This document shows positions 1 to 64,000 of a stretch of DNA of 64,000 nucleotides, one piece after another; within the stretch, counting starts at the first letter, position 1, and every line of letters begins with the position of its first letter. Source of the DNA: Streptococcus constellatus subsp. constellatus (lineage in GTDB: Bacteria; Bacillota; Bacilli; Lactobacillales; Streptococcaceae); the NCBI RefSeq assembly GCF_023167545.1, contig NZ_AP014647.1, positions 248,001 to 312,000 of the forward strand. The letters run 5' to 3'. A program made the translations under genes and the position numbers. Under the pieces are notes generated by a model. That model was not told the origin of the DNA, did not search any database, and saw only the letters and a program-made list of their open reading frames with translations.

Positions 1-2969
1 ATCGTGTTTTTTACGACCAAGTTTTGATTGCAGATGGATACCAATGGCTAAGTTACCGCTCTTATAGTGGTGTTCGTCGCTATGCGGCTATTAACAAGCT
101 GATTCAATCTGAACCTCAACAGCCAGCAAAGCAAACACCTTCTTCAACAGGAACTTTCCCTTCTAGAGGAAGATATATTTTCTCTGGAACGACAGAGGTT
201 AAGAATGAAGCCAAATTGTCAGCTCCGACACAATTTACTTTTAATAGAGGCGATAGCGTTAACTATGATAAAGTGCTGGAAAATGATGGTTATCAATGGA
301 TTAGCTATATTTCTTATAGTGGAATGCGTCGTTATGCAGCTGTTACAAAGTTAGCTCAGCCAGCACCTCAAAGACCAGCTCAAAGTCAAGTGACAGGTAC
401 GATTCACATTGAAAATAAGACCTCGCAAGGCTTTGATGTGGTGGTGACGAATGTCAACTCGACCAAGGGTGTGAAGACGGTGAAGTTGCCTATTTGGTCT
501 AGCCAAGGCGGTCAAGATGACATCATCTGGTACGATGCCACTAAGCAAAATGACGGCACTTATAAATTGAGTGTGAACATTCGTCGTCATAAGAATAACT
601 ACGGTGACTATAATGTGCACATGTATTACGTTCAGTCAGACGGCAGCTTGCAAGGTGTGACGGGTACCACGACTAAGGTGGAAGAACCTAAATATAGTGT
701 GACCGGCACGATTCACATTGAAAATAAGACTTCGCAAGGTTTTGATGTGGTAGTGACAGATGTTAGCTCCACCAAAGGCGTGAAGACAGTGAAGCTGCCT
801 GTTTGGTCCAGTCAAGGCGGTCAAGATGACATCATCTGGTACGATGCAGCCAAGCAAATAGACGGCACCTACAAGTTGAGTGTGGATATTCGTCGCCATA
901 AAAATAATCGAGGCGAATACAACATTCACATGTATTACGTTCAGTCAGATGGTAGCTTGCAAGGTGTAACGGGTACCACGACTAAGGTGGAAGAGCCAAA
1001 ATATAGTGTGACTGGCACCATTAACATTCAAAATAAGACATCTCAAGGCTTTGATGTCCTGATTACAAATGCGTCAGACAGCAATGGAATTTCTAGAGTG
1101 AAAGTTCCTATCTGGACAGATAAGGGCGGTCAAGATGATATTATTTGGTATGATGCCGCTAAGCAAAGTGATGGAAATTATAAAGTTTCTGTCAATATTG
1201 ATAAGCACAAGGGTGAACGTGGCACCTATAATATTCACCTTTACTACATTGAATCAAACGGTAAAGTAAAAGGTGTTAGCGGCACTAAGACAAGTGTAGC
1301 TGAGCCAAGTTCTGCGAGAGAAATCATTCCGTCTCAAGGAGTTTATACTTTTAAAAAAGAGGTTGAAGTCAAAAATAGTCCCGTAATGGCGGCTAAGACT
1401 GAATTTACCTTTGCAAGAGGAGAACGGATTCGCTATGATAAGGTATTAGACGCAGATCATCATCAATGGATTAGTTATGTTAGCTACAGTGGTACACGCC
1501 GTTATATCCCAATTGCAACCTTAACAAATGAAGAAACTCCTAAGCCTGTTCAGGTGACTGGCACGATTCACATTGAAAACAAGACCTCGCAAGGTTTTGA
1601 TGTGGTGGTGACGAATGTCAGCTCGACCAATGGCGTGAAGACAGTGAAGTTGCCTATTTGGTCTAGCCAAGGCGGTCAAGATGATGTGATCTGGTATGAT
1701 GCAGCCAAGCAAACAGACGGCACTTACAAGTTGAATGTGGACATTCGTCGTCATAAGAATAACTACGGTGACTATAATGTGCACATGTATTACGTTCAGT
1801 CAGACGGCAGCTTGCAAGGTGTGACGGGTACCACGACTAAGGTGGAAGAACCTAAATATAGTGTGACCGGCACGATTCACATTGAAAATAAGACTTCGCA
1901 AGGTTTTGATGTGGTGGTGACGAATGTCAGCTCGACCAAGGGTGTGAAGACGGTGAAGTTGCCTATTTGGTCTAGCCAAGGCGGTCAAGATGATGTAATC
2001 TGGTACGATGCCACTAAGCAAACAGACGGCACCTACAAGTTGAGTGTGGATATTCGTCGCCATAAAAATAATCGAGGCGAATACAACATTCACATGTATT
2101 ACGTTCAGTCGGATGGCAGTTTACAAGGTGTAACGGGTACCACGACTAAGGTGGAAGGCCCTCAAACAGGTGCAAAAGAAGTACAATATAATGGCTCCTA
2201 CTACTTTATCCAAGGTAAATATGATGAAATTGTAGTGGCAAACAAAAAGCATCCGATGGCTGCTAACTACAATCCTGGTGAAAATCCAACTGCAAAAGCT
2301 GCCTTTCTTCGATTAAGAAATGATATGATTGCTCAAGGCTATAATGTTGGTTATGCTTACAGCGGATTTAGAAGTTATGATTATCAAAAAGTTCTGTATC
2401 AAAATTATGTGAACAAAGATGGTCAAGCTGCTGCGGATCGTTACTCTGCACGTCCGGGTTATAGTGAGCACCAAACAGGTCTTGTCTTTGATTTAACGGA
2501 TAAAGCGGGCAATCTTTTAGAGGACGCTGCTGCAAGTAATTGGTTGAAGAACAATGCACATCGCTACGGTTTTGTAGTCCGTTACCAACCAGGGAAAGAA
2601 GCTTCGACAGGATACATGCCAGAAGCATGGCATATTCGTTACATCGGTAAGGAAGCTGATGAAGTTTACCATTCTGGTTTGAGTTTAGAGGAATATTATG
2701 GCTTTGAAGGTGGAGATTACGCTTCATCAGTAACCCCGTCAAAACCAACGACTCCGTCTCCCCAAACACCCTCTATCCCTGCTCAAGGTGTATATCGTTT
2801 TACAAAACGCTCCTCTATCAAAGCAGAAGCTAGAATGTCAGCTCCTGAATTGGCTTATTATGATGCCGGGCAATCGGTCACTTATGATAAGGTTTTGAAT
2901 GCAGATGGTGCGACATGGATTTCTTACATTGCTTTTAGCGGAAAGAGACGGTATATTGCTGTTGCTTAA
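1..2969 (+). CDS. Surface/secreted VanY-type carboxypeptidase with SH3 and Bsp-like repeats (5' partial)
   Basis: The reading frame is open from the first bases, so the true start and any signal peptide lie outside the window; the TTG at 24 sits inside an SH3-like module and is not a credible start. Domains in order: the end of one SH3_5-type module, a second at nt 165-352, three Bsp-like repeats (390-1316), a third SH3 module (about 1330-1525), two more Bsp-like repeats (1554-2160), a VanY/DacB-type peptidase (about 2190-2710) and a C-terminal SH3 module. The peptidase shows SEHQTGLVFDL and EAWHIRYIG, the usual zinc-ligand regions of D,D- or L,D-carboxypeptidases. The family trims peptidoglycan stem peptides, and the SH3 modules probably bind the wall. 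There is no LPXTG motif at the C-terminus. D,D versus L,D specificity cannot be decided from sequence. Confidence 0.85.
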   Translation, partial: RVFYDQVLIADGYQWLSYRSYSGVRRYAAINKLIQSEPQQPAKQTPSSTGTFPSRGRYIFSGTTEVKNEAKLSAPTQFTFNRGDSVNYDKVLENDGYQWISYISYSGMRRYAAVTKLAQPAPQRPAQSQVTGTIHIENKTSQGFDVVVTNVNSTKGVKTVKLPIWSSQGGQDDIIWYDATKQNDGTYKLSVNIRRHKNNYGDYNVHMYYVQSDGSLQGVTGTTTKVEEPKYSVTGTIHIENKTSQGFDVVVTDVSSTKGVKTVKLPVWSSQGGQDDIIWYDAAKQIDGTYKLSVDIRRHKNNRGEYNIHMYYVQSDGSLQGVTGTTTKVEEPKYSVTGTINIQNKTSQGFDVLITNASDSNGISRVKVPIWTDKGGQDDIIWYDAAKQSDGNYKVSVNIDKHKGERGTYNIHLYYIESNGKVKGVSGTKTSVAEPSSAREIIPSQGVYTFKKEVEVKNSPVMAAKTEFTFARGERIRYDKVLDADHHQWISYVSYSGTRRYIPIATLTNEETPKPVQVTGTIHIENKTSQGFDVVVTNVSSTNGVKTVKLPIWSSQGGQDDVIWYDAAKQTDGTYKLNVDIRRHKNNYGDYNVHMYYVQSDGSLQGVTGTTTKVEEPKYSVTGTIHIENKTSQGFDVVVTNVSSTKGVKTVKLPIWSSQGGQDDVIWYDATKQTDGTYKLSVDIRRHKNNRGEYNIHMYYVQSDGSLQGVTGTTTKVEGPQTGAKEVQYNGSYYFIQGKYDEIVVANKKHPMAANYNPGENPTAKAAFLRLRNDMIAQGYNVGYAYSGFRSYDYQKVLYQNYVNKDGQAAADRYSARPGYSEHQTGLVFDLTDKAGNLLEDAAASNWLKNNAHRYGFVVRYQPGKEASTGYMPEAWHIRYIGKEADEVYHSGLSLEEYYGFEGGDYASSVTPSKPTTPSPQTPSIPAQGVYRFTKRSSIKAEARMSAPELAYYDAGQSVTYDKVLNADGATWISYIAFSGKRRYIAVA
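390..1316 (+). repeat. Three tandem 309-bp Bsp-like repeat units
   Basis: Units begin at 390, 699 and 1008, an exact 309-bp (103-residue) period. Each encodes a module starting VTGTIxIxNKTSQGFDV and ending near GVxGTxTxV, which I recognise as the GBS Bsp-like repeat family. The first two units are nearly identical. The third is clearly diverged in both protein and DNA. Confidence 0.88.
1554..2160 (+). repeat. Two further 309-bp Bsp-like repeat units
   Basis: Units begin at 1554 and 1863, again 309 bp apart. They are close copies of units 1 and 2. A stretch of about 175 bp (577-751) is identical to the stretch 1,164 bp downstream (1741-1915). An SH3 module separates this pair from the upstream triplet. 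Confidence 0.88.
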
Positions 2970-2982
2970 TTCAAACTTTACA

Positions 2983-3016
2983 ACATCTACGGTTGGGAAT
3001 CCGTAGGTGTTTTTTT
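2983..3016 (+). terminator. Rho-independent terminator of the surface peptidase gene
   Basis: A 10-bp stem (ACATCTACGG / CCGTAGGTGT, one G-U pair) with an 8-nt loop is followed by a run of T. It lies 14 nt after the stop codon. Confidence 0.85.
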
Positions 3017-3133
3017 ATATTTGAAAAGCATTGTTTATTATGTCACAAACTTAGATAAAGCATAAAAGGAAATGCTGTTGTGTATAAGCTTTTTGATATT
3101 TTCTGAGATTGTGAAAATCTGTGAGCAAATTTT

Positions 3134-3162
3134 TTGTAAACGAATTCAAAAAGTATTATGAT
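3134..3162 (+). promoter_or_regulatory. Promoter of the pyruvate oxidase gene
   Basis: TTGTAA, 17 bp, TATGAT. It lies about 60 bp before the ATG at 3226 and therefore rules out the more upstream in-frame starts. Confidence 0.6.
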
Positions 3163-3225
3163 ATTACCGTAACTAAAAAACAGATTTTGAAATTGCAATT
3201 CCATTCTCTGAGATGGAGGATTATT

Positions 3226-5031
3226 ATGTCTAATGTGAAAACAGTGCCTGCTGCTGTTGCTATGCTTCGTGTATTGGAAGCATGGGATGTGGAAAATGTT
3301 TACGGTTACCCTGGTGGTTCTGTCAATTCAACTATGAATGCGCTGGATCTGGAAAAGGAAAACCTTCACTTTGTTCAAGTTCGTCACGAACAAGTTGGAG
3401 CTCTTGCAGCTGCAGCTCATGCTAAATTGACTGGAAAAATAGGCGTAACTCTTGGGTCTGCTGGTCCTGGTGCTGTCAATCTTTTAAATGGCTTGTACGA
3501 TGCGCGGGAAGATCATGCTCCGGTTTTAGCTTTGGTCGGTCAAGTGCCTAGCACAAACATGAACTATGATTATTTCCAAGAGTTTTCTGAATTACCGATG
3601 TTTAGTGATGTTGCGGTTTACAACCGAGTGGTTATGACACCAGAAAGTCTCCCTTATGTTGTTGATAAAGCGATTCGTGAGGCTTATAAACATAATGGTG
3701 TAGCTGTTGTTATCATGCCAAATAACTTTGGTTATGTAGAAATTCCAGATGTAGATTATGCTTCTCATACAGCAGAAAAAAACTTACCGCTGCCCCAAGC
3801 AACGGATGCCGAAGTGGATCGATTTCTTGAACTAGTAAAAGCAGCTAAGCGTCCTATTTTTCATGTGGGTTCTGGTATCGGGAACAATGCGCAGTTATTG
3901 ATAGAACTGTCTCAAAAATTGCAAATTCCGATTGCTGTCGTGGGTCTTGCAAAGGGGAAAATCCCCGAAGACTTTGAAGCGAATTTAGGCACACTTAATC
4001 GGGCTGCTTCTAAGGTTGGTGATGAAGCATTTGCAGCAGCTGATCTTGTCATTGCTATTGGGACAAACTTTCCATTTGCTAACTTAGTTTATCGTTCTCA
4101 TTATTTCAAGTTTGTATCGGTGGATATTGATGTGGCTAATTTTGGTCGTCATCACTATCTAGATTTAGGAATTTTATCGGACTCTGGAAGTTTTCTCCAA
4201 AAAACTTTGGAACGTAGTGCAACCATTGCTCCGCGTCCATTTTATCAAGCTAGTGTGGCAGCCATGAAGGATTGGAAATCCTATCTGGAACGTTTAATGC
4301 AAAAAATGGATGGACCATTAGAATTTGAACAAGTCTATCGTGAGATCAATCGTATTTCAGATGCCAATGCTGTTTATGGCATTGATGTCGGGGACAACAT
4401 TATCAATAGCTTCCGTTTTTTGAACTTTACACTAGAGAAGAAATGGACAATTTCAGCTCTCTTTGCTACGATGGGGTATGGCTTACCAGCTTCTATCGCA
4501 GGTCAATTTGCTTTTCCAAATCGTCAAGTTTTCAATATTGCTGGAGATGGTGCGTTTTCAATGGTCATGCAAGATTTGACGACCCAAGTCAAATATCAGT
4601 TGCCAGTTATCAATATTGTCACTTCTAATAATTCACTCAACTTTATCAAGTCTGAACAGGAAGATTTGGTCATGAACTTTTCAGGTGTGGATCTTTATGA
4701 AGTAGATTTTGCTAAAGTCGCGGAAGGAATGGGTGTAGAAGGAATAACAGTTAAAACTTTAGAAGAATTGCTAGCTGCTTTTGATCGCGCCCTTGAAGTT
4801 TCAAGAGCTGGAAAACCTATTCTGATTGATGCCAAAATCACCGATAAGCGTGGCATCCCTGTGGAAGAGTTAGAGCTAGATATTGTTGATGGCGAATTTG
4901 TCGAAAGAATCTCTGCTGGTTACCAAGAAACTCATGGACAAATGAGTCCGGAAGAATTCTTTGCAACTTATGATGGGCAAGAACTTCGTCCGATTACAGC
5001 TTATTTCAAAGAATATGGTGTCAAGCCATAA
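3226..5031 (+). CDS. spxB: Pyruvate oxidase (ThDP/FAD, H2O2-forming)
   Basis: Converts pyruvate, phosphate and O2 to acetyl-phosphate, CO2 and H2O2 in the cytoplasm. The 601-residue protein has the three-domain ThDP enzyme layout: an N-terminal PYR domain with the catalytic Glu region (VRHEQVGALAAAAHAKL), a central FAD-binding domain, and a C-terminal PP domain with the GDGAFSMVMQDL...NN ThDP/Mg signature near residues 440-475. The ATG at 3226 has a GGAGGA Shine-Dalgarno 5 nt away. An in-frame upstream extension exists but overlaps the promoter. Motifs such as YGYPGGSVNS, KLTGKIGV and GLYDAREDH look, from memory, closer to Lactobacillus plantarum POX than to pneumococcal SpxB. The lactate oxidase gene follows, which suggests joint lactate-to-acetyl-phosphate metabolism. 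The symbol is given by function, not strict orthology. Confidence 0.9.
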   Translation: MSNVKTVPAAVAMLRVLEAWDVENVYGYPGGSVNSTMNALDLEKENLHFVQVRHEQVGALAAAAHAKLTGKIGVTLGSAGPGAVNLLNGLYDAREDHAPVLALVGQVPSTNMNYDYFQEFSELPMFSDVAVYNRVVMTPESLPYVVDKAIREAYKHNGVAVVIMPNNFGYVEIPDVDYASHTAEKNLPLPQATDAEVDRFLELVKAAKRPIFHVGSGIGNNAQLLIELSQKLQIPIAVVGLAKGKIPEDFEANLGTLNRAASKVGDEAFAAADLVIAIGTNFPFANLVYRSHYFKFVSVDIDVANFGRHHYLDLGILSDSGSFLQKTLERSATIAPRPFYQASVAAMKDWKSYLERLMQKMDGPLEFEQVYREINRISDANAVYGIDVGDNIINSFRFLNFTLEKKWTISALFATMGYGLPASIAGQFAFPNRQVFNIAGDGAFSMVMQDLTTQVKYQLPVINIVTSNNSLNFIKSEQEDLVMNFSGVDLYEVDFAKVAEGMGVEGITVKTLEELLAAFDRALEVSRAGKPILIDAKITDKRGIPVEELELDIVDGEFVERISAGYQETHGQMSPEEFFATYDGQELRPITAYFKEYGVKP

Positions 5032-5124
5032 CACGCTAGACCATTTATTTTAATTTTTACAATCATTATAGGTGCAAGGGTGGGAAGTGATTTCCCGCTT
5101 CTGCCCTATTACAAATTGTAAAAG

Positions 5125-5152
5125 TTGTTTCAATTTATCAAAATGGTATAAA
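5125..5152 (+). promoter_or_regulatory. Candidate lctO promoter
   Basis: TTGTTT, 16 bp, TATAAA, about 135 bp upstream of the lctO ATG. Upstream, at about 5085-5110, lies an imperfect G-rich/C-rich hairpin without a good T run, possibly a weak terminator of the pyruvate oxidase mRNA. Confidence 0.45.
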
Positions 5153-5216
5153 TTTTATACATATTGCTATTATTCTCATCTGTTAGAGAATAGGATTGAG
5201 TTTTGTCACATAAAAA

Positions 5217-5230
5217 TGAAAGCGCTTGCT
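5217..5230. promoter_or_regulatory. cre (CcpA) site in the lctO leader
   Basis: TGAAAGCGCTTGCT matches the cre consensus TGWAARCGYTWNCW at all 14 positions. It lies downstream of the candidate promoter, where bound CcpA would block elongation. Catabolite repression of lctO is therefore expected. Confidence 0.75.
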
Positions 5231-5286
5231 TTAAAGACTCGATTGAATTTTCTCTATGGATATGCGCATATAAGACAGGAGGAAAT

Positions 5287-6426
5287 ATGATGTCTTACCA
5301 AACTAGTAATGCTGAAGGTCCAATTGATTTCATCAACACGTATGATTTAGAACCGATGGCTCAAAAAGTCATTCCAAAAGCTGCATTTGGTTACATTGCA
5401 AGTGGAGCTGAGGATACCTTTACTTTGCGAGAAAATATTCGTGCCTTTAATCATAAGCTAATTGTACCTCACACGCTTCGCAATGTAGAGAATCCAAGTA
5501 CAGAGATTGAATTTGATGGGGATAAATTGTCTTCTCCAATCATTTTAGCACCAGTAGCCGCTCATAAGTTGGCAAATGAACAGGGAGAAGTAGCTTCAGC
5601 TAAGGGAGTGCACGAATTTGGCTCTCTTTATACCACCAGCTCTTATTCCACAGTTGACCTTCCAGAAATTTCCCAAGCCCTTCAAGGAACCCCCCATTGG
5701 TTTCAATTTTATTTCAGTAAAGATGATGGTATTAACCGTCACATTATGGATCGAGTCAAAGCTGAAGGATATAAAGCAATTGTCCTGACAGCCGATGCAA
5801 CTGTTGGGGGGAATCGTGAAGTGGATAAACGAAATGGCTTTGTTTTTCCAGTTGGAATGCCAATTGTGGAAGAATACCTCCCTGACGGTGCTGGTAAGAC
5901 GATGGATTTTGTTTACAAATCTGCTAAGCAAAAATTATCCCCTCGTGATGTAGAATTTATTGCTGATTACTCTGGTCTTCCGGTCTATGTCAAAGGACCG
6001 CAATGCCGTGAAGATGTGGAACGCTCACTTGACGCAGGTGCTTCTGGGATCTGGGTGACAAACCACGGCGGTCGGCAAATTGATGGTGGGCCAGCAGCCT
6101 TTGATTCCTTGCAAGAAGTAGCAGAAGCAGTGGACAAACGAGTACCAATTGTCTTTGACTCTGGTGTTCGTCGTGGTCAGCATGTTTTTAAAGCGTTGGC
6201 TTCTGGAGCAGATTTAGTGGCTATCGGACGACCAGTTATTTGTGGTTTAGCGCTTGGTGGTAGTATAGGAGTTCGCCAAGTCTTTGAACACATCAATGAA
6301 GAATTGAGAACCGTCATGCAACTGTCTGGTACACAAACGATTGAAGAAATTAAACATTTCAAACTTCGTCACAATCCCTATAATCCAACATTTCCAGTAG
6401 ATCCACGAGATTTGAAATTGTATTAA
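5287..6426 (+). CDS. lctO: L-lactate oxidase
   Basis: FMN-dependent alpha-hydroxyacid oxidase that converts L-lactate and O2 to pyruvate and H2O2. At 379 residues it has the usual length of streptococcal and Aerococcus lactate oxidases. The TIM-barrel family signature with the catalytic His is NHGGRQ at residues 259-264. The FMN-phosphate region DSGVRRGQHVFKALASGA and the N-terminal ASGAEDTFTLREN are present. The start is ATG-ATG at 5287/5290 directly after AGGAGG, so upstream in-frame codons are rejected. The upstream pyruvate oxidase would consume the pyruvate produced. A perfect cre site in the leader implies repression on preferred sugars. Confidence 0.93.
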   Translation: MMSYQTSNAEGPIDFINTYDLEPMAQKVIPKAAFGYIASGAEDTFTLRENIRAFNHKLIVPHTLRNVENPSTEIEFDGDKLSSPIILAPVAAHKLANEQGEVASAKGVHEFGSLYTTSSYSTVDLPEISQALQGTPHWFQFYFSKDDGINRHIMDRVKAEGYKAIVLTADATVGGNREVDKRNGFVFPVGMPIVEEYLPDGAGKTMDFVYKSAKQKLSPRDVEFIADYSGLPVYVKGPQCREDVERSLDAGASGIWVTNHGGRQIDGGPAAFDSLQEVAEAVDKRVPIVFDSGVRRGQHVFKALASGADLVAIGRPVICGLALGGSIGVRQVFEHINEELRTVMQLSGTQTIEEIKHFKLRHNPYNPTFPVDPRDLKLY

Positions 6427-6439
6427 ATTGATAAAAAAC

Positions 6440-6476
6440 ACAGTTTCCTTTCAATCAAAGGAGGCTGTATTTTTTT
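6440..6476 (+). terminator. Terminator of lctO
   Basis: A 12-bp stem (ACAGTTTCCTTT / AAAGGAGGCTGT, with G-U pairs) and a 5-nt loop, followed by ATTTTTTT. Confidence 0.8.
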
Positions 6477-6477
6477 G

Positions 6478-6561
6478 CTTCACAGTAAGATTAACATCAT
6501 CTAGAGCCAGCTGTTGACCAAGTCTCTTACTGATGTGTTTCACATTCAAAATAGTTTCCAT
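6478..6561 (-). pseudogene. N-terminal relic of an ABC transporter ATPase
   Basis: Read on the minus strand, 28 codons give METILNVKHISKRLGQQLAL followed by DDVNLTVK. This is the typical first beta-strands of an ABC ATPase, just before where the Walker A motif should be. A GAAGGT ribosome site precedes the ATG. The frame then runs into the lctO terminator and stops at about 6451. The rest of the gene is gone, so this is a deletion remnant. Confidence 0.6.
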
Positions 6562-6637
6562 AATGTGACCTTCATTTTTTCTATCGTAGAGTTTCTCCTC
6601 TCTTCAAGGATTAGTATACAAAATGTTTGTCAAATAA

Positions 6638-8392
<1,755 letters not shown>

Positions 8393-8416
8393 AAAGATTG
8401 GCAAGAACAAAATCAT

Positions 8417-8450
8417 AAAAAATACTGTGAGAAATTCCACAGTATTTTTT
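8417..8450. terminator. Bidirectional terminator between dexB and ykoC
   Basis: Perfect 13-bp stem (AAAAAATACTGTG / CACAGTATTTTTT) with an 8-nt loop. The A/T tracts let it work for dexB on the plus strand and the thiamine transporter operon on the minus strand. Confidence 0.85.
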
Positions 8451-8460
8451 GTGTCGAGTT

Positions 8461-9114
8461 CTATCTTGGGATCAAAAGAGTCAAATTGATAAGGAGGAAA
8501 ATCAAGAAGCAAGTAAGACTTGCACTTTTGGGTGTTTCCAATTGTCGGTAACAACTTCGCTTGATTGTTTCATCAAATCCGTGGGCGTACATAGCTTCTA
8601 CGTAAGAATCTCGCCAATTAAAAGCGATAAAAATAGCTTTGATATAAAAGAGTGGTGACCAGAAATGAAGTGTTTTTCCTCGCAGGAGACTTGCTTCTCG
8701 GACAGCTTGGATTTCTTTTTGAATGACTGGAATGGCGTTTAGTACAACGAGCAGTCCATAGGTGAAGTGACTTGGAAGCCCTTTTTGATGCCAATAGCGC
8801 AAGAGCTGATTGAGATGAACGCTATATAAAAAGGTCATTCCCAAAGCTGCTAAAGCAAAAGATCGGGTAAACAGTATCATTGCTTGACTGTTATCTCCAT
8901 GAAGTTGAATAGCCCAGTAATTTGCTAGTGCTGGTAGCAAAGGTAAGAGCAGTGTCCAGAAAATGCCCCACCATTTCTTTAGGTAAATGAGGTGGGCGAG
9001 TACTCCTACGACAATAGCACAGTTGAGCCACGTTGATCTGATAAAGGAGATTTCTAATGTCAAGGCAATGAGAAGGAACACAAGTGCGAAGACATTTGTT
9101 TCTTCTTTTTTCAT
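8461..9114 (-). CDS. ykoC: ECF-type thiamine/HMP transporter, T component
   Basis: Integral membrane coupling protein of the CbiQ/EcfT family, 217 residues, with several hydrophobic helices (for example FALVFLLIALTLEISFI near the N-terminus). The cytoplasmic coupling helix contains AVREASLLRGKTLHF, the family's A-rich/RG motif that engages the ATPases. Its start overlaps the end of the ATPase gene by 4 nt, so the two are translationally coupled. As the last gene of a TPP-riboswitch operon it should energise import of thiamine or its pyrimidine precursor. Confidence 0.85.
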   Translation of the reverse strand: MKKEETNVFALVFLLIALTLEISFIRSTWLNCAIVVGVLAHLIYLKKWWGIFWTLLLPLLPALANYWAIQLHGDNSQAMILFTRSFALAALGMTFLYSVHLNQLLRYWHQKGLPSHFTYGLLVVLNAIPVIQKEIQAVREASLLRGKTLHFWSPLFYIKAIFIAFNWRDSYVEAMYAHGFDETIKRSCYRQLETPKSASLTCFLIFLLINLTLLIPR

Positions 9115-10445
9115 AGCGACCTCCTTTCTGTCAGCCCGTCGGACGTCAGCTCGACCAAATGATCACTAATGCCGTCCAAGGGCTCCAAACGATGAGAAAT
9201 AATTATAAAGCTTTGTTGAGCAGCCTTGTCTTTAATCCAATTGGCAAAAAAATCACAGGATTTTTTATCTAAGCCAGTAAATGGTTCGTCCATGAGTATA
9301 ACAGGGGTTTCCAAGGTCAAGGTAGCCAATAATTGAATGATTTTTTTCTGCCCACCACTTAAGTGGAAAAGACTAGAATCCATTTTTCTGTCTAAACCAA
9401 ATAAAGTTAAGGCTTCTTGTACCTTTGCTTGGTTTTCATTGGAAAGAGAGGGCAGGTTTAATTCCTCTGCGGGGGTCGTCCGAATGAATTGCTTTTCAGC
9501 ATCTTGAACAACAGCAGTAATATGGCGATATAACTTCTTGTTCTTCTTAATTTTTCGGCCCTGATAACGCATACTGCCTTTGTATTTTTGCAATTGCAAA
9601 ATGGCACGAAAGAGAGTGGATTTGCCGACACCGTTAGCTCCGATGAGAGTCGTAATACTTTGCTGAAAAGTAAAGTCCTCAATTGTAAAAAGTATTTTTT
9701 TGTCAAATTGACAGGAAACATGTTGCAATTGTAAGAGAGGACTTCGCTGGGTATTTTTACGTACCAGTTGATAGCTTGGGTGAGCCTTTTTTAAAAGAGC
9801 TACATCTTGTTCAAAAAGTTTCCCATTTTTTAATTCAACAAGGCAGTCGACATAGTCAGCATAGAGGCTACGATCATGGTCACATAAAATAACAGTCTTC
9901 CCCATTTTTGTCAAATCTGCTAGTAAATGAATCAAGCGTTTGCGTGCTACTTGATCGACAGAAGCAAAGGGTTCATCCAACAAAATAATTTGTGAATCCA
10001 TAGCTAGCAGAACGGCTAGAGAAACTTGTTGTTTTTCTCCGCCAGATAAGGTCAGAAAATTACGATGGAGCAAGTGTTCCACTTTCCCAAGAGTGACAGC
10101 GTGCTTGATTTTTTCATCAATCTGTTCAGCAGGCGTTTGGAGATTTTCCAAGGTAAAAATCAATTCCTCATAAAGGGTTGTCATGGTGAATTGACGGCTT
10201 GGATTTTGGAACATCATACTGAGGTAGGTGACTCGTTCATGAATCGGTAAATGAGACAGCAATGTATGACCTAACTTTACCTCTCCAGCGAAGTCTAGTT
10301 CGTTGAAATTCGTTAAAATCCGAAAAAAAGTTGATTTGCCAGCACCAGTATCACCAATTAAGAGTGTCATTTTCCCTGTTTCAAAGGCGAAGGTTAAATC
10401 TTTAAAGACATCTCTAAAATAAATGTGCTCTAATGTTAGTTTCAT
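9111..10445 (-). CDS. ykoD: Fused double ABC ATPase of the thiamine/HMP ECF transporter
   Basis: Cytoplasmic ATPase of 444 residues with two complete ABC domains in one chain. The N-terminal domain has GDTGAGKST and LSGGEKQQVSLAVLLA followed by DEPFAS. The C-terminal domain has GANGVGKST and LSGGQKKIIQLLATL followed by DEPFTG. The YkoD layout pairs the two ATPases that are separate EcfA1/EcfA2 proteins elsewhere. It lies between ykoE and ykoC with a 1-nt gap and a 4-nt overlap. Confidence 0.88.
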   Translation of the reverse strand: MKLTLEHIYFRDVFKDLTFAFETGKMTLLIGDTGAGKSTFFRILTNFNELDFAGEVKLGHTLLSHLPIHERVTYLSMMFQNPSRQFTMTTLYEELIFTLENLQTPAEQIDEKIKHAVTLGKVEHLLHRNFLTLSGGEKQQVSLAVLLAMDSQIILLDEPFASVDQVARKRLIHLLADLTKMGKTVILCDHDRSLYADYVDCLVELKNGKLFEQDVALLKKAHPSYQLVRKNTQRSPLLQLQHVSCQFDKKILFTIEDFTFQQSITTLIGANGVGKSTLFRAILQLQKYKGSMRYQGRKIKKNKKLYRHITAVVQDAEKQFIRTTPAEELNLPSLSNENQAKVQEALTLFGLDRKMDSSLFHLSGGQKKIIQLLATLTLETPVILMDEPFTGLDKKSCDFFANWIKDKAAQQSFIIISHRLEPLDGISDHLVELTSDGLTERRSL

Positions 10446-10446
10446 C

Positions 10447-11007
10447 TTATTTACCAGCAGCTTGGTTAATCTTGTCGTAAAGATTCATAATAGTTTTGAC
10501 TAGAACAGCACAGAAAAAGAACACAGAAAGGAAGCGGACAACAAGCAATGCTAAGACAAAACCGGGTTTGAAAGCGTAGTAACCAATTTTGAAATATTCA
10601 TAGGTAAAGCTCAAAAGGGTCGTACCAATGGCGCTGTAAGTAAGTGACAACCAATCATAGCGTTTGTATCTGGTCGCAGCAAATCCAAGCTCGCTACCAA
10701 ATCCTTGTATGAAGCCAGAAATCAAAGTGCTCATGCCAAATTGGCTACCGTATAGTACTTCAGCAAGCGCAGCTAAAAGCTCACCAATCGTGGCGCTCCC
10801 TGGTTTGCGCAGTAACATAGCTGCCATCGGAGCTGCCATACACCACAGACCAAAGAGAATTTCATTGGCAAAAGGCTCGAGCCCGATAGGTGCCAGAACA
10901 GCTGATAAGATATTGTAGAGAAAGCTAGAACCGACAAAGATTCCACCGAAAAGAATAGCCAAAAGAGCTAAGAGGATAACATCTCGTAAACTCCATTTTT
11001 GAAACAT
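10447..11007 (-). CDS. ykoE: Thiamine/HMP-binding S component
   Basis: A membrane protein of 186 residues with about five or six hydrophobic segments, of the YkoE family. It is the substrate-specific component that binds thiamine or hydroxymethylpyrimidine and docks onto the YkoCD energising module. The assignment rests on family resemblance (LRDVILLALLAILFGGIF and GSQFGMSTLISGFIQGFGSE) and on the TPP riboswitch directly upstream. The Shine-Dalgarno AAGGAG is buried in the leader hairpin described separately. Confidence 0.85.
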   Translation of the reverse strand: MFQKWSLRDVILLALLAILFGGIFVGSSFLYNILSAVLAPIGLEPFANEILFGLWCMAAPMAAMLLRKPGSATIGELLAALAEVLYGSQFGMSTLISGFIQGFGSELGFAATRYKRYDWLSLTYSAIGTTLLSFTYEYFKIGYYAFKPGFVLALLVVRFLSVFFFCAVLVKTIMNLYDKINQAAGK

Positions 11008-11009
11008 AA

Positions 11010-11043
11010 AAAACTCCTTCTAACAGAGCAGATGAGGAGTTTT
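11010..11043 (-). promoter_or_regulatory. Hairpin sequestering the ykoE ribosome-binding site
   Basis: A perfect 9-bp stem (AAAACTCCT / AGGAGTTTT) with a 16-nt loop pairs most of the AAGGAG of ykoE. On the transcript it ends in T6 and then the ATG, so it could act both as an intrinsic terminator and as a translational block under riboswitch control. Confidence 0.6.
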
Positions 11044-11057
11044 AGCGCGACAAAATG

Positions 11058-11085
11058 AAATCTAATCAAAAGAATGGTTAGATTT
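11058..11085 (-). promoter_or_regulatory. AT-rich hairpin in the ykoE leader
   Basis: 8-bp stem AAATCTAA / TTAGATTT between the TPP aptamer and the ribosome-site hairpin. The T run after it is poor, so it may be an anti-terminator or spacer element of the expression platform. Confidence 0.4.
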
Positions 11086-11101
11086 TCTAGTTTTTCATTA
11101 T

Positions 11102-11172
11102 ACATTTCCCTGCGCCAGTATTAACTGTATCAGGTTCAATGGGTATAATCTCAGCCTCAGCACCCCAAATGT
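11102..11172 (-). promoter_or_regulatory. TPP riboswitch (THI element)
   Basis: On the minus strand the conserved blocks GGGGTGCT, GGCTGAGA, ACCC, GAACCTGAT and TACTGGCGCAGGGAA occur in order. They are closed by an ACATTT/AAATGT P1 stem (11102-11107 with 11167-11172). This is the canonical TPP aptamer. It controls ykoEDC and should shut it down when thiamine pyrophosphate is plentiful. Confidence 0.95.
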
Positions 11173-11196
11173 TCTTTGTTGTTTTATTATGCTGTT

Positions 11197-11225
11197 ATTT
11201 TAACATTGATTTCTTAAAATAGCAA
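11197..11225 (-). promoter_or_regulatory. Promoter of the ykoEDC operon
   Basis: On the minus strand: TTGCTA (11225-11220), 17 bp, TAAAAT (11202-11197), followed directly by the TPP aptamer. Confidence 0.65.
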
Positions 11226-11316
11226 GGGACTAGGTTTGTCAATTGTACTGTCTAGTTCTTATCATTCAATAAGAAACAATGATAGATTTACTGATATGAC
11301 AAGAACGAATAGCTAT

Positions 11317-12310
11317 TTATACTAATTGTTCTTTAGCTAAGTCGCGAGCTAATTCATCTTTAATCGTAATGCCTTCGTGTTCTAATTTTTCAATCGCCTT
11401 TGCAAATTGCAGTAAATAGCTTTTGTGAGCTAAAAACAGCTCATCCCGATAAAGGCGATCGCCATATTACCTTGCTGGCGGGATCCTTATAAAGTTCAAA
11501 TAAATCGTGTTCAATTTGTTTGACCTGCTCAGCACGCGTACCGATTGTCCGATATTCCTCTAAGTTATGAGTTGATATTTCTTCAAAACGATAATAATAG
11601 CGATGATAATCACAAGGAATCATCTTCATTTGTTGAAGCTGTTCTTTAAAGTAAGGAATTTCGTAAATATTCTTAGGAATTCCTTTACTGTTATCAAATA
11701 ATTTATCAATCAAGGTTAAGGCGATATCATTGCTGTCTTTATCTGCAACCTTATGCCAATGAAAATGATTGACTCCAGCGAATTGGTAAATTAAATTTTC
11801 TGAATCCATACCAAGAACTTCAGCTTCTCGCATCTTGGCTGCAACTGGTATATTACAAATCCTGATGACTTTTTCCCAATTTCCATAACGCAAAACAGCT
11901 TCTGTGACCATACCTACTGGATTTGTAAAGTTGATGAGCCAGGCATTGGGGCAGAGTCATTTCATGTCTTCGACAATTGCTAAAATCACTGGAATCGTTC
12001 GAAGGGCTTTGAAAATTTCTCCAGGCTCCTTTGTTTCTTGCCCAAGTAGTCCATAGGAAGCAGGGATTGCTTGGGCAAGAATGCGAGTGGAGAGTTGTTC
12101 CACGCGAAACTGTGTTGTTACAAAATCAGCGTTCTTCAGAGCTTCTGTCCAATCCAAGGTTGAATGAATTTTCACATTATGTCCCGAAGCGTTCCACATT
12201 TTTTGAGGCATGGCGGCTATGATATCTTGTTTTTCTTTCCCAGCAGGAACATCAAGCAGCCAGATTTCTTTAATAGGAAGATCGGTATAACGTTTGGTAA
12301 ATCCTTCCAT
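11317..12310 (-). pseudogene. Broken GH4 6-phospho-glucosidase
   Basis: Translated remnants match NAD-dependent family 4 glycosidases (6-phospho-beta-glucosidase type): ADFVTTQFRV, GLLGQETKEPG, LCPNAWLINFTNPVGMVTEA and the metal-site region FAGVNHFHWH. Lesions: the N-terminal NAD-binding start is missing, with a stop codon just upstream of the first recognisable residue. An in-frame TGA at 11957-11959 splits EDMK from LCPNAW. After about 11460 the family core jumps straight to a C-terminal tail (DELFLAHKSYLLQFAKAIEK), so roughly a hundred residues appear to be deleted. It cannot make active enzyme. Confidence 0.85.
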
Positions 12311-12602
12311 TTGTCATTGCTGTCAATAAAGTGAAAACAGTAGAAGAATAATTGTAACTTTTAAAATAAATATGAACCTTTCCAGCTAGCTTTCTTTTAT
12401 CTGTTGAAAAGGCTTTTTACTATTTTGAATTCTGATGAATCTGTGATGAGTAGATTGTTTTCTCTTTGCATTAGATGTGTATTTAGAAATATATTTCATA
12501 GAATAGTATCAGTATTTGTGAATATCTATAGAAAAGAGTAGGAAAAGAAAAATATAATAGAATAGTAGAAAATAATTTATTGACGAAAGCAGGTGAACTA
12601 TA

Positions 12603-13442
12603 ATGAAGGAAATTATCTTTTTAGATGTAGATGGTACGATTGTTGATTATGCGAATCATATTCTTTCCTCTGCTGTAAAGGCTATTTGTCAGGCGCGTGA
12701 AAAAGATCATCTGGTTTATGTCTGTACTGGACGTAGTAGGGCTGAAATGCCTGAGAAAATCTGGAAGATTGGTTTTGATGGTATGGTTGGTGGGAGTGGT
12801 TCTTATGTAGAGCACGAAGGTCAGATTATCATGCATCAGTTAATTCCGTTGGATGTGGAAAAACGAGTAGTGGACTGGTTGCATAGACGCGGCTTGGAAT
12901 TTTACTTGGAGAGCAATAATGGTCTGTTTGCCAGTGAAGATTTTCGTGAGGTAGCTCGTCCAGTATTACGCGCCTATGCTCAGGGAAAGGAAGCGAGTGC
13001 AGAAGAAGTAGGACAATTGGAAGCTGAAGAAGCTCTTCATGGGTTAGTTTATGGAGCTGAACTTTATCGTGCAGATCTCAATAAAATCAGTTTTATTCTC
13101 AAATCTTATCAAGATCATTTGGATTCTAAAGAAGCTTTTCCGGAGTTGAAAGCTGGTACATGGGGTGGCAAAGGAGAGCACGCTCTTTTTGGTGATTTGG
13201 GAGTCAAGAATATTACAAAGGCTCACGCAATTGATGTATTGCTCGAATATCTAGGAGCGAAAAAAGAAGATACGATTGCTATTGGGGACGCTAAGGTAGA
13301 TATTCCTATGCTGGAATATTGCCAAGTTGGAGTTGCTATGGGAAATGGTGGACCAGAAATTCTAGCCATGGCTGATGTGATTACTGATGATGTGGTTGAG
13401 GACAGTTTCTACAATGCTTTTGAAAAATTAGGACTTCTTTAG
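12603..13442 (+). CDS. HAD-superfamily (Cof-type) phosphatase
   Basis: A cytoplasmic phosphatase of 279 residues in the Cof/YidA branch of the HAD superfamily, likely acting on sugar phosphates or similar small molecules. The nucleophile motif is LDVDGTIVDYA at the N-terminus, the second motif lies near VCTGRS, and the Mg site is GDAKVDIPMLEYC near residue 230. The start has AGGTGA 8 nt upstream. It sits between two pseudogenes yet is intact. The broken phosphoglycerate mutase starts 12 nt downstream and was probably in the same operon. Substrate unknown. Confidence 0.85.
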   Translation: MKEIIFLDVDGTIVDYANHILSSAVKAICQAREKDHLVYVCTGRSRAEMPEKIWKIGFDGMVGGSGSYVEHEGQIIMHQLIPLDVEKRVVDWLHRRGLEFYLESNNGLFASEDFREVARPVLRAYAQGKEASAEEVGQLEAEEALHGLVYGAELYRADLNKISFILKSYQDHLDSKEAFPELKAGTWGGKGEHALFGDLGVKNITKAHAIDVLLEYLGAKKEDTIAIGDAKVDIPMLEYCQVGVAMGNGGPEILAMADVITDDVVEDSFYNAFEKLGLL

Positions 13443-13453
13443 AGGAATAGTTT

Positions 13454-14062
13454 ATGACAAAAACACTTTATTTGATGCGACACGGGCAAATTTTATTCAA
13501 TAAGCGGTATCGGATTCAAGGTTGGTGTGATGCTCCCTTAACGCCTTTGGAGATTTATCAAGCTCAGGAGGCAGGTCAATATTTTAAGGATGCGGGCATT
13601 GTTTTTGATGATGCTGCCTACAGTTAACCTCAGAGCGAGCTTGTGACACATTAGAGCTAGTGACGGACGGACAAATTCTTATTTACGAGTAAAGGGGCTA
13701 AAAGAATGGAATTTTGGTCTTTTTGAAGCGCAGCCTGAGCGACTGCAATCTAAGTTTCGCGCAGGAGCCACTTCTTTTGAAGATTTATTTGTTCCTTACG
13801 GAGGAGAGGCTGTTGAACAAGTTGGTGAGCGGGTGTTGATGACATTGACTGAAGTTATGGAAAAAGCTCAAGCAGAACCAATTCTAGCAGTCAGTCCGGT
13901 GGTGCTATGTGGGCCTTCTATCTCAAGGCTACAGCTCAAAATCTGGATCCCAAGGAGCGCTTTGGTAACTGTGCTATCTGTCATTTCCATTATGACCAGG
14001 AGCATTTTAAGTTAGCAGAAGTTATTGATCCACTGACAGGTGATGTTTATGACTGTAAATGA
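13454..14062 (+). pseudogene. Frameshifted histidine phosphatase (phosphoglycerate mutase family)
   Basis: Starts well with TLYLMRHGQILFNKR (the RHG phosphohistidine motif) but suffers at least three single-base losses. The first, near 13625, breaks the SxTSERAxDT motif. The second, near 13680, disrupts QIxYLRVKGLKEWNFG. The third, near 13890, converts the AVSHGGAMWAF catalytic-His motif. The remaining blocks (FEDLFVPYGGEAVEQVGERV, LAEVIDPLTGDVYDCK) are recognisable in different frames. Without the second catalytic His region in frame it is inactive. Confidence 0.85.
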
Positions 14063-14066
14063 AAAA

Positions 14067-14104
14067 AGTCTGGGAAAATAAGATTTCTCAGACTCTTGTT
14101 TTGT
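14067..14104. terminator. Bidirectional terminator
   Basis: 11-bp stem AGTCTGGGAAA / TTTCTCAGACT (one mispair) with T-rich tails on both sides. It serves the mutase relic on the plus strand and the membrane protein gene on the minus strand. Confidence 0.75.
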
Positions 14105-14142
14105 AAAGAGGGGGAACTATGATGCTTTAAGTTCTGTATGTG

Positions 14143-14571
14143 TTAATCCTTTTTGGTATCTTGTATGTCTATCTCCCATACGCTTCTGGTAAAAATCATT
14201 GAGAGTAGAGCTAGCCCGGCTAATCCAATTCCAACATACCAGTAAGGTAAATCCAGTGTGGTAGAGCGACCAGATAGATTGACAATACCGCGAAAAAGAA
14301 CGCCAACGGCAATGGTTGCGACCGCAGAATTCCAAAGATTGAGACTGAGTCGCGAAAGATTAGGAATAAGTTTTTGAAAAATAAGGAGCACAACCCCACC
14401 TATCAGCGGTACTCCGAAGAGCCAGTGCATATAGACTGAAGTCTCTCCAAAACTGAAGTGTTCGTAAATGCGACTAAAGATAAAGAAGAATACTGTAATT
14501 AGGGTATAGACCACCGCTGTCTTTTTAAAACGTTTGTTGTTTGTTTTAGTAACCAATGTAGACAATGTCAC
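14143..14571 (-). CDS. Small four-helix membrane protein, function unknown
   Basis: 142 residues with four hydrophobic segments (around VVYTLITVFFFIFSRIY, WLFGVPLIGGVVLLIF, WNSAVATIAVGVLFRGIV and YVGIGLAGLALLSMIF). No catalytic motif is recognised. The start codon lies 26 nt inside the end of the upstream glycosyltransferase fusion, in another frame, so translation is probably coupled. The context suggests an accessory membrane partner of that fusion. It is too small to be a GT-C type transferase. Confidence 0.7.
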   Translation of the reverse strand: MTLSTLVTKTNNKRFKKTAVVYTLITVFFFIFSRIYEHFSFGETSVYMHWLFGVPLIGGVVLLIFQKLIPNLSRLSLNLWNSAVATIAVGVLFRGIVNLSGRSTTLDLPYWYVGIGLAGLALLSMIFTRSVWEIDIQDTKKD

Positions 14572-16489
14572 TCACCGCCCTTTCTGAAATTGTTCCGTTA
14601 GTCGTTGGTTTATTGACGACTTTTCGATTAAAGTAAAGAGTAGACGAACCACCGCCATCCAGATTATAAGCAGTTTTAACACCATAGGATTTCATCACCT
14701 GAGCTAGTTGGTAAAGAGACAGGCCTTGACTTTCAGATGTTCGGCCGTCTGATACAACGATGACATAATGGGTTTTATCAATTATCCCAATAGCTGTACG
14801 TGGATTAGAAGCCATGGATTGCCCCACTTCCGAATTACTTGAAACAGTAATCTTACCGTTGTTAACTAAAGTAGGACCAAAGGCAAGAAGGTTTACAACA
14901 CCATTTTTAACCAAGTCTTCAGCAGAAACATCATTTTCGTAAACAATTCCGAAACTCCCATCTTTATAAATCGCTAGATCACCATTACTAGCATCTTCAC
15001 GAACGGTATTTCGATAGACAACACCATTGCGGATGACGTAACCAGTTGTATTTGCTCCGTAGAAATCACCGTTGATAGCCAGAATGGCATTGTTATTGGC
15101 TGCTGTAACCGAAGTCTTAGCGGTTACGTTATTTCCATATGTATTTTGTGCTAGAGCAGTTTTAAGATATTTGGGGGAGCTGACCGTAATATCTGCAATG
15201 TACACTTTTGTGTTGCTGACGTTTTTTGTAGTTAGGTTAATGGAAACATTATCGTCCTTATAGCTTTTATTTGTCTTTGTCGCATTTGTTGCTGTTTTAG
15301 CATTTGTTGTGCTGGTGGAGGTAGAAGAGGATTTGACTGTTGTAATAGCTTCTGATAGAACAAAAGTTTTTAACATGGAGTAGGTAAACGATCCTGTTAG
15401 CAACATACCAAAGAGACTAGCATAGGTATAGGATTTTTTTAAAATTTCATGATAAGGTGTGAGTCCCTTCTTTGAAAATAATTTTTTTTGAACGAGCCAA
15501 GATAGGCAAAAGAGCAGTGATCCGACAATGATTTTAACAATCAGCAAATTGAGACCGAAAATGGCGTAAAATAGTCTGATTAAAAGGGTGTCGAGGATAA
15601 ACAAGCCCAAGGCTAACCCGAAATAACCAGTCCCTGTTTTGGTAACGCTGTCTTTATTTTTAAAGACCAGTTTTTTATTTGTGGAATAATTGACAATTGA
15701 GCTCGTGACACGAGCTACTCCATTTGCCAGTAAAATTTTGAGACTAGTTGGCACTGTAGCAAGCACCAAAAGGGCTAGCGCATAGACGATATAGTCAATC
15801 AAAAAACTACTAATTGAAGAAAGAGCAAATTTAAACATCTTTTTGTAAATCATGAATCCGTCGCGTATTGGTCTAAAGTGAGAAGCTTGATTGTCATTGA
15901 TATAAATGGTTTCAATTGGAACTTCGCTGATAGGATATTTTGTAGAAGCAGATAACAGCATATTCATTTCGTATTCATAACGCTGTCCTTCAATCTCTAA
16001 CATAAATGGAATCATATTGGTTGTAAAGCCACGAAGTCCGGTCTGAGTATCTGTCACAGAAACACCAGTCTGTCGCTGAAATGGGAATCGTGTTACTTTA
16101 TTTCCAAAAGCCGAGCGCAAAGAGACCTTTCCAGAAAAAGAACGAACTCCCAGAATTAAGTGGTTGGGGTTTTCTTGAGCTTTTTTGCTCACGCGAAAAA
16201 TATCCCATACGTTGTGTTGACCATCCGCATCAGCTGTAACTACTGTCCCATATTGTCCTAAGGTATCAATATAAGTAAAAGCGTTTTTCAATGCCTGTCC
16301 TTTTCCTTGATTGCTTGGATAGCATAAAATAATAGCGTATTTCTGAGCTTCTTGAAAAATCGAATCATAACTAGCTGGGCTACCGTCATTAACAACAACG
16401 ACATGCAAGGAACTCTTTGCCTTCACCCTTTGTAAAAGATGAATGAGAGTGAGGTCAGGTTTGTAAGCAGGAATGACTAAAAAATCCAT
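14546..16489 (-). CDS. Fusion: GT2 glycosyltransferase + GtrA-like membrane domain + phosphodiester glycosidase
   Basis: 647 residues with three recognisable parts. Residues 1-215 are a DPM1-like family 2 glycosyltransferase with VVVNDGS, PSNQGKGQALKNA and the DADGQH metal/nucleotide motif at 87-92. Such enzymes charge polyprenyl phosphate with a sugar. Residues about 220-345 form a four-helix GtrA-like domain, a family linked to flipping that lipid-sugar. A fifth helix (about 355-378) and a Ser/Thr/Asn-rich linker (about 386-412) follow. Residues about 415-647 are a NAGPA/phosphodiester glycosidase domain with ILAINGDFYG, NPRTAIGI and YNLDGGGSSTLYFN. With the N-terminus inside and five helices, the glycosidase would lie outside the cell. 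A role in adding or trimming wall or exopolysaccharide sugars is inference. Confidence 0.85.
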   Translation of the reverse strand: MDFLVIPAYKPDLTLIHLLQRVKAKSSLHVVVVNDGSPASYDSIFQEAQKYAIILCYPSNQGKGQALKNAFTYIDTLGQYGTVVTADADGQHNVWDIFRVSKKAQENPNHLILGVRSFSGKVSLRSAFGNKVTRFPFQRQTGVSVTDTQTGLRGFTTNMIPFMLEIEGQRYEYEMNMLLSASTKYPISEVPIETIYINDNQASHFRPIRDGFMIYKKMFKFALSSISSFLIDYIVYALALLVLATVPTSLKILLANGVARVTSSIVNYSTNKKLVFKNKDSVTKTGTGYFGLALGLFILDTLLIRLFYAIFGLNLLIVKIIVGSLLFCLSWLVQKKLFSKKGLTPYHEILKKSYTYASLFGMLLTGSFTYSMLKTFVLSEAITTVKSSSTSTSTTNAKTATNATKTNKSYKDDNVSINLTTKNVSNTKVYIADITVSSPKYLKTALAQNTYGNNVTAKTSVTAANNNAILAINGDFYGANTTGYVIRNGVVYRNTVREDASNGDLAIYKDGSFGIVYENDVSAEDLVKNGVVNLLAFGPTLVNNGKITVSSNSEVGQSMASNPRTAIGIIDKTHYVIVVSDGRTSESQGLSLYQLAQVMKSYGVKTAYNLDGGGSSTLYFNRKVVNKPTTNGTISERAVSDIVYIGY

Positions 16490-16663
16490 GTGCGCACTCC
16501 TTTCTTAGACGAATGATAGAAAAGATACACATTAGTATAGAGATGCTAACTTAAAGCTAACTGATATCAGCTTTCTTTAAGGTTTTGGAGTAGGAAATGT
16601 AAGGAACATGTACTAAAAAAGAAGATATTAGAGAACGTTTCAAAAAACACATACGGGTTTTTC

Positions 16664-16692
16664 TTGCTATTTCCCAAAAAGTTTAGTATAAT
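16664..16692 (+). promoter_or_regulatory. Promoter of rpsF-ssb-rpsR
   Basis: TTGCTA, 17 bp, TATAAT, about 75 bp before rpsF. The leader between carries an ACCCC...GGGGT hairpin-forming stretch (about 16717-16740). It could be an autoregulatory ribosomal-protein site, but I cannot match the known S6:S18 motif. Confidence 0.8.
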
Positions 16693-16765
16693 AGTTATTC
16701 GTGAGAAAACCTCACTTACCCCTTGCAATGGCTGGGGGTCATTAGACCAAAAGGAGGAAAAATCA

Positions 16766-17056
16766 ATGGCTAAATACGAAATTCTTTATATTATTCGTCC
16801 AAACATTGAAGAAGAAGCAAAAAACGCTTTGGTAGCACGCTTTGACTCTATCTTGACTGGCAATGGTGCAACTGTTGTTGAATCAAAAGACTGGGAAAAA
16901 CGTCGTCTTGCATACGAAATCCAAGATTTCCGTGAAGGACTATACCATATCGTGAACGTTGAAGCTGAAGACGCAGTTGCTTTAAATGAATTTGATCGTC
17001 TTTCAAAAATCAACGCTGACATTCTTCGTCACATGATCGTCAAACTTGACGCATAA
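16766..17056 (+). CDS. rpsF: 30S ribosomal protein S6
   Basis: 96 residues, the standard length. [19 protein letters not shown] and the C-terminal [18 protein letters not shown] are typical of S6, which binds the central domain of 16S rRNA as a dimer with S18. The start ATG has AAGGAGG upstream; an in-frame GTG about 100 nt earlier overlaps the promoter and is rejected. First gene of the conserved rpsF-ssb-rpsR operon. Confidence 0.97.
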
Positions 17057-17067
17057 GAAGGGTTACT

Positions 17068-17559
17068 ATGATAAATAACGTTGTACTTGTGGGTCGGATG
17101 ACCCGAGATGCCGAGCTTCGCTATACGCCGCAAAATCAAGCGGTCGCAACTTTTACTCTTGCTGTCAATCGCAATTTTAAAAATCAAAGTGGCGAGAGAG
17201 AAGCAGATTTCATTAACGTTGTAATTTGGCGCCAGCAGGCAGAAAATCTTGCAAATTGGGCTAAAAAAGGAGCGCTTATCGGAATTACTGGTCGGATTCA
17301 GACACGTAACTACGAAAACCAGCAAGGTCAACGTGTCTATGTGACAGAAGTCGTAGCGGATAATTTCCAACTATTGGAAAGCCGTGCTAGTCGTGAAGGT
17401 CAATCTTCTGGTGGCTATGCTTCCAACAACTTCGGAAATTCATCTTCCAATTTTGGTAACGCAACTTCTGCCAACCAAGTACCTAACTTTTCTCGTGATG
17501 AAAATCCATTTGGGAATACCAATCCAATGGACATCTCAGATGACGATCTACCATTTTAA
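17068..17559 (+). CDS. ssb: Single-stranded DNA-binding protein
   Basis: 163 residues. The N-terminal OB-fold starts [20 protein letters not shown] and includes [22 protein letters not shown] flexible Ser/Asn-rich linker leads to the acidic tip DISDDDLPF, which recruits repair and replication proteins. Its place between rpsF and rpsR marks it as the housekeeping SSB rather than the competence-specific paralogue. Confidence 0.96.
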
Positions 17560-17595
17560 TGGACAAACAGAATAATGATATAAAGGAGAAAGAAC

Positions 17596-17835
17596 ATGGC
17601 TCAACAACGTCGTGGCGGATTTAAACGCCGTAAAAAAGTTGATTACATCGCAGCAAACAAGATTGAATATGTTGATTACAAAGATACTGAGCTTCTTAGC
17701 CGTTTTGTTTCAGAACGTGGGAAAATTCTTCCTCGTCGTGTAACAGGAACTTCAGCTAAGAACCAACGTAAAGTAACAACAGCGATCAAACGCGCTCGCG
17801 TAATGGCTTTGATGCCGTTCGTAAACGAAGATTAA
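17596..17835 (+). CDS. rpsR: 30S ribosomal protein S18
   Basis: 79 residues, basic, with the conserved [18 protein letters not shown] start and [21 protein letters not shown] block. S18 forms a heterodimer with S6, encoded two genes upstream. AAGGAG precedes the ATG. Confidence 0.97.
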
Positions 17836-17841
17836 AATATA

Positions 17842-17880
17842 AAAAAGAGCTTGAATTTATAAAAATCAGGCTCTTTTTAT
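17842..17880 (+). terminator. Terminator of the rpsF-ssb-rpsR operon
   Basis: AAAAAGAGC / GCTCTTTTT stem followed by T-rich sequence, 7 nt after the rpsR stop. Confidence 0.85.
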
Positions 17881-17957
17881 ATAAAGTCAAGTGAGTAACT
17901 TAACGGGTTGCTTTTCTTATGCTCGAAATTGATTTGAAGTGGTAATTTCTTATTCAA

Positions 17958-17993
17958 AACATCCGCTTGTTTCAGTTTCAACAAGCAGATGTT
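17958..17993 (-). terminator. Terminator of the DUF1129/corA transcript
   Basis: 14-bp stem (AACATCTGCTTGTT / AACAAGCGGATGTT on the minus strand, one G-U pair) with an 8-nt loop, 15 nt after the stop of the DUF1129 gene. The T tail is short. Confidence 0.65.
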
Positions 17994-18008
17994 CAAATAA
18001 AAATATGA

Positions 18009-18686
18009 CTAAAGTTGTCTTGGTGCGGTTAAAGCACTGCGGATATTGAATTTCTTTTTGAGATAGAAACGAAGTGCCAAAGTTGCTCCGCCAAACACTA
18101 GAATAAATAAGTTTGGCAGCTTTGGATTTAAAACTGCTGGCAACAGGAAGGTTGTTCCATAAAGAACAATAGCCCATAATATCGTAGCAGCTGAAATGAT
18201 TAGGAGCGATTTGAAAAATGGTGGCTTTTGACTTTGGTCTTGGTCGGAATAATAAAAGCGGTAAATAAAGTAATACATTCCGTAAAATACGAGTGCACCT
18301 ACTGCACTACCGAGCACAATCGTCACAATACCATAATTGCTAGGATTTTTGGAGAATAAGTTAACACTACTATTTAAGATAGCAAATAAACTAAAGACAA
18401 ATAAGAAAGCGTCCATAATCATGAGATACGGATTGGTATTTTCTTTGATAGTTTGAGCTTCTTTTTGTTTTGCTTCTGAAAAATTCGCTGCCCAAACAGT
18501 AGGTGCTCCATAAAGTCCGCGAGCGGTAATTCCTTTTGCTTGATTTTCAAGAATCGTTGGGATGATTTCCTCTAGCAGGGCTTTGATTTCTTCGTTTGTC
18601 TTTCCATCTTTGATGAGTTGGTGGGTTGCGATACGGACAAATTCTTGATTTTTTTTGCTGAGTTTATCCAAAGAAACTTGTGTCAT
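18009..18686 (-). CDS. DUF1129-family membrane protein
   Basis: 225 residues. A soluble N-terminal helical part (about 1-80, LSKKNQEFVRIATHQLIKDGK and NEEIKALLEEIIPTILENQ) is followed by four hydrophobic segments. This matches DUF1129, a family common next to corA-like genes in streptococci. No enzymatic motif is visible and the function is unknown. It lies 15 nt behind corA and is probably co-transcribed. Confidence 0.75.
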   Translation of the reverse strand: MTQVSLDKLSKKNQEFVRIATHQLIKDGKTNEEIKALLEEIIPTILENQAKGITARGLYGAPTVWAANFSEAKQKEAQTIKENTNPYLMIMDAFLFVFSLFAILNSSVNLFSKNPSNYGIVTIVLGSAVGALVFYGMYYFIYRFYYSDQDQSQKPPFFKSLLIISAATILWAIVLYGTTFLLPAVLNPKLPNLFILVFGGATLALRFYLKKKFNIRSALTAPRQL

Positions 18687-18701
18687 AAGATCTCCTTTTA
18701 A

Positions 18702-19646
18702 TTAAAATAATTTTTTGTGAATGAGGTAAACTGTCAGTGAAACACTGATCGCAAAGGCGATGAAAATAATAATCCAAAAAGCATGTGGCTCCCCATTGAG
18801 TGGTAAGTCATTGTTTTTGAAATTCATTCCATAGGCTGAGAAAATCATAGTTGGAATGGACATGACAATCGTCACTAAAGCTAGAGCTTTCATGATGTTA
18901 TTTTGATTATTTGAAATGATAGAAGCAAACGTATCTGTCATACTGTGCAAGATATTTCCATAAATATCTGCCATCTCAATTGCCTGTTGAGTTTCGATGA
19001 GTGTATCTTCTAGCAAATCCTCATCTTCCAAATATTTTTTGATATTACTTGTAGCACTGGTTAATTTTTTTATTACACGCTCATTGGTTTTTAAGGACGC
19101 TTTGAAATAGACAATCGTTTTTTCAAGTTCCATGAGTTCAATTAGTTCTTCATTCCGAGTTGATTTGTGTAGCTGACTTTCAATTTGCTCGCTTTTACGA
19201 TCAATGGAACGAAGCGCTGTCAAATACAGCTCGGCGTTTCGATAAAGAATTTGGAAAATAAAGCGAGAACGCATAAACGTATAGAAATTACGTAATCGTC
19301 GATTAATAAAAATATCAAGTAATGGAAGTTTTTCCAAACAGGTAGTAATAATCGCATCTTCAGTGATGATAATTCCCAGAGGAATGGTGACATAGTAAGT
19401 CTGATTATTTCGCTCCTCTGTAATTGGAACATCCACGATAATCAAAGTATATTCATCTTCGATGGTAACACGAGACATTTCCTCTGCGTCAAGGGGTGCT
19501 CGTAAGTCCGTAATATCAATGTCAAAGGCATTGGAAATTTCAGTAGACTCACTTTGAGAAGGGTTGACTAAATTGATCCAAGTCCCCGACTCAAGTGTAT
19601 CAATTTCTTTAAATTCAGTTGTTGTTGATAGAAAGACTTGTTTCAT
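18702..19646 (-). CDS. corA: CorA-family magnesium/divalent cation channel
   Basis: 314 residues. A long cytoplasmic alpha/beta and coiled-coil domain is followed by two C-terminal helices. The pore signature YGMNF stands at the end of the first helix (TMIFSAYGMNFKNNDLP). The family forms homopentamers that take up Mg2+. The gene is divergent from uvrA across a short intergenic region. Confidence 0.9.
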   Translation of the reverse strand: MKQVFLSTTTEFKEIDTLESGTWINLVNPSQSESTEISNAFDIDITDLRAPLDAEEMSRVTIEDEYTLIIVDVPITEERNNQTYYVTIPLGIIITEDAIITTCLEKLPLLDIFINRRLRNFYTFMRSRFIFQILYRNAELYLTALRSIDRKSEQIESQLHKSTRNEELIELMELEKTIVYFKASLKTNERVIKKLTSATSNIKKYLEDEDLLEDTLIETQQAIEMADIYGNILHSMTDTFASIISNNQNNIMKALALVTIVMSIPTMIFSAYGMNFKNNDLPLNGEPHAFWIIIFIAFAISVSLTVYLIHKKLF

Positions 19647-19728
19647 GTTTTCCTCCTTCAGTTATTTGCACACCGTACTATTATACTATAAAATTCCGAG
19701 TTTTTGGGTAAAAGATTGAAGAAAATTT

Positions 19729-19737
19729 TGTTATAAT
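19729..19737 (+). promoter_or_regulatory. Extended -10 promoter of uvrA
   Basis: TG-T-TATAAT, 32 nt before the ATG. No convincing -35 hexamer is present. I see no clear DinR/LexA-type box here. Confidence 0.55.
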
Positions 19738-19768
19738 AGAAAGAAGTTTAAAATAAAGTGTGGTAAGA

Positions 19769-22594
19769 ATGCAGGATAAAATTATCATTCATGGAGCACG
19801 AGCTCATAATTTAAAAAATATTGATGTTACGATTCCGCGGGACAAACTGGTTGTAGTGACTGGTTTGTCTGGTTCGGGCAAGTCTAGTTTAGCTTTTGAT
19901 ACTCTTTACGCAGAGGGACAACGGCGTTATGTGGAAAGTCTGTCGGCTTATGCTCGTCAATTTTTGGGTAACATGGAAAAACCGGATGTGGATTCAATTG
20001 ACGGTCTTAGCCCTGCTATTTCTATTGACCAAAAAACGACTAGCAAGAATCCTCGTTCAACAGTCGGAACAGCTACAGAAATCAATGATTACCTCCGTTT
20101 GCTCTATGCGCGTGTGGGAACTCCATATTGTATCAATGGGCATGGAGCCATTAAAGCTTCTTCTGTAGAACAAATCGTCAATCAAGTTTTGGAATTACCC
20201 GAACGTCAGCGATTACAAATTCTAGCGCCAGTTATCCGTAAGAAAAAAGGACAGCACAAGACAATATTTGATAAAATCCAAAAAGATGGGTATGTACGAG
20301 TGCGCGTGGACGGGGACGTTTATGATGTAACCGAAGTCCCAGAGCTTTCTAAAACGAAAAAGCATGATATCGAAGTAGTGGTAGACCGGATTGTCATTAA
20401 GGGCGGTGTACGCAGTCGTCTCTTTGACTCGGTAGAAGCGGCTCTTCGTCTGGCTGAAGGCTATGTGGTGATTGATACGATGGATGGAAAAGAGTTGCTT
20501 TTTTCCGAGCACTATGCCTGTCCAGTCTGTGGCTTTACGGTTTCTGAGCTAGAACCGCGCCTTTTCTCTTTTAATGCCCCATTTGGGTCCTGCTCTGACT
20601 GTGACGGCTTAGGTATCAAGTTAGAGGTTGATTTGGATCTTGTAGTGCCTGATAGTAGTAAAACATTACGTGAAGGAGCTCTAGCACCGTGGAATCCAAT
20701 TTCTTCTAGTTATTATCCGCAAATGTTAGCTCAGGCGATGGAAGCCTTTGGCATCGATATGGATAAGCCTTTTGAGGAATTGAATGAGGAAGAAAAACAG
20801 CTGATTTTCTTTGGCTCAGATGGTCGGGAATTCCATTTTCACTATGAAAATGAATTTGGTGGCGTGCGGGATATCGACATCCCTTTTGAAGGAGTAGTAA
20901 CCAATATCAACCGCCGCTATCATGAAACTAATAGTGATTTTACCCGTAGCCAAATGCGACTTTATATGAATGAGTTGACTTGTGCAAGTTGCCATGGTTA
21001 TCGACTGAATCCACAAGCCTTGTCTGTTAAAGTAGGCGGTGAAAATGGTCTCAATATTGGTCAAGTGTCTGATTTGTCTATTGCAGATCATTTAGAATTA
21101 CTTTCTCATCTGACTTTGACTGAAAATGAAGTGGCCATTGCAACACCGATTATCAAAGAAATCCGAGATCGCTTGACTTTTCTGAATAATGTCGGGCTTA
21201 ATTACTTGACACTATCTCGTTCTGCTGGAACTCTATCAGGTGGTGAGAGTCAGCGGATTCGCTTGGCAACTCAAATTGGCTCCAACCTTAGTGGAGTCCT
21301 TTATATCTTAGATGAACCGTCTATTGGCTTGCACCAGCGGGATAACAATCGCTTGATTGCCAGTCTCAAAAAAATGCGTGATTTGGGCAATACTCTCATC
21401 GTAGTTGAACATGACGAGGACACCATGCGCGAGGCTGATTGGTTGATTGATGTTGGACCTGGAGCAGGTGTTTTTGGTGGTGAAATTGTTGCGGCAGGCA
21501 CTCCAGAGCAAGTTGCAAAAAGCAAGAAATCAATTACAGGTCAGTATTTATCGGGTAAACGTGAAATTCCACTGCCATTGGAGCGCCGCGTAGGAAACGG
21601 CCGCTTTATTGAAGTCACAGGTGCGCGCGAGCACAATTTGCAAAACATCACGGTCCGCTTCCCGTTGGGAAAATTTATAGCCGTGACAGGGGTTTCCGGT
21701 TCTGGGAAATCGACCTTGGTTAATTCCGTTTTGAAAAAAGCAATCGCTCAAAAACTCAATCGTAATTCAGACAAACCGGGTAAATTCAAAAATATTTCAG
21801 GAATTGAGCATATTGATCGTTTGATTGATATTGACCAGAGCCCGATTGGCCGAACACCAAGATCTAATCCAGCGACGTATACTGGCGTCTTTGATGATAT
21901 TCGCGATCTCTTTGCTCAGACTAACGAAGCCAAGATTCGTGGGTATAAAAAAGGGCGTTTCTCTTTCAATGTGAAGGGGGGGCGCTGCGAGGCCTGCTCT
22001 GGGGATGGGATTATCAAGATTGAGATGCACTTTTTACCAGATGTTTATGTCCCTTGTGAGGTTTGCCATGGAACACGGTACAATAGTGAAACCTTGGAAG
22101 TGCACTACAAGGAGAAAAATATTGCTCAAGTTTTGGATATGACGGTCAATGATGCAGTGGAATTTTTTAAGCATATTCCTAAAATTGAGCGGAAACTTCA
22201 GACCATCAAAGACGTAGGACTAGGATATGTAACGTTAGGACAACCTGCCACAACTCTGTCTGGTGGGGAGGCTCAGCGGATGAAACTAGCCAGCGAACTT
22301 CACAAGCGCTCAACAGGTAAGTCTTTCTATATTCTGGATGAACCAACTACAGGTCTGCACACGGAGGATATTGCGAAACTTCTCCAAGTGCTATCACGTT
22401 TTGTAGATGATGGCAACACGGTTCTCGTCATCGAGCATAATTTGGACGTTATTAAGACGGCCGATCACATTATTGACCTTGGACCAGAAGGTGGTATTGG
22501 TGGAGGTACTATTATTGCTACTGGTACACCAGAAGAAGTAGCTGCAAACTCTGTTAGCTATACTGGCCAGTATCTAAAAGGAAAGTTAAAATAA
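19769..22594 (+). CDS. uvrA: UvrABC excinuclease subunit A
   Basis: 941 residues, the normal length. The DNA damage recognition ATPase of nucleotide excision repair, acting as a dimer with UvrB. Two ABC modules: Walker [10 protein letters not shown] at 32-40 and GVSGSGKST near 640, with signature [12 protein letters not shown] and [12 protein letters not shown]. Two zinc modules: CPVCG...CSDC and CEAC...CEVC. The ATG at 19769 gives the family N-terminus [14 protein letters not shown]; an in-frame GTG three codons earlier is possible. Confidence 0.97.
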
Positions 22595-22603
22595 GATTTA
22601 AAA

Positions 22604-22762
22604 GAGGCTGGGACAAAAGTCCGACCTCAAATATAAAAAGCGAACAAAACTAGTTTTCTGGTAATCAGAATTCTGCTTTATTCGCTTTTCGCATTTAATT
22701 ATAGATTAGAAGGGCTTAATAATTAAGATTTTTAAAAATTGAAATCTTTTTGTCCCAAACTC
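22604..22762. repeat. MITE-like hairpin repeat with IS1182-type ends
   Basis: 159 bp. The left end reads GAGGCTGGGACAAAAGTCC and the right end, reversed, GAGTTTGGGACAAAAAG, so the ends pair. An inner stem AAAAGCGAA / TTCGCTTTT is nested inside. The left end matches the inverted repeat of the IS at 60.6-62.3 kb at 17 of 19 bases. It doubles as a strong terminator region after uvrA and lies just past the end of the convergent nucleotidyltransferase gene. Confidence 0.65.
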
Positions 22763-22851
22763 TTTTTTATAATAAATTACGAATTTTTTCTTTTATAAAT
22801 GGGTTAAGAGAATAGTGTTTATCCAGATATTCTAGGAGTGCTTGAGCAGAC

Positions 22852-23523
22852 TCAGAAATGCGTTCGTAACCTTGCAAAAAAGTGAGGCAATTGCTTGGCT
22901 TCCTTGGGATAACCTTCTTCAAATCGTCTGTTGGTATTAAAGACATCTATAAAATTAGATTTAGAAGTTGTTTCCAAACTGATTAGTTCAGTCCAAAGCT
23001 TGACGGATCTGTTTTGGATGAAATCATAAGCAGCTAATTTTTCGCCTCGCTGATAGCGACCTAGCCCTAAATATAGATTACATGAAATTTCTCCCAACAG
23101 CCATTCACAGTCTCTGTTTTCTTTTGATGGCAGTCTTTGTGGCTGACAGATTGTTTCATCAAAACCGACCTCCTTCCAGATAATCTTGCCTTCAGCGAAG
23201 GGAATGTTTGCTAGTTCATGAGCTTCAAAGACAGCAAATTCACAAAAAACATCATCTTCAAATAGAACTTTATGTCCATCTACTGTATTTTGGTAGTGAA
23301 ATGCAATTGGTTCTAGCTTACTTAACCAGGTTAGGTCTTGGATATAGGTCTGCTTGTAACCATCTTTTACAATAACAAAGAAGTCTAAATCTGAGTACTG
23401 ATCCAATCGTTCTCTTTCTGTTCCGCAAGAACCAAGTGCCAGCAAAGCTAGTGCTTGGTTCGAATCTTTTAGAGACTGACCAATCTCATCTAGTCTTTGT
23501 AACAGTAATTCTGTTTTATTCAT
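22852..23523 (-). CDS. Nucleotidyltransferase-domain protein, C-terminus frameshifted
   Basis: 223 residues. The N-terminal nucleotidyltransferase-fold motif is LALGSCGTERERLDQYSDLDFFV, with the GS and DxD positions of the Pol-beta superfamily. From memory the overall layout resembles lincosamide nucleotidyltransferases, but resistance should not be assumed. The frame ends soon after an A6 run (22876-22881). Dropping one base opens a second frame (QGYERISESAQALLEYLDKH...) that continues to a stop at 22767, giving about 250 residues. This is either a real frameshift, a phase-variable tract or a sequencing error. The catalytic N-terminal part is intact. Confidence 0.65.
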   Translation of the reverse strand: MNKTELLLQRLDEIGQSLKDSNQALALLALGSCGTERERLDQYSDLDFFVIVKDGYKQTYIQDLTWLSKLEPIAFHYQNTVDGHKVLFEDDVFCEFAVFEAHELANIPFAEGKIIWKEVGFDETICQPQRLPSKENRDCEWLLGEISCNLYLGLGRYQRGEKLAAYDFIQNRSVKLWTELISLETTSKSNFIDVFNTNRRFEEGYPKEAKQLPHFFARLRTHF

Positions 23524-23632
23524 ATCGTTACCTCATTCTTTCTTGTTTAACAAAAATTATACATTTAGCGCTTTCAAATGTCAATTTCATCTAATCCTAG
23601 CTATATAGATTGTATTATTTTCGGTATTTTTT

Positions 23633-23641
23633 TGCTATAAT
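23633..23641 (+). promoter_or_regulatory. Extended -10 promoter of pepP
   Basis: TG-C-TATAAT, 30 nt before the pepP ATG. Confidence 0.55.
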
Positions 23642-23670
23642 AAATTGAATCATTTTACGGAGGTTTTCTC

Positions 23671-24732
23671 ATGTTATCAAGAGTTGAAAAATTTGAAGTA
23701 GCCTTAAAACAGACAGAGTGTGATGCTGTCTTAGTAACCAATTTGAAGAATATTTACTATCTGACGGGTTTTAGCGGAACAGAAGCGACGGTTTTTATTA
23801 GCAAAACGCGACGGATTTTTTTGACAGATTCCCGCTACACCTTGATTGCCAAAGGTGTGGTCAAAGGATTTGATATTATTGAAACGCGTGATGCTTTGGG
23901 GGAAATCGCTAAAATTATCGGGGACGATAAGTTAGAAAAAATTGGTTTTGATGATCAAGTGTCCTATGCTTACTTCGAGATGCTGAAACGCGTGTTTGCA
24001 GCCTATAAACTGATAGCTATGAGCAGTTTCATCGAGAATCTACGCATGATAAAAGATGCGGAAGAAATTGATACGATTCGAAAAGCTTGTCAAATTTCCG
24101 ATCAAGCCTTTCTAGATGTATTAGACTTTATCAAACCAGGTGAGACAACTGAGTTGGCAGTTATGAACTTTTTAGATGCTCGCATGCGCAAACTTGGTGC
24201 TTCAGGTGCGTCTTTTGACTTCATCATCGCCTCAGGATACCGTTCTGCCATGCCTCATGGAGTAGCTAGTGAGAAAGTGATTCAAACTGGTGAAACCTTG
24301 ACGATGGACTTTGGTTGTTATTACAATCACTATGTTAGCGATATGACACGAACTATTCATGTAGGTCATGTGACGGATGAGGAGCGTGAGATTTATGATA
24401 TTGTCTTGCGTGCCAACAAGGCTTTGATTGATCAAGCCAAGGCTGGAGTCAGTCGTATTGACTTTGATCGGATTCCACGTCAGATCATCAATGATGCGGG
24501 TTACGGAGCTTATTTTACTCATGGGATTGGTCATGGAATCGGGCTTGATATTCATGAAATTCCTTACTTTGGTAAGTCCTCTGAGTCGATTGAAACAGGG
24601 ATGGTTTTAACAGATGAGCCAGGTATCTATCTGGATGGTAAATATGGCGTCCGTATTGAAGATGATCTTGTCATCACGGAAACGGGTTGTGAAGTATTGA
24701 CTCTTGCCCCAAAAGAGCTAATTGTGATTTGA
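23671..24732 (+). CDS. pepP: Aminopeptidase P / Xaa-Pro peptidase (M24)
   Basis: 353 residues. Cytoplasmic M24 metallopeptidase cutting X-Pro bonds at peptide N-termini. A creatinase-like N-terminal domain (1-130) precedes the pita-bread catalytic domain. Metal ligands are visible in MDFGCYY and SDMTRTIH (Asp), GIGHGIGLDIHE (His), TDEPGIY (Glu) and VRIEDDLVI (Glu). It lies 58 nt upstream of efp, a common Firmicutes pairing that fits proline metabolism next to a factor relieving proline stalling. Confidence 0.9.
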   Translation: MLSRVEKFEVALKQTECDAVLVTNLKNIYYLTGFSGTEATVFISKTRRIFLTDSRYTLIAKGVVKGFDIIETRDALGEIAKIIGDDKLEKIGFDDQVSYAYFEMLKRVFAAYKLIAMSSFIENLRMIKDAEEIDTIRKACQISDQAFLDVLDFIKPGETTELAVMNFLDARMRKLGASGASFDFIIASGYRSAMPHGVASEKVIQTGETLTMDFGCYYNHYVSDMTRTIHVGHVTDEEREIYDIVLRANKALIDQAKAGVSRIDFDRIPRQIINDAGYGAYFTHGIGHGIGLDIHEIPYFGKSSESIETGMVLTDEPGIYLDGKYGVRIEDDLVITETGCEVLTLAPKELIVI

Positions 24733-24790
24733 GAATTGTCAATCTTTATGATAAAATAAAGAGAAATCTATTTTAAAAGAGGTAATAATA

Positions 24791-25351
24791 ATGATTGAAG
24801 CAAGTAAGCTGAAAGCTGGTATGACGTTTGAAACAACGGATGGGAAATTGATTCGTGTCCTTGAAGCAAGCCACCATAAACCAGGTAAAGGGAATACTGT
24901 TATGCGTATGAAACTACGTGATGTACGTACAGGTTCAACTTTTGATACAACTTACCGTCCAGAAGAAAAATTTGAACAAGCGATTATTGAAACACGTCCA
25001 GCACAGTACTTATACCAAATGGATGACACGGCTTATTTCATGGATACAGAGTCATTTGAACAATATGAAATCCCAGTAGCAAATGTAGAGCAAGAATTGA
25101 AATTTATCCTTGAAAATTCAGAAGTGAAAATTCAATTCTACGGAAGTGAAGTTATTGGTGTTACGGTTCCAACGACCGTAGAATTAGTTGTAACAGATAC
25201 ACAACCTTCTATCAAAGGAGCAACAGTAACAGGTTCTGGTAAACCAGCTACTCTTGAAACGGGTCTCGTAGTAAACGTACCAGACTTTATCGAAGTCGGA
25301 CAAAAATTGATTATCAATACGCAAGAAGGAACCTACGTTTCTCGTGCATAA
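24791..25351 (+). CDS. efp: Elongation factor P
   Basis: 186 residues, the standard length, with three beta-barrel domains. EF-P helps ribosomes through polyproline stretches. The loop that enters the peptidyl-transferase centre is HHKPGKGN at about 28-35, with a lysine in the modifiable position. The C-terminal signature [29 protein letters not shown] is typical. Start with AAAGAGG upstream. Confidence 0.97.
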
Positions 25352-25460
25352 TTTATTCTAAGAACTAGAAGTTCTTAATTACTATTAAACGGGGACTTGG
25401 AGTCTAGCAATCATTGAACAGACTCCCAGAATATCTTTGTGTCTTAAGAAAGGACAAGTT

Positions 25461-25850
25461 ATGGCAACTGAACAATTAGGCGAAATCGTTATCGCACCAC
25501 GTGTCTTAGAAAAAATTATTGCTATTGCAACCGCTAAAGTAGATGGTGTTTACTCTTTCGCAAATAAAAGTATGTCTGATAACCTTGCAAAACGTTCTTT
25601 AGGACGTGGTGTCTATCTTCATACCGCCAGTGACGGCGAAGTAACTGTTGACATTTATTTATATTTAGAATACGGTGTAGGTGTTCCAGCGGTAGCAGTG
25701 GCTATTCAGAAAGCAGTGAAAAGTGCTGTTTCTGATATGGCAGAGGTTGAATTATCTGCAGTGAACATTCATGTAGCGGGTATTGTGCCTGAAAAAACAC
25801 CAAAACCAGATTTAAAAGATTTGTTCGATGAGGATTTCCTCAATGACTGA
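25461..25850 (+). CDS. Asp23/Gls24-family envelope stress protein
   Basis: 129 residues. LGEIVIAPRVLEKIIAIATAKVDGVYSF and VDIYLYLEYGVGVPAVAVAIQ mark the Asp23/Gls24 (YqhY-type) family. The ATG at 25461 follows GAAAGGA; an in-frame TTG 24 nt earlier is rejected. In many Firmicutes this gene sits before nusB, as here, where they overlap by 8 nt. YqhY-type members are linked to fatty-acid synthesis control; the role here is inferred only. Confidence 0.88.
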   Translation: MATEQLGEIVIAPRVLEKIIAIATAKVDGVYSFANKSMSDNLAKRSLGRGVYLHTASDGEVTVDIYLYLEYGVGVPAVAVAIQKAVKSAVSDMAEVELSAVNIHVAGIVPEKTPKPDLKDLFDEDFLND

Positions 25851-26268
25851 TGTACAACTGGAAGCAAGAAGAGAACTACGTGAACGTGCATTTCAAGCAT
25901 TAATGAGTTTGGAATATGAAAAAGACATTGTAGAAGCGTGTCGTTTTGCATATCTCTATGATAAAGATATGACAAACGATTCTGATGTGGAACTTCCAGT
26001 CTTTTTATTGAACCTTGTCATGGGTGTTGAACAGTCTAAAAACGAGTTGGATGACAAGCTTAGCCAGTACCTAAAAGAAGGTTGGACTTTGGAACGTCTT
26101 ACATTGATAGAAAAAAATATTCTTCGCTTGGGATTGTTTGAGATGACAGAGTTTAATACCCCTCAACTAGTCGCAATCAATGAAGCAATTGAGCTATCTA
26201 AGAAATTCTCAGATGAAAAATCGAGCAAGTTTATCAATGGTATTTTAAGTAAATTTGTTATAGAATAA
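25843..26268 (+). CDS. nusB: Transcription antitermination factor NusB
   Basis: 141 residues, all-helical. It binds boxA RNA with S10 (NusE) to keep RNA polymerase processive through rRNA operons. ARRELRERAFQALMSLEYEKD and LRLGLFEMTEFNTPQLVAINEAIELSKKFSDEKSSKFINGILSKF (shortened here in meaning, not in gene) match family blocks. The ATG at 25843, with GAGG upstream, gives the usual length; the ATG 15 nt earlier has no ribosome site. An rRNA operon lies 0.9 kb downstream. Confidence 0.95.
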   Translation: MTDVQLEARRELRERAFQALMSLEYEKDIVEACRFAYLYDKDMTNDSDVELPVFLLNLVMGVEQSKNELDDKLSQYLKEGWTLERLTLIEKNILRLGLFEMTEFNTPQLVAINEAIELSKKFSDEKSSKFINGILSKFVIE

Positions 26269-26295
26269 TTTTTAAGAAGAAATGAATATAGAATT

Positions 26296-26324
26296 GAGAG
26301 GACGAATTTCGTTCTCTCTTTTTC
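26296..26324 (+). terminator. Terminator after nusB
   Basis: 11-bp stem GAGAGGACGAA / TTCGTTCTCTC (one G-U pair), almost no loop, then CTTTTTC. Confidence 0.85.
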
Positions 26325-26339
26325 AATTTTTTCGCTGAA

Positions 26340-26367
26340 CAGTTTCAGAAAACCTCTGAAGTTACAG
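26340..26367 (+). promoter_or_regulatory. Candidate ComE-binding direct repeat before comX
   Basis: CAGTTTCAG (26340-26348) and AAGTTACAG (26359-26367) form an imperfect direct repeat. A TAAGAT -10-like hexamer follows at 26401-26406. Activator repeats about 35 nt upstream of a -10 without a good -35 fit a ComE-type early competence promoter. The 19-bp period is shorter than the roughly 21 bp I recall for pneumococcal ComE sites, so this stays tentative. Confidence 0.35.
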
Positions 26368-26483
26368 GGATGCTGCTCACGAGACCCAGAAGAGATGCGC
26401 TAAGATAAAAAATAGATAGAAGAAAACCAAAGGTTTCTCCTTCATGCTATCCTTAAAAGGTAAGTAAAAAGAAGGAGAAGGAA

Positions 26484-26966
26484 ATGGACTTCAAGGAGTT
26501 GTATGACAAGGTGAGAGGGATCGTACTGAAGTGTCGCCGGGAATATTATGTCCACCTGTGGGAGTTAAGTGATTGGGACCAAGAAGGGATGCTGGTCTTA
26601 TATGAGTTGGTGAGTCGCTATCCGCAACTGGTAGAGTCAGAAAGTCGTCTCTATGTTTACTATAAGACCAAGTTCCGTAATCACATCAAGGACATCCTGC
26701 GCAAACAAGAAAGCCAAAAGCGCAAACTAGACCGTCAAGCTTATGAGGAAGTGAGCGAGATAGGTCACAAGCTCAGCCTGAAAGAACTCTATTTGGATGA
26801 ATTGGTGATTCTCCGAGCCCAACTAAAGAGCTATCAAAAGCAGCTAAGTCCAGAGAAACAAGAACAGTATGAGCGCTTACTAGCAGATGAACGGTTTCAA
26901 GGACGCCAAGCGATGCTTCGGGAGTTACGGGCCTACTTACAAGATTACGATGAAAGAAAAAGCTAG
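26484..26966 (+). CDS. comX: Competence-specific sigma factor ComX (SigX)
   Basis: 160 residues. The alternative sigma factor that directs RNA polymerase to late competence genes with CIN boxes. YVHLWELSDWDQEGMLVLYEL and YYKTKFRNHIKDILRKQESQKRK are diagnostic streptococcal ComX blocks covering regions 2 and 4. A GAAGGAGAAGG ribosome site precedes the ATG. The position just upstream of an rRNA operon matches the location of comX copies in other streptococci. A second copy elsewhere in the genome is likely but cannot be seen here. Confidence 0.95.
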   Translation: MDFKELYDKVRGIVLKCRREYYVHLWELSDWDQEGMLVLYELVSRYPQLVESESRLYVYYKTKFRNHIKDILRKQESQKRKLDRQAYEEVSEIGHKLSLKELYLDELVILRAQLKSYQKQLSPEKQEQYERLLADERFQGRQAMLRELRAYLQDYDERKS

Positions 26967-26995
26967 AGGAAAATAAAAAAAGATGAAAAAAAGTA

Positions 26996-27024
26996 TTGAC
27001 AAGAAGAGGAGGAGGTGATATACT
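26996..27024 (+). promoter_or_regulatory. rRNA operon promoter
   Basis: TTGACA, 17 bp, TATACT: consensus-like, only about 30 nt after the comX stop. The leader to 27166 contains a GAAAACTGAACAA stretch typical of rRNA leaders and no gene. Confidence 0.88.
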
Positions 27025-27166
27025 AAGATAGTTGTCGCTTGAGGGCGATAAAGACCTTTGAAAACTGAACAAGACGAACCAATGTGCAGGCGACTGTTGA
27101 GAGACAGTCCGTCAAACAAAAGAAAAATAAATCTGTCAGTGACAGAAATGAGTGAGAGCTCAAACT

Positions 27167-28728
<1,562 letters not shown>

Positions 28729-28778
28729 AAAAATCGGAAGCCATTGAGTTCGTTTTGTTTAGTTTTGAGAGGTCTTGT

Positions 28779-28851
28779 GGGGCCTTAGCTCAGCTGGGAG
28801 AGCGCCTGCTTTGCACGCAGGAGGTCAGCGGTTCGATCCCGCTAGGCTCCA
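28779..28851 (+). tRNA. tRNA-Ala (TGC)
   Basis: 73 nt cloverleaf: GGGGCCT acceptor, anticodon TGC within CTTTGCACG, GGTTCGATCCC T-arm. It lies in the 16S-23S spacer, as usual in streptococci. Confidence 0.97.
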
Positions 28852-29041
28852 TTATCTAGGATGCAAAGAAATGAGATTCTTGTTCAACTAGATAAGATAG
28901 GATAGGTGTTCAACGGGTAAAGAAGTTGAACACGAACCTAATTAGCCCATTGAAAATTGAATAACGATATCAAATAGTAACAAGAAAATAAACCGAAACG
29001 CTGTGAATATTAATGAGTTTATGACTGAAAGGTCAAAATAA

Positions 29042-31942
<2,901 letters not shown>

Positions 31943-32195
31943 TAGATTAGTTACTAAGGGTGTAAAATCCACTTGAGAAATAGGGAATGGGAGTAGTGTT
32001 CGATGAACACCAGACCATTTATCTTTTTTCCAAGGATTTAACCCGAGTACAATTTTATTGAGAACACAGAATGTTTAGTTTATGCTTGAAACGATTTGAG
32101 AGCGTTATTCAATTTTGAGTGGACGAAATATCCAGTGGATGTTTTGGCTTGGGAGATAGAGGAAGCGAAGCTTTTGACCGAGTCCATTCATATAG

Positions 32196-32311
32196 TTAAG
32201 TGACGATAGCCTAGGAGATACACCTGTACCCATGCCGAACACAGCAGTTAAGCCCTAGAACGCCGGAAGTAGTTGGGGGTTGCCCCCTGTGAGATAAGGT
32301 AGTCGCTTAGC
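32196..32311 (+). rRNA. 5S ribosomal RNA
   Basis: 116 nt; TTAAGTGACGATAGCC pairs with the 3' end near GTAGTCGCTTAGC. The CCATGCCGAACACAG loop is present. Confidence 0.95.
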
Positions 32312-32316
32312 ATTTA

Positions 32317-32390
32317 TCCGGCATAGCTCAGTTGGTAGTAGCGCATGACTGTTAATCATGATGTCGTAGGTTCGAGTCCTACTGCCGGAG
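32317..32390 (+). tRNA. tRNA-Asn (GTT)
   Basis: 74 nt: TCCGGCA/TGCCGGA acceptor stem, anticodon GTT within CTGTTAA, GGTTCGAGTCC T-arm. Follows 5S by 5 nt and is part of the operon. Confidence 0.96.
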
Positions 32391-32402
32391 TTGTATATGA
32401 TT

Positions 32403-32433
32403 AGAAATCTTGTTTAAACAAGATTTCTTTTAT
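32403..32433 (+). terminator. rRNA operon terminator
   Basis: Perfect 13-bp palindrome AGAAATCTTGTTT / AAACAAGATTTCT followed by TTTTATT, 12 nt after tRNA-Asn. Confidence 0.9.
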
Positions 32434-32695
32434 TATGTGTTCTTTGTCTGTCTGGGTCTGTGAGGCGGAAGATAAATATCTTCCGCTATGCGGGTGCGTA
32501 TCAAAGGTTATACCTAAAGAACTCCAAACACCCTACAATAACGGTGCTCAAGCCTACCGTAAAGTAAAGGGAGAAAAATATGATACAAAAGGCACATAGT
32601 TTATCACACAAAGTGGAATTGTAAAGCTTGTTACTTTCTCTTCTTTATTTTTTATGGTTCTTGTATAATGTAGCTAAGATATTTCAATGGTAATA
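32434..32695 (+). other. Non-coding gap with a possible gene remnant
   Basis: No intact gene. A perfect 10-bp hairpin GCGGAAGATA / TATCTTCCGC sits near 32463-32486. After it one plus-strand frame stays open to a TAG near 32600 and reads like protein at its end (KELQTPYNNGAQAYRKVK, then GEKYDTKGT). It has no start or ribosome site, and I do not recognise the family. Best described as a possible 3' relic. Confidence 0.35.
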
Positions 32696-32736
32696 AAAAT
32701 TGACTCTATCATGACTGTCATGATAGAGTCAATTTT
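32696..32736. terminator. Long terminator at the end of the aspartokinase gene
   Basis: Perfect 19-bp stem (AAAATTGACTCTATCATGA and its complement) with a 3-nt loop. It overlaps the stop codon of the minus-strand aspartokinase gene and has T/A tails on both strands. Confidence 0.88.
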
Positions 32737-34084
32737 ATGCAAAAAATGCTTTGTATAGTGCTTTAATAGCTGCTTTTTCTTGTTCGGAATTGATAACAAT
32801 CATGATTGAAACTTCACTAGATCCTTGTGAAATCATTTGGATATTAATGTGATTATCTGATAATGCTTTTGTTGCGGTAGCAGTCAAACCAATGTGACTT
32901 TTCATTTTTTCGCCGACAATCATAATGATTGAAAGATCATGTTCAATTTCTGCGTGGTCGACCTCTAATTTTAGTCTTAATTGGCGAAGAATCTCCTCTT
33001 CTTTAATGGGGGTCAACTCACGATCCCGAAGAATAATAGATAGGTCATCGATACCAGTAGGCATGTGCTCCCAACGGATATTTAGATCTTCCAATATTTG
33101 CAAAACTTTTCTACCAAAACCTATTTCACGGTTCATGAGGTATTTAGACATGTTGATGCTGGTGAAATGGGCATCTGCAGCGATACCTACCACAGGAATA
33201 TCCCCGTTGCTATGCTTTAAAACAATTCTCGTTCCAGGATGAGTAGGGTTATTTGTATTTTTAATAACGAGTGGAATTTTTCCGCGGTAAGCTGGAATGA
33301 GTGCTTCATCATGTAATACAGTAAAACCTGCATAAGCTAATTCACGCATTTCACGATAGGTTAATTCTGGAATGGAATGTGGCATGTGAATAATGCCAGG
33401 ATGAGCTGCGAAAATACCATCAACATCTGTAAAATTTTCATAAAGATCAGCTTTTACACCTGCAGCAATAATGGAGCCAGTAATATCAGACCCACCACGT
33501 GAAAAAGTGCAAATCTGGTCGTCTTTTGTTACTCCAAAGAATCCTGGTATAATCAATACTTCATCAGCTTCATTTAATTCTTCGATTTTATCATAACTGG
33601 AGGGGAGAAGTCGCGCATTTCCTGGTTCACTGGACACAATAAGTCCTGCTTCTCTGGGATGAACATAACGTGCATTTATCCCATTTTGGGAAAAATAGGC
33701 TGCAATAAGTTTCGCATTATTATTTTCACCTGCAGCAAGAAAAGTATCATATAGGAATTTATTATTTTCGATAGGAAGGCTTGCGAGCTTTTGGATACTT
33801 TTTGAAATTCTTTCTAGAATATTTGGCTTGAGCTCCAGTTCTATCGCCATGTCTTGATAGCGATGAATAATCCATTGTTGATGTTTTGTTACGTCATTAC
33901 CAGCAACATGGTCTCGATAATATTTAATGAGGGCATCTGTTACCTTTGTATCTTGCGCGTTTCGTTTTCCGGGAGCAGATACAATCACAAAACGCCGTTC
34001 AGAATCTTCTTTGATAATCTGTAATACTTTTGCTAATTGGGTAGCAGAGGCAAGTGAGCTTCCTCCAAATTTAACAACTTTCAT
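32735..34084 (-). CDS. Aspartate kinase
   Basis: 449 residues. Phosphorylates L-aspartate with ATP, the first step to lysine, threonine, methionine and diaminopimelate. The N-terminal kinase motif is VKFGGSSLA and the substrate region is FSRGGSDITGSIIAAG. Two C-terminal ACT domains (about 305-449), with SIIMIVGEKMKSHIGLTATATKAL, provide allosteric control. The gene is divergent from the fab operon, the same neighbour order I recall from pneumococcus. Confidence 0.93.
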   Translation of the reverse strand: MKVVKFGGSSLASATQLAKVLQIIKEDSERRFVIVSAPGKRNAQDTKVTDALIKYYRDHVAGNDVTKHQQWIIHRYQDMAIELELKPNILERISKSIQKLASLPIENNKFLYDTFLAAGENNNAKLIAAYFSQNGINARYVHPREAGLIVSSEPGNARLLPSSYDKIEELNEADEVLIIPGFFGVTKDDQICTFSRGGSDITGSIIAAGVKADLYENFTDVDGIFAAHPGIIHMPHSIPELTYREMRELAYAGFTVLHDEALIPAYRGKIPLVIKNTNNPTHPGTRIVLKHSNGDIPVVGIAADAHFTSINMSKYLMNREIGFGRKVLQILEDLNIRWEHMPTGIDDLSIILRDRELTPIKEEEILRQLRLKLEVDHAEIEHDLSIIMIVGEKMKSHIGLTATATKALSDNHINIQMISQGSSEVSIMIVINSEQEKAAIKALYKAFFA

Positions 34085-34155
34085 AACTTCTCCTATTGAC
34101 TAATTGTTTAAATTATAGCAAAATTCTGAACTTTTTTCAAATTTACCTTCCCTCC

Positions 34156-34184
34156 TTGCAAAAGCAATTATTTTATGCTAGAAT
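34156..34184 (+). promoter_or_regulatory. Promoter of fabM
   Basis: TTGCAA, 17 bp, TAGAAT. The FabT palindrome lies directly downstream, over the expected transcription start. Confidence 0.7.
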
Positions 34185-34192
34185 GTAATCGC

Positions 34193-34213
34193 ATTATTTG
34201 ATAGTCAAATAAT
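34193..34213. promoter_or_regulatory. FabT operator before fabM
   Basis: ATTATTTGA-TAG-TCAAATAAT, a perfect 9-bp inverted repeat around 3 nt. It contains the TTTGA-N3-TCAAA core of FabT operators and lies 9 bp after the -10 hexamer, a repressing position. Confidence 0.8.
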
Positions 34214-34250
34214 TTAATTTACAAAGAAAATAATTGTCGGAGGCAATTAA

Positions 34251-35042
34251 ATGCAATTTGAAAATATTTTATATAGTGTTAATGACGGTGTTGCAACATT
34301 GACTTTGAATCGCCCAGAGGTTTCCAATGGGTTTAATGTTCCCATGTGTGAAGAAATTTTAAGAGCGATAAAAATGGTTTCTGGAGATGAATTGGTTCAA
34401 ATATTGCTAATTAATGCAAATGGAAAAGTGTTTTCTGTTGGAGGGGATTTGGCAGAAATGCAGCGTGCGGTGGAGGCAGATGATATTCAGTCTTTGGTAA
34501 AAATCGCTGAATTGGTAAATGAAATTTCTTACTCAATGAAACAATTACCTAAACCGATCATTATGAGTGTGGATGGACCAGTTGCTGGTGCAGCAGCTAA
34601 TATGGTAGTAGCTGCGGATTTCTGTATTGCGACGGAGCGTTCTCGTTTTATTCAAGCTTTTGTGGGAGTAGGTCTCTCTCCGGATGCGGGAGGATTGTAT
34701 TTGCTTGCAAGAGCGATCGGTGTGACGAGAGCAACTCAATTAGTGATGACAGGTGAGGCATTGAATGCTGAAAAGGCCTTGGATTATGGGCTGTTGTATA
34801 AGGTTTGTGAAGTTGAAAAATTAGGTAACGTGACAAGTCAGTTGATTAAGAAATTAAAGCGACATTCTATAAATTCCTACCAAGCTATTAAGGAGTTGAT
34901 ATGGGAGAGTATGTTTGCAGGTTGGCAAAAATATGCTGATTTGGAATTAAAATTGCAGAAATCTCTCGCTTTTACAGAGGATTTTAAAGAAGGAGTTCGA
35001 GCCTATGCAGAAAAACGTCGTCCTAAATTTTCTGGGAAGTAA
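34251..35042 (+). CDS. fabM: trans-2, cis-3-decenoyl-ACP isomerase
   Basis: 263 residues. Crotonase-fold enzyme that isomerises trans-2-decenoyl-ACP to cis-3, the branch point to unsaturated fatty acids in streptococci. [28 protein letters not shown] and the oxyanion-hole regions ([29 protein letters not shown]) match FabM. It could be named enoyl-CoA hydratase by general tools, but its position at the head of the fab cluster decides the call. GGAGG precedes the ATG. Confidence 0.93.
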
Positions 35043-35050
35043 AAAAGTAG

Positions 35051-35079
35051 TTGCAATTTATTTTGATATCTGATATACT
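35051..35079 (+). promoter_or_regulatory. Promoter of fabT
   Basis: TTGCAA, 17 bp, TATACT, just after the fabM stop. TTTGAT half-sites lie in the spacer and downstream (about 35062-35100), but no full FabT palindrome. Confidence 0.65.
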
Positions 35080-35133
35080 TTTTTAGTCAAATGTTTTGAT
35101 GATAAAAGTTTTTTGTTAGAGGAGGATAGATTT

Positions 35134-35568
35134 TTGGATTACCAATTGGTCAATGATTATTTAACGTCTATTTTCAATAATGTATTGGTTATTGAAGAAT
35201 CTAGTTTGAGAGGCAGTCGCTTCAAGGATATCTCTATCAAAGAAATGCATACGATTGATGTGGTTGGAAAGAATCCCAATGCAACCCCTAGCAGTGTTGC
35301 GAAGGAATTGATGGTGACATTAGGAACCGTAACAACTAGTTTAAACAACCTTGAAAGAAAAGGTTATATTGAACGAACACGTTCGGAAGTTGATCGCCGT
35401 GTGGTTCATCTAAATTTGACAAAAAATGGCCGACTGATTTATCGTTTGCATAGACGATTCCACAAGAGAATGGTTGAGAGAATCATAGACGGAATGGACA
35501 GCAATGAGATGGAAGTGATGGGGAAAGGGCTAACTAATCTGTATCATTTTCTAGAGGATTTGAAATAA
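35134..35568 (+). CDS. fabT: MarR-family repressor of fatty acid synthesis
   Basis: 144 residues. Winged-helix repressor that, with long acyl-ACP as co-repressor, shuts off the fab operon. [26 protein letters not shown] is the recognition helix region and [18 protein letters not shown] the wing. The start is a TTG at 35134 with GAGGAGG 7 nt upstream; it gives (M)[14 protein letters not shown], the N-terminus of pneumococcal FabT. A more upstream TTG overlaps the ribosome site. Ends in a TAATG overlap with fabH. Confidence 0.93.
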
Positions 35569-36542
35569 TGAATTATGCTAAAATTAGTCAAGTTGCTCAT
35601 TATGCTCCGAGTCAGGTGGTTACAAATGATGATTTGACAAAAATCATGGATACGAGCGATGAATGGATATCCAGTCGAACAGGAATAAAGCGTCGACATC
35701 TGTCACGAACGGAGTCAACGAGTGATCTGGCTACTAAAGTGGCAAATCAATTGTTGAAAAAGGCGAACATTAATGCAAATGAGCTTGATTTTATCATTGT
35801 GGCAACTATTACCCCAGACTCTATGATGCCTTCAACGGCTGCACGAGTTCAAGCAAATATTGGCGCCCATCATGCCTTTGCGTTTGATTTGACAGCAGCT
35901 TGTAGCGGCTTTATTTTTGCCCTGTCGATGGCTGAGAAGTTAATTTCCTCAGGTCGTTATCAGAAAGGTCTTGTTATAGGAAGTGAAACTTTATCAAAAG
36001 TCCTTGACTGGTCTGATCGATCAACTGCGGTTCTTTTCGGTGATGGTGCTGGAGGAGTGCTTCTTGAAAGTTCCTCGAAACAGCATTTTCTCGCTGAAAG
36101 TCAATTTACGGATGGTTCGCGTGGGGAAAGCTTGACTTGTGGTAAATATGGTTTGTCCTCACCTTATTCCGAAAAGAAAGAAGCGGCACTATATTTAACG
36201 ATGGATGGTCGTAAAATTTTTGATTTTGCTATTCGAGATGTGGCAGCTTCTATTAAAGACACGATTGAATCCAGTAATGTTCAAGTAGAGGATATTGACT
36301 ATTTACTATTACATCAGGCCAATATTCGTATTTTAGATAAAATAGCGAAAAAAATTGGTGTAGCTAGGGAAAAACTTCCTGCGAATATGATGGAATATGG
36401 GAATACGAGTGCGGCAAGTATTCCAATTCTTTTATCTGAGTGTGTTGAAAAGGGGTTCATTCATCTTGATGGCAGCCAAACAGTTTTGCTATCAGGATTT
36501 GGTGGAGGTTTGACATGGGGCACACTTATTGTTACAATTTAG
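35568..36542 (+). CDS. fabH: 3-oxoacyl-ACP synthase III
   Basis: 324 residues. Condenses acetyl-CoA with malonyl-ACP to start each fatty acid chain. The thiolase-fold catalytic triad is visible: Cys in [13 protein letters not shown], His in LLHQANIRI, Asn in [11 protein letters not shown]. The start codon overlaps the fabT stop, so translation is coupled. Confidence 0.96.
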
Positions 36543-36595
36543 TTATTATGTGGTAATCACATGAATATAAATATTTATTTTTAAAGGAGTCTATC

Positions 36596-36820
36596 ATGGC
36601 AGTATTTGAAAAAGTACAAGAAATTATTGTGGAAGAACTTGGCAAAGAACCTTCAGAAGTTACTCTTGAGTCAACTTTTGATGACCTTGACGCAGATTCA
36701 TTGGATTTGTTCCAAGTTATCTCAGAAATTGAGGATGCATTCGATATTCAAATTGAAACCGAAGAAGGATTGAACACAGTTGGTGACTTAGTTGCCTATG
36801 TTGAAGAAAAAACAAAATAA
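36596..36820 (+). CDS. acpP: Acyl carrier protein
   Basis: 74 residues, acidic, helical. Carries growing acyl chains on a phosphopantetheine attached to the serine of [11 protein letters not shown] (about residue 37). AAAGGAG precedes the ATG. It lies between fabH and fabK as in other streptococci. Confidence 0.96.
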
Positions 36821-37006
36821 AAAGTTGAAACGGGGCTGAGATAAGATTCTCGCCCTCTTTTGAAAAAAGTATTGAGGTAGGCAGTGAAGTTAACTGTATA
36901 ACCGATTTGCTTGAGAAAAAAGAACAGTAAAGAGTTAATTTTGTCGGAGTGGGATAATGAAGTCTATAGTTGGATGATATGTTCCGCTCCCTCTTGTTTA
37001 GGTAAT
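36821..37006 (+). repeat. Hairpin-rich spacer between acpP and fabK
   Basis: Two hairpin regions: GGGCTGAGA...TCTCGCCC near 36835-36858, and GGAGTGGGATA...TATGTTCCGCTCC across about 36945-36990. The second resembles the GGGAC-type repeat ends found at 22.6, 54.0 and 60.6 kb. They may attenuate transcription so that acpP is made in excess over downstream genes. Confidence 0.5.
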
Positions 37007-37023
37007 AGTTTGATTTTCAAAGT
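37007..37023. promoter_or_regulatory. FabT operator before fabK
   Basis: AGTTTGATTTTCAAAGT, a near-perfect match to the TTTGA-N3-TCAAA FabT core. It lies 61 nt before fabK, where pneumococcus also has a FabT site. A second, internal fab promoter is therefore likely here. Confidence 0.8.
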
Positions 37024-37083
37024 ATACAAGTGCTTGAATTGAAAGAATTGAGCCATTACTTAAGCAACATGTAAGGAGGTATT

Positions 37084-38058
37084 ATGCAAACACGTGTCAC
37101 AGAATTGTTAAATATTAAATATCCTATTTTTCAGGGTGGGATGGCCTGGGTTGCTGATGGTGATTTAGCTGGGGCTGTATCTAAAGCTGGAGGTCTTGGA
37201 ATTATTGGTGGTGGTAATGCACCAAAAGAAGTTGTTAAAGCTAATATTGATAAGATTAAATCATTAACAGACAAGCCTTTTGGCGTGAATATTATGCTGT
37301 TGTCTCCTTTTGTGGAAGATATTGTTGATTTGGTCATTGAAGAAGGTGTCAAGGTTGTGACAACTGGTGCAGGAAATCCAAGTAAATATATGCAACGATT
37401 TCATGACGCTGGGATTACAGTCATTCCAGTGGTACCAAGTGTAGCATTGGCTAAGCGAATGAAAAAAATTGGCGCAGATGCAGTTATTGCTGAAGGGATG
37501 GAAGCAGGAGGTCATATCGGAAAATTAACGACTATGACACTGGTTCGTCAGGTTGTTGAAGCAATTGATATCCCTGTGATTGCAGCAGGAGGGATTGCAG
37601 ATGGTCGTGGTGCAGCTGCAGGCTTTATGCTTGGTGCAGAAGCTGTGCAAGTGGGTACACGTTTTGTTGTCGCAAAAGAGTCAAATGCACATCAAAATTA
37701 TAAAAATATGATTTTAAAAGCCCGTGATATTGATACGACTATTTCTGCTCAACATTTTGGTCATGCAGTACGAGCTTTGAAAAATAAACTGACTAGAGAA
37801 TTTGATCAAGCAGAAAAGGATGCGTTTAAGCAAGAAAATCCAGATTTAACTGTTTTTGAAAACTTGGGTGCAGGAGCTTTGGCAAATGCAGTTGTTCGGG
37901 GTGATGTGGAATATGGATCAGTCATGTCAGGACAAATTGCGGGGCTTGTCAGCAAAGAAGAAACAGTTGAAGAAATTTTGAAAGATATTTACTATGGTGC
38001 AGCAGAGGTAATCCAAAAAGAAGCTAGCCGTTGGGCAGGAGTAACTAGAAATGACTAA
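37084..38058 (+). CDS. fabK: Enoyl-ACP reductase II (FMN)
   Basis: 324 residues. Flavoprotein that reduces trans-2-enoyl-ACP with NAD(P)H; it replaces FabI in streptococci, which is why they resist triclosan-type FabI inhibitors. The nitronate-monooxygenase-like TIM barrel begins YPIFQGGMAWVADGDLAGAV; the active-site His region is EAGGHIGKLTT and the phosphate-binding part is VIAAGGIADGRG. GGAGG precedes the ATG. Overlaps fabD by 8 nt. Confidence 0.95.
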   Translation: MQTRVTELLNIKYPIFQGGMAWVADGDLAGAVSKAGGLGIIGGGNAPKEVVKANIDKIKSLTDKPFGVNIMLLSPFVEDIVDLVIEEGVKVVTTGAGNPSKYMQRFHDAGITVIPVVPSVALAKRMKKIGADAVIAEGMEAGGHIGKLTTMTLVRQVVEAIDIPVIAAGGIADGRGAAAGFMLGAEAVQVGTRFVVAKESNAHQNYKNMILKARDIDTTISAQHFGHAVRALKNKLTREFDQAEKDAFKQENPDLTVFENLGAGALANAVVRGDVEYGSVMSGQIAGLVSKEETVEEILKDIYYGAAEVIQKEASRWAGVTRND

Positions 38059-38977
38059 AACAGCCTTTCTATTTGCAGGTCAGGGAGCTCAGTATTTGGG
38101 AATGGCTCGTGACCTTTATGATCAGTACAATGTAGTGCGAGCAACCTATGATGAAGCAAGCCAAGTGTTAGGTTATGACATAAGGAATTTAATTGATCGT
38201 GAGGAAGAAAAACTCAATCAGACACGGTATACTCAGCCAGCGATTTTGACGACTTCGGTTGCTATCTATCGGTTATTGCAGGAGGAAGGAATACAAGCTG
38301 CCATAGTAGCAGGTCTTTCTCTTGGAGAATACTCTGCTATGGTAGCCGCTGGTGCTTTGGAGTTTACAACGGCGGTTGCTTTGGTGGCAAAGCGTGGTGC
38401 TTTAATGGAGGAGGCAGCTCCTGCTGGCTCTGGTAAAATGGTTGCGGTTTTAAATGCTGATTTGGCTACGATTGAAACGGCCTGTCAAGAGGCTAGTCAG
38501 CTGGGAATTGTATCACCAGCAAACTACAATACACCTAGCCAGATTGTTATTGGCGGTGAAGTTAAAGCAGTTGACAAAGCTGTGGAATTGTTAAAAGAAG
38601 CTCGCGTGAAACGTTTGATTCCACTCAAAGTTTCTGGCCCATTTCATACAGCTTTGTTAAAGCCAGCTAGTGATAAATTGTCAAAAGTTTTAGCAGCAGT
38701 CGAATTTACTGATTTTAAACTCCCTTTGGTAGGAAATACAGAAGCTACTGTCATGGAAAAAGAACGGATAAAAGAGCTATTAACCCGTCAGGTAATGGAG
38801 CCGGTTCGTTTTTATGACAGCATTGCCAGAATGCAAGAAGCTGGTGTAACAAAGTTTATCGAGATTGGTCCTGGAAAAATTTTGTCTGGTTTTATGAAAA
38901 AAATTGATAAGACAGCTAATGTTTATCAAGTAGAAGACGCGAAGAGCTTGTCTGTTCTTCTAGAAAAAAAGGAATAG
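38051..38977 (+). CDS. fabD: Malonyl-CoA:ACP transacylase
   Basis: 308 residues. Moves malonyl from CoA to ACP. The nucleophile elbow is GLSLGEYSAM (Ser), the catalytic His lies in VSGPFHTALLKPA, and the N-terminal FAGQGAQYLGMARDL is conserved. Start overlaps the end of fabK; fabG starts 2 nt after its stop. Confidence 0.95.
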   Translation: MTKTAFLFAGQGAQYLGMARDLYDQYNVVRATYDEASQVLGYDIRNLIDREEEKLNQTRYTQPAILTTSVAIYRLLQEEGIQAAIVAGLSLGEYSAMVAAGALEFTTAVALVAKRGALMEEAAPAGSGKMVAVLNADLATIETACQEASQLGIVSPANYNTPSQIVIGGEVKAVDKAVELLKEARVKRLIPLKVSGPFHTALLKPASDKLSKVLAAVEFTDFKLPLVGNTEATVMEKERIKELLTRQVMEPVRFYDSIARMQEAGVTKFIEIGPGKILSGFMKKIDKTANVYQVEDAKSLSVLLEKKE

Positions 38978-38979
38978 GT

Positions 38980-39711
38980 ATGGAACTTAAAGGAAAAAAT
39001 GTTTTTATAACTGGTTCAACACGTGGCATTGGACTTGCAATGGCTCATAAGTTTGCAAGCTTAGGTGCCAACATTGTTTTAAATGGTCGCCGTGAGATTG
39101 GTGAGGAGCTCATTTCTGAATTTTCAGATTATGGAGTTCAGGTGATTCCGATATCTGGTGATGTATCAGATAGTACAGATGCTAAGCGAATGGTAGAGGA
39201 AGCTATTGAAAAACTTGGAAGCGTGGATATTCTGGTCAATAATGCTGGTATCACAAAAGATAAACTTATGTTGAAATTAACTGAGGAAGATTTTGAGCAG
39301 GTTTTGAAAGTGAATCTTGTTGGTGCTTTTAATATGACACAAGCGGTTCTGAAGCCAATGACAAAAGCTCGTCAGGGTGCTATTATCAATGTATCTAGTG
39401 TTGTCGGCTTGATTGGGAATGTCGGTCAAGCAAATTATGCAGCTTCTAAAGCTGGGCTTATTGGTTTCACTAAATCTGTAGCACGTGAGGTAGCAGCTCG
39501 TAATGTACGAGTAAATGCTATTGCACCAGGCATGATTGAGTCAGATATGACCGATGTTTTGTCTGATAAAGTAAAAGAAACTACACTAGCTCAGATTCCA
39601 ATGAAGCGTTTTGGTAATACCAGTGAAGTGGCAGAAGTAGCGACCTTTCTAGCTCGTCAAGAGTATTTAACAGGACAAGTTATTGCTATTGATGGTGGCT
39701 TAGCCATGTAA
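38980..39711 (+). CDS. fabG: 3-oxoacyl-ACP reductase
   Basis: 243 residues. NADPH-dependent SDR that reduces 3-ketoacyl-ACP. Rossmann motif TGSTRGIG near the N-terminus; catalytic Ser in NVSSVVG and the YAASK Tyr/Lys pair near residue 150. The C-terminal GQVIAIDGGLAM is typical of FabG. Confidence 0.96.
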   Translation: MELKGKNVFITGSTRGIGLAMAHKFASLGANIVLNGRREIGEELISEFSDYGVQVIPISGDVSDSTDAKRMVEEAIEKLGSVDILVNNAGITKDKLMLKLTEEDFEQVLKVNLVGAFNMTQAVLKPMTKARQGAIINVSSVVGLIGNVGQANYAASKAGLIGFTKSVAREVAARNVRVNAIAPGMIESDMTDVLSDKVKETTLAQIPMKRFGNTSEVAEVATFLARQEYLTGQVIAIDGGLAM

Positions 39712-39791
39712 CGATAAATTAAGTTGGACAAAAATAGAAGGTTTTGAAGAGATATTTTTCTTAGCTATAAATCAGAATAAAGGAGTTCGAT

Positions 39792-41024
39792 ATGAAACTA
39801 AATCGAGTTGTTGTAACAGGATACGGACTGACTTCACCGATTGGGAATACACCTGAGGAGTTTTGGAATAGTCTTGTAAACGGCAAGATTGGAATTGGTC
39901 CAATCACGAAGTTTGACAATAGTGATTTTGCTGTTCACAATGCAGCAGAAGTTCAAGACTTTCCTTTTGATAAATATTTTATCAAAAAAGATACCAATCG
40001 TTTTGATAACTATTCTCTTTATGCACTTTATGCCGCACAGGAAGCTGTAAATAACGCAAAGTTAGATGTTGAAAGCATCAATCATGACCGTTTTGGTGTT
40101 ATTGTCGCATCAGGTATTGGTGGCATTAAAGAAATTGAGGATCAGGTTCTTCGCTTGCACGAAAAAGGTCCAAGACGTGTCAAACCAATGACGCTACCAA
40201 AAGCTTTGCCGAATATGGCAGCTGGGAATGTCGCTATGCGCTTTGGCGCAAATGGAGTTTGTAAATCCATTAATACAGCATGTGCTTCATCAAATGACGC
40301 TATCGGAGATGCTTTTCGCTCTATAAAATTTGGTTTTCAAGATGTTATGCTCGTTGGTGGGGCTGAAGCATCTATTACACCATTTGCTATCGCTGGTTTC
40401 CAAGCTTTGACGGCTTTATCTACAATTGAAGATCCAGTTCGTGCTTCTATTCCATTCGACAAAGATCGGAATGGATTTGTTATGGGTGAAGGTTCTGGGA
40501 TGCTGGTTCTAGAAAGTTTGGAACACGCTGAAAAACGTGGAGCAACGATTTTAGCAGAAATTGTTGGTTATGGTAATACTTGTGATGCTTATCATATGAC
40601 CTCCCCACATCCAGAAGGAGCTGGTGCGATTAAGGCGATGAAAATGGCACTTGAGGAAGCTGAAATTTACCCTTCAGACATTGCTTATGTGAATGCTCAT
40701 GGAACTTCTACACAAGCTAATGAAAAAGGTGAAAGCCAGGCAATTGTCGCTGCTTTAGGAAAAGAAGTACCAGTTTCTTCCACAAAGTCTTTTACAGGTC
40801 ATTTACTTGGAGCAGCTGGAGCTGTTGAAGCTATTGCAACTATTGAAGCGATGCGTCATAGCTTTGTACCAATGACTGCGGGAACACAAGAACTCTCAGA
40901 CTACATGGAGGCAAATGTTATCTATGGTCAAGGGAAAGAGTATGATATTCCTTATGCTATCTCAAACACTTTTGGTTTTGGTGGGCATAATGCGGTTCTT
41001 GCATTCAAGCGCTGGGAGGCTTAA
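39792..41024 (+). CDS. fabF: 3-oxoacyl-ACP synthase II
   Basis: 410 residues. Elongating condensing enzyme. Catalytic Cys in NTACASSNDAIG, His in VNAHGTST and FTGHLLGAAGAVEA. An 80-nt gap with AAAGGAG separates it from fabG. accB follows immediately after the stop codon. Confidence 0.96.
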   Translation: MKLNRVVVTGYGLTSPIGNTPEEFWNSLVNGKIGIGPITKFDNSDFAVHNAAEVQDFPFDKYFIKKDTNRFDNYSLYALYAAQEAVNNAKLDVESINHDRFGVIVASGIGGIKEIEDQVLRLHEKGPRRVKPMTLPKALPNMAAGNVAMRFGANGVCKSINTACASSNDAIGDAFRSIKFGFQDVMLVGGAEASITPFAIAGFQALTALSTIEDPVRASIPFDKDRNGFVMGEGSGMLVLESLEHAEKRGATILAEIVGYGNTCDAYHMTSPHPEGAGAIKAMKMALEEAEIYPSDIAYVNAHGTSTQANEKGESQAIVAALGKEVPVSSTKSFTGHLLGAAGAVEAIATIEAMRHSFVPMTAGTQELSDYMEANVIYGQGKEYDIPYAISNTFGFGGHNAVLAFKRWEA

Positions 41025-41519
41025 ATGAATATTAATGAAATCAAAGATTTGATGGCTCAATTTGACCAATCAAGTTTACGCGAATTTTCTTATAAAAATC
41101 AAAGCGATGAATTAACTTTCAGTAAAAATGAAGGACAAGTTGCGACACCATCTGCCAAAGTAGTTCCGCAAGTAGCGCCAATCCAGCCTTCGGTAGGTAT
41201 CGCAAATACTCTTTCACAAACAGAAATGCTGGCTCCAGATACAACTGAAGAAACAATATCTGTAGCAAAGTCGGATGCAGCTGAAGGTGATGTTGTAGAA
41301 AGTCCTTTGGTTGGGGTAGCTTATTTAGCCGCTGGTCCGGATAAGCCACCGTTTGTATCAGTTGGTGATCAAGTGAAAAAAGGTCAGACCTTGATGATTA
41401 TTGAGGCCATGAAAGTCATGAATGAAGTTCCGTCACCTAAAGACGGTCTAGTTACAGAAATTCTGGTTCAAAATGAAGAAATGGTTGAATTTGGGAAAGG
41501 GCTGGTACGCATTAAATGA
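41025..41519 (+). CDS. accB: Biotin carboxyl carrier protein of acetyl-CoA carboxylase
   Basis: 164 residues. Carries biotin on the lysine of EAMKVMNE. A flexible Ala/Pro/Val-rich linker (about 40-85) joins the N-terminal helix to the C-terminal biotinyl domain. Starts with no gap after fabF and overlaps fabZ by 4 nt. Confidence 0.95.
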
Positions 41520-41938
41520 TTGATATCAATGCAATAAAAGAAGCGCTTCCTCACCGCTACCCGATGCTGTTGGTGGATCGCGTTTTGGAAGTCAGTGAAG
41601 ATGAAATTGTCGCTCTTAAAAATGTGACAATTAATGAGCCTTTCTTTAACGGACATTTTCCTCAGTATCCTGTTATGCCTGGCGTTCTCATTATGGAAGC
41701 TTTGGCTCAGACTGCTGGTGTGCTGGAATTGTCTAAAGAAGAAAACAAAGGTAAGCTAGTCTTTTATGCTGGTATGGATAAGGTCAAGTTCAAGAGACAA
41801 GTTGTTCCAGGTGACCAGCTTATCATGACTGCTAAATTTGTCAAACGTCGTGGAACAATTGCTGTTGTGGAAGCTAAAGCAGAAGTTGACGGGAAGTTGG
41901 CAGCAAGTGGTACTTTAACTTTTGCACTCGGACAATAA
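41516..41938 (+). CDS. fabZ: 3-hydroxyacyl-ACP dehydratase
   Basis: 140 residues, hotdog fold. Dehydrates 3-hydroxyacyl-ACP to trans-2-enoyl-ACP. Catalytic His in [13 protein letters not shown] and Glu in [14 protein letters not shown]. With FabM and no FabA, it provides the trans-2 substrate for unsaturated chains. Confidence 0.95.
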
Positions 41939-41952
41939 AAGGAGATTTCACC

Positions 41953-43320
41953 ATGTTTCGTAAGATTTTAATTGCCAACCGTGGGGAAATTGCGGTACGA
42001 ATTATTCGAGCGGCCAGAGAATTAGGAATTACGACAGTAGCAGTTTATTCAAAAGCTGATAAAGAAGCTCTCCATACCTTACTGGCAGATGAAGCAGTTT
42101 GTATTGGTCCAGCAAAGTCTACAGAATCTTACCTCAATATGAATGCAGTATTGTCAGCAGCTGTTTTAACAGGCTCTGAAGCAATTCATCCGGGTTTTGG
42201 CTTTTTGAGTGAAAATTCTAAGTTTGCGACCATGTGCGAGGAAGTTGGCATTAAATTTATTGGTCCGTCGGGAGCGGTAATGGATTTAATGGGTGATAAA
42301 ATCAATGCGCGTGCTCAGATGATTAAGGCGAATGTGCCTGTAATCCCAGGTTCTGATGGTGAAGTTCATACGTCAGACGAAGCACTTGCGATTGCAGAAA
42401 AAATTGGCTATCCAGTCATGCTCAAAGCTTCTGCTGGTGGTGGTGGCAAAGGTATTCGGAAAGTTGAAAAGGCAGAAGATTTAGCAGCTGCCTTTGAATC
42501 GGCTTCTAGTGAAGCCAAAGCAGCTTTCGGAAATGGTGCTATGTACATGGAACGGGTCATTTACCCAGCTCGGCATATTGAAGTTCAAATTTTGGCTGAC
42601 CAACATGGTCATGTCGTTCACTTAGGTGAACGCGATTGCTCGCTTCAAAGAAATAATCAAAAAGTGTTGGAAGAAAGCCCGTCGGTTGCAATTGGTAAGA
42701 CCCTTCGTTGTCAAATTGGTGAAGCTGCTGTACGAGCTGCTCAATCTGTTGGCTATGAAAATGCAGGGACGATTGAATTTTTGTTTGACGAAGGAAAAAG
42801 AGAATTTTATTTCATGGAAATGAACACTCGTGTTCAAGTTGAACATCCGATAACAGAATTTGTAACAGGGATCGATATTGTTAAGGAACAGATAAAAATC
42901 GCTGCGGGGCAAGAGCTAGCTTTTGGTCAAGAAGATATACATATAACGGGACACGCTATTGAATGTCGAATCAATGCTGAAAACCCTGCCTTCAACTTTG
43001 CACCAAGTCCAGGAAAGATTTCCAATCTCTATTTGCCAAGTGGTGGTGTGGGGCTGCGTGTAGACTCAGCAGTTTATCCAGGTTATACGATTCCACCTTA
43101 TTATGATAGTATGATTGCCAAAATTATTGTGCATGGTGAAAATCGTTTTGATGCACTAATGAAGATGCAACGCGCACTCTATGAATTAGAAATTGATGGT
43201 GTGGTGACAAATACTCGCTTTCAAATGGATTTGATTGCTAATCCAAATGTTATTGCTGGAGATTATGATACAGCTTTTCTTATGGAGAAATTTTTACCAG
43301 CTTATCAAGATAAAAAATAA
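41953..43320 (+). CDS. accC: Biotin carboxylase of acetyl-CoA carboxylase
   Basis: 455 residues. Carboxylates the biotin of AccB using ATP and bicarbonate. ATP-grasp landmarks are the glycine loop ASAGGGGKGIRKV, the HxEVQIL region, and EMNTRVQVEHPITE with the metal and bicarbonate site. AAAGGAG precedes the ATG. Confidence 0.96.
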   Translation: MFRKILIANRGEIAVRIIRAARELGITTVAVYSKADKEALHTLLADEAVCIGPAKSTESYLNMNAVLSAAVLTGSEAIHPGFGFLSENSKFATMCEEVGIKFIGPSGAVMDLMGDKINARAQMIKANVPVIPGSDGEVHTSDEALAIAEKIGYPVMLKASAGGGGKGIRKVEKAEDLAAAFESASSEAKAAFGNGAMYMERVIYPARHIEVQILADQHGHVVHLGERDCSLQRNNQKVLEESPSVAIGKTLRCQIGEAAVRAAQSVGYENAGTIEFLFDEGKREFYFMEMNTRVQVEHPITEFVTGIDIVKEQIKIAAGQELAFGQEDIHITGHAIECRINAENPAFNFAPSPGKISNLYLPSGGVGLRVDSAVYPGYTIPPYYDSMIAKIIVHGENRFDALMKMQRALYELEIDGVVTNTRFQMDLIANPNVIAGDYDTAFLMEKFLPAYQDKK

Positions 43321-43337
43321 AGGAGTAAGTAGAATTC

Positions 43338-44201
43338 ATGGCTTTGTTTTCAAAAAAGGATAAATATATTCGCATCAATCCAAATCGTTCTAATCGCGAA
43401 ACGCCTCAATCAAAGCCTGAGTTTCCCGATGAATTATTTTCAAAGTGCCCAGGTTGTAAACATATCATTTACCAAAAAGATTTAGGAAGTGAACGTATTT
43501 GTCCACAGTGTGGTTATACGTTTCGTATTTCAGCTTTTGAACGTCTCAATCTGACCGTAGATGCCAATAGCTTCGAGGAATTGTTTACAGGGATTGAAAC
43601 GAAGGATCCTCTGAATTTTCCGAATTATCGTGAGAAATTGAAAAAGATTCGCGAAAAAACAGACTTGGATGAAGCAGTGCTCACAGGAATTGCTACAATT
43701 GATGGACAAAAGACGGCTTTGGGAATTATGGATTCAAACTTTATCATGGCTTCTATGGGAACAGTTGTTGGAGAGAAAATTACCCGCCTTTTTGAATATG
43801 CAACAGAACACCAGTTGCCAGTTACGCTGTTCACATCTTCTGGTGGCGCTCGTATGCAAGAAGGAATTATGAGTTTAATGCAAATGGCTAAAGTGTCCGC
43901 AGCAGTGAGACGACATTCCAATGCTGGTTTATTTTATTTGACAGTTTTAACTGATCCAACAACAGGTGGAGTGACGGCTTCATTTGCTATGGAGGGAGAC
44001 ATCATCTTGGCTGAAACTCAAGCGCTGATTGGCTTTGCAGGTCGCCGAGTGATTGAAACCACTGTCCGCGAAAAATTGCCAGACGATTTTCAAAAAGCAG
44101 AATTTCTGCTTGAGCATGGTTTTGTTGATGCCATTGTCAAGCGCTTGGAATTGCGTTCCACCATTGCTAGACTGCTTGCTTTCCATGGAGGTAAACAATG
44201 A
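43338..44201 (+). CDS. accD: Acetyl-CoA carboxylase carboxyltransferase subunit beta
   Basis: 287 residues. The N-terminal zinc ribbon has two Cys pairs (SKCPGCKHI and RICPQCGYT). The crotonase-like core includes [20 protein letters not shown] and [13 protein letters not shown]. Pairs with AccA, whose start overlaps the last 4 nt. Confidence 0.96.
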
Positions 44202-44968
44202 CGAAGATTACTCGAATTATTAAAGAAGCACGAGATCAGGCGCGGTTGACAGCTTTGGATTTTGCACAAGGAATTTGTGAAGATTTTATTGAATTGCATG
44301 GAGATCGCTCTTTCCGAGATGACGGAGCGGTAATTGGTGGTATTGGAACTCTGAATAGCCAGCCAATCACTATTGTAGGGATTCAAAAGGGACGGAACCT
44401 TCAGGATAATTTGCGCCGTAATTTTGGTCAGCCTCATCCAGAAGGGTATCGGAAGGCACTTCGTTTGATGAAGCAGGCAGAGAAATTTGCTCGTCCTATT
44501 GTGACCTTTATTAATACAGCTGGTGCTTATCCAGGGGTTGGGGCTGAAGAGCGTGGCCAAGGAGAAGCGATTGCGCGTAATTTGCTCGAAATGAGTGATT
44601 TAATGGTGCCAATTATCGCTATTATTATCGGTGAGGGCGGATCTGGTGGTGCGCTCGCTTTAGCGGTCGCAGATAGAGTGTGGATGCTCGAAAATTCGAT
44701 TTATGCCGTTCTCAGCCCAGAAGGTTTTGCTTCCATTTTATGGAAAGACGGCAGTCGTGCTATGGAAGCAGCGGAACTCATGAAAATCACCTCTCATGAA
44801 CTTCTTGAGATGAAAGTAGTAGATAAAGTCATTGCTGAGACAGGGCTTAGAAATCAAGATTTACTGAATGCTGTGAAGCAGGAAATTGTAGAAGAGCTTA
44901 CTCATTTATCTAAGCAATCGGTTGAAGAATTGTTAGAAAATCGCTATCAACGATTTAGAAAATACTAA
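44198..44968 (+). CDS. accA: Acetyl-CoA carboxylase carboxyltransferase subunit alpha
   Basis: 256 residues, the shorter Gram-positive form. Transfers the carboxyl group from biotin to acetyl-CoA with Acc[23 protein letters not shown] and [15 protein letters not shown] are the conserved active-site segments. Last gene of the fab/acc operon. Confidence 0.96.
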
Positions 44969-44974
44969 TAAAAT

Positions 44975-45009
44975 AGAGCAGAAGATAGTTTTCTACACTG
45001 CTCTTTTTA
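44975..45009 (+). terminator. Terminator of the fab/acc operon
   Basis: AGAGCAG / CTGCTCT stem with a 16-nt loop, then TTTTATTTTT. Confidence 0.8.
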
Positions 45010-45041
45010 TTTTTGCAAATCAGTTTTTTCGCTTTATTTTT

Positions 45042-45050
45042 TGATATAAT
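45042..45050 (+). promoter_or_regulatory. Extended -10 promoter of the DedA gene
   Basis: TG-A-TATAAT, 25 nt before the ATG; AAAGGAG lies between. Confidence 0.55.
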
Positions 45051-45074
45051 AGGTAATAGACAAAAGGAGAAGAG

Positions 45075-45734
45075 ATGTTTATTATTGATTTTATCTTGCA
45101 TATTGACGAGCATATTTACAATATTGCCAATGCAGTAGGTGGCTGGACTTATCTGATTTTATTTTTGGTGATTTTTATTGAAACAGCTGCTGTTGTATTT
45201 CCGTTTTTGCCGGGAGACAGCTTACTTTTTGCCGCCGGTGCCTTATCAGCCAATCCAGAAATGCATTTTAATGTTCTGCTTTTTATGCTCCTATTTTTCG
45301 TTGGGGCTTTTGTTGGTGATACCTGTAATTTTTTTATTGGCAGAACCTTGGGCTATCGTTTTGTACATTATAAATTTTTCAGCAAGTTGATAAAAGAAGA
45401 GAATATCAAAGAAGCAGAGGTATATTTTGAAAAACATGGCTCCTCTTCCATTATTTTAGGACGTTATATTCCCATTATTCGTACCTTTGTGCCTTTTGTA
45501 GCAGGCATTAGTCAATTCCCTATTCATTCTTTTCTGAAACGAACTTTCCTTGCTGCCTTATCTTGGTCTTTGATTGCGACAGGGGCGGGTTATCTTTTTG
45601 GGAATATTCCCTTTGTGAAAACTCATTTTTCAGCTATTATTTTTGGAATTGTCATTGTTACCTTACTTCCAACTGTGATAAGTGTTATTCGCAGTGCAAT
45701 GATTAAAAAGCGAAACAATCAAATGAAGAGATAA
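45075..45734 (+). CDS. DedA/VTT-family membrane protein
   Basis: 219 residues with about five hydrophobic segments. Conserved DedA features: FPFLPGDSLLFAAGAL, GRTLGYRF, and GRYIPIIRTFVPFVAGIS with the charged loop arginines. Families of this type act as undecaprenyl-phosphate or phospholipid flippases; the exact substrate here is not shown. Confidence 0.88.
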   Translation: MFIIDFILHIDEHIYNIANAVGGWTYLILFLVIFIETAAVVFPFLPGDSLLFAAGALSANPEMHFNVLLFMLLFFVGAFVGDTCNFFIGRTLGYRFVHYKFFSKLIKEENIKEAEVYFEKHGSSSIILGRYIPIIRTFVPFVAGISQFPIHSFLKRTFLAALSWSLIATGAGYLFGNIPFVKTHFSAIIFGIVIVTLLPTVISVIRSAMIKKRNNQMKR

Positions 45735-45735
45735 G

Positions 45736-45771
45736 AAAACTCTGAGATGATTTGAAAATCTCAGAGTTTTT
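45736..45771. terminator. Bidirectional terminator between the DedA gene and serS
   Basis: 13-bp stem AAAACTCTGAGAT / ATCTCAGAGTTTT with T tails on both strands. Confidence 0.85.
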
Positions 45772-45774
45772 ATG

Positions 45775-47052
45775 TTACTTCGGTGCGATGACATCTACAC
45801 CACCCATGTATGACCGTAGCACTTCTGGAATCGTAACAGAACCATCTTCATTTTGATAATTTTCAAGAATAGCTGCAACGGTACGACCAACTGCAAGACC
45901 AGAACCATTCAAAGTATGTAGAAGTTTAACTTTGCCGTCTGCTTCGTCACGGTAGCGGATTTGGGCCCGGCGAGCTTGGAAATCTTCAGTATTAGAACAG
46001 CTGGAGATTTCACGGTAGGTGTTTTGAGCAGGAATCCAAACTTCCAAGTCGTAGGTCTTAGCAGCAGAGAACCCCATATCCCCTGTAGAAAGTGCGACGA
46101 CGCGGTAAGGAAGATTCAGCTTTTGCAGGATGTTTTCAGCGTTTGCAGTCATCTTTTCCAGCTCTTCATAAGATTCTTCTGGCTTGGCAAATTTGACCAT
46201 TTCCACTTTGTGGAATTGATGCAAACGAATCAAACCACGGGTGTCACGGCCGGCAGAACCAGCTTCGGAACGGAAAGACGGACTCATAGCTGTGAAGTAG
46301 ATTGGCAAGTCTTTCCCGTCTAAAATTTCCCCTCGGTAGTAATTTGTCAAAGGAACTTCAGCAGTTGGAATGAGAACATAATTAGTGTCGCTCAATTCAA
46401 AAGTATCTTCTTTGAATTTTGGATATTGACCTGTTCCAAACATTGAATCATGATTAACCATGTAAGGGGGGATGATCTCTGTGTAGCCCTCTTTTTGATG
46501 CTCGTCTAACATGAAATTGTAGATAGCACGTTCTAAACGAGCGCCAAGTCCCTTGTAGAAGAGGAAGCGAGCGCCAGTGACTTTTGCTCCGCGTTCCCAG
46601 TCTAGAATATCAAGATTTTCTCCAAGATCCCAGTGAGCTTTTACTTCAAAATCAAATACACGTGGTGTTCCCCAACGGCGGACTTCTACATTATCATCTT
46701 CATCAGCGCCTACTGGTACACTATCGTGAGGAATATTTGGTAATGTGGTTGTAAATTCAGTTAATGTAGCGTCAATTTCTGCTAATTCTGCGTCTAATGC
46801 TTTCACTTCGGTAGATAATTTTTGCATGGCAGCAATTTTATCATCAGCATTTTCTTTATTACGTTTTGCTTGGGCAATTTCTGCTGACACCGTATTTCGT
46901 TCTGCTTTTAAATTTTCGACTTTAACCAAGAGTTCACGGCGTTTGCTATCAAACTCTTTCATTTTATCAAGTGTTACAGCATCAACGCCACGAGTTGCTA
47001 GTTTTTGTGCAATAGTATCAAAATCTGTGCGAATGCGTTTAATATCTAACAT
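45775..47052 (-). CDS. serS: Seryl-tRNA synthetase
   Basis: 425 residues. Class II synthetase charging tRNA-Ser. The N-terminal antiparallel coiled-coil arm spans about 30-100. Motif 2 is seen in [21 protein letters not shown] and motif 3 in [18 protein letters not shown]. The ATG at 47052 ([11 protein letters not shown]) follows AGGAGG; an in-frame extension of 41 codons runs through the T-box and is rejected. Confidence 0.96.
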
Positions 47053-47061
47053 AAGACCTCC

Positions 47062-47235
47062 TAGAGAATAAAAGTGCACCTGTGAAACTGTTGGAGTGGC
47101 AGGGCCACGGTTCCATCCAACTTCACATAAGTGCACTTGATTATTTATGAAATTAGTATTACGGTAGAATTTCAAGCTAGCTCTCTATCTGCTCACAGCT
47201 GCCGCAGACTTTCTGAAAGAGATACTAGATTTACT
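47062..47235 (-). promoter_or_regulatory. Serine T-box leader of serS
   Basis: On the minus strand the T-box sequence GGATGGAACCGTGG lies within a long terminator hairpin (AAGTGCAC...GTGCACTTTT). Stem I with GAAATTCTACCG precedes it, where TCT is a plausible serine specifier codon. Uncharged tRNA-Ser should stabilise the antiterminator. Boundaries approximate. Confidence 0.88.
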
Positions 47236-47265
47236 TATCCGTTTCTTACGATTATACAAAAATTC

Positions 47266-47637
47266 TTATTTTTTTGCAAATAGATTTTTAAAAAATTGAC
47301 CAATTGTTTGAATCAGTGTTGGTAGTTTAACGACTTTGTCATTACCGATATGATTTCGGGCATGTTTCAAAATAGTCCCAGCATCTTTTGAGGCAAAGAG
47401 GAATTTACCTTTGTCGGTAAAAACTTCAAAATGACGACTAATTCGTTTGCCTGAAACATTAGCGCCAATTTGATTGATAGTATCCCAAGGGATTTGGATG
47501 TAATCTTCAACATTGGCATCCGCATAAAATTCAAGTGCTTTATCTCCAATTAAAAATTTACCAACTTTTCCTCCAATTCCCAGATAAGAAGTTCCGGTTG
47601 TTTGAAAATCAATTTTTGTATTTTGTGATTGTGCCAT
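47266..47637 (-). CDS. manO: DUF956-family protein of the mannose PTS locus
   Basis: 123 residues, PH-like soluble protein. KIDFQTTGTSYLGIGGKVGKFLIGDKALEFY is typical of DUF956 (ManO), found beside mannose PTS operons in lactic bacteria and thought to modulate their expression. It lies 146 nt after manN, beyond the manN terminator, so it may have its own promoter. Confidence 0.85.
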   Translation of the reverse strand: MAQSQNTKIDFQTTGTSYLGIGGKVGKFLIGDKALEFYADANVEDYIQIPWDTINQIGANVSGKRISRHFEVFTDKGKFLFASKDAGTILKHARNHIGNDKVVKLPTLIQTIGQFFKNLFAKK

Positions 47638-47751
47638 CTTTCCCTCTTTTTCTTAAATCTTTCCTTTTCATTATACCATATTTGCATTGAAAAATTTTTA
47701 TTTTCTTCTTTGAAAGGTGTCTTTGATTGCCAAATTTTAAAAATTTAACAG

Positions 47752-47776
47752 TAAAAAAAGAAGGCTTCTGCCTTCT
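47752..47776 (-). terminator. Terminator of manLMN
   Basis: AGAAGGC / GCCTTCT stem with a 4-nt loop and a T7 tail on the minus strand, 8 nt after the manN stop. Confidence 0.85.
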
Positions 47777-47783
47777 TTTCATT

Positions 47784-48695
47784 TTACATCAAACCAATAA
47801 CCTTGGCGATAATACCAACGATGAATAATCCGATGATGATAGTAATTGGTGAAACTTTCTTCTTAAGCAACCACATGCAAAGGAAAGTAAGGAGAAGTCC
47901 CATCAAACCAGGAATCAATGAATTCAATTGACCTTGTAGCGTGTTTGCTCTTTCAGGAGTTAAGCTAAGTCCATTTGCGACATCGCCTAAGATTTTTTGA
48001 AGCTGTTCACCACTTACAGCACCTTTAGGGAAATTGATGTAAGCTCCTTCTGAGAGTTTTGTTGAAGGAAGTTGAAGTGCAAAGCTAACATTTACCCAGC
48101 GTTCAACAAGCACAGCAAGGATGAACATACCGAGAATAGAAGCTCCTTTAGTGATATCTTGAAGGATACCGCCTGACATATCTTTAGTAATTTCAGAACC
48201 AGCTTTATAACCGAGTTCTTGAGTGTACCACAAGAAGGCCATACGGATAAGATTCCAAAGAACGAAGAAGAGGATTGGTCCTATGATGTTCCCTGTTGAA
48301 GCAAGAGAGGCACCAAGAGCACCAAGGATAGGACGAACTGTGAACCAGAATACAGGGTCACCGATACCAGCAAGAGGCCCCATCATACCGATTTTAACCC
48401 CTTGAATGGCAGCATCATCAATTTCAACACCATTTGCTTTTTCTTCTTCCAAAGCAAGTGTAACCCCGATGATAGGTGCAGCTACGTATGGGTGAGTGTT
48501 AAAGAATTCCAAGTGACGTTCAAGAGCAGCAGCTTGGTCTTCTTTGTTAGTGTAGAGTTTTTTGATAGCCGGAATTAACGCATAAGCCCAACCTAAGTTT
48601 TGCATCCGTTCATAGTTCCAAGAACCTTGCAAGAAAGTTGAACGCCACCAAATTTTTTGACGATCTGATTTTGATAATTGAATTTTTTCTGTCAT
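47784..48695 (-). CDS. manN: PTS mannose/glucose transporter subunit IID
   Basis: 303 residues. Membrane component of the mannose-family PTS, forming the sugar channel with IIC. QGSWNYERMQNLGWAYALIPAIKKLY and GIGDPVFWFTVRPILGALGASL are IID signatures; the last helix is near the C-terminus. Lies 19 nt after manM. This PTS is the main glucose/mannose/glucosamine uptake system of streptococci and a signal source for catabolite control. Confidence 0.95.
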   Translation of the reverse strand: MTEKIQLSKSDRQKIWWRSTFLQGSWNYERMQNLGWAYALIPAIKKLYTNKEDQAAALERHLEFFNTHPYVAAPIIGVTLALEEEKANGVEIDDAAIQGVKIGMMGPLAGIGDPVFWFTVRPILGALGASLASTGNIIGPILFFVLWNLIRMAFLWYTQELGYKAGSEITKDMSGGILQDITKGASILGMFILAVLVERWVNVSFALQLPSTKLSEGAYINFPKGAVSGEQLQKILGDVANGLSLTPERANTLQGQLNSLIPGLMGLLLTFLCMWLLKKKVSPITIIIGLFIVGIIAKVIGLM

Positions 48696-48714
48696 GATAT
48701 TAGTAGCTCCTTTC

Positions 48715-49521
48715 TTAGTAGTCTTCTAAAATATCACCAATTGGGTCATTTGATGTAGCAGAACCTCCGCCGCCACCATTGCCACCTTTTTTAGAAAGGT
48801 TAAGGTAGATAAGAGCGATTGCAACACCGATTGTACCAAGAGCGATAAGAGTTAATTGGCTAACAGCTGCAAGTGCAAAACCGATAGCAAAGAATGGCCA
48901 TACTTCGCGAGTTGCCATCATATTGATAACCATAGCGTAACCAACGGCAACGACCATACCACCACCGATAGCCATACCATCTGACAACCATGCAGGCATT
49001 GCAGAAAGTAAGTTTTGTACTGATTCAGCTGGGATAGCAAGAAGAAGCGCAGCAGGAATAGCGATACGCAAACCTTGAAGGACAAGAGCAAACAAGTGAG
49101 CACGTTCTACACTTGCGATATCACCTTTTTTAGCAGCGGCATCAGCACCATGAACAAGGGCAACTGAGATAGTACGAACGATCATTGTAAGGAAAAGACC
49201 AGCAACAGCAAGTGGGATAGCAACAGCAGTTGCGACAGCAACACCTTTGTTTGTAAAGTCTCCACCTTGTACCATAATAATAGCGGCAGCAACAGATGCA
49301 AGAGCAGCATCAGGCGCAACAGCAGCACCAATATTTGCCCAACCAAGAGCGATCATTTGTAGTGAACCACCAAGCATTACACCTGCTTCCAAGTGTCCTG
49401 TTACAAGACCGATAAGTGTACATGCAACAAGTGGTTGGTGGAATTGAAATTGGTCTAAGATTCCTTCAAGTCCAGCAAGAAAGGCAACGAAGACCACTAA
49501 AATCATAGAAATAATTGACAT
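48715..49521 (-). CDS. manM: PTS mannose/glucose transporter subunit IIC
   Basis: 268 residues, multi-helix. MSIISMILVVFVAFLAGLEGILDQFQFHQP and the GASLQMIALG-like segment (GGSLQMIALGWANIGAAVAPD) are IIC signatures. The glycine-rich C-terminal tail is typical for streptococcal ManM. It lies between manL and manN with 17- and 19-nt gaps. Confidence 0.95.
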   Translation of the reverse strand: MSIISMILVVFVAFLAGLEGILDQFQFHQPLVACTLIGLVTGHLEAGVMLGGSLQMIALGWANIGAAVAPDAALASVAAAIIMVQGGDFTNKGVAVATAVAIPLAVAGLFLTMIVRTISVALVHGADAAAKKGDIASVERAHLFALVLQGLRIAIPAALLLAIPAESVQNLLSAMPAWLSDGMAIGGGMVVAVGYAMVINMMATREVWPFFAIGFALAAVSQLTLIALGTIGVAIALIYLNLSKKGGNGGGGGSATSNDPIGDILEDY

Positions 49522-49538
49522 ATTCTAAATCCTTTCTA

Positions 49539-50528
49539 TTATTGAACGTTGGCTTTATTAATTAAGTCAAACAAATCTTTTTTAGAGTCGTTTGGTACTT
49601 TACGTACGTCAAATTCGACTCCTAGGTCACGCAATTTTTCAAAGGTTGCAACGTCATCTTTATCCATTGACAAGACGTTATTGACCATTGTTTTACCCGT
49701 TGAGTGAGCCATTGAGCCAACATTAAGTGTTTTGATATCGACACCGCCTTCAACCGCACGGAGTGCATCTTGAGGAGTTTCAAAAAGAATCAATGCATGT
49801 GTGTTACCAAAACGAGGATCTTTTGCTACTGCAATCAATTTGTCGATTGGGACAACATTTGCTTTGACATTACCAGGTGCAGCTTGCTTGATCAGCTCCT
49901 TACGAAGCTTATCTTGCGCTACTGAGTCAGAAGCAACGATGATACGATCTGCTTTAGAATCTGGTGTCCAAGCAGTCGCAACTTGACCATGCAGAAGACG
50001 TGTATCGATACGTGCAAGATTGATTTTTAACTTGCCATCGCCAATAACGGTTCCTTCTGGAATAGTAGCCTGAGCAGTCGGTGCAGTCGGCGCACTTGCT
50101 ACTTCAGCTACAGGATTTAGTTCTTCAGGAAGAGCTTTTACTCCTTCCTTGGCTTCTTTGATGATGTTTGCGACAACAGTGTCAACGCCAGCATTGGCAT
50201 CCATCATTCGTTCTGTATAAGCTTGAATCAACATTGGCAGATTCAAACCTGTAATGATCGCGAACTTACGGTCAGGATTTTCACCCATTACGCGGCTAGC
50301 TTGGTTAAATGGAGAACCACTCCAAAGGTCAGCCAAAACTAGAACTTCATCGTTCGCGTCAAAAGCAGCCACAGCATCATTGAACTTAGCATACAAATCA
50401 TCAGGACCTTCGTTTGGCATAAAAGTTACAACTTGAACTTTTTCTTGCTCACCAAAAATCATAGAACCTGATTGATGAATACCAGCAGCAAATTCACCAT
50501 GGCTTGCAATAATGATTCCGATACTCAT
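49539..50528 (-). CDS. manL: PTS mannose/glucose transporter subunit IIAB
   Basis: 329 residues. The N-terminal IIA domain has the phosphorylated His in [13 protein letters not shown] (His 10). An Ala/Pro/Thr linker (about 143-160) leads to the IIB domain with its His in [15 protein letters not shown]. It receives phosphate from HPr and passes it to the incoming sugar. AGGAGG precedes the ATG. Promoter, cre site and a candidate CiaR site are listed separately. Confidence 0.96.
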
Positions 50529-50564
50529 TATTGTCTTTCCTCCTTATAAAATGTTTGACTTAAG

Positions 50565-50581
50565 TTTAAGAAAAATTTAAG
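50565..50581. promoter_or_regulatory. Candidate CiaR-binding direct repeat at manL
   Basis: TTTAAG-N5-TTTAAG on the plus strand, exactly the CiaR pattern, followed after 4 nt by a third TTTAAG (50586-50591). On the manL strand it lies just after the expected transcription start, so binding should repress. Confidence 0.6.
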
Positions 50582-50589
50582 ACTATTTA

Positions 50590-50618
50590 AGTATAAAACG
50601 TTTTCATGAAAAATGCAA
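50590..50618 (-). promoter_or_regulatory. manL promoter
   Basis: On the minus strand TTGCAT (50618-50613), 17 bp, TATACT (50595-50590). Confidence 0.7.
50593..50606. promoter_or_regulatory. cre site overlapping the manL -10 and spacer
   Basis: On the minus strand TGAAAACGTTTTAT, 13 of 14 matches to the cre consensus. It covers half of the -10 hexamer and part of the spacer, a classic repressing position for CcpA. Confidence 0.7.
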
Positions 50619-50937
50619 TAGTTTAAGCTAAAAAAAGTCAAATTCTTTCATATTTTTGACAGATTGTAAACAGATAAGGCTAGTCATTTAAACAATATAT
50701 TAACCTTGAAAAACGTTTACAAAAAATTATGAAAGTATGAAAAATATTCTTTCTTTTCTTGGAAAACATCGAATAGAAAAAGAAAACTCAATAAATAATT
50801 TAGAGAAATGTTAAATCCAAAAAGCTAAATTCATCATATAAAATTTATAGCATAAAACTGAATCCACTTTACTACATGATTTTGTAACAAACTACTAAAA
50901 AGAATCGGGCAGAAGACCTGTCCAACTCTAAGCATTG
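50619..50937. other. Upstream manL region, no gene seen
   Basis: AT-rich non-coding stretch. It holds a second cre-like site at 50709-50722 (GAAAAACGTTTACA, 12 of 14) about 115 bp upstream of the manL start site, and a weak hairpin (50907-50923) that could terminate the minus-strand phosphatase gene. Nothing else recognised. Confidence 0.5.
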
Positions 50938-51750
50938 TTATAAAAATAGTTTCAATAATTGATGAGCCACTCCATCTTGATCATTGGTCAGTGGTAGTTG
51001 TTCATCTGCATAGGGAAGAAGTGTTTGACTAGCGTTTTTCATAGCATAGCCTGTACCGGCAAATGCTAACATCTCTGTATCATTGTGCTCGTCTCCGAAA
51101 GCAATTAAATCTTTTCGATCTACGTTCAGAATATCTAATAAATATTTTAAAGCAAAGGCTTTGTTTACGCCCTTTGGAGTGCATTCAAGGATATTTAGCG
51201 GTCCTCCCCAAGTGTTGATAGAGAGCTGCTGTTGATAAAATTGATTTAATTCATCAGCTAAGGCATATTTATCAGTAGCGTGTGTTTGCAAGAGGATACA
51301 ATTGGGATTTTTAGTCACTAAGTCAGGGATGAATTGATTTTCAGGTCGAAAGGATTCCACACCGAACAATTTTGGATCGGCAATTGCTTCATTTGGTGTT
51401 GTAATATAAAATTTCTTTCGGTACTCACCAGCGATGAAGTCTGCTTTAATTTCTTGTTTCCGTTTGACAATATCCAATAGATATTCTTTGTCTAAGGTGA
51501 TGCATCTTTCTTGTTGCCATTTTTTCTCAGGAATATGAGTCAAAGAACCATTGAAATTAATCATTGGCGTATGTAACTCCAACTCTTTGTAAAATTCTCG
51601 TGCCATCCGATAAGGTCGTCCTGTTGTGATAACAACATGGTGGCCTTTTTTAGAAATTTTTTTAATGGTTTCTTTTGTAAATTCAGAAAGTTTGCTGTCA
51701 GAATTGAGCAAAGTTCCATCTAAATCTACTGCAATTACTTTTTTAGTCAT
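50938..51750 (-). CDS. HAD-superfamily (Cof-type) sugar phosphatase
   Basis: 270 residues. Motif I AVDLDGTLLNSDSKLSEFT, motif II TTGRP, and the Mg site FGDEHNDTEMLAFAG near 215-230, with the C2 cap between. The family (YidA-like) dephosphorylates sugar phosphates and related compounds. It lies upstream of the manL promoter region in the same orientation but is separated by over 400 nt. Exact substrate unknown. Confidence 0.88.
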   Translation of the reverse strand: MTKKVIAVDLDGTLLNSDSKLSEFTKETIKKISKKGHHVVITTGRPYRMAREFYKELELHTPMINFNGSLTHIPEKKWQQERCITLDKEYLLDIVKRKQEIKADFIAGEYRKKFYITTPNEAIADPKLFGVESFRPENQFIPDLVTKNPNCILLQTHATDKYALADELNQFYQQQLSINTWGGPLNILECTPKGVNKAFALKYLLDILNVDRKDLIAFGDEHNDTEMLAFAGTGYAMKNASQTLLPYADEQLPLTNDQDGVAHQLLKLFL

Positions 51751-51815
51751 AATTTACTCTTTCATTTGTGCTGTTTTCTATTATAGCAGATTTTAAGATG
51801 AAAGTGCAGAATTTG

Positions 51816-51824
51816 TGATATAAT
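51816..51824 (+). promoter_or_regulatory. Extended -10 promoter of the DUF1361 gene
   Basis: TG-A-TATAAT, 33 nt before the ATG; AAGGAGG lies between. Confidence 0.55.
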
Positions 51825-51856
51825 GTTTTCTTATATAATGAAGGAGGAAATCAAGC

Positions 51857-52456
51857 ATGCGTAAAACAATTGTCATTCATATTTTCTTTGCAATCATTTC
51901 TGCTATTGTTTATGTCGAAGGAATTTTAACGAAGGGGCCGGATTTGATCTGGAATATGTTTTTAGCTTTGATTGCCTATGATGCGGCTTTTCTAGCCATT
52001 CAGTTTAAAAAGAAATGGTTTTTCCTACCTGTCATTCTTCCTTGGCTAGCATTTTACCCCAATACGTTCTATATGATTACGGACCTGGTACACATGCACT
52101 GGGTGAGTGATACCTTGTGGAATCGAGAAAGCTTACATCTTTTTATGGCATTTGTTCCAAGTATTTTCTTTGGAGTTTTATGTGGAATTGAGAGCTGGAA
52201 CATGATTGTACATTATTTAAAGTTGAATTGGTGGATAGAGTATTTAGCTATTGGAGCAGTGTCGTTTTTATCTAGTTTAGCCATCTATATAGGTCGTTAT
52301 GATCGACTTAATTCTTGGGATTTAGTTAGTCATCCCACACTAGTTTTTGAGCGTCTGGCAGCGTCTTTGCAGCGGGAGAGTCTGCTGTTCATTTTAGGGT
52401 TTACCTTTATTCAAATCATGTCCTTGGTCTTTTTGAGTAAAAATCAGTCTAAATAA
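51857..52456 (+). CDS. DUF1361-family membrane protein
   Basis: 199 residues with about six hydrophobic segments. LPWLAFYPNTFYMITDLVHM and SSLAIYIGRYDRLNSWD are the conserved DUF1361 blocks. Function unknown; no catalytic motif is obvious. Good ribosome site AAGGAGG. Confidence 0.82.
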   Translation: MRKTIVIHIFFAIISAIVYVEGILTKGPDLIWNMFLALIAYDAAFLAIQFKKKWFFLPVILPWLAFYPNTFYMITDLVHMHWVSDTLWNRESLHLFMAFVPSIFFGVLCGIESWNMIVHYLKLNWWIEYLAIGAVSFLSSLAIYIGRYDRLNSWDLVSHPTLVFERLAASLQRESLLFILGFTFIQIMSLVFLSKNQSK

Positions 52457-52573
52457 AGATTTTATATGAAAATTACTGTGATAATTTGTTTGTTTTTTGA
52501 AAATCTGTTGAAATTATGAATGTTTTGTGTTATTATATCTACTATCGTTCGTAAATTTTAAGGAGATTTAAAA

Positions 52574-54013
52574 ATGGACAAGTTTTTTAAACTAAAAGAA
52601 AACGGTACAACTGTTCGTACAGAAGTTCTTGCTGGTTTAACCACTTTCTTTGCAATGAGTTACATTCTCTTTGTCAATCCTGAGATGCTCAGTCAAACAG
52701 GGATGCCAGCTCAAGGTGTTTTTTTGGCGACAATCATTGGGACTGTTGCTGGAACGCTGATGATGGCTTTGTATGCCAATATTCCTTATGCTCAGGCTCC
52801 TGGTATGGGATTGAATGCTTTCTTTACTTATACCGTTGTTTTTGCGCTTGGTTATACTTGGCAAGAAGCGTTGGCGATGGTTTTTCTTTGCGGGATTATC
52901 AGCATTGTTGTTACTCTAACCAAAGTTCGTACAATTATTATTCATGCAATTCCAGAAAGTTTAAAATATGCTATTTCTGGTGGGATTGGGATTTTTCTAG
53001 CTTACATTGGAGTTAAAAAAGCTGGACTTTTAAAATTCTCAATTGATCCGGGAACTTATAGCGTTACAGGAAAAGGTGCTGATAAGGCACAAGCAGCTAT
53101 TACAGCCAATGGAATGGCAACACCGGGCTTGGTAGATTTTAACAACCCAGCTGTTCTTGTAGCTTTGTTTGGAATTTTCATCACCATTTTCTTTGTTTTG
53201 AAACGTGTGCGCGGAGGTATTGTATTATCTATTGCGGCAACCACAATCGTAGCCATTTTGGTGGGAGTTGTAGATCTTTCAAAAATCAATTTTGCTTCCA
53301 ATAATATCGGTGCTGCTGTTCAGGATTTAGGAAAGATTTTTGGTGCAGCTTTAGGCAAAAACGGCTTATTAGCTTTATTTGCAAAACCTTCTCGCATCCC
53401 AGAAGTGCTTCTTGCTATTTTGGCCTTTTCATTAACAGATATTTTTGATAACATCGGAACGTTGATCAGTACAGGGCGCAAAGCGGGCATCTTTAACATT
53501 GCAGATGAAGAAGCTGCTAAAGATTCGTCTGGCCTTCAAACTAAAATGGATAAGGCATTATTCTCAGACATGGTTGGGACAACTATTGGTGCGATTGCAG
53601 GGACTTCAAATGTTACGACTTATGTAGAAAGTGCAGCTGGAATTGAAGCGGGCGGTCGTACTGGCTTGACAGCGCTTGTCGTTGCAGCTTTGTTTGCTGT
53701 GTCAAGTTTCTTTAGTCCACTTCTTGCTATTGTACCAACAGTAGCGGTAGCACCTATTCTTATCATTGTGGGAATGATGATGCTCTCTAGCATGAAAGAT
53801 ATTGAATGGGACGATTTATCAGAAGCAGTACCAGCATTCTTTACATCCGTTTTCATGGGCTTTACTTACAGTATTACTCATGGTATTGCTGCAGGTTTCA
53901 TCATGTATGCTTTTGTGAAAATCATCAAGGGTGAAGCTAAGGAAGTTCATCCCATTATCTGGGTGTTGGATGTCTTATTTATCCTAAACTTTATCAGTTT
54001 AGCTCTGGCTTAA
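52574..54013 (+). CDS. NCS2/AzgA-type purine permease
   Basis: 479 residues, about 12-14 membrane segments. EVLAGLTTFFAMSYILFVNPEML, APGMGLNAFFTY and SLTDIFDNIGTLISTGRKAG are AzgA-like family signatures; members take up hypoxanthine, guanine or adenine by proton symport. I looked for a purine riboswitch in the 117-nt upstream region and saw none. AAGGAG precedes the ATG. Confidence 0.9.
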   Translation: MDKFFKLKENGTTVRTEVLAGLTTFFAMSYILFVNPEMLSQTGMPAQGVFLATIIGTVAGTLMMALYANIPYAQAPGMGLNAFFTYTVVFALGYTWQEALAMVFLCGIISIVVTLTKVRTIIIHAIPESLKYAISGGIGIFLAYIGVKKAGLLKFSIDPGTYSVTGKGADKAQAAITANGMATPGLVDFNNPAVLVALFGIFITIFFVLKRVRGGIVLSIAATTIVAILVGVVDLSKINFASNNIGAAVQDLGKIFGAALGKNGLLALFAKPSRIPEVLLAILAFSLTDIFDNIGTLISTGRKAGIFNIADEEAAKDSSGLQTKMDKALFSDMVGTTIGAIAGTSNVTTYVESAAGIEAGGRTGLTALVVAALFAVSSFFSPLLAIVPTVAVAPILIIVGMMMLSSMKDIEWDDLSEAVPAFFTSVFMGFTYSITHGIAAGFIMYAFVKIIKGEAKEVHPIIWVLDVLFILNFISLALA

Positions 54014-54027
54014 TGATTGAAAAAAAT

Positions 54028-54295
54028 GAGGTTGGAACGAAAGTTCCTAGTTTCAAGCACACTGTTGAATAAATCACCGATACAGCAGTTGATTGCTCAA
54101 AGCACAGCTTTGAGAGGCGAATAGAGATTGCGAAGCAAGTCTCAAGAATAGTTGCTTTTTAAACTCAGAAGAGTCCTTTTAACAAAAACTCTATTTTCTT
54201 TATGCATTACCTCAATAGTCTCTCAGACTGTTGAGCATCTTTGTGGAAGTGAGACTACGAACTAAAAATTTTCAAAACGAGTTCTGTCCCACTCC
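54028..54295. repeat. GGGAC-type hairpin repeat, highly structured
   Basis: The left end GAGGTTGGAACGAAAGTTCC and the reversed right end GGAGTGGGACAGAAC are diverged relatives of the 22.6-kb repeat ends and can pair imperfectly. Inside are further stems: CTCAAAGC/GCTTTGAG, GAGATTGC/GCAAGTCTC and CTCAATAGTCT/AGACTGTTGAG. It follows the permease stop by 14 nt and probably terminates it; no coding frame was seen. Confidence 0.55.
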
Positions 54296-54334
54296 TTTTT
54301 CTTTTGTCAAATTTTAGCAGAAAACGAAAAATTT

Positions 54335-54343
54335 TGATATAAT
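54335..54343 (+). promoter_or_regulatory. Extended -10 promoter directly before tsaE
   Basis: TG-A-TATAAT ending 6 nt before the tsaE ATG at 54350, so the expected +1 falls at or next to the start codon. No Shine-Dalgarno is present between. Confidence 0.55.
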
Positions 54344-54349
54344 AGTAAA

Positions 54350-54790
54350 ATGTTTAGTCATAATGAAAATGAGTTAATGGCGTGGGGCGAGAAATTAGGC
54401 GCTTTACTCCAAAAACAAGATGTTTTGATTTTAACAGGTGATCTAGGAGCTGGAAAAACAACCTTTACCAAAGGATTAGCACGTGGGCTAGATATCAAAC
54501 AAATGATTAAAAGTCCGACCTACACGATTGTTCGGGAATATGATGGCCGCCTTCCACTCTATCATTTGGATGTGTATCGCATTGGGGAAGATCCAGATTC
54601 GATTGATTTAGATGACTTTCTCTTTGGTGAAGGGGTGACAGTCATTGAATGGGGTGAATTATTGGAAGATAGTTTACCAAGCGATTATCTCAAATTGACG
54701 ATTCTAAGAAAAAATGATGGTCGAGAATTGATCCTTGACGCAAAAGGCCATCGAGCTGAGAATTTACTTGAGGAACTTTTCAATGGCTGA
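54350..54790 (+). CDS. tsaE: tRNA t6A biosynthesis ATPase TsaE
   Basis: 146 residues. Helps TsaB/TsaD make threonylcarbamoyladenosine on ANN-decoding tRNAs. Walker A GDLGAGKTTFTKGLA, SPTYTIVREY and the YHLDVYRI block are family signatures. The start has no ribosome site and lies next to the -10 box, see finding. Overlaps the following acetyltransferase gene by 8 nt. Confidence 0.94.
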   Translation: MFSHNENELMAWGEKLGALLQKQDVLILTGDLGAGKTTFTKGLARGLDIKQMIKSPTYTIVREYDGRLPLYHLDVYRIGEDPDSIDLDDFLFGEGVTVIEWGELLEDSLPSDYLKLTILRKNDGRELILDAKGHRAENLLEELFNG

Positions 54791-55304
54791 GTTAGAATTG
54801 CTGATAAGAGAAGCAGAGATTCAGGATGCTGTACATTTGATTGATTTTCTTAATCATGTTGGGCAAGAGTCAGATTACATGACATTAGATGACGCAGGGA
54901 TTTTGATGACAGAGGAGCAGATGAGCTCTTTCATTGAACATCAGGCCGCGTCAGATAATCAGATTTATCTAATTGCACTATTAGATAATGAAATTACTGG
55001 TCTTGTGAGTATCACAGCTGATTTTCATGAGCGGATTCGGCATATTGGGCAGATCTTTATCGTAGTTAAAAGAGCATTTTGGAATCAAGGTATAGGCAAG
55101 TTTCTTTTAGAAGAGGCGATAAATTGGGCAGAGAATTCTGGAGTGATTCGGCGATTAGAATTGACTGTACAAGCAAGAAATGAACGTGCTGTTCATTTGT
55201 ATCAGGCATTTGGGTTTGAGATTGAGGGCGTTCAAAAAAGAGGGGCCTATCTTACAGAAGGGGAATTTCTTGATGTTTATCTAATGGGAAAACTGATAGA
55301 CTAG
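54783..55304 (+). CDS. GNAT-family N-acetyltransferase
   Basis: 173 residues. The acetyl-CoA binding motif is seen around VVKRAFWNQGIGKFLLEEAINWA, and the C-terminal RNERAVHLYQAFGFEIEGVQKRGAY is typical of RimJ/L-like GNATs. The ATG at 54783 overlaps tsaE; in-frame codons further upstream read through tsaE and are rejected. Substrate unknown. Confidence 0.88.
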   Translation: MAELELLIREAEIQDAVHLIDFLNHVGQESDYMTLDDAGILMTEEQMSSFIEHQAASDNQIYLIALLDNEITGLVSITADFHERIRHIGQIFIVVKRAFWNQGIGKFLLEEAINWAENSGVIRRLELTVQARNERAVHLYQAFGFEIEGVQKRGAYLTEGEFLDVYLMGKLID

Positions 55305-55311
55305 AATAAAT

Positions 55312-56427
55312 ATGTTTAAAAAAATTATCTTAATGTTTTTGAGCTTGTGTCTTGTAACTATCGCGGGGCTAGGCGTTTATGGATTTACTATTTATAACCA
55401 ATCAACAGATGCTTTGTCTAAGACTTATAAAAGCTTTGGGAAAGAAACAAATGTGATTGCCGCTACCAAACCTTTGACCTTGCTTTTGATGGGGGTAGAT
55501 ACAGGTAGTGGATCACGGTCAGATCGGTGGGCTGGAAATAGTGATTCCATGATTCTCGTAACAGTTAATCCTAAGACAAAAAAAACGACAATGATGAGTT
55601 TGGAAAGGGATATTCTTACCAAAATTAAAACCGCTGATGGGACGACGCAAGCAAAACTTAATGCAGCTTATGCTAATGGTGGTGCCGAACTAGCGATTTC
55701 AACGATTCAAAAAATGATGAATATTCACATTGATCGTTATGTTCTGATCAATATGAAAGGTCTGGTACAATTAGTTGATGCTGTTGGAGGCATTACGGTC
55801 AATAACACTCTTGGTTTTCCTATCTCGATTGAAGAAAACGAGCCAGAATACAAAGCAGTTGTTGAACCAGGGGAACAACATATCAATGGTGATCAAGCAC
55901 TTGTTTATTCTCGTATGCGTTATCAAGATCCAGAAGGAGATTATGGTCGTCAAAAGCGTCAACGAGAAGTCATTCAAAAAGTGGTCCAAAAAGTGCTGAG
56001 CTTAAACAGTGTCAGCCACTATCAAGCAATTTTAAAAGCTGTTAGCAACAATATGCAGACCAATGTAGAGTTGTCTTCTGGCAGTATTCCGCAATTATTA
56101 GGTTACCAAGATGCTTTTAAAAATATTGAAAGTAAGCAATTGAAAGGTGAGGGTGTCACTTTACCAGACGGTGGATCTTACCAAATCGTAACTTCGGAGC
56201 ATATGTTGGAAATGCAAAATGTTCTGAGAAAATCGCTTGGCTTGGACGAAGTGACTGAATTGGAAACCAATGCGGTTTTATATGAAGAATTGTATGGCAG
56301 TGCTGCTCCTAGTTCCAGTCAGTCAGGAAATGGCGCAACAACTGGTGCTGCTGATTCTTCTGCGTATTCAAGCAATCCTTATGGAACAGATCAAAATGGA
56401 CAGTATTACGGTCAATACGGACAATGA
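55312..56427 (+). CDS. LytR-CpsA-Psr (LCP) family wall polymer ligase
   Basis: 371 residues. One N-terminal membrane helix (about 3-25) and an extracellular LCP domain: LLLMGVDTGS, RSDRWAGNSDSMILVTVNPKTK, MSLERDI and the YSRMRYQDPEGDYGRQKRQREV Arg-rich segment. LCP enzymes attach teichoic acids or capsule-type glycans to peptidoglycan. The tail (about 332-371) is Ser/Gly/Tyr-rich and low complexity. It lies 7 nt after the acetyltransferase. Confidence 0.92.
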   Translation: MFKKIILMFLSLCLVTIAGLGVYGFTIYNQSTDALSKTYKSFGKETNVIAATKPLTLLLMGVDTGSGSRSDRWAGNSDSMILVTVNPKTKKTTMMSLERDILTKIKTADGTTQAKLNAAYANGGAELAISTIQKMMNIHIDRYVLINMKGLVQLVDAVGGITVNNTLGFPISIEENEPEYKAVVEPGEQHINGDQALVYSRMRYQDPEGDYGRQKRQREVIQKVVQKVLSLNSVSHYQAILKAVSNNMQTNVELSSGSIPQLLGYQDAFKNIESKQLKGEGVTLPDGGSYQIVTSEHMLEMQNVLRKSLGLDEVTELETNAVLYEELYGSAAPSSSQSGNGATTGAADSSAYSSNPYGTDQNGQYYGQYGQ

Positions 56428-56434
56428 CATAATA

Positions 56435-56467
56435 AAAAAGAATTTAGCGTGTGTCTAAATTCTTTTT
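56435..56467. terminator. Bidirectional terminator after the LCP gene
   Basis: Perfect 13-bp stem AAAAAGAATTTAG / CTAAATTCTTTTT with a 7-nt loop; it serves the convergent small gene as well. Confidence 0.88.
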
Positions 56468-56473
56468 AACTTC

Positions 56474-56761
56474 TTAGTTGATGTGAGCATTCCAGATATC
56501 TTGAATTTGCTGAAGTCGAGTAGTAGCGTCTTGCTCAAAAAGTTTGAATTGGTAAGTCAAATCCTGTGAAATTGTTTGGAGATTGTCTTTTTGCTCTTGA
56601 ACGACTTGGAGATTTCGTTGAATATTTTGTAGATTGTCTTGAATCCTGTCCATTAGCTCATAACTTTCAACAGCCTCGTTCATGAGTTTTTCTCTATTTT
56701 TAACAAGGGAAAAGCTGGCTGCAGCTGCACCGGTGAATAATAATAAATTGCTAAGTTTCAT
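56474..56761 (-). CDS. Small membrane-anchored coiled-coil protein
   Basis: 95 residues. An N-terminal hydrophobic segment (LSNLLLFTGAAAASFSLV) precedes a long Gln/Leu-rich helix (about 25-90, e.g. IQDNLQNIQRNLQVVQEQKD) with strong coiled-coil heptads. It resembles YtxH-like small proteins. Lies 9 nt after the HIT gene and is probably co-transcribed. Function unknown. Confidence 0.75.
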   Translation of the reverse strand: MKLSNLLLFTGAAAASFSLVKNREKLMNEAVESYELMDRIQDNLQNIQRNLQVVQEQKDNLQTISQDLTYQFKLFEQDATTRLQQIQDIWNAHIN

Positions 56762-56770
56762 GGTTTCTCC

Positions 56771-57181
56771 TTATGCTTTTGAAATTTTTTCGGCTAATTC
56801 TGCAAGAGCAGGGAAGTTCGGTTCGTGCGCCACGAAAGTCAGTTTTAAATCATCATTTTCTGTATAGCGTGGTGCTAAATGAACATGTGTATGAAAAACA
56901 GATTGACCGGCAATTTCTTCGTTGTTATTGATGATATTCATCCCCCTTGCACCAGTCGCCTTCATCACTTTACGAGCAATATCTGGAATGCGTGCAAAGA
57001 GTTGACTGGCAGCTTTACTGTTCATTTCAAGCATATTACGAAAATGTTTTTTGGGGACAACTAAGGTATGCCCGGGCGTTACTTGTGAGATGTCTAAAAA
57101 TGCTAAAATTTCTTCGTCTTCATATACTTTAGAAGCTGGAATTTCTCCTGCAATAATCTTACAAAAAATGCAATTTGCCAT
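56771..57181 (-). CDS. HIT-family nucleotide hydrolase
   Basis: 136 residues. Histidine-triad motif HTHVHLAPRY near residue 98, and the N-terminal CIFCKIIAGEIPASKVYED block. HIT (HinT-like) enzymes hydrolyse nucleoside phosphoramidates and similar compounds. The ATG at 57181 follows AGAGGT. Divergent from ecsA, as is common in Firmicutes. Confidence 0.92.
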   Translation of the reverse strand: MANCIFCKIIAGEIPASKVYEDEEILAFLDISQVTPGHTLVVPKKHFRNMLEMNSKAASQLFARIPDIARKVMKATGARGMNIINNNEEIAGQSVFHTHVHLAPRYTENDDLKLTFVAHEPNFPALAELAEKISKA

Positions 57182-57249
57182 CAAATTTACCTCTACTTTG
57201 CTAGATTTTGTTATAATATAAGAACATTATACCAGAATTTGGAGAAAAT

Positions 57250-57981
57250 ATGTTAGAAATAAAAGGGCTTACAGGGGGCTATGTGAATATCCCTGTTTTA
57301 AAAGACATCAGTTTCACAGTAGGAAATGGGGAACTGGTGGGGTTGATTGGTTTGAATGGTGCGGGTAAATCCACTACAATCAATGAAATTATCGGACTTT
57401 TAACTCCTTATAAAGGGGAAATTTTAATTGACGGCGCTAAACTGCAAGACAATCCCATGGCTTATCGTAAGAAAATTGGATTTATTCCAGAGACCCCTAG
57501 TTTATATGAGGAATTGACTTTAAGAGAGCACATTGAAACAGTTGCTATGGCTTATGATGTCGATCAAGAGGTAGCTTTTGCGCGCGTGGAGCAATTATTG
57601 ACCAAGTTTCGCTTAAAAGAAAAATTGGATTGGTTCCCCGTTCACTTTTCAAAGGGAATGAAGCAAAAAGTCATGATTATTTGCGCCTTTGTAGTTGATC
57701 CGAGTCTCTTTATCGTGGATGAGCCATTTTTGGGACTCGATCCAGTAGCGATTGCTGATTTGATAGAGCTTTTGAAAGATGAAAAGGCAAAAGGCAAGTC
57801 TATCCTGATGAGTACGCATGTGTTGGACTCAGCAGAAAGAATGTGTGATTCATTCGTGATTTTGCACAAGGGGGAAATCCGAGCGAAAGGTAACTTATCA
57901 GAGTTGCAATCAGAATTTTCTATGCCAGAAGCTAGCCTGAATGAGATCTATCTGGCATTGACGGAAGAGGCAAGCCTATGA
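57250..57981 (+). CDS. ecsA: ABC transporter ATP-binding protein EcsA
   Basis: 243 residues. Walker A GLNGAGKST, signature FSKGMKQKV, Walker B LFIVDEPFLGLDP. EcsAB affects protein secretion and intramembrane protease function in Bacillus; the transported compound is not certain. An extended -10 (TG-T-TATAAT, 57209-57217) drives it. Overlaps ecsB by 4 nt. Confidence 0.9.
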   Translation: MLEIKGLTGGYVNIPVLKDISFTVGNGELVGLIGLNGAGKSTTINEIIGLLTPYKGEILIDGAKLQDNPMAYRKKIGFIPETPSLYEELTLREHIETVAMAYDVDQEVAFARVEQLLTKFRLKEKLDWFPVHFSKGMKQKVMIICAFVVDPSLFIVDEPFLGLDPVAIADLIELLKDEKAKGKSILMSTHVLDSAERMCDSFVILHKGEIRAKGNLSELQSEFSMPEASLNEIYLALTEEASL

Positions 57982-59024
57982 AAGAAGTGTTTCAAAAGCG
58001 CAAGCAAGTATTTCGCAATCAATGTTTGAAATATTCACGCTATGTTTTTAACGACCATTTTGTTCTATTTTTATTAGTTTTTATTGGCTTTTTAGCTGTT
58101 CAATATAGTCAACTGTTGCGAAATTTTCCTAAAAATCACCTGCCAATTATTCTTGCTTTAGCAGTTCTTTTGGTGTTCTTGTTGCCTTTGGGAAGAATTG
58201 CAACGTATATGGAAAAGCCAGATAGTCTATTTTTGTTGGTCAAAGAAGAAGAATTAAAAAGTTATTTACAAAAACAAATGTGTTCATCTTATTTATTATG
58301 GAGTGTATTTCAAACGGCTATTCTATTACTAGCAGCGCCACTCCTTTTGGCGCTAGGATTACCATTTTGGGGATGGTTTATTCTTGTATTTTTTATGTTA
58401 ATAGCAAAATGGTTTCTATTTTTGAAAAAGAGCCAAAGATTTTATCAAGGTGTAGGCATAAATTGGAGCTATCTCATTGACTACGAGGAGAGACGAAAGC
58501 AGACAATCTTGCGTTTCTTTGCTCTCTTTACCAATGTAAAAGGAATCTCCAATAGCGTGAAACGCCGAGCCTATCTTGATAGTTTGACAACTATTTTGCC
58601 AAAAAGGCAATCAACAACCTGGCAGAATATGTTTTTACGCTCTTATTTGCGAAATGGTGATTTTCTGGCTTTGACCATGCGGTTGCTATTTCTATCTCTT
58701 TTAGGAATTGGCTTGCTCGGTCAATCTTGGATTGCGGCTGTTTTTGTGATACTGTTGAATTATCTTTTGCTATTTCAATTGACCGCTTTGTACAATGCTT
58801 TTGATTATCAATATTTGACATTCTTATTTCCTCTAGAAATCGGATTAAAGTTAAAGGGTGTGAGACAAGTGATTGTTCTTGTTGGTTACAGTGTGCTGTT
58901 AGTTGAAACAATTATGGCGTTGCTATTTTTCCAAGATAGAGTTGCATTGCTTTTCATGGCAGGAGTTACACTATTGCTTTATTTTCTCTATTTACCAGTT
59001 AAATTAAAAAGTTTGGTTGACTAA
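57978..59024 (+). CDS. ecsB: ABC transporter permease EcsB
   Basis: 348 residues with about eight hydrophobic helices. FQKRKQVFRNQCLKYSRYVFNDHFVLFLL is the EcsB-type N-terminus. Membrane partner of EcsA, with coupled translation. Confidence 0.88.
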   Translation: MKEVFQKRKQVFRNQCLKYSRYVFNDHFVLFLLVFIGFLAVQYSQLLRNFPKNHLPIILALAVLLVFLLPLGRIATYMEKPDSLFLLVKEEELKSYLQKQMCSSYLLWSVFQTAILLLAAPLLLALGLPFWGWFILVFFMLIAKWFLFLKKSQRFYQGVGINWSYLIDYEERRKQTILRFFALFTNVKGISNSVKRRAYLDSLTTILPKRQSTTWQNMFLRSYLRNGDFLALTMRLLFLSLLGIGLLGQSWIAAVFVILLNYLLLFQLTALYNAFDYQYLTFLFPLEIGLKLKGVRQVIVLVGYSVLLVETIMALLFFQDRVALLFMAGVTLLLYFLYLPVKLKSLVD

Positions 59025-59074
59025 AGGAAGTAAAATTAGTAAAATAGATAGGAAACTTTTTACGGAGGGGAATC

Positions 59075-59872
59075 ATGGACTTGGTTGATAATGAGCTAAC
59101 TCTGACACCGATTGCAGGTAAAAGTGGAAAAGCCTACATGGGCACCTATCCAGATGGGGCGCGCGTTTTCGTCAAGATGAATACAACCCCAATCTTAGTA
59201 GGTTTAGCTAGAGAACAAATTGCACCACAGCTATTGTGGAGTCGTCGCATGGCAGATGGTAATGTCATGAGCGCGCAAGAGTGGCTGTCAGGAAAAATTT
59301 TGACACCGGATGAAATGGATAAAAAGCAAATTGTGAATATTTTGACAAGATTGCACCGTTCACGTCCGTTAATGACGCAATTACGCCGGCTAGGTTATGC
59401 TCTGGAAACTCCAGCAGATTTAGTTGAGTCTTGGTTAGATCGTGCGCCAATTGCACTTAGTCATAATCATTATTTGCGATCTGTTTTAAAAGATATGCAC
59501 AGTAGTCTGCCACAATTTCGTGAGGATTATGCAACGATTGTACATGGCGATGTTCGACATAGCAATTGGGTTGAAACAGATAGCGGTTTGGTGTATTTGG
59601 TAGATTGGGATTCTGTGCGTTTGACAGATCGAATGTTTGATGTAGCCCATATGTTAAGCCACTATATTCCAGAAGTACGTTGGAAAGAATGGTTGACCTA
59701 TTATGGCTATCGGTATAATGCAACCGTATTGAAGAAATTATACTGGTATGGTCAATATGCTTACTTGTGCCAGATTGCCAAGTACTATGAGAATGCAGAC
59801 TTAGAAAATGTGAATCGGGAGATTTATGCACTACGTAACTTCCGTTCAAAATACGGAAGAAAGGTACTATGA
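59075..59872 (+). CDS. ccrZ: Cell-cycle regulator kinase-like protein CcrZ
   Basis: 265 residues, choline/aminoglycoside kinase fold (formerly YtmP type). The Brenner motif is HGDVRHSNW (His 157, Asp 159, Asn 164) and the metal motif is DWDS (Asp 177), all intact. In pneumococcus CcrZ binds FtsZ at midcell and controls DnaA-driven replication initiation. The gene sits just before trmB, the same pairing as in pneumococcus; they overlap by 4 nt. GGAGG precedes the ATG. Confidence 0.9.
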
Positions 59873-60504
59873 GAGTCAGGAATCGTAAGGGAGCGACGGA
59901 ATTACTAGAAGCAAATCCCCAGTATGTGATTTTAAATCCTACTGAAGCAAAAGGCAAGTGGCACGAGATTTTTGGAAATAATTACCCTATTCATGTTGAA
60001 GTAGGGAGTGGAAAAGGTGCATTTATTTCAGGAATGGCAAAAGCTCATCCAAAAATTAACTATATTGGAATCGATATTCAAAAATCTGTTTTGAGTTATG
60101 CTTTGGACAAGGTTTTAGCGACAGATGTTCCAAATATCAAACTTCTTTGGGTAGATGGTTCTGATTTGACTAACTATTTTGAAAATGGGGAGATTGATCG
60201 CTTGTACCTGAATTTTTCTGATCCTTGGCCCAAGAAACGTCATGAAAAGCGTCGTTTGACCTATAAATCTTTTCTAGATACCTTTAAGCGGATTTTACCA
60301 GATCATGGTGAAATTCACTTCAAAACAGATAATCGTGGTCTCTTTGAGTATAGCCTTGTTAGTTTTTCCCAATATGGTATGAAACTAAATGGCGTTTGGT
60401 TGGATTTACATGCGAGTGACTTTGAAGACAATGTGATGACAGAATACGAGCAAAAATTTGCTAATAAAGGCCAAGTCATTTATCGAGTCGAAGCAGCGTT
60501 TTAA
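59869..60504 (+). CDS. trmB: tRNA (guanine-N7-)-methyltransferase
   Basis: 211 residues. Makes m7G46 in tRNA variable loops. SAM-binding [15 protein letters not shown] and the catalytic [14 protein letters not shown] segment are present, with [11 protein letters not shown] towards the C-terminus. Start overlaps the ccrZ stop. Confidence 0.95.
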
Positions 60505-60520
60505 TGTAAAATAAATAATG

Positions 60521-60544
60521 AAAAAGACCATGCGGTCTTTTTTG
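60521..60544 (+). terminator. Terminator after trmB
   Basis: AAAAAGACC / GGTCTTTTT stem with a 4-nt loop and T tail. Confidence 0.85.
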
Positions 60545-60599
60545 GTTTTCAGGAAAATAGTTTAAATAACGAAGTAGTAGCCGATATTTCAAGCAATAA

Positions 60600-62322
60600 A
60601 ATGAGTCTGAGACAAAATAGTTCTCAGTCACAAAAAAGCTAGAGATTCCCAATTATGGAACTCTAGCTTTTTAAGTTTGAGTCGTTCTCTTATTGTATTT
60701 AAGGAGATTATTGGCCATGAGCACTAAACCCATGTCAATTTTCACCTGACGCTTGCCTCTTAGGTTACATCTCTTGTAACCCAAATAAGCCTTTATCTGC
60801 CCAAAGACAGGTTCCACATCAATCTTACGTTGATTGAAAATCTGTCTACCTTCGGGAGATAAAAGCGCTTGGCATTCTTTAGCTTTTAAGTGTTGATAAC
60901 GTTCGTTGATATATAGTCCCTTTTGAGGGGCTGATTTAGGTTCATCAGCGTAGTAAACCTTGATTTCCTGTTGAAAGTCCGTCTGTGTTTTCTGATGTTT
61001 GATATGATGAAAACGATAGCACCAGCCATCAGGATGAGTGTAGCTATCCTCCTTGTCATCATAGTACCAATTCGCTAAGTTTCTAGCCGACTGTTTATAC
61101 CCTTTCTTCTGTTCCTGATCAAACATGGCATATTTAATCAGATGGTTCACCTCATTTTCATCTAAACGAAGGAGGTTCTCTTCACTTCCATAGCCGGCAT
61201 CTGCGACAACGGTCTTCAAGTCATGTGGATAAGTTTCAAGGAATGGCAGGAGAGTCTTGGTATCTGTCGGATTTGAGAAGACATCATAATGAAGAACAAA
61301 TTGATTTTCAGTAGCGATTTGAAGATTGTAAGCAGCCTTGAGTTGACCATTCTTCATGTGGTCTTCTTTCATCCGCATAAAAGTGGCATCTGTATCTGTT
61401 TTGGAAAAGCTGTTACGCCCTTCAAATGTCTCTTGGTAGCCTTCATATTTTTCAGCACGTACTGAAAAATCATCCTTGACTTTACGCAGGACTTTCTTGA
61501 GTTTCCGACGTTGAGTTTTACGTTCATCCTTTCCTTTAACGGGTGTCTCCTCAATGTCTTGGTTCAGTTTTTCCAATTCTTCTTCGAGGACTTGAGCGAA
61601 TTCAATCAACTGCTCTGAAGCAATCGGTTCTTCTTCGTCCAGCCTAATGGCCTGATGGATAAGGGGAGTGATTTCTTCTTGAAAATAGACCTGTATCTGT
61701 TCTTGAAGTTTGACGGAAAACTTGTCTGTGGCCTTTTTCCACACGAAACTATACTTGTTAGCGTTGGCTTCAATCTTAGTCCCGTCAATAAACAGACAAT
61801 CTAAGGTCACTAACTCTTCCATTTTTAAACGAAGATTGAGGTCGATGAAAAGATCACGAATGAGCTCTTCCATTCCTTCAGCGACTCGAAAACGATTGAT
61901 GGTGCGATAGCTGACAACCAACTGTCCTGTTAGGTATTGCATAGCCAGATTTTCAATCATCATTTTTTCGATTTTTCGTCCAGAGAAAATCCCTTGCGAG
62001 TAGGCAAATAGTAGAGCGGCTAAAAGCATTTTAGGGTGATAAGACGGGCGACCAAAGTTATGATAGAACGTGTGGAAGTGACAATCCTCCAAAGTATTCA
62101 CCACTTTTTCAATAGTAAAGACGAGATGGTCTTGTGGCAAGAAAGAACTGATTTCTAGTGGTAAAGTTGTTTGATTTGTGTTATAGTGAATATGCATGGG
62201 ATAGCCTTTCTAAATGGTTCATTGGGCAATTCTATTTTACCAAGACTATCGCAACCATGCAAAAAGCAACGGCAAATCCGTTGCTTTTTTTGTAGCAAAG
62301 GGACTATTGTCCCAGACTCATT
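60600..62322 (-). mobile_element. IS1182-family insertion sequence
   Basis: About 1.72 kb. Terminal inverted repeats: GAGTCTGAGACAAAATAG at 60603-60620 and, reversed, GAGTCTGGGACAATAG at 62319-62304. It carries one transposase gene. Terminator-like hairpins sit just inside both ends (60634-60672 and 62261-62291), which would insulate it from outside transcription. No convincing target duplication is seen. Confidence 0.8.
60671..62197 (-). CDS. IS1182-family transposase
   Basis: 508 residues and apparently intact. The N-terminal HTH-like region with FGRPSYHPKMLLAALLFAYSQG and RTINRFR is followed by the DDE domain: VTLDCLFIDGTKIEANANKYSFVW (first Asp), VVADAGYGSEENL (second Asp) and the C-terminal VEPVFGQIKAYLGYKRCNLRG (Glu). 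The layout is typical of IS1182/IS1380-like DDE enzymes. Stop codon lies inside the left-end hairpin. Confidence 0.92.
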   Translation of the reverse strand: MHIHYNTNQTTLPLEISSFLPQDHLVFTIEKVVNTLEDCHFHTFYHNFGRPSYHPKMLLAALLFAYSQGIFSGRKIEKMMIENLAMQYLTGQLVVSYRTINRFRVAEGMEELIRDLFIDLNLRLKMEELVTLDCLFIDGTKIEANANKYSFVWKKATDKFSVKLQEQIQVYFQEEITPLIHQAIRLDEEEPIASEQLIEFAQVLEEELEKLNQDIEETPVKGKDERKTQRRKLKKVLRKVKDDFSVRAEKYEGYQETFEGRNSFSKTDTDATFMRMKEDHMKNGQLKAAYNLQIATENQFVLHYDVFSNPTDTKTLLPFLETYPHDLKTVVADAGYGSEENLLRLDENEVNHLIKYAMFDQEQKKGYKQSARNLANWYYDDKEDSYTHPDGWCYRFHHIKHQKTQTDFQQEIKVYYADEPKSAPQKGLYINERYQHLKAKECQALLSPEGRQIFNQRKIDVEPVFGQIKAYLGYKRCNLRGKRQVKIDMGLVLMANNLLKYNKRTTQT

Positions 62323-62400
62323 CACGAGTACAAAAATAGTGACAGCATAACGCTTCAAAATGTTACAGAAGATTGTGCTATCCATCAGAGGGCTTTTCCT

Positions 62401-62414
62401 TAACTTTAAAGTTA
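62401..62414. promoter_or_regulatory. Palindrome upstream of the VIT1-family gene
   Basis: TAACTTTAAAGTTA, a perfect 14-bp palindrome two bases before a TATAAT (62417-62422). It is a possible operator for a promoter of the metal transporter gene; no -35 is clear. The 180 nt after it hold no gene. Confidence 0.35.
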
Positions 62415-62601
62415 GCTATAATTTGTTACAATTATCTTGCCTTATGTTTGCTAAACAGTAAAGTTATCATTTTTTGAGTAGATATCTAAGGAATTTTATC
62501 TTAAAATAGTGGAACTTTTCTCATTTTCCGATTTTTTATTGTGTCCTATGAGATTTTTATTTATAATAATTCTAAATAAAAAAGAAAAGAGAAGTTTTAG
62601 G

Positions 62602-63294
62602 ATGACAAATAATCAGGAGATTGATAAGAACTTTAGCGGTCGACTAAATATTTTACGGGCTGGAGTATTGGGGGCTAATGATGGTATTATTTCTATTGCG
62701 GGTGTCGTTATAGGAGTAGCAAGTGCAACGGAAAGTGTTTGGATTATATTTCTTTCAGGTTTAGCGGCAGTATTTGCAGGAGCTTTTTCCATGGCAGGTG
62801 GTGAATATGTATCTGTTTCAACCCAAAAGGATACGGAGAAGGCTGCAGTTGCCAGAGAACGAGTACTTTTAACAAAAAATCCAGAGATTGCTAGACAGTC
62901 ACTTTATGCAGCTTATATCCAGAATGGCGAGTGTGAGACATCTGCCCAACTCTTGACCAATCGAGCTTTTTTGAAAAATCCGCTTAAGGCTTTGGTAGAA
63001 GAAAAATATGGACTTGAGGTGGAAGAATTTACAAATCCATGGCATGCAGCAATATCTAGTTTTATTGCTTTTGCAGTAGGAGCCATCTTTCCAATGTTAA
63101 CCATAGTTTTCCTTCCTGCTAGCTATCGCATTCCAGCAACAGTCATTGTTGTTGCTTTAGCATTGTTAGGGACGGGATATACTAGCGCTAAATTAGGAAA
63201 AGCACCGATAAAAAATGCCATGATTCGAAATTTAGTCATTGGACTTTTGACCATGACAGTGACTTATCTTGTAGGTCAATTGTTTGTTATTTAA
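62602..63294 (+). CDS. VIT1/CCC1-family iron/manganese transporter
   Basis: 230 residues. NILRAGVLGANDGIISIAGVVIGVASA and MAGGEYVSVSTQKDTEKA are the family's conserved first helices and cytoplasmic Glu-rich hinge, followed by three C-terminal helices, five in total. Relatives move Fe2+ or Mn2+ out of the cytosol. The ATG at 62602 has only a weak ribosome site. It lies between the IS and rimP, a non-core position. Confidence 0.88.
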   Translation: MTNNQEIDKNFSGRLNILRAGVLGANDGIISIAGVVIGVASATESVWIIFLSGLAAVFAGAFSMAGGEYVSVSTQKDTEKAAVARERVLLTKNPEIARQSLYAAYIQNGECETSAQLLTNRAFLKNPLKALVEEKYGLEVEEFTNPWHAAISSFIAFAVGAIFPMLTIVFLPASYRIPATVIVVALALLGTGYTSAKLGKAPIKNAMIRNLVIGLLTMTVTYLVGQLFVI

Positions 63295-63404
63295 GTCCAA
63301 AATAAAAATTGTGTGGGGCGTGGTTTTAATGATAATTTCTTTTATTGAGTGTTATGGTGAATTTGCTTAAGAATGATTTGTTAGACACAATTATCAAATC
63401 AAAT

Positions 63405-63437
63405 AAAATACAAGAATAAATTTTCTTGTATTTTCCT
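63405..63437 (+). terminator. Terminator after the VIT1-family gene
   Basis: 12-bp stem AAAATACAAGAA / TTCTTGTATTTT with a 6-nt loop and a T-rich tail. Its right arm contains the -35 of the rimP promoter. Confidence 0.8.
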
Positions 63438-63454
63438 TTTTCTTATGCTATAAT
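63426..63454 (+). promoter_or_regulatory. Promoter of rimP
   Basis: TTGTAT, 17 bp, TATAAT. A leader hairpin AGAGGCGA / TCGCCTCT (63475-63500) follows and ends 8 nt before the Shine-Dalgarno sequence. Confidence 0.75.
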
Positions 63455-63505
63455 GTAGATAATGAATATGAAAGAGAGGCGAGGAAATATCTTCGCCTCT
63501 TATCT

Positions 63506-63994
63506 GTGAGGAGGTGTAGTCTTATCACAACGATTGTCAAATTAGTAAAAGAAGTTGTTGAACCGGTCGTTCAAGAGCCGTATGAATTAGTGGATATTGA
63601 GTACGGTAAAATGGGGAGTGACCATGTTCTTAGTATTTTTGTAGATAAGCCAGGAGGAATCACTGTAAATGATACGGCAGAATTGACGGACATCATCAGT
63701 CCACTTTTGGATACGATTAAGCCGGATCCCTTTCCTGAGCAGTATTTTCTTGAAGTAACTAGCCCAGGGTTGGAACGTCCGCTGAAAACGAAAGAACAAC
63801 TAGCAGCTGCAGTTGGGGAATATATCCATGTTAGTCTGTATCAAGCACTTGATAAAAGTAAAGTCTTTGAAGGGACACTGCTTTCTTTCGAGGAAGATCA
63901 TTTAACAATGGAATATATGGATAAGACTCGTAAGAAAGTTGTTCAAATTCCTTACCAGCTAGTATCCAAAGCAAGATTAGCAGTCAAATTTTAG
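63506..63994 (+). CDS. rimP: Ribosome maturation factor RimP
   Basis: About 156-162 residues. Needed for 30S assembly; usually first in the rimP-nusA-infB operon, which would follow beyond the window. [32 protein letters not shown] and [11 protein letters not shown] match the family. The GTG at 63506 is the only standard start near the N-terminus, but the AGGAGG at 63509-63514 lies inside its first codons. The spacing points to 63524, where an ATC would give [14 protein letters not shown], the usual family N-terminus. See finding. Confidence 0.88.
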
Positions 63995-64000
63995 CAAGAA

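Follow-up and report, generated by a model that had tools for sequence, protein, structure and literature searches.

Lipid-linked sugars are used outside the cell, where their unloading is attributed to GT-C enzymes. The closest described systems are GtrA/GtrB/Gtr*, CsbB-GtcA-YfhO and GtlA-GtcA-GtlB, which share a GT2 synthase and a GtrA protein with the gene cassette described here, and outside use of the lipid-linked donor is expected. However, those systems contain a GT-C, named as the third part in a portion of a review of three-component systems (PMC8035078), whereas the cassette has a NAGPA-type protein and a 140-aa four-helix protein (TM4) instead, with no GT-C recognised. The DPM synthase of Pyrococcus furiosus also has a GtrA-type membrane domain (5mlz), but lacks the extra helix and the NAGPA part of the protein found in the window (the whole stretch of Streptococcus constellatus DNA analysed, 64,000 nucleotides). 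The animal uncovering enzyme and BACOVA_00430 (NAGPA/DUF2233) have the same fold and hallmark residues as the window NAGPA, which unlike them is anchored in the membrane and goes together with a synthase of lipid-linked sugars. UshA of B. subtilis may act on the same substrate class as the cassette, the polyprenyl-monophosphate sugars, but it is an alpha-beta hydrolase of the cytoplasmic face, whereas the outside domain in the window has the unrelated NAGPA fold. Pel loci with CotH, a polyphosphate polymerase and DUF4956 share the VTC-type and DUF4956 genes with the surroundings of the cassette, where Cthe_2159 takes the place of CotH.

The earlier note on this DNA knew of no described system of this layout, and we found no description of NAGPA coupled to GT2-GtrA in the mostly open-access literature searched under the phosphodiester glycosidase name. 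With the conserved gene that overlaps it as partner, the cassette is apparently undescribed as a bacterial surface system. Our main reading, to which we give a probability of roughly 0.4, is that GT2-GtrA, NAGPA and TM4 work together in the membrane to load a sugar onto a carrier lipid, flip it and unload it outside, with the acceptor in a surface system of VTC, DUF4956 and Cthe_2159.

The features of the window locus are listed in Table 1. Pfam, fold and helix predictions agreed with the architecture proposed in the earlier note, one 647-residue product with GT2, GtrA, a fifth helix, a linker and NAGPA. The GT2 domain is of the DPMS type, with conserved acidic motifs and a full-length fold match, and D35, D87, D89, Q91 and H92 were invariant in an alignment of 58 rows (the window protein and 57 homologues). 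The specific equivalogs AglJ (61 against a cut-off of 325 bits) and PpgS (56 against 370 bits) both scored far under cut-off with the window GT2. PF04138 was found at 44.5 bits (cut-off 26.1), with the GtrA helices at residues 216-338, and the PF09992 domain, the NAGPA fold and the hallmark residues were all present. The hallmarks common to the animal enzymes are kept as N473-G474, R564-T565, D581-G582 and D611-GGGS. Helix 5 corresponds in relatives to the N-terminal anchor of a stand-alone NAGPA protein. The equivalent linkers in Streptococcus contain 36-61% Ser and Thr in 17 of 19 loci, the other two not being delimitable by script, and the non-streptococcal linkers are less rich (20-36% in seven delimited loci). 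The membrane orientation of NAGPA in the structure model was set aside (pTM 0.51). Three near-identical 647-aa proteins, including that of the window, ruled out a sequencing or assembly artefact.

Table 1. Positions in the window of the fused gene, its parts and the overlapping partner gene
Feature	Position	Strand
Fused gene, GT2 + GtrA + helix 5 + linker + NAGPA, 647 aa	14546..16489	-
GT2 domain, residues 4-131 by Pfam	16097..16480	-
GtrA_DPMS_TM domain, residues 220-337, four helices	15479..15832	-
Fifth helix, residues 353-376	15362..15433	-
Linker, about residues 384-407	15269..15340	-
NAGPA domain, residues 466-645 by Pfam; fold start near 407	14555..15094	-
Shine-Dalgarno-like AAAGG within NAGPA codons, 13 nt upstream of TM4 TTG	14579..14583	-
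TM4, membrane protein of 140 aa and four helices, read from TTG, overlapping the fused gene by 20 nt	14143..14565	-

The fusion itself, which the earlier note described, is incidental. Of 36 Streptococcus genomes, the window genome included, 22 hold the NAGPA part and with it the cassette, and a single reading frame carries the whole fusion in the window genome only; the remaining 21 of the 22 have separate genes. The tree of the NAGPA domain comprised 160 rows, 87 of them fused (the window protein and 86 of the 120 relatives among the matches listed, after a length and motif filter) and 73 separate, of which 21 had no GT2-GtrA nearby. Through parsimony at least 14 switches between the fused and separate states were counted on this tree, or at least six with starred branches only, from a quick tree method and a biased sample. 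In this tree the window protein lies next to two other fused proteins, within a group of separate Streptococcus genes, of which those of S. parasanguinis and Streptococcus sp. HSISM1 are the nearest. These six or more changes and the 21 of 22 genomes with separate genes indicate that fusion is recurrent overall and recent in the window lineage.

The four-helix gene that had been seen overlapping the 3' end of the fused gene proved real, with the overlap shortened from 26 nt to 20. The TM4 profile matched directly downstream of NAGPA in 78 of 80 loci, which had been fetched with NAGPA-centred patterns, and the frame opens inside the NAGPA 3' end. Its TTG start was kept in all 78 and spans the Ile codon and the following codon of a C-terminal D-I-V of NAGPA. 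This Ile codon was ATT in 77/77 loci through protein-motif search, and by eye the 78th (L049) also reads ATT-G; gene-wide, ATT makes up a mean of 38% of Ile codons (74 of these NAGPA genes), and the codon two beyond the D-I-V Ile is mostly ATC (63/77). An in-frame stop lies only two sense codons upstream of the TTG in 74 of 77 loci. Between stop and TTG there was no alternative ATG, GTG or TTG in 50 of 77, one in 26 (mostly the GTG type chosen in the earlier note) and two in one. In the window, TM4 most likely begins at 14565, not at 14571.

In all 77 scored loci, a stretch of 5-8 nt within 18 nt of the TTG agrees exactly with the Shine-Dalgarno consensus. Nine NAGPA genes without TM4, including L081 and L091 as the two exceptions among the 80 loci, had neither a TTG at the site (0/9) nor a ribosome-binding-site-like match of at least 5 nt (0/9). 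With 78/80 loci, conserved start signals and the lack of these signals in 9/9 TM4-less genes, a chance ORF was ruled out. Programmed frameshifting from NAGPA into TM4 would match the constant frame relation, but it was set aside, since the TTG (78/78) and the purine-rich match of at least 5 nt (77/77 scored) make plain re-initiation sufficient. Against plain re-initiation, the longest match ends 11-13 nt ahead of the TTG in 65 of 77 loci, which is longer than the usual Shine-Dalgarno spacing. TM4 is a real gene whose translation is probably coupled to that of NAGPA. In one locus (L026) its frame is interrupted after 21 codons. A promoter scan gave 8 sites against 7.9 expected by chance, and terminator-like sites numbered 4 against a mean of 2.0.

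The structure of TM4 was predicted confidently (pLDDT 92.9) as four helices in 140 aa. The fold search and a Pfam scan of 59 members returned nothing reliable, with DUF2871 in eight members at best 3.5e-4; a missing listed fold does not prove a new fold. Conserved residues include Y34, E35, S38, S43, M46, P53, G99 and Y108, and residues 34-54 and 99-108 hold 11 of the 15 conserved columns, the start excluded. By the positive-inside rule, we infer that these stretches would face outside.

The coupling of NAGPA to GT2-GtrA, proposed from one protein, was supported. GT2-GtrA lies directly upstream of NAGPA in 59 of the 80 loci, and in L064 one gene stands in between. For 20 of the 21 loci without adjacent GT2-GtrA (L085 left out) the genomes were searched: 18 contained a full-length copy elsewhere, one had it in two pieces and one had GtrA fragments only. 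The contig that carries NAGPA in L050 is truncated at its beginning, and the partner may simply sit across the contig break. Of 299 genomes sampled from the phylum, nine hold TM4 and 26 a member of the GT2-GtrA subfamily (E <= 1e-40), with all nine TM4 genomes among the 26 (hypergeometric 7e-11, or 8/8 and 1e-9 without G088, in which TM4 is a weak partial match; relatedness uncorrected). In the 36 Streptococcus genomes, TM4 accompanies NAGPA in 22/22 genomes with NAGPA against 1/14 without; the one, G029, is not part of the 299-genome sample and contains a TM4 remnant and neither NAGPA nor GT2-GtrA.

Strict pairing of GT2-GtrA with NAGPA and TM4 is contradicted by dispersed and TM4-less loci. 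In G239, G264 and G312, NAGPA-TM4 is unlinked from GT2-GtrA, far apart or on separate contigs. Of the 26 genomes with GT2-GtrA, 17 lack TM4, and 10 of 13 such loci inspected (from 13 of the 17 genomes, with only the weaker of two copies in G124) had no adjacent NAGPA. The other three, L128, L131 and L132, show the reversed order, NAGPA then GT2-GtrA, with no TM4 match, and a more divergent NAGPA adjoins GT2-GtrA in five of ten fetched loci (L108 and L113-L116). The cassette is patchy beyond Streptococcus, with TM4 in 9/299 genomes of the phylum sample against 22/36 Streptococcus genomes with the cassette.

No GT-C was recognised beside the cassette, in line with the earlier note. Up to five genes away from the 80 cassettes, 21 multi-helix neighbours were counted (at least 270 aa and at least seven helices predicted by a simple hydropathy count). 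A Pfam scan of 20 of them revealed no GT-C family, and the 21st, in L031, is the counterpart of that in L030. Nineteen of the 20 belong to transporter, channel, SecDF, SpoIIE, ion ATPase, undecaprenyl-phosphate (UndP)-translocase-like or similar families, and the one in L082 gave only weak hydrolase matches under cut-off. Neither the 11-helix protein near the TM4-less GT2-GtrA of L137 nor, in L129, a neighbour of 612 aa matched any Pfam family. GT-C transferases have 7-13 helices according to part of one source (PMC11127046), and TM4 falls short of this with its four helices and 140 aa.

A GT-C may also be encoded elsewhere, since the window genome contains YfhO and a weak PMT_2-like protein away from the cassette, and no GT2 was seen by eye among the YfhO neighbours. 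Either protein could use the lipid-linked sugar of the cassette. On such a reading GT2-GtrA would supply a distant GT-C such as YfhO, while NAGPA-TM4 trims or proofreads the product; according to a review, several GT-A/GT-C pairs can share a single GtrA flippase (PMC8035078), and the YfhO with no GT2 seen beside it and the PMT_2-like protein would suit this. However, YfhO was over cut-off in 34 of 36 Streptococcus genomes regardless of the cassette and matched in 35; in the cassette-bearing G002 its match is weak and interrupted, and none was found in G006 (86% complete). Neither YfhO, which is near-ubiquitous in the genus, nor the PMT_2-like protein showed an association with the cassette; a distant GT-C that uses the same donor may exist, but we consider the reading in which NAGPA-TM4 trims or proofreads its product very improbable.

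In our main reading, by contrast to the ordinary three-component systems, NAGPA would replace the GT-C. From its family and fold, the GT2 domain is predicted to transfer a sugar from a nucleotide sugar to polyprenyl phosphate at the inner face. The GtrA domain would carry or present the polyprenyl-phosphate sugar to the outer face; that GtrA proteins act as flippases has been proposed but not proven. NAGPA, tethered outside by helix 5 and the flexible linker, may then break the C1-O-P bond of this sugar, most likely handing it to an outside acceptor, with TM4 as its putative partner at the outer leaflet. A polyprenyl-phosphate sugar is already a sugar-1-phosphodiester and so a closer chemical target for NAGPA than sugar-1-phosphate bonds in a wall glycan. 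The acceptor would be part of a surface system with VTC (polyphosphate-polymerase-like), DUF4956 and the carbohydrate-binding lipoprotein Cthe_2159. All of the chemistry, from the single steps to the sugar and its acceptor, is proposed here from association. To our knowledge no activity has been described for any member, and we know of no precedent for a glycosidase-family transferase with a polyprenyl-phosphate sugar donor. GT2 enzymes invert and give beta-linked D-sugars, and animal NAGPA is alpha-specific; the anomer may therefore not fit. The leaving group can vary, as animal NAGPA also cleaves UDP-GlcNAc according to part of one source (PMC12024695).

Established here are the domains and their folds, the order and overlap of the genes, where they co-occur and what lies around them. 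Near the 61 non-streptococcal loci the recurrent families were histidine kinase (17), Cthe_2159 (15), response regulator (15), VTC (14) and DUF4956 (12), obtained through clustering with identities by Pfam on members, as raw counts with no genome-wide control. Sixteen of the 61 have one or more of VTC, DUF4956 and Cthe_2159 nearby, and 11 have all three. In L053, L065, L084 and L100 the trio is followed directly, on the same strand, by the genes for GT2-GtrA, NAGPA and TM4, with the identities checked by Pfam for L053 and L100. Such a shared run of genes occurs in several Clostridia. Among Streptococcus, Cthe_2159 lies between the cassette parts in G005, VTC and DUF4956 lie between them in G020, and in G026 the trio adjoins GT2-GtrA, with NAGPA-TM4 on another contig. 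In the window genome the three form a separate overlapping operon (G000:C1:1853695-1856561), and by eye no pel genes were recognised in 14 kb beside it. Cthe_2159 (E < 1e-60) was found in 21/22 cassette-bearing against 5/14 other Streptococcus genomes (Fisher p 2e-4, or 7e-4 with the weak G013 match counted; relatedness uncorrected), and VTC in 18/22 against 4/14 (Fisher p 0.004, relatedness uncorrected). This link and the conserved TM4 start signal lie beyond what could be seen from the window alone.

The same neighbourhood bears on the main rival, which is the view of the earlier note: the editing of a phosphate-containing surface glycan, in which GT2-GtrA feeds an outside glycan and NAGPA strips sugars bound through sugar-1-phosphate from that or another surface polymer. 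This is a reaction type known for the NAGPA family, which in animals acts on GlcNAc-1-P-mannose as given in part of the source (PMC12024695), and VTC and DUF4956 hint at phosphate chemistry. Both genes stand beside Pel exopolysaccharide loci with CotH in streptococci and clostridia (PMC7112168, PMC12345266), and the authors of the latter report that they did not find their CotH-containing trio outside Pel loci. Editing alone does not explain the repeated fusion to a lipid-sugar synthase, and Stealth was not found in the window genome. Stealth hexose-1-phosphotransferases are one maker of sugar-1-phosphate bonds; their presence in 4/22 cassette-bearing against 2/14 other genomes is no association, and a link to the cassette was rejected. 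We regard glycan editing as unlikely.

Alternatively, NAGPA may simply hydrolyse the polyprenyl-phosphate sugar once it faces outwards and so recover the carrier lipid. The bond suits NAGPA chemistry, and such a function is reported from bacteria, where UshA of B. subtilis frees UndP from UndP-sugars on the cytoplasmic side (PMC11898649). An UndP-translocase-like gene (PF04018, 113.8 against 26 bits) lies between GT2-GtrA and NAGPA in L064, one of the 80 loci; it fits the UndP release outside that is expected both here and in the main reading, and would suit a GT-C user equally. BLAST of the neighbour sets gave no other such translocase near the cassettes, and a candidate in L111, a multi-helix protein of 294 aa next to GT2-GtrA, was rejected as Rce1-like. 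The histidine kinases (17/61) and response regulators (15/61), a putative control, could belong to a stress system. However, UshA is of another enzyme class and acts inside, and a synthase fused to a hydrolase would run a futile cycle. This last point makes transfer more likely than pure hydrolysis as the way in which NAGPA and TM4 would discharge the flipped lipid sugar; carrier rescue is quite improbable.

Beyond the main reading, it is possible, if doubtful, that NAGPA-fold enzymes are a new extracytoplasmic class of glycosyltransferases or discharging enzymes using polyprenyl-phosphate sugars directly, within a six-component Bacillota system (GT2-GtrA, NAGPA, TM4, VTC, DUF4956 and Cthe_2159) in which the Ser/Thr-rich stalks of its own NAGPA and Cthe_2159 may serve as acceptor. 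If true, this would be an alternative to the GT-C fold and a previously unrecognised surface-glycosylation system. Judged from sequence, bacterial NAGPA proteins gain a likely substrate class; TM4 gains a partner, its reading frame is settled by the overlapping start, and NAGPA and TM4 are now linked to the VTC, DUF4956 and Cthe_2159 genes. The Ser/Thr-rich stalks of streptococcal NAGPA and of Cthe_2159 are acceptor candidates, no more. Ser/Thr-rich glycosylated regions are reportedly the subject of a Streptococcus paper. By eye, the stalks of the Cthe_2159 lipoproteins are rich in Ser and Thr.

The gene order NAGPA then GT2-GtrA, without the four-helix membrane protein TM4, was found at three loci (L131, L132 and L128), and these represent a second, reversed architecture of the cassette. 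Of the three genomes that carry it, two come from one family within the same class. In the Streptococcus genome G029, NAGPA and GT2-GtrA are both absent and a TM4 remnant is all that is left; this is a decayed cassette. An undecaprenyl-phosphate-translocase-like gene (PF04018) lies within the cassette of one Oscillospiraceae MAG, at L064.

In several Clostridia, the genes of VTC, DUF4956 and the Cthe_2159 lipoprotein are joined to the NAGPA cassette. The genome of the window's own strain carries this trio as well, and dltB- and dltA-like genes (named by eye) are located about 2.6 kb from it. GT2-GtrA also occurs in other company at L137, where the adjacent GT2/PilZ protein is synthase-like and the 11-helix protein matched no Pfam family.

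Coordinates of the features
Feature	Location	Strand	Remark
PF04018 gene	L064:11034-11873	+	between GT2-GtrA and NAGPA
VTC, DUF4956, Cthe_2159 lipoprotein genes	G000:C1:1853695-1856561 (= L150:5696-8562)	-	overlapping, one operon
GT2-GtrA, then GT2/PilZ, then 617-aa 11-helix protein	L137:5620-10888		
TM4 remnant ORF, 86 aa	L121:6308-6568		G029
Family 4 glycosidase gene	window 11441-12310	-	apparently broken
Surface-type protein, 981 aa	window 24-2969	+	
Transposase-like ORF, 508 aa	window 60671-62197	-	by eye

In the window, the N-terminal part of the glycosidase (Glyco_hydro_4) and its C-terminal part (Glyco_hydro_4C) each have a short ORF of their own. In the surface-type protein, GBS_Bsp-like repeats occur five times and SH3_5 domains four times, alongside one VanY peptidase domain.
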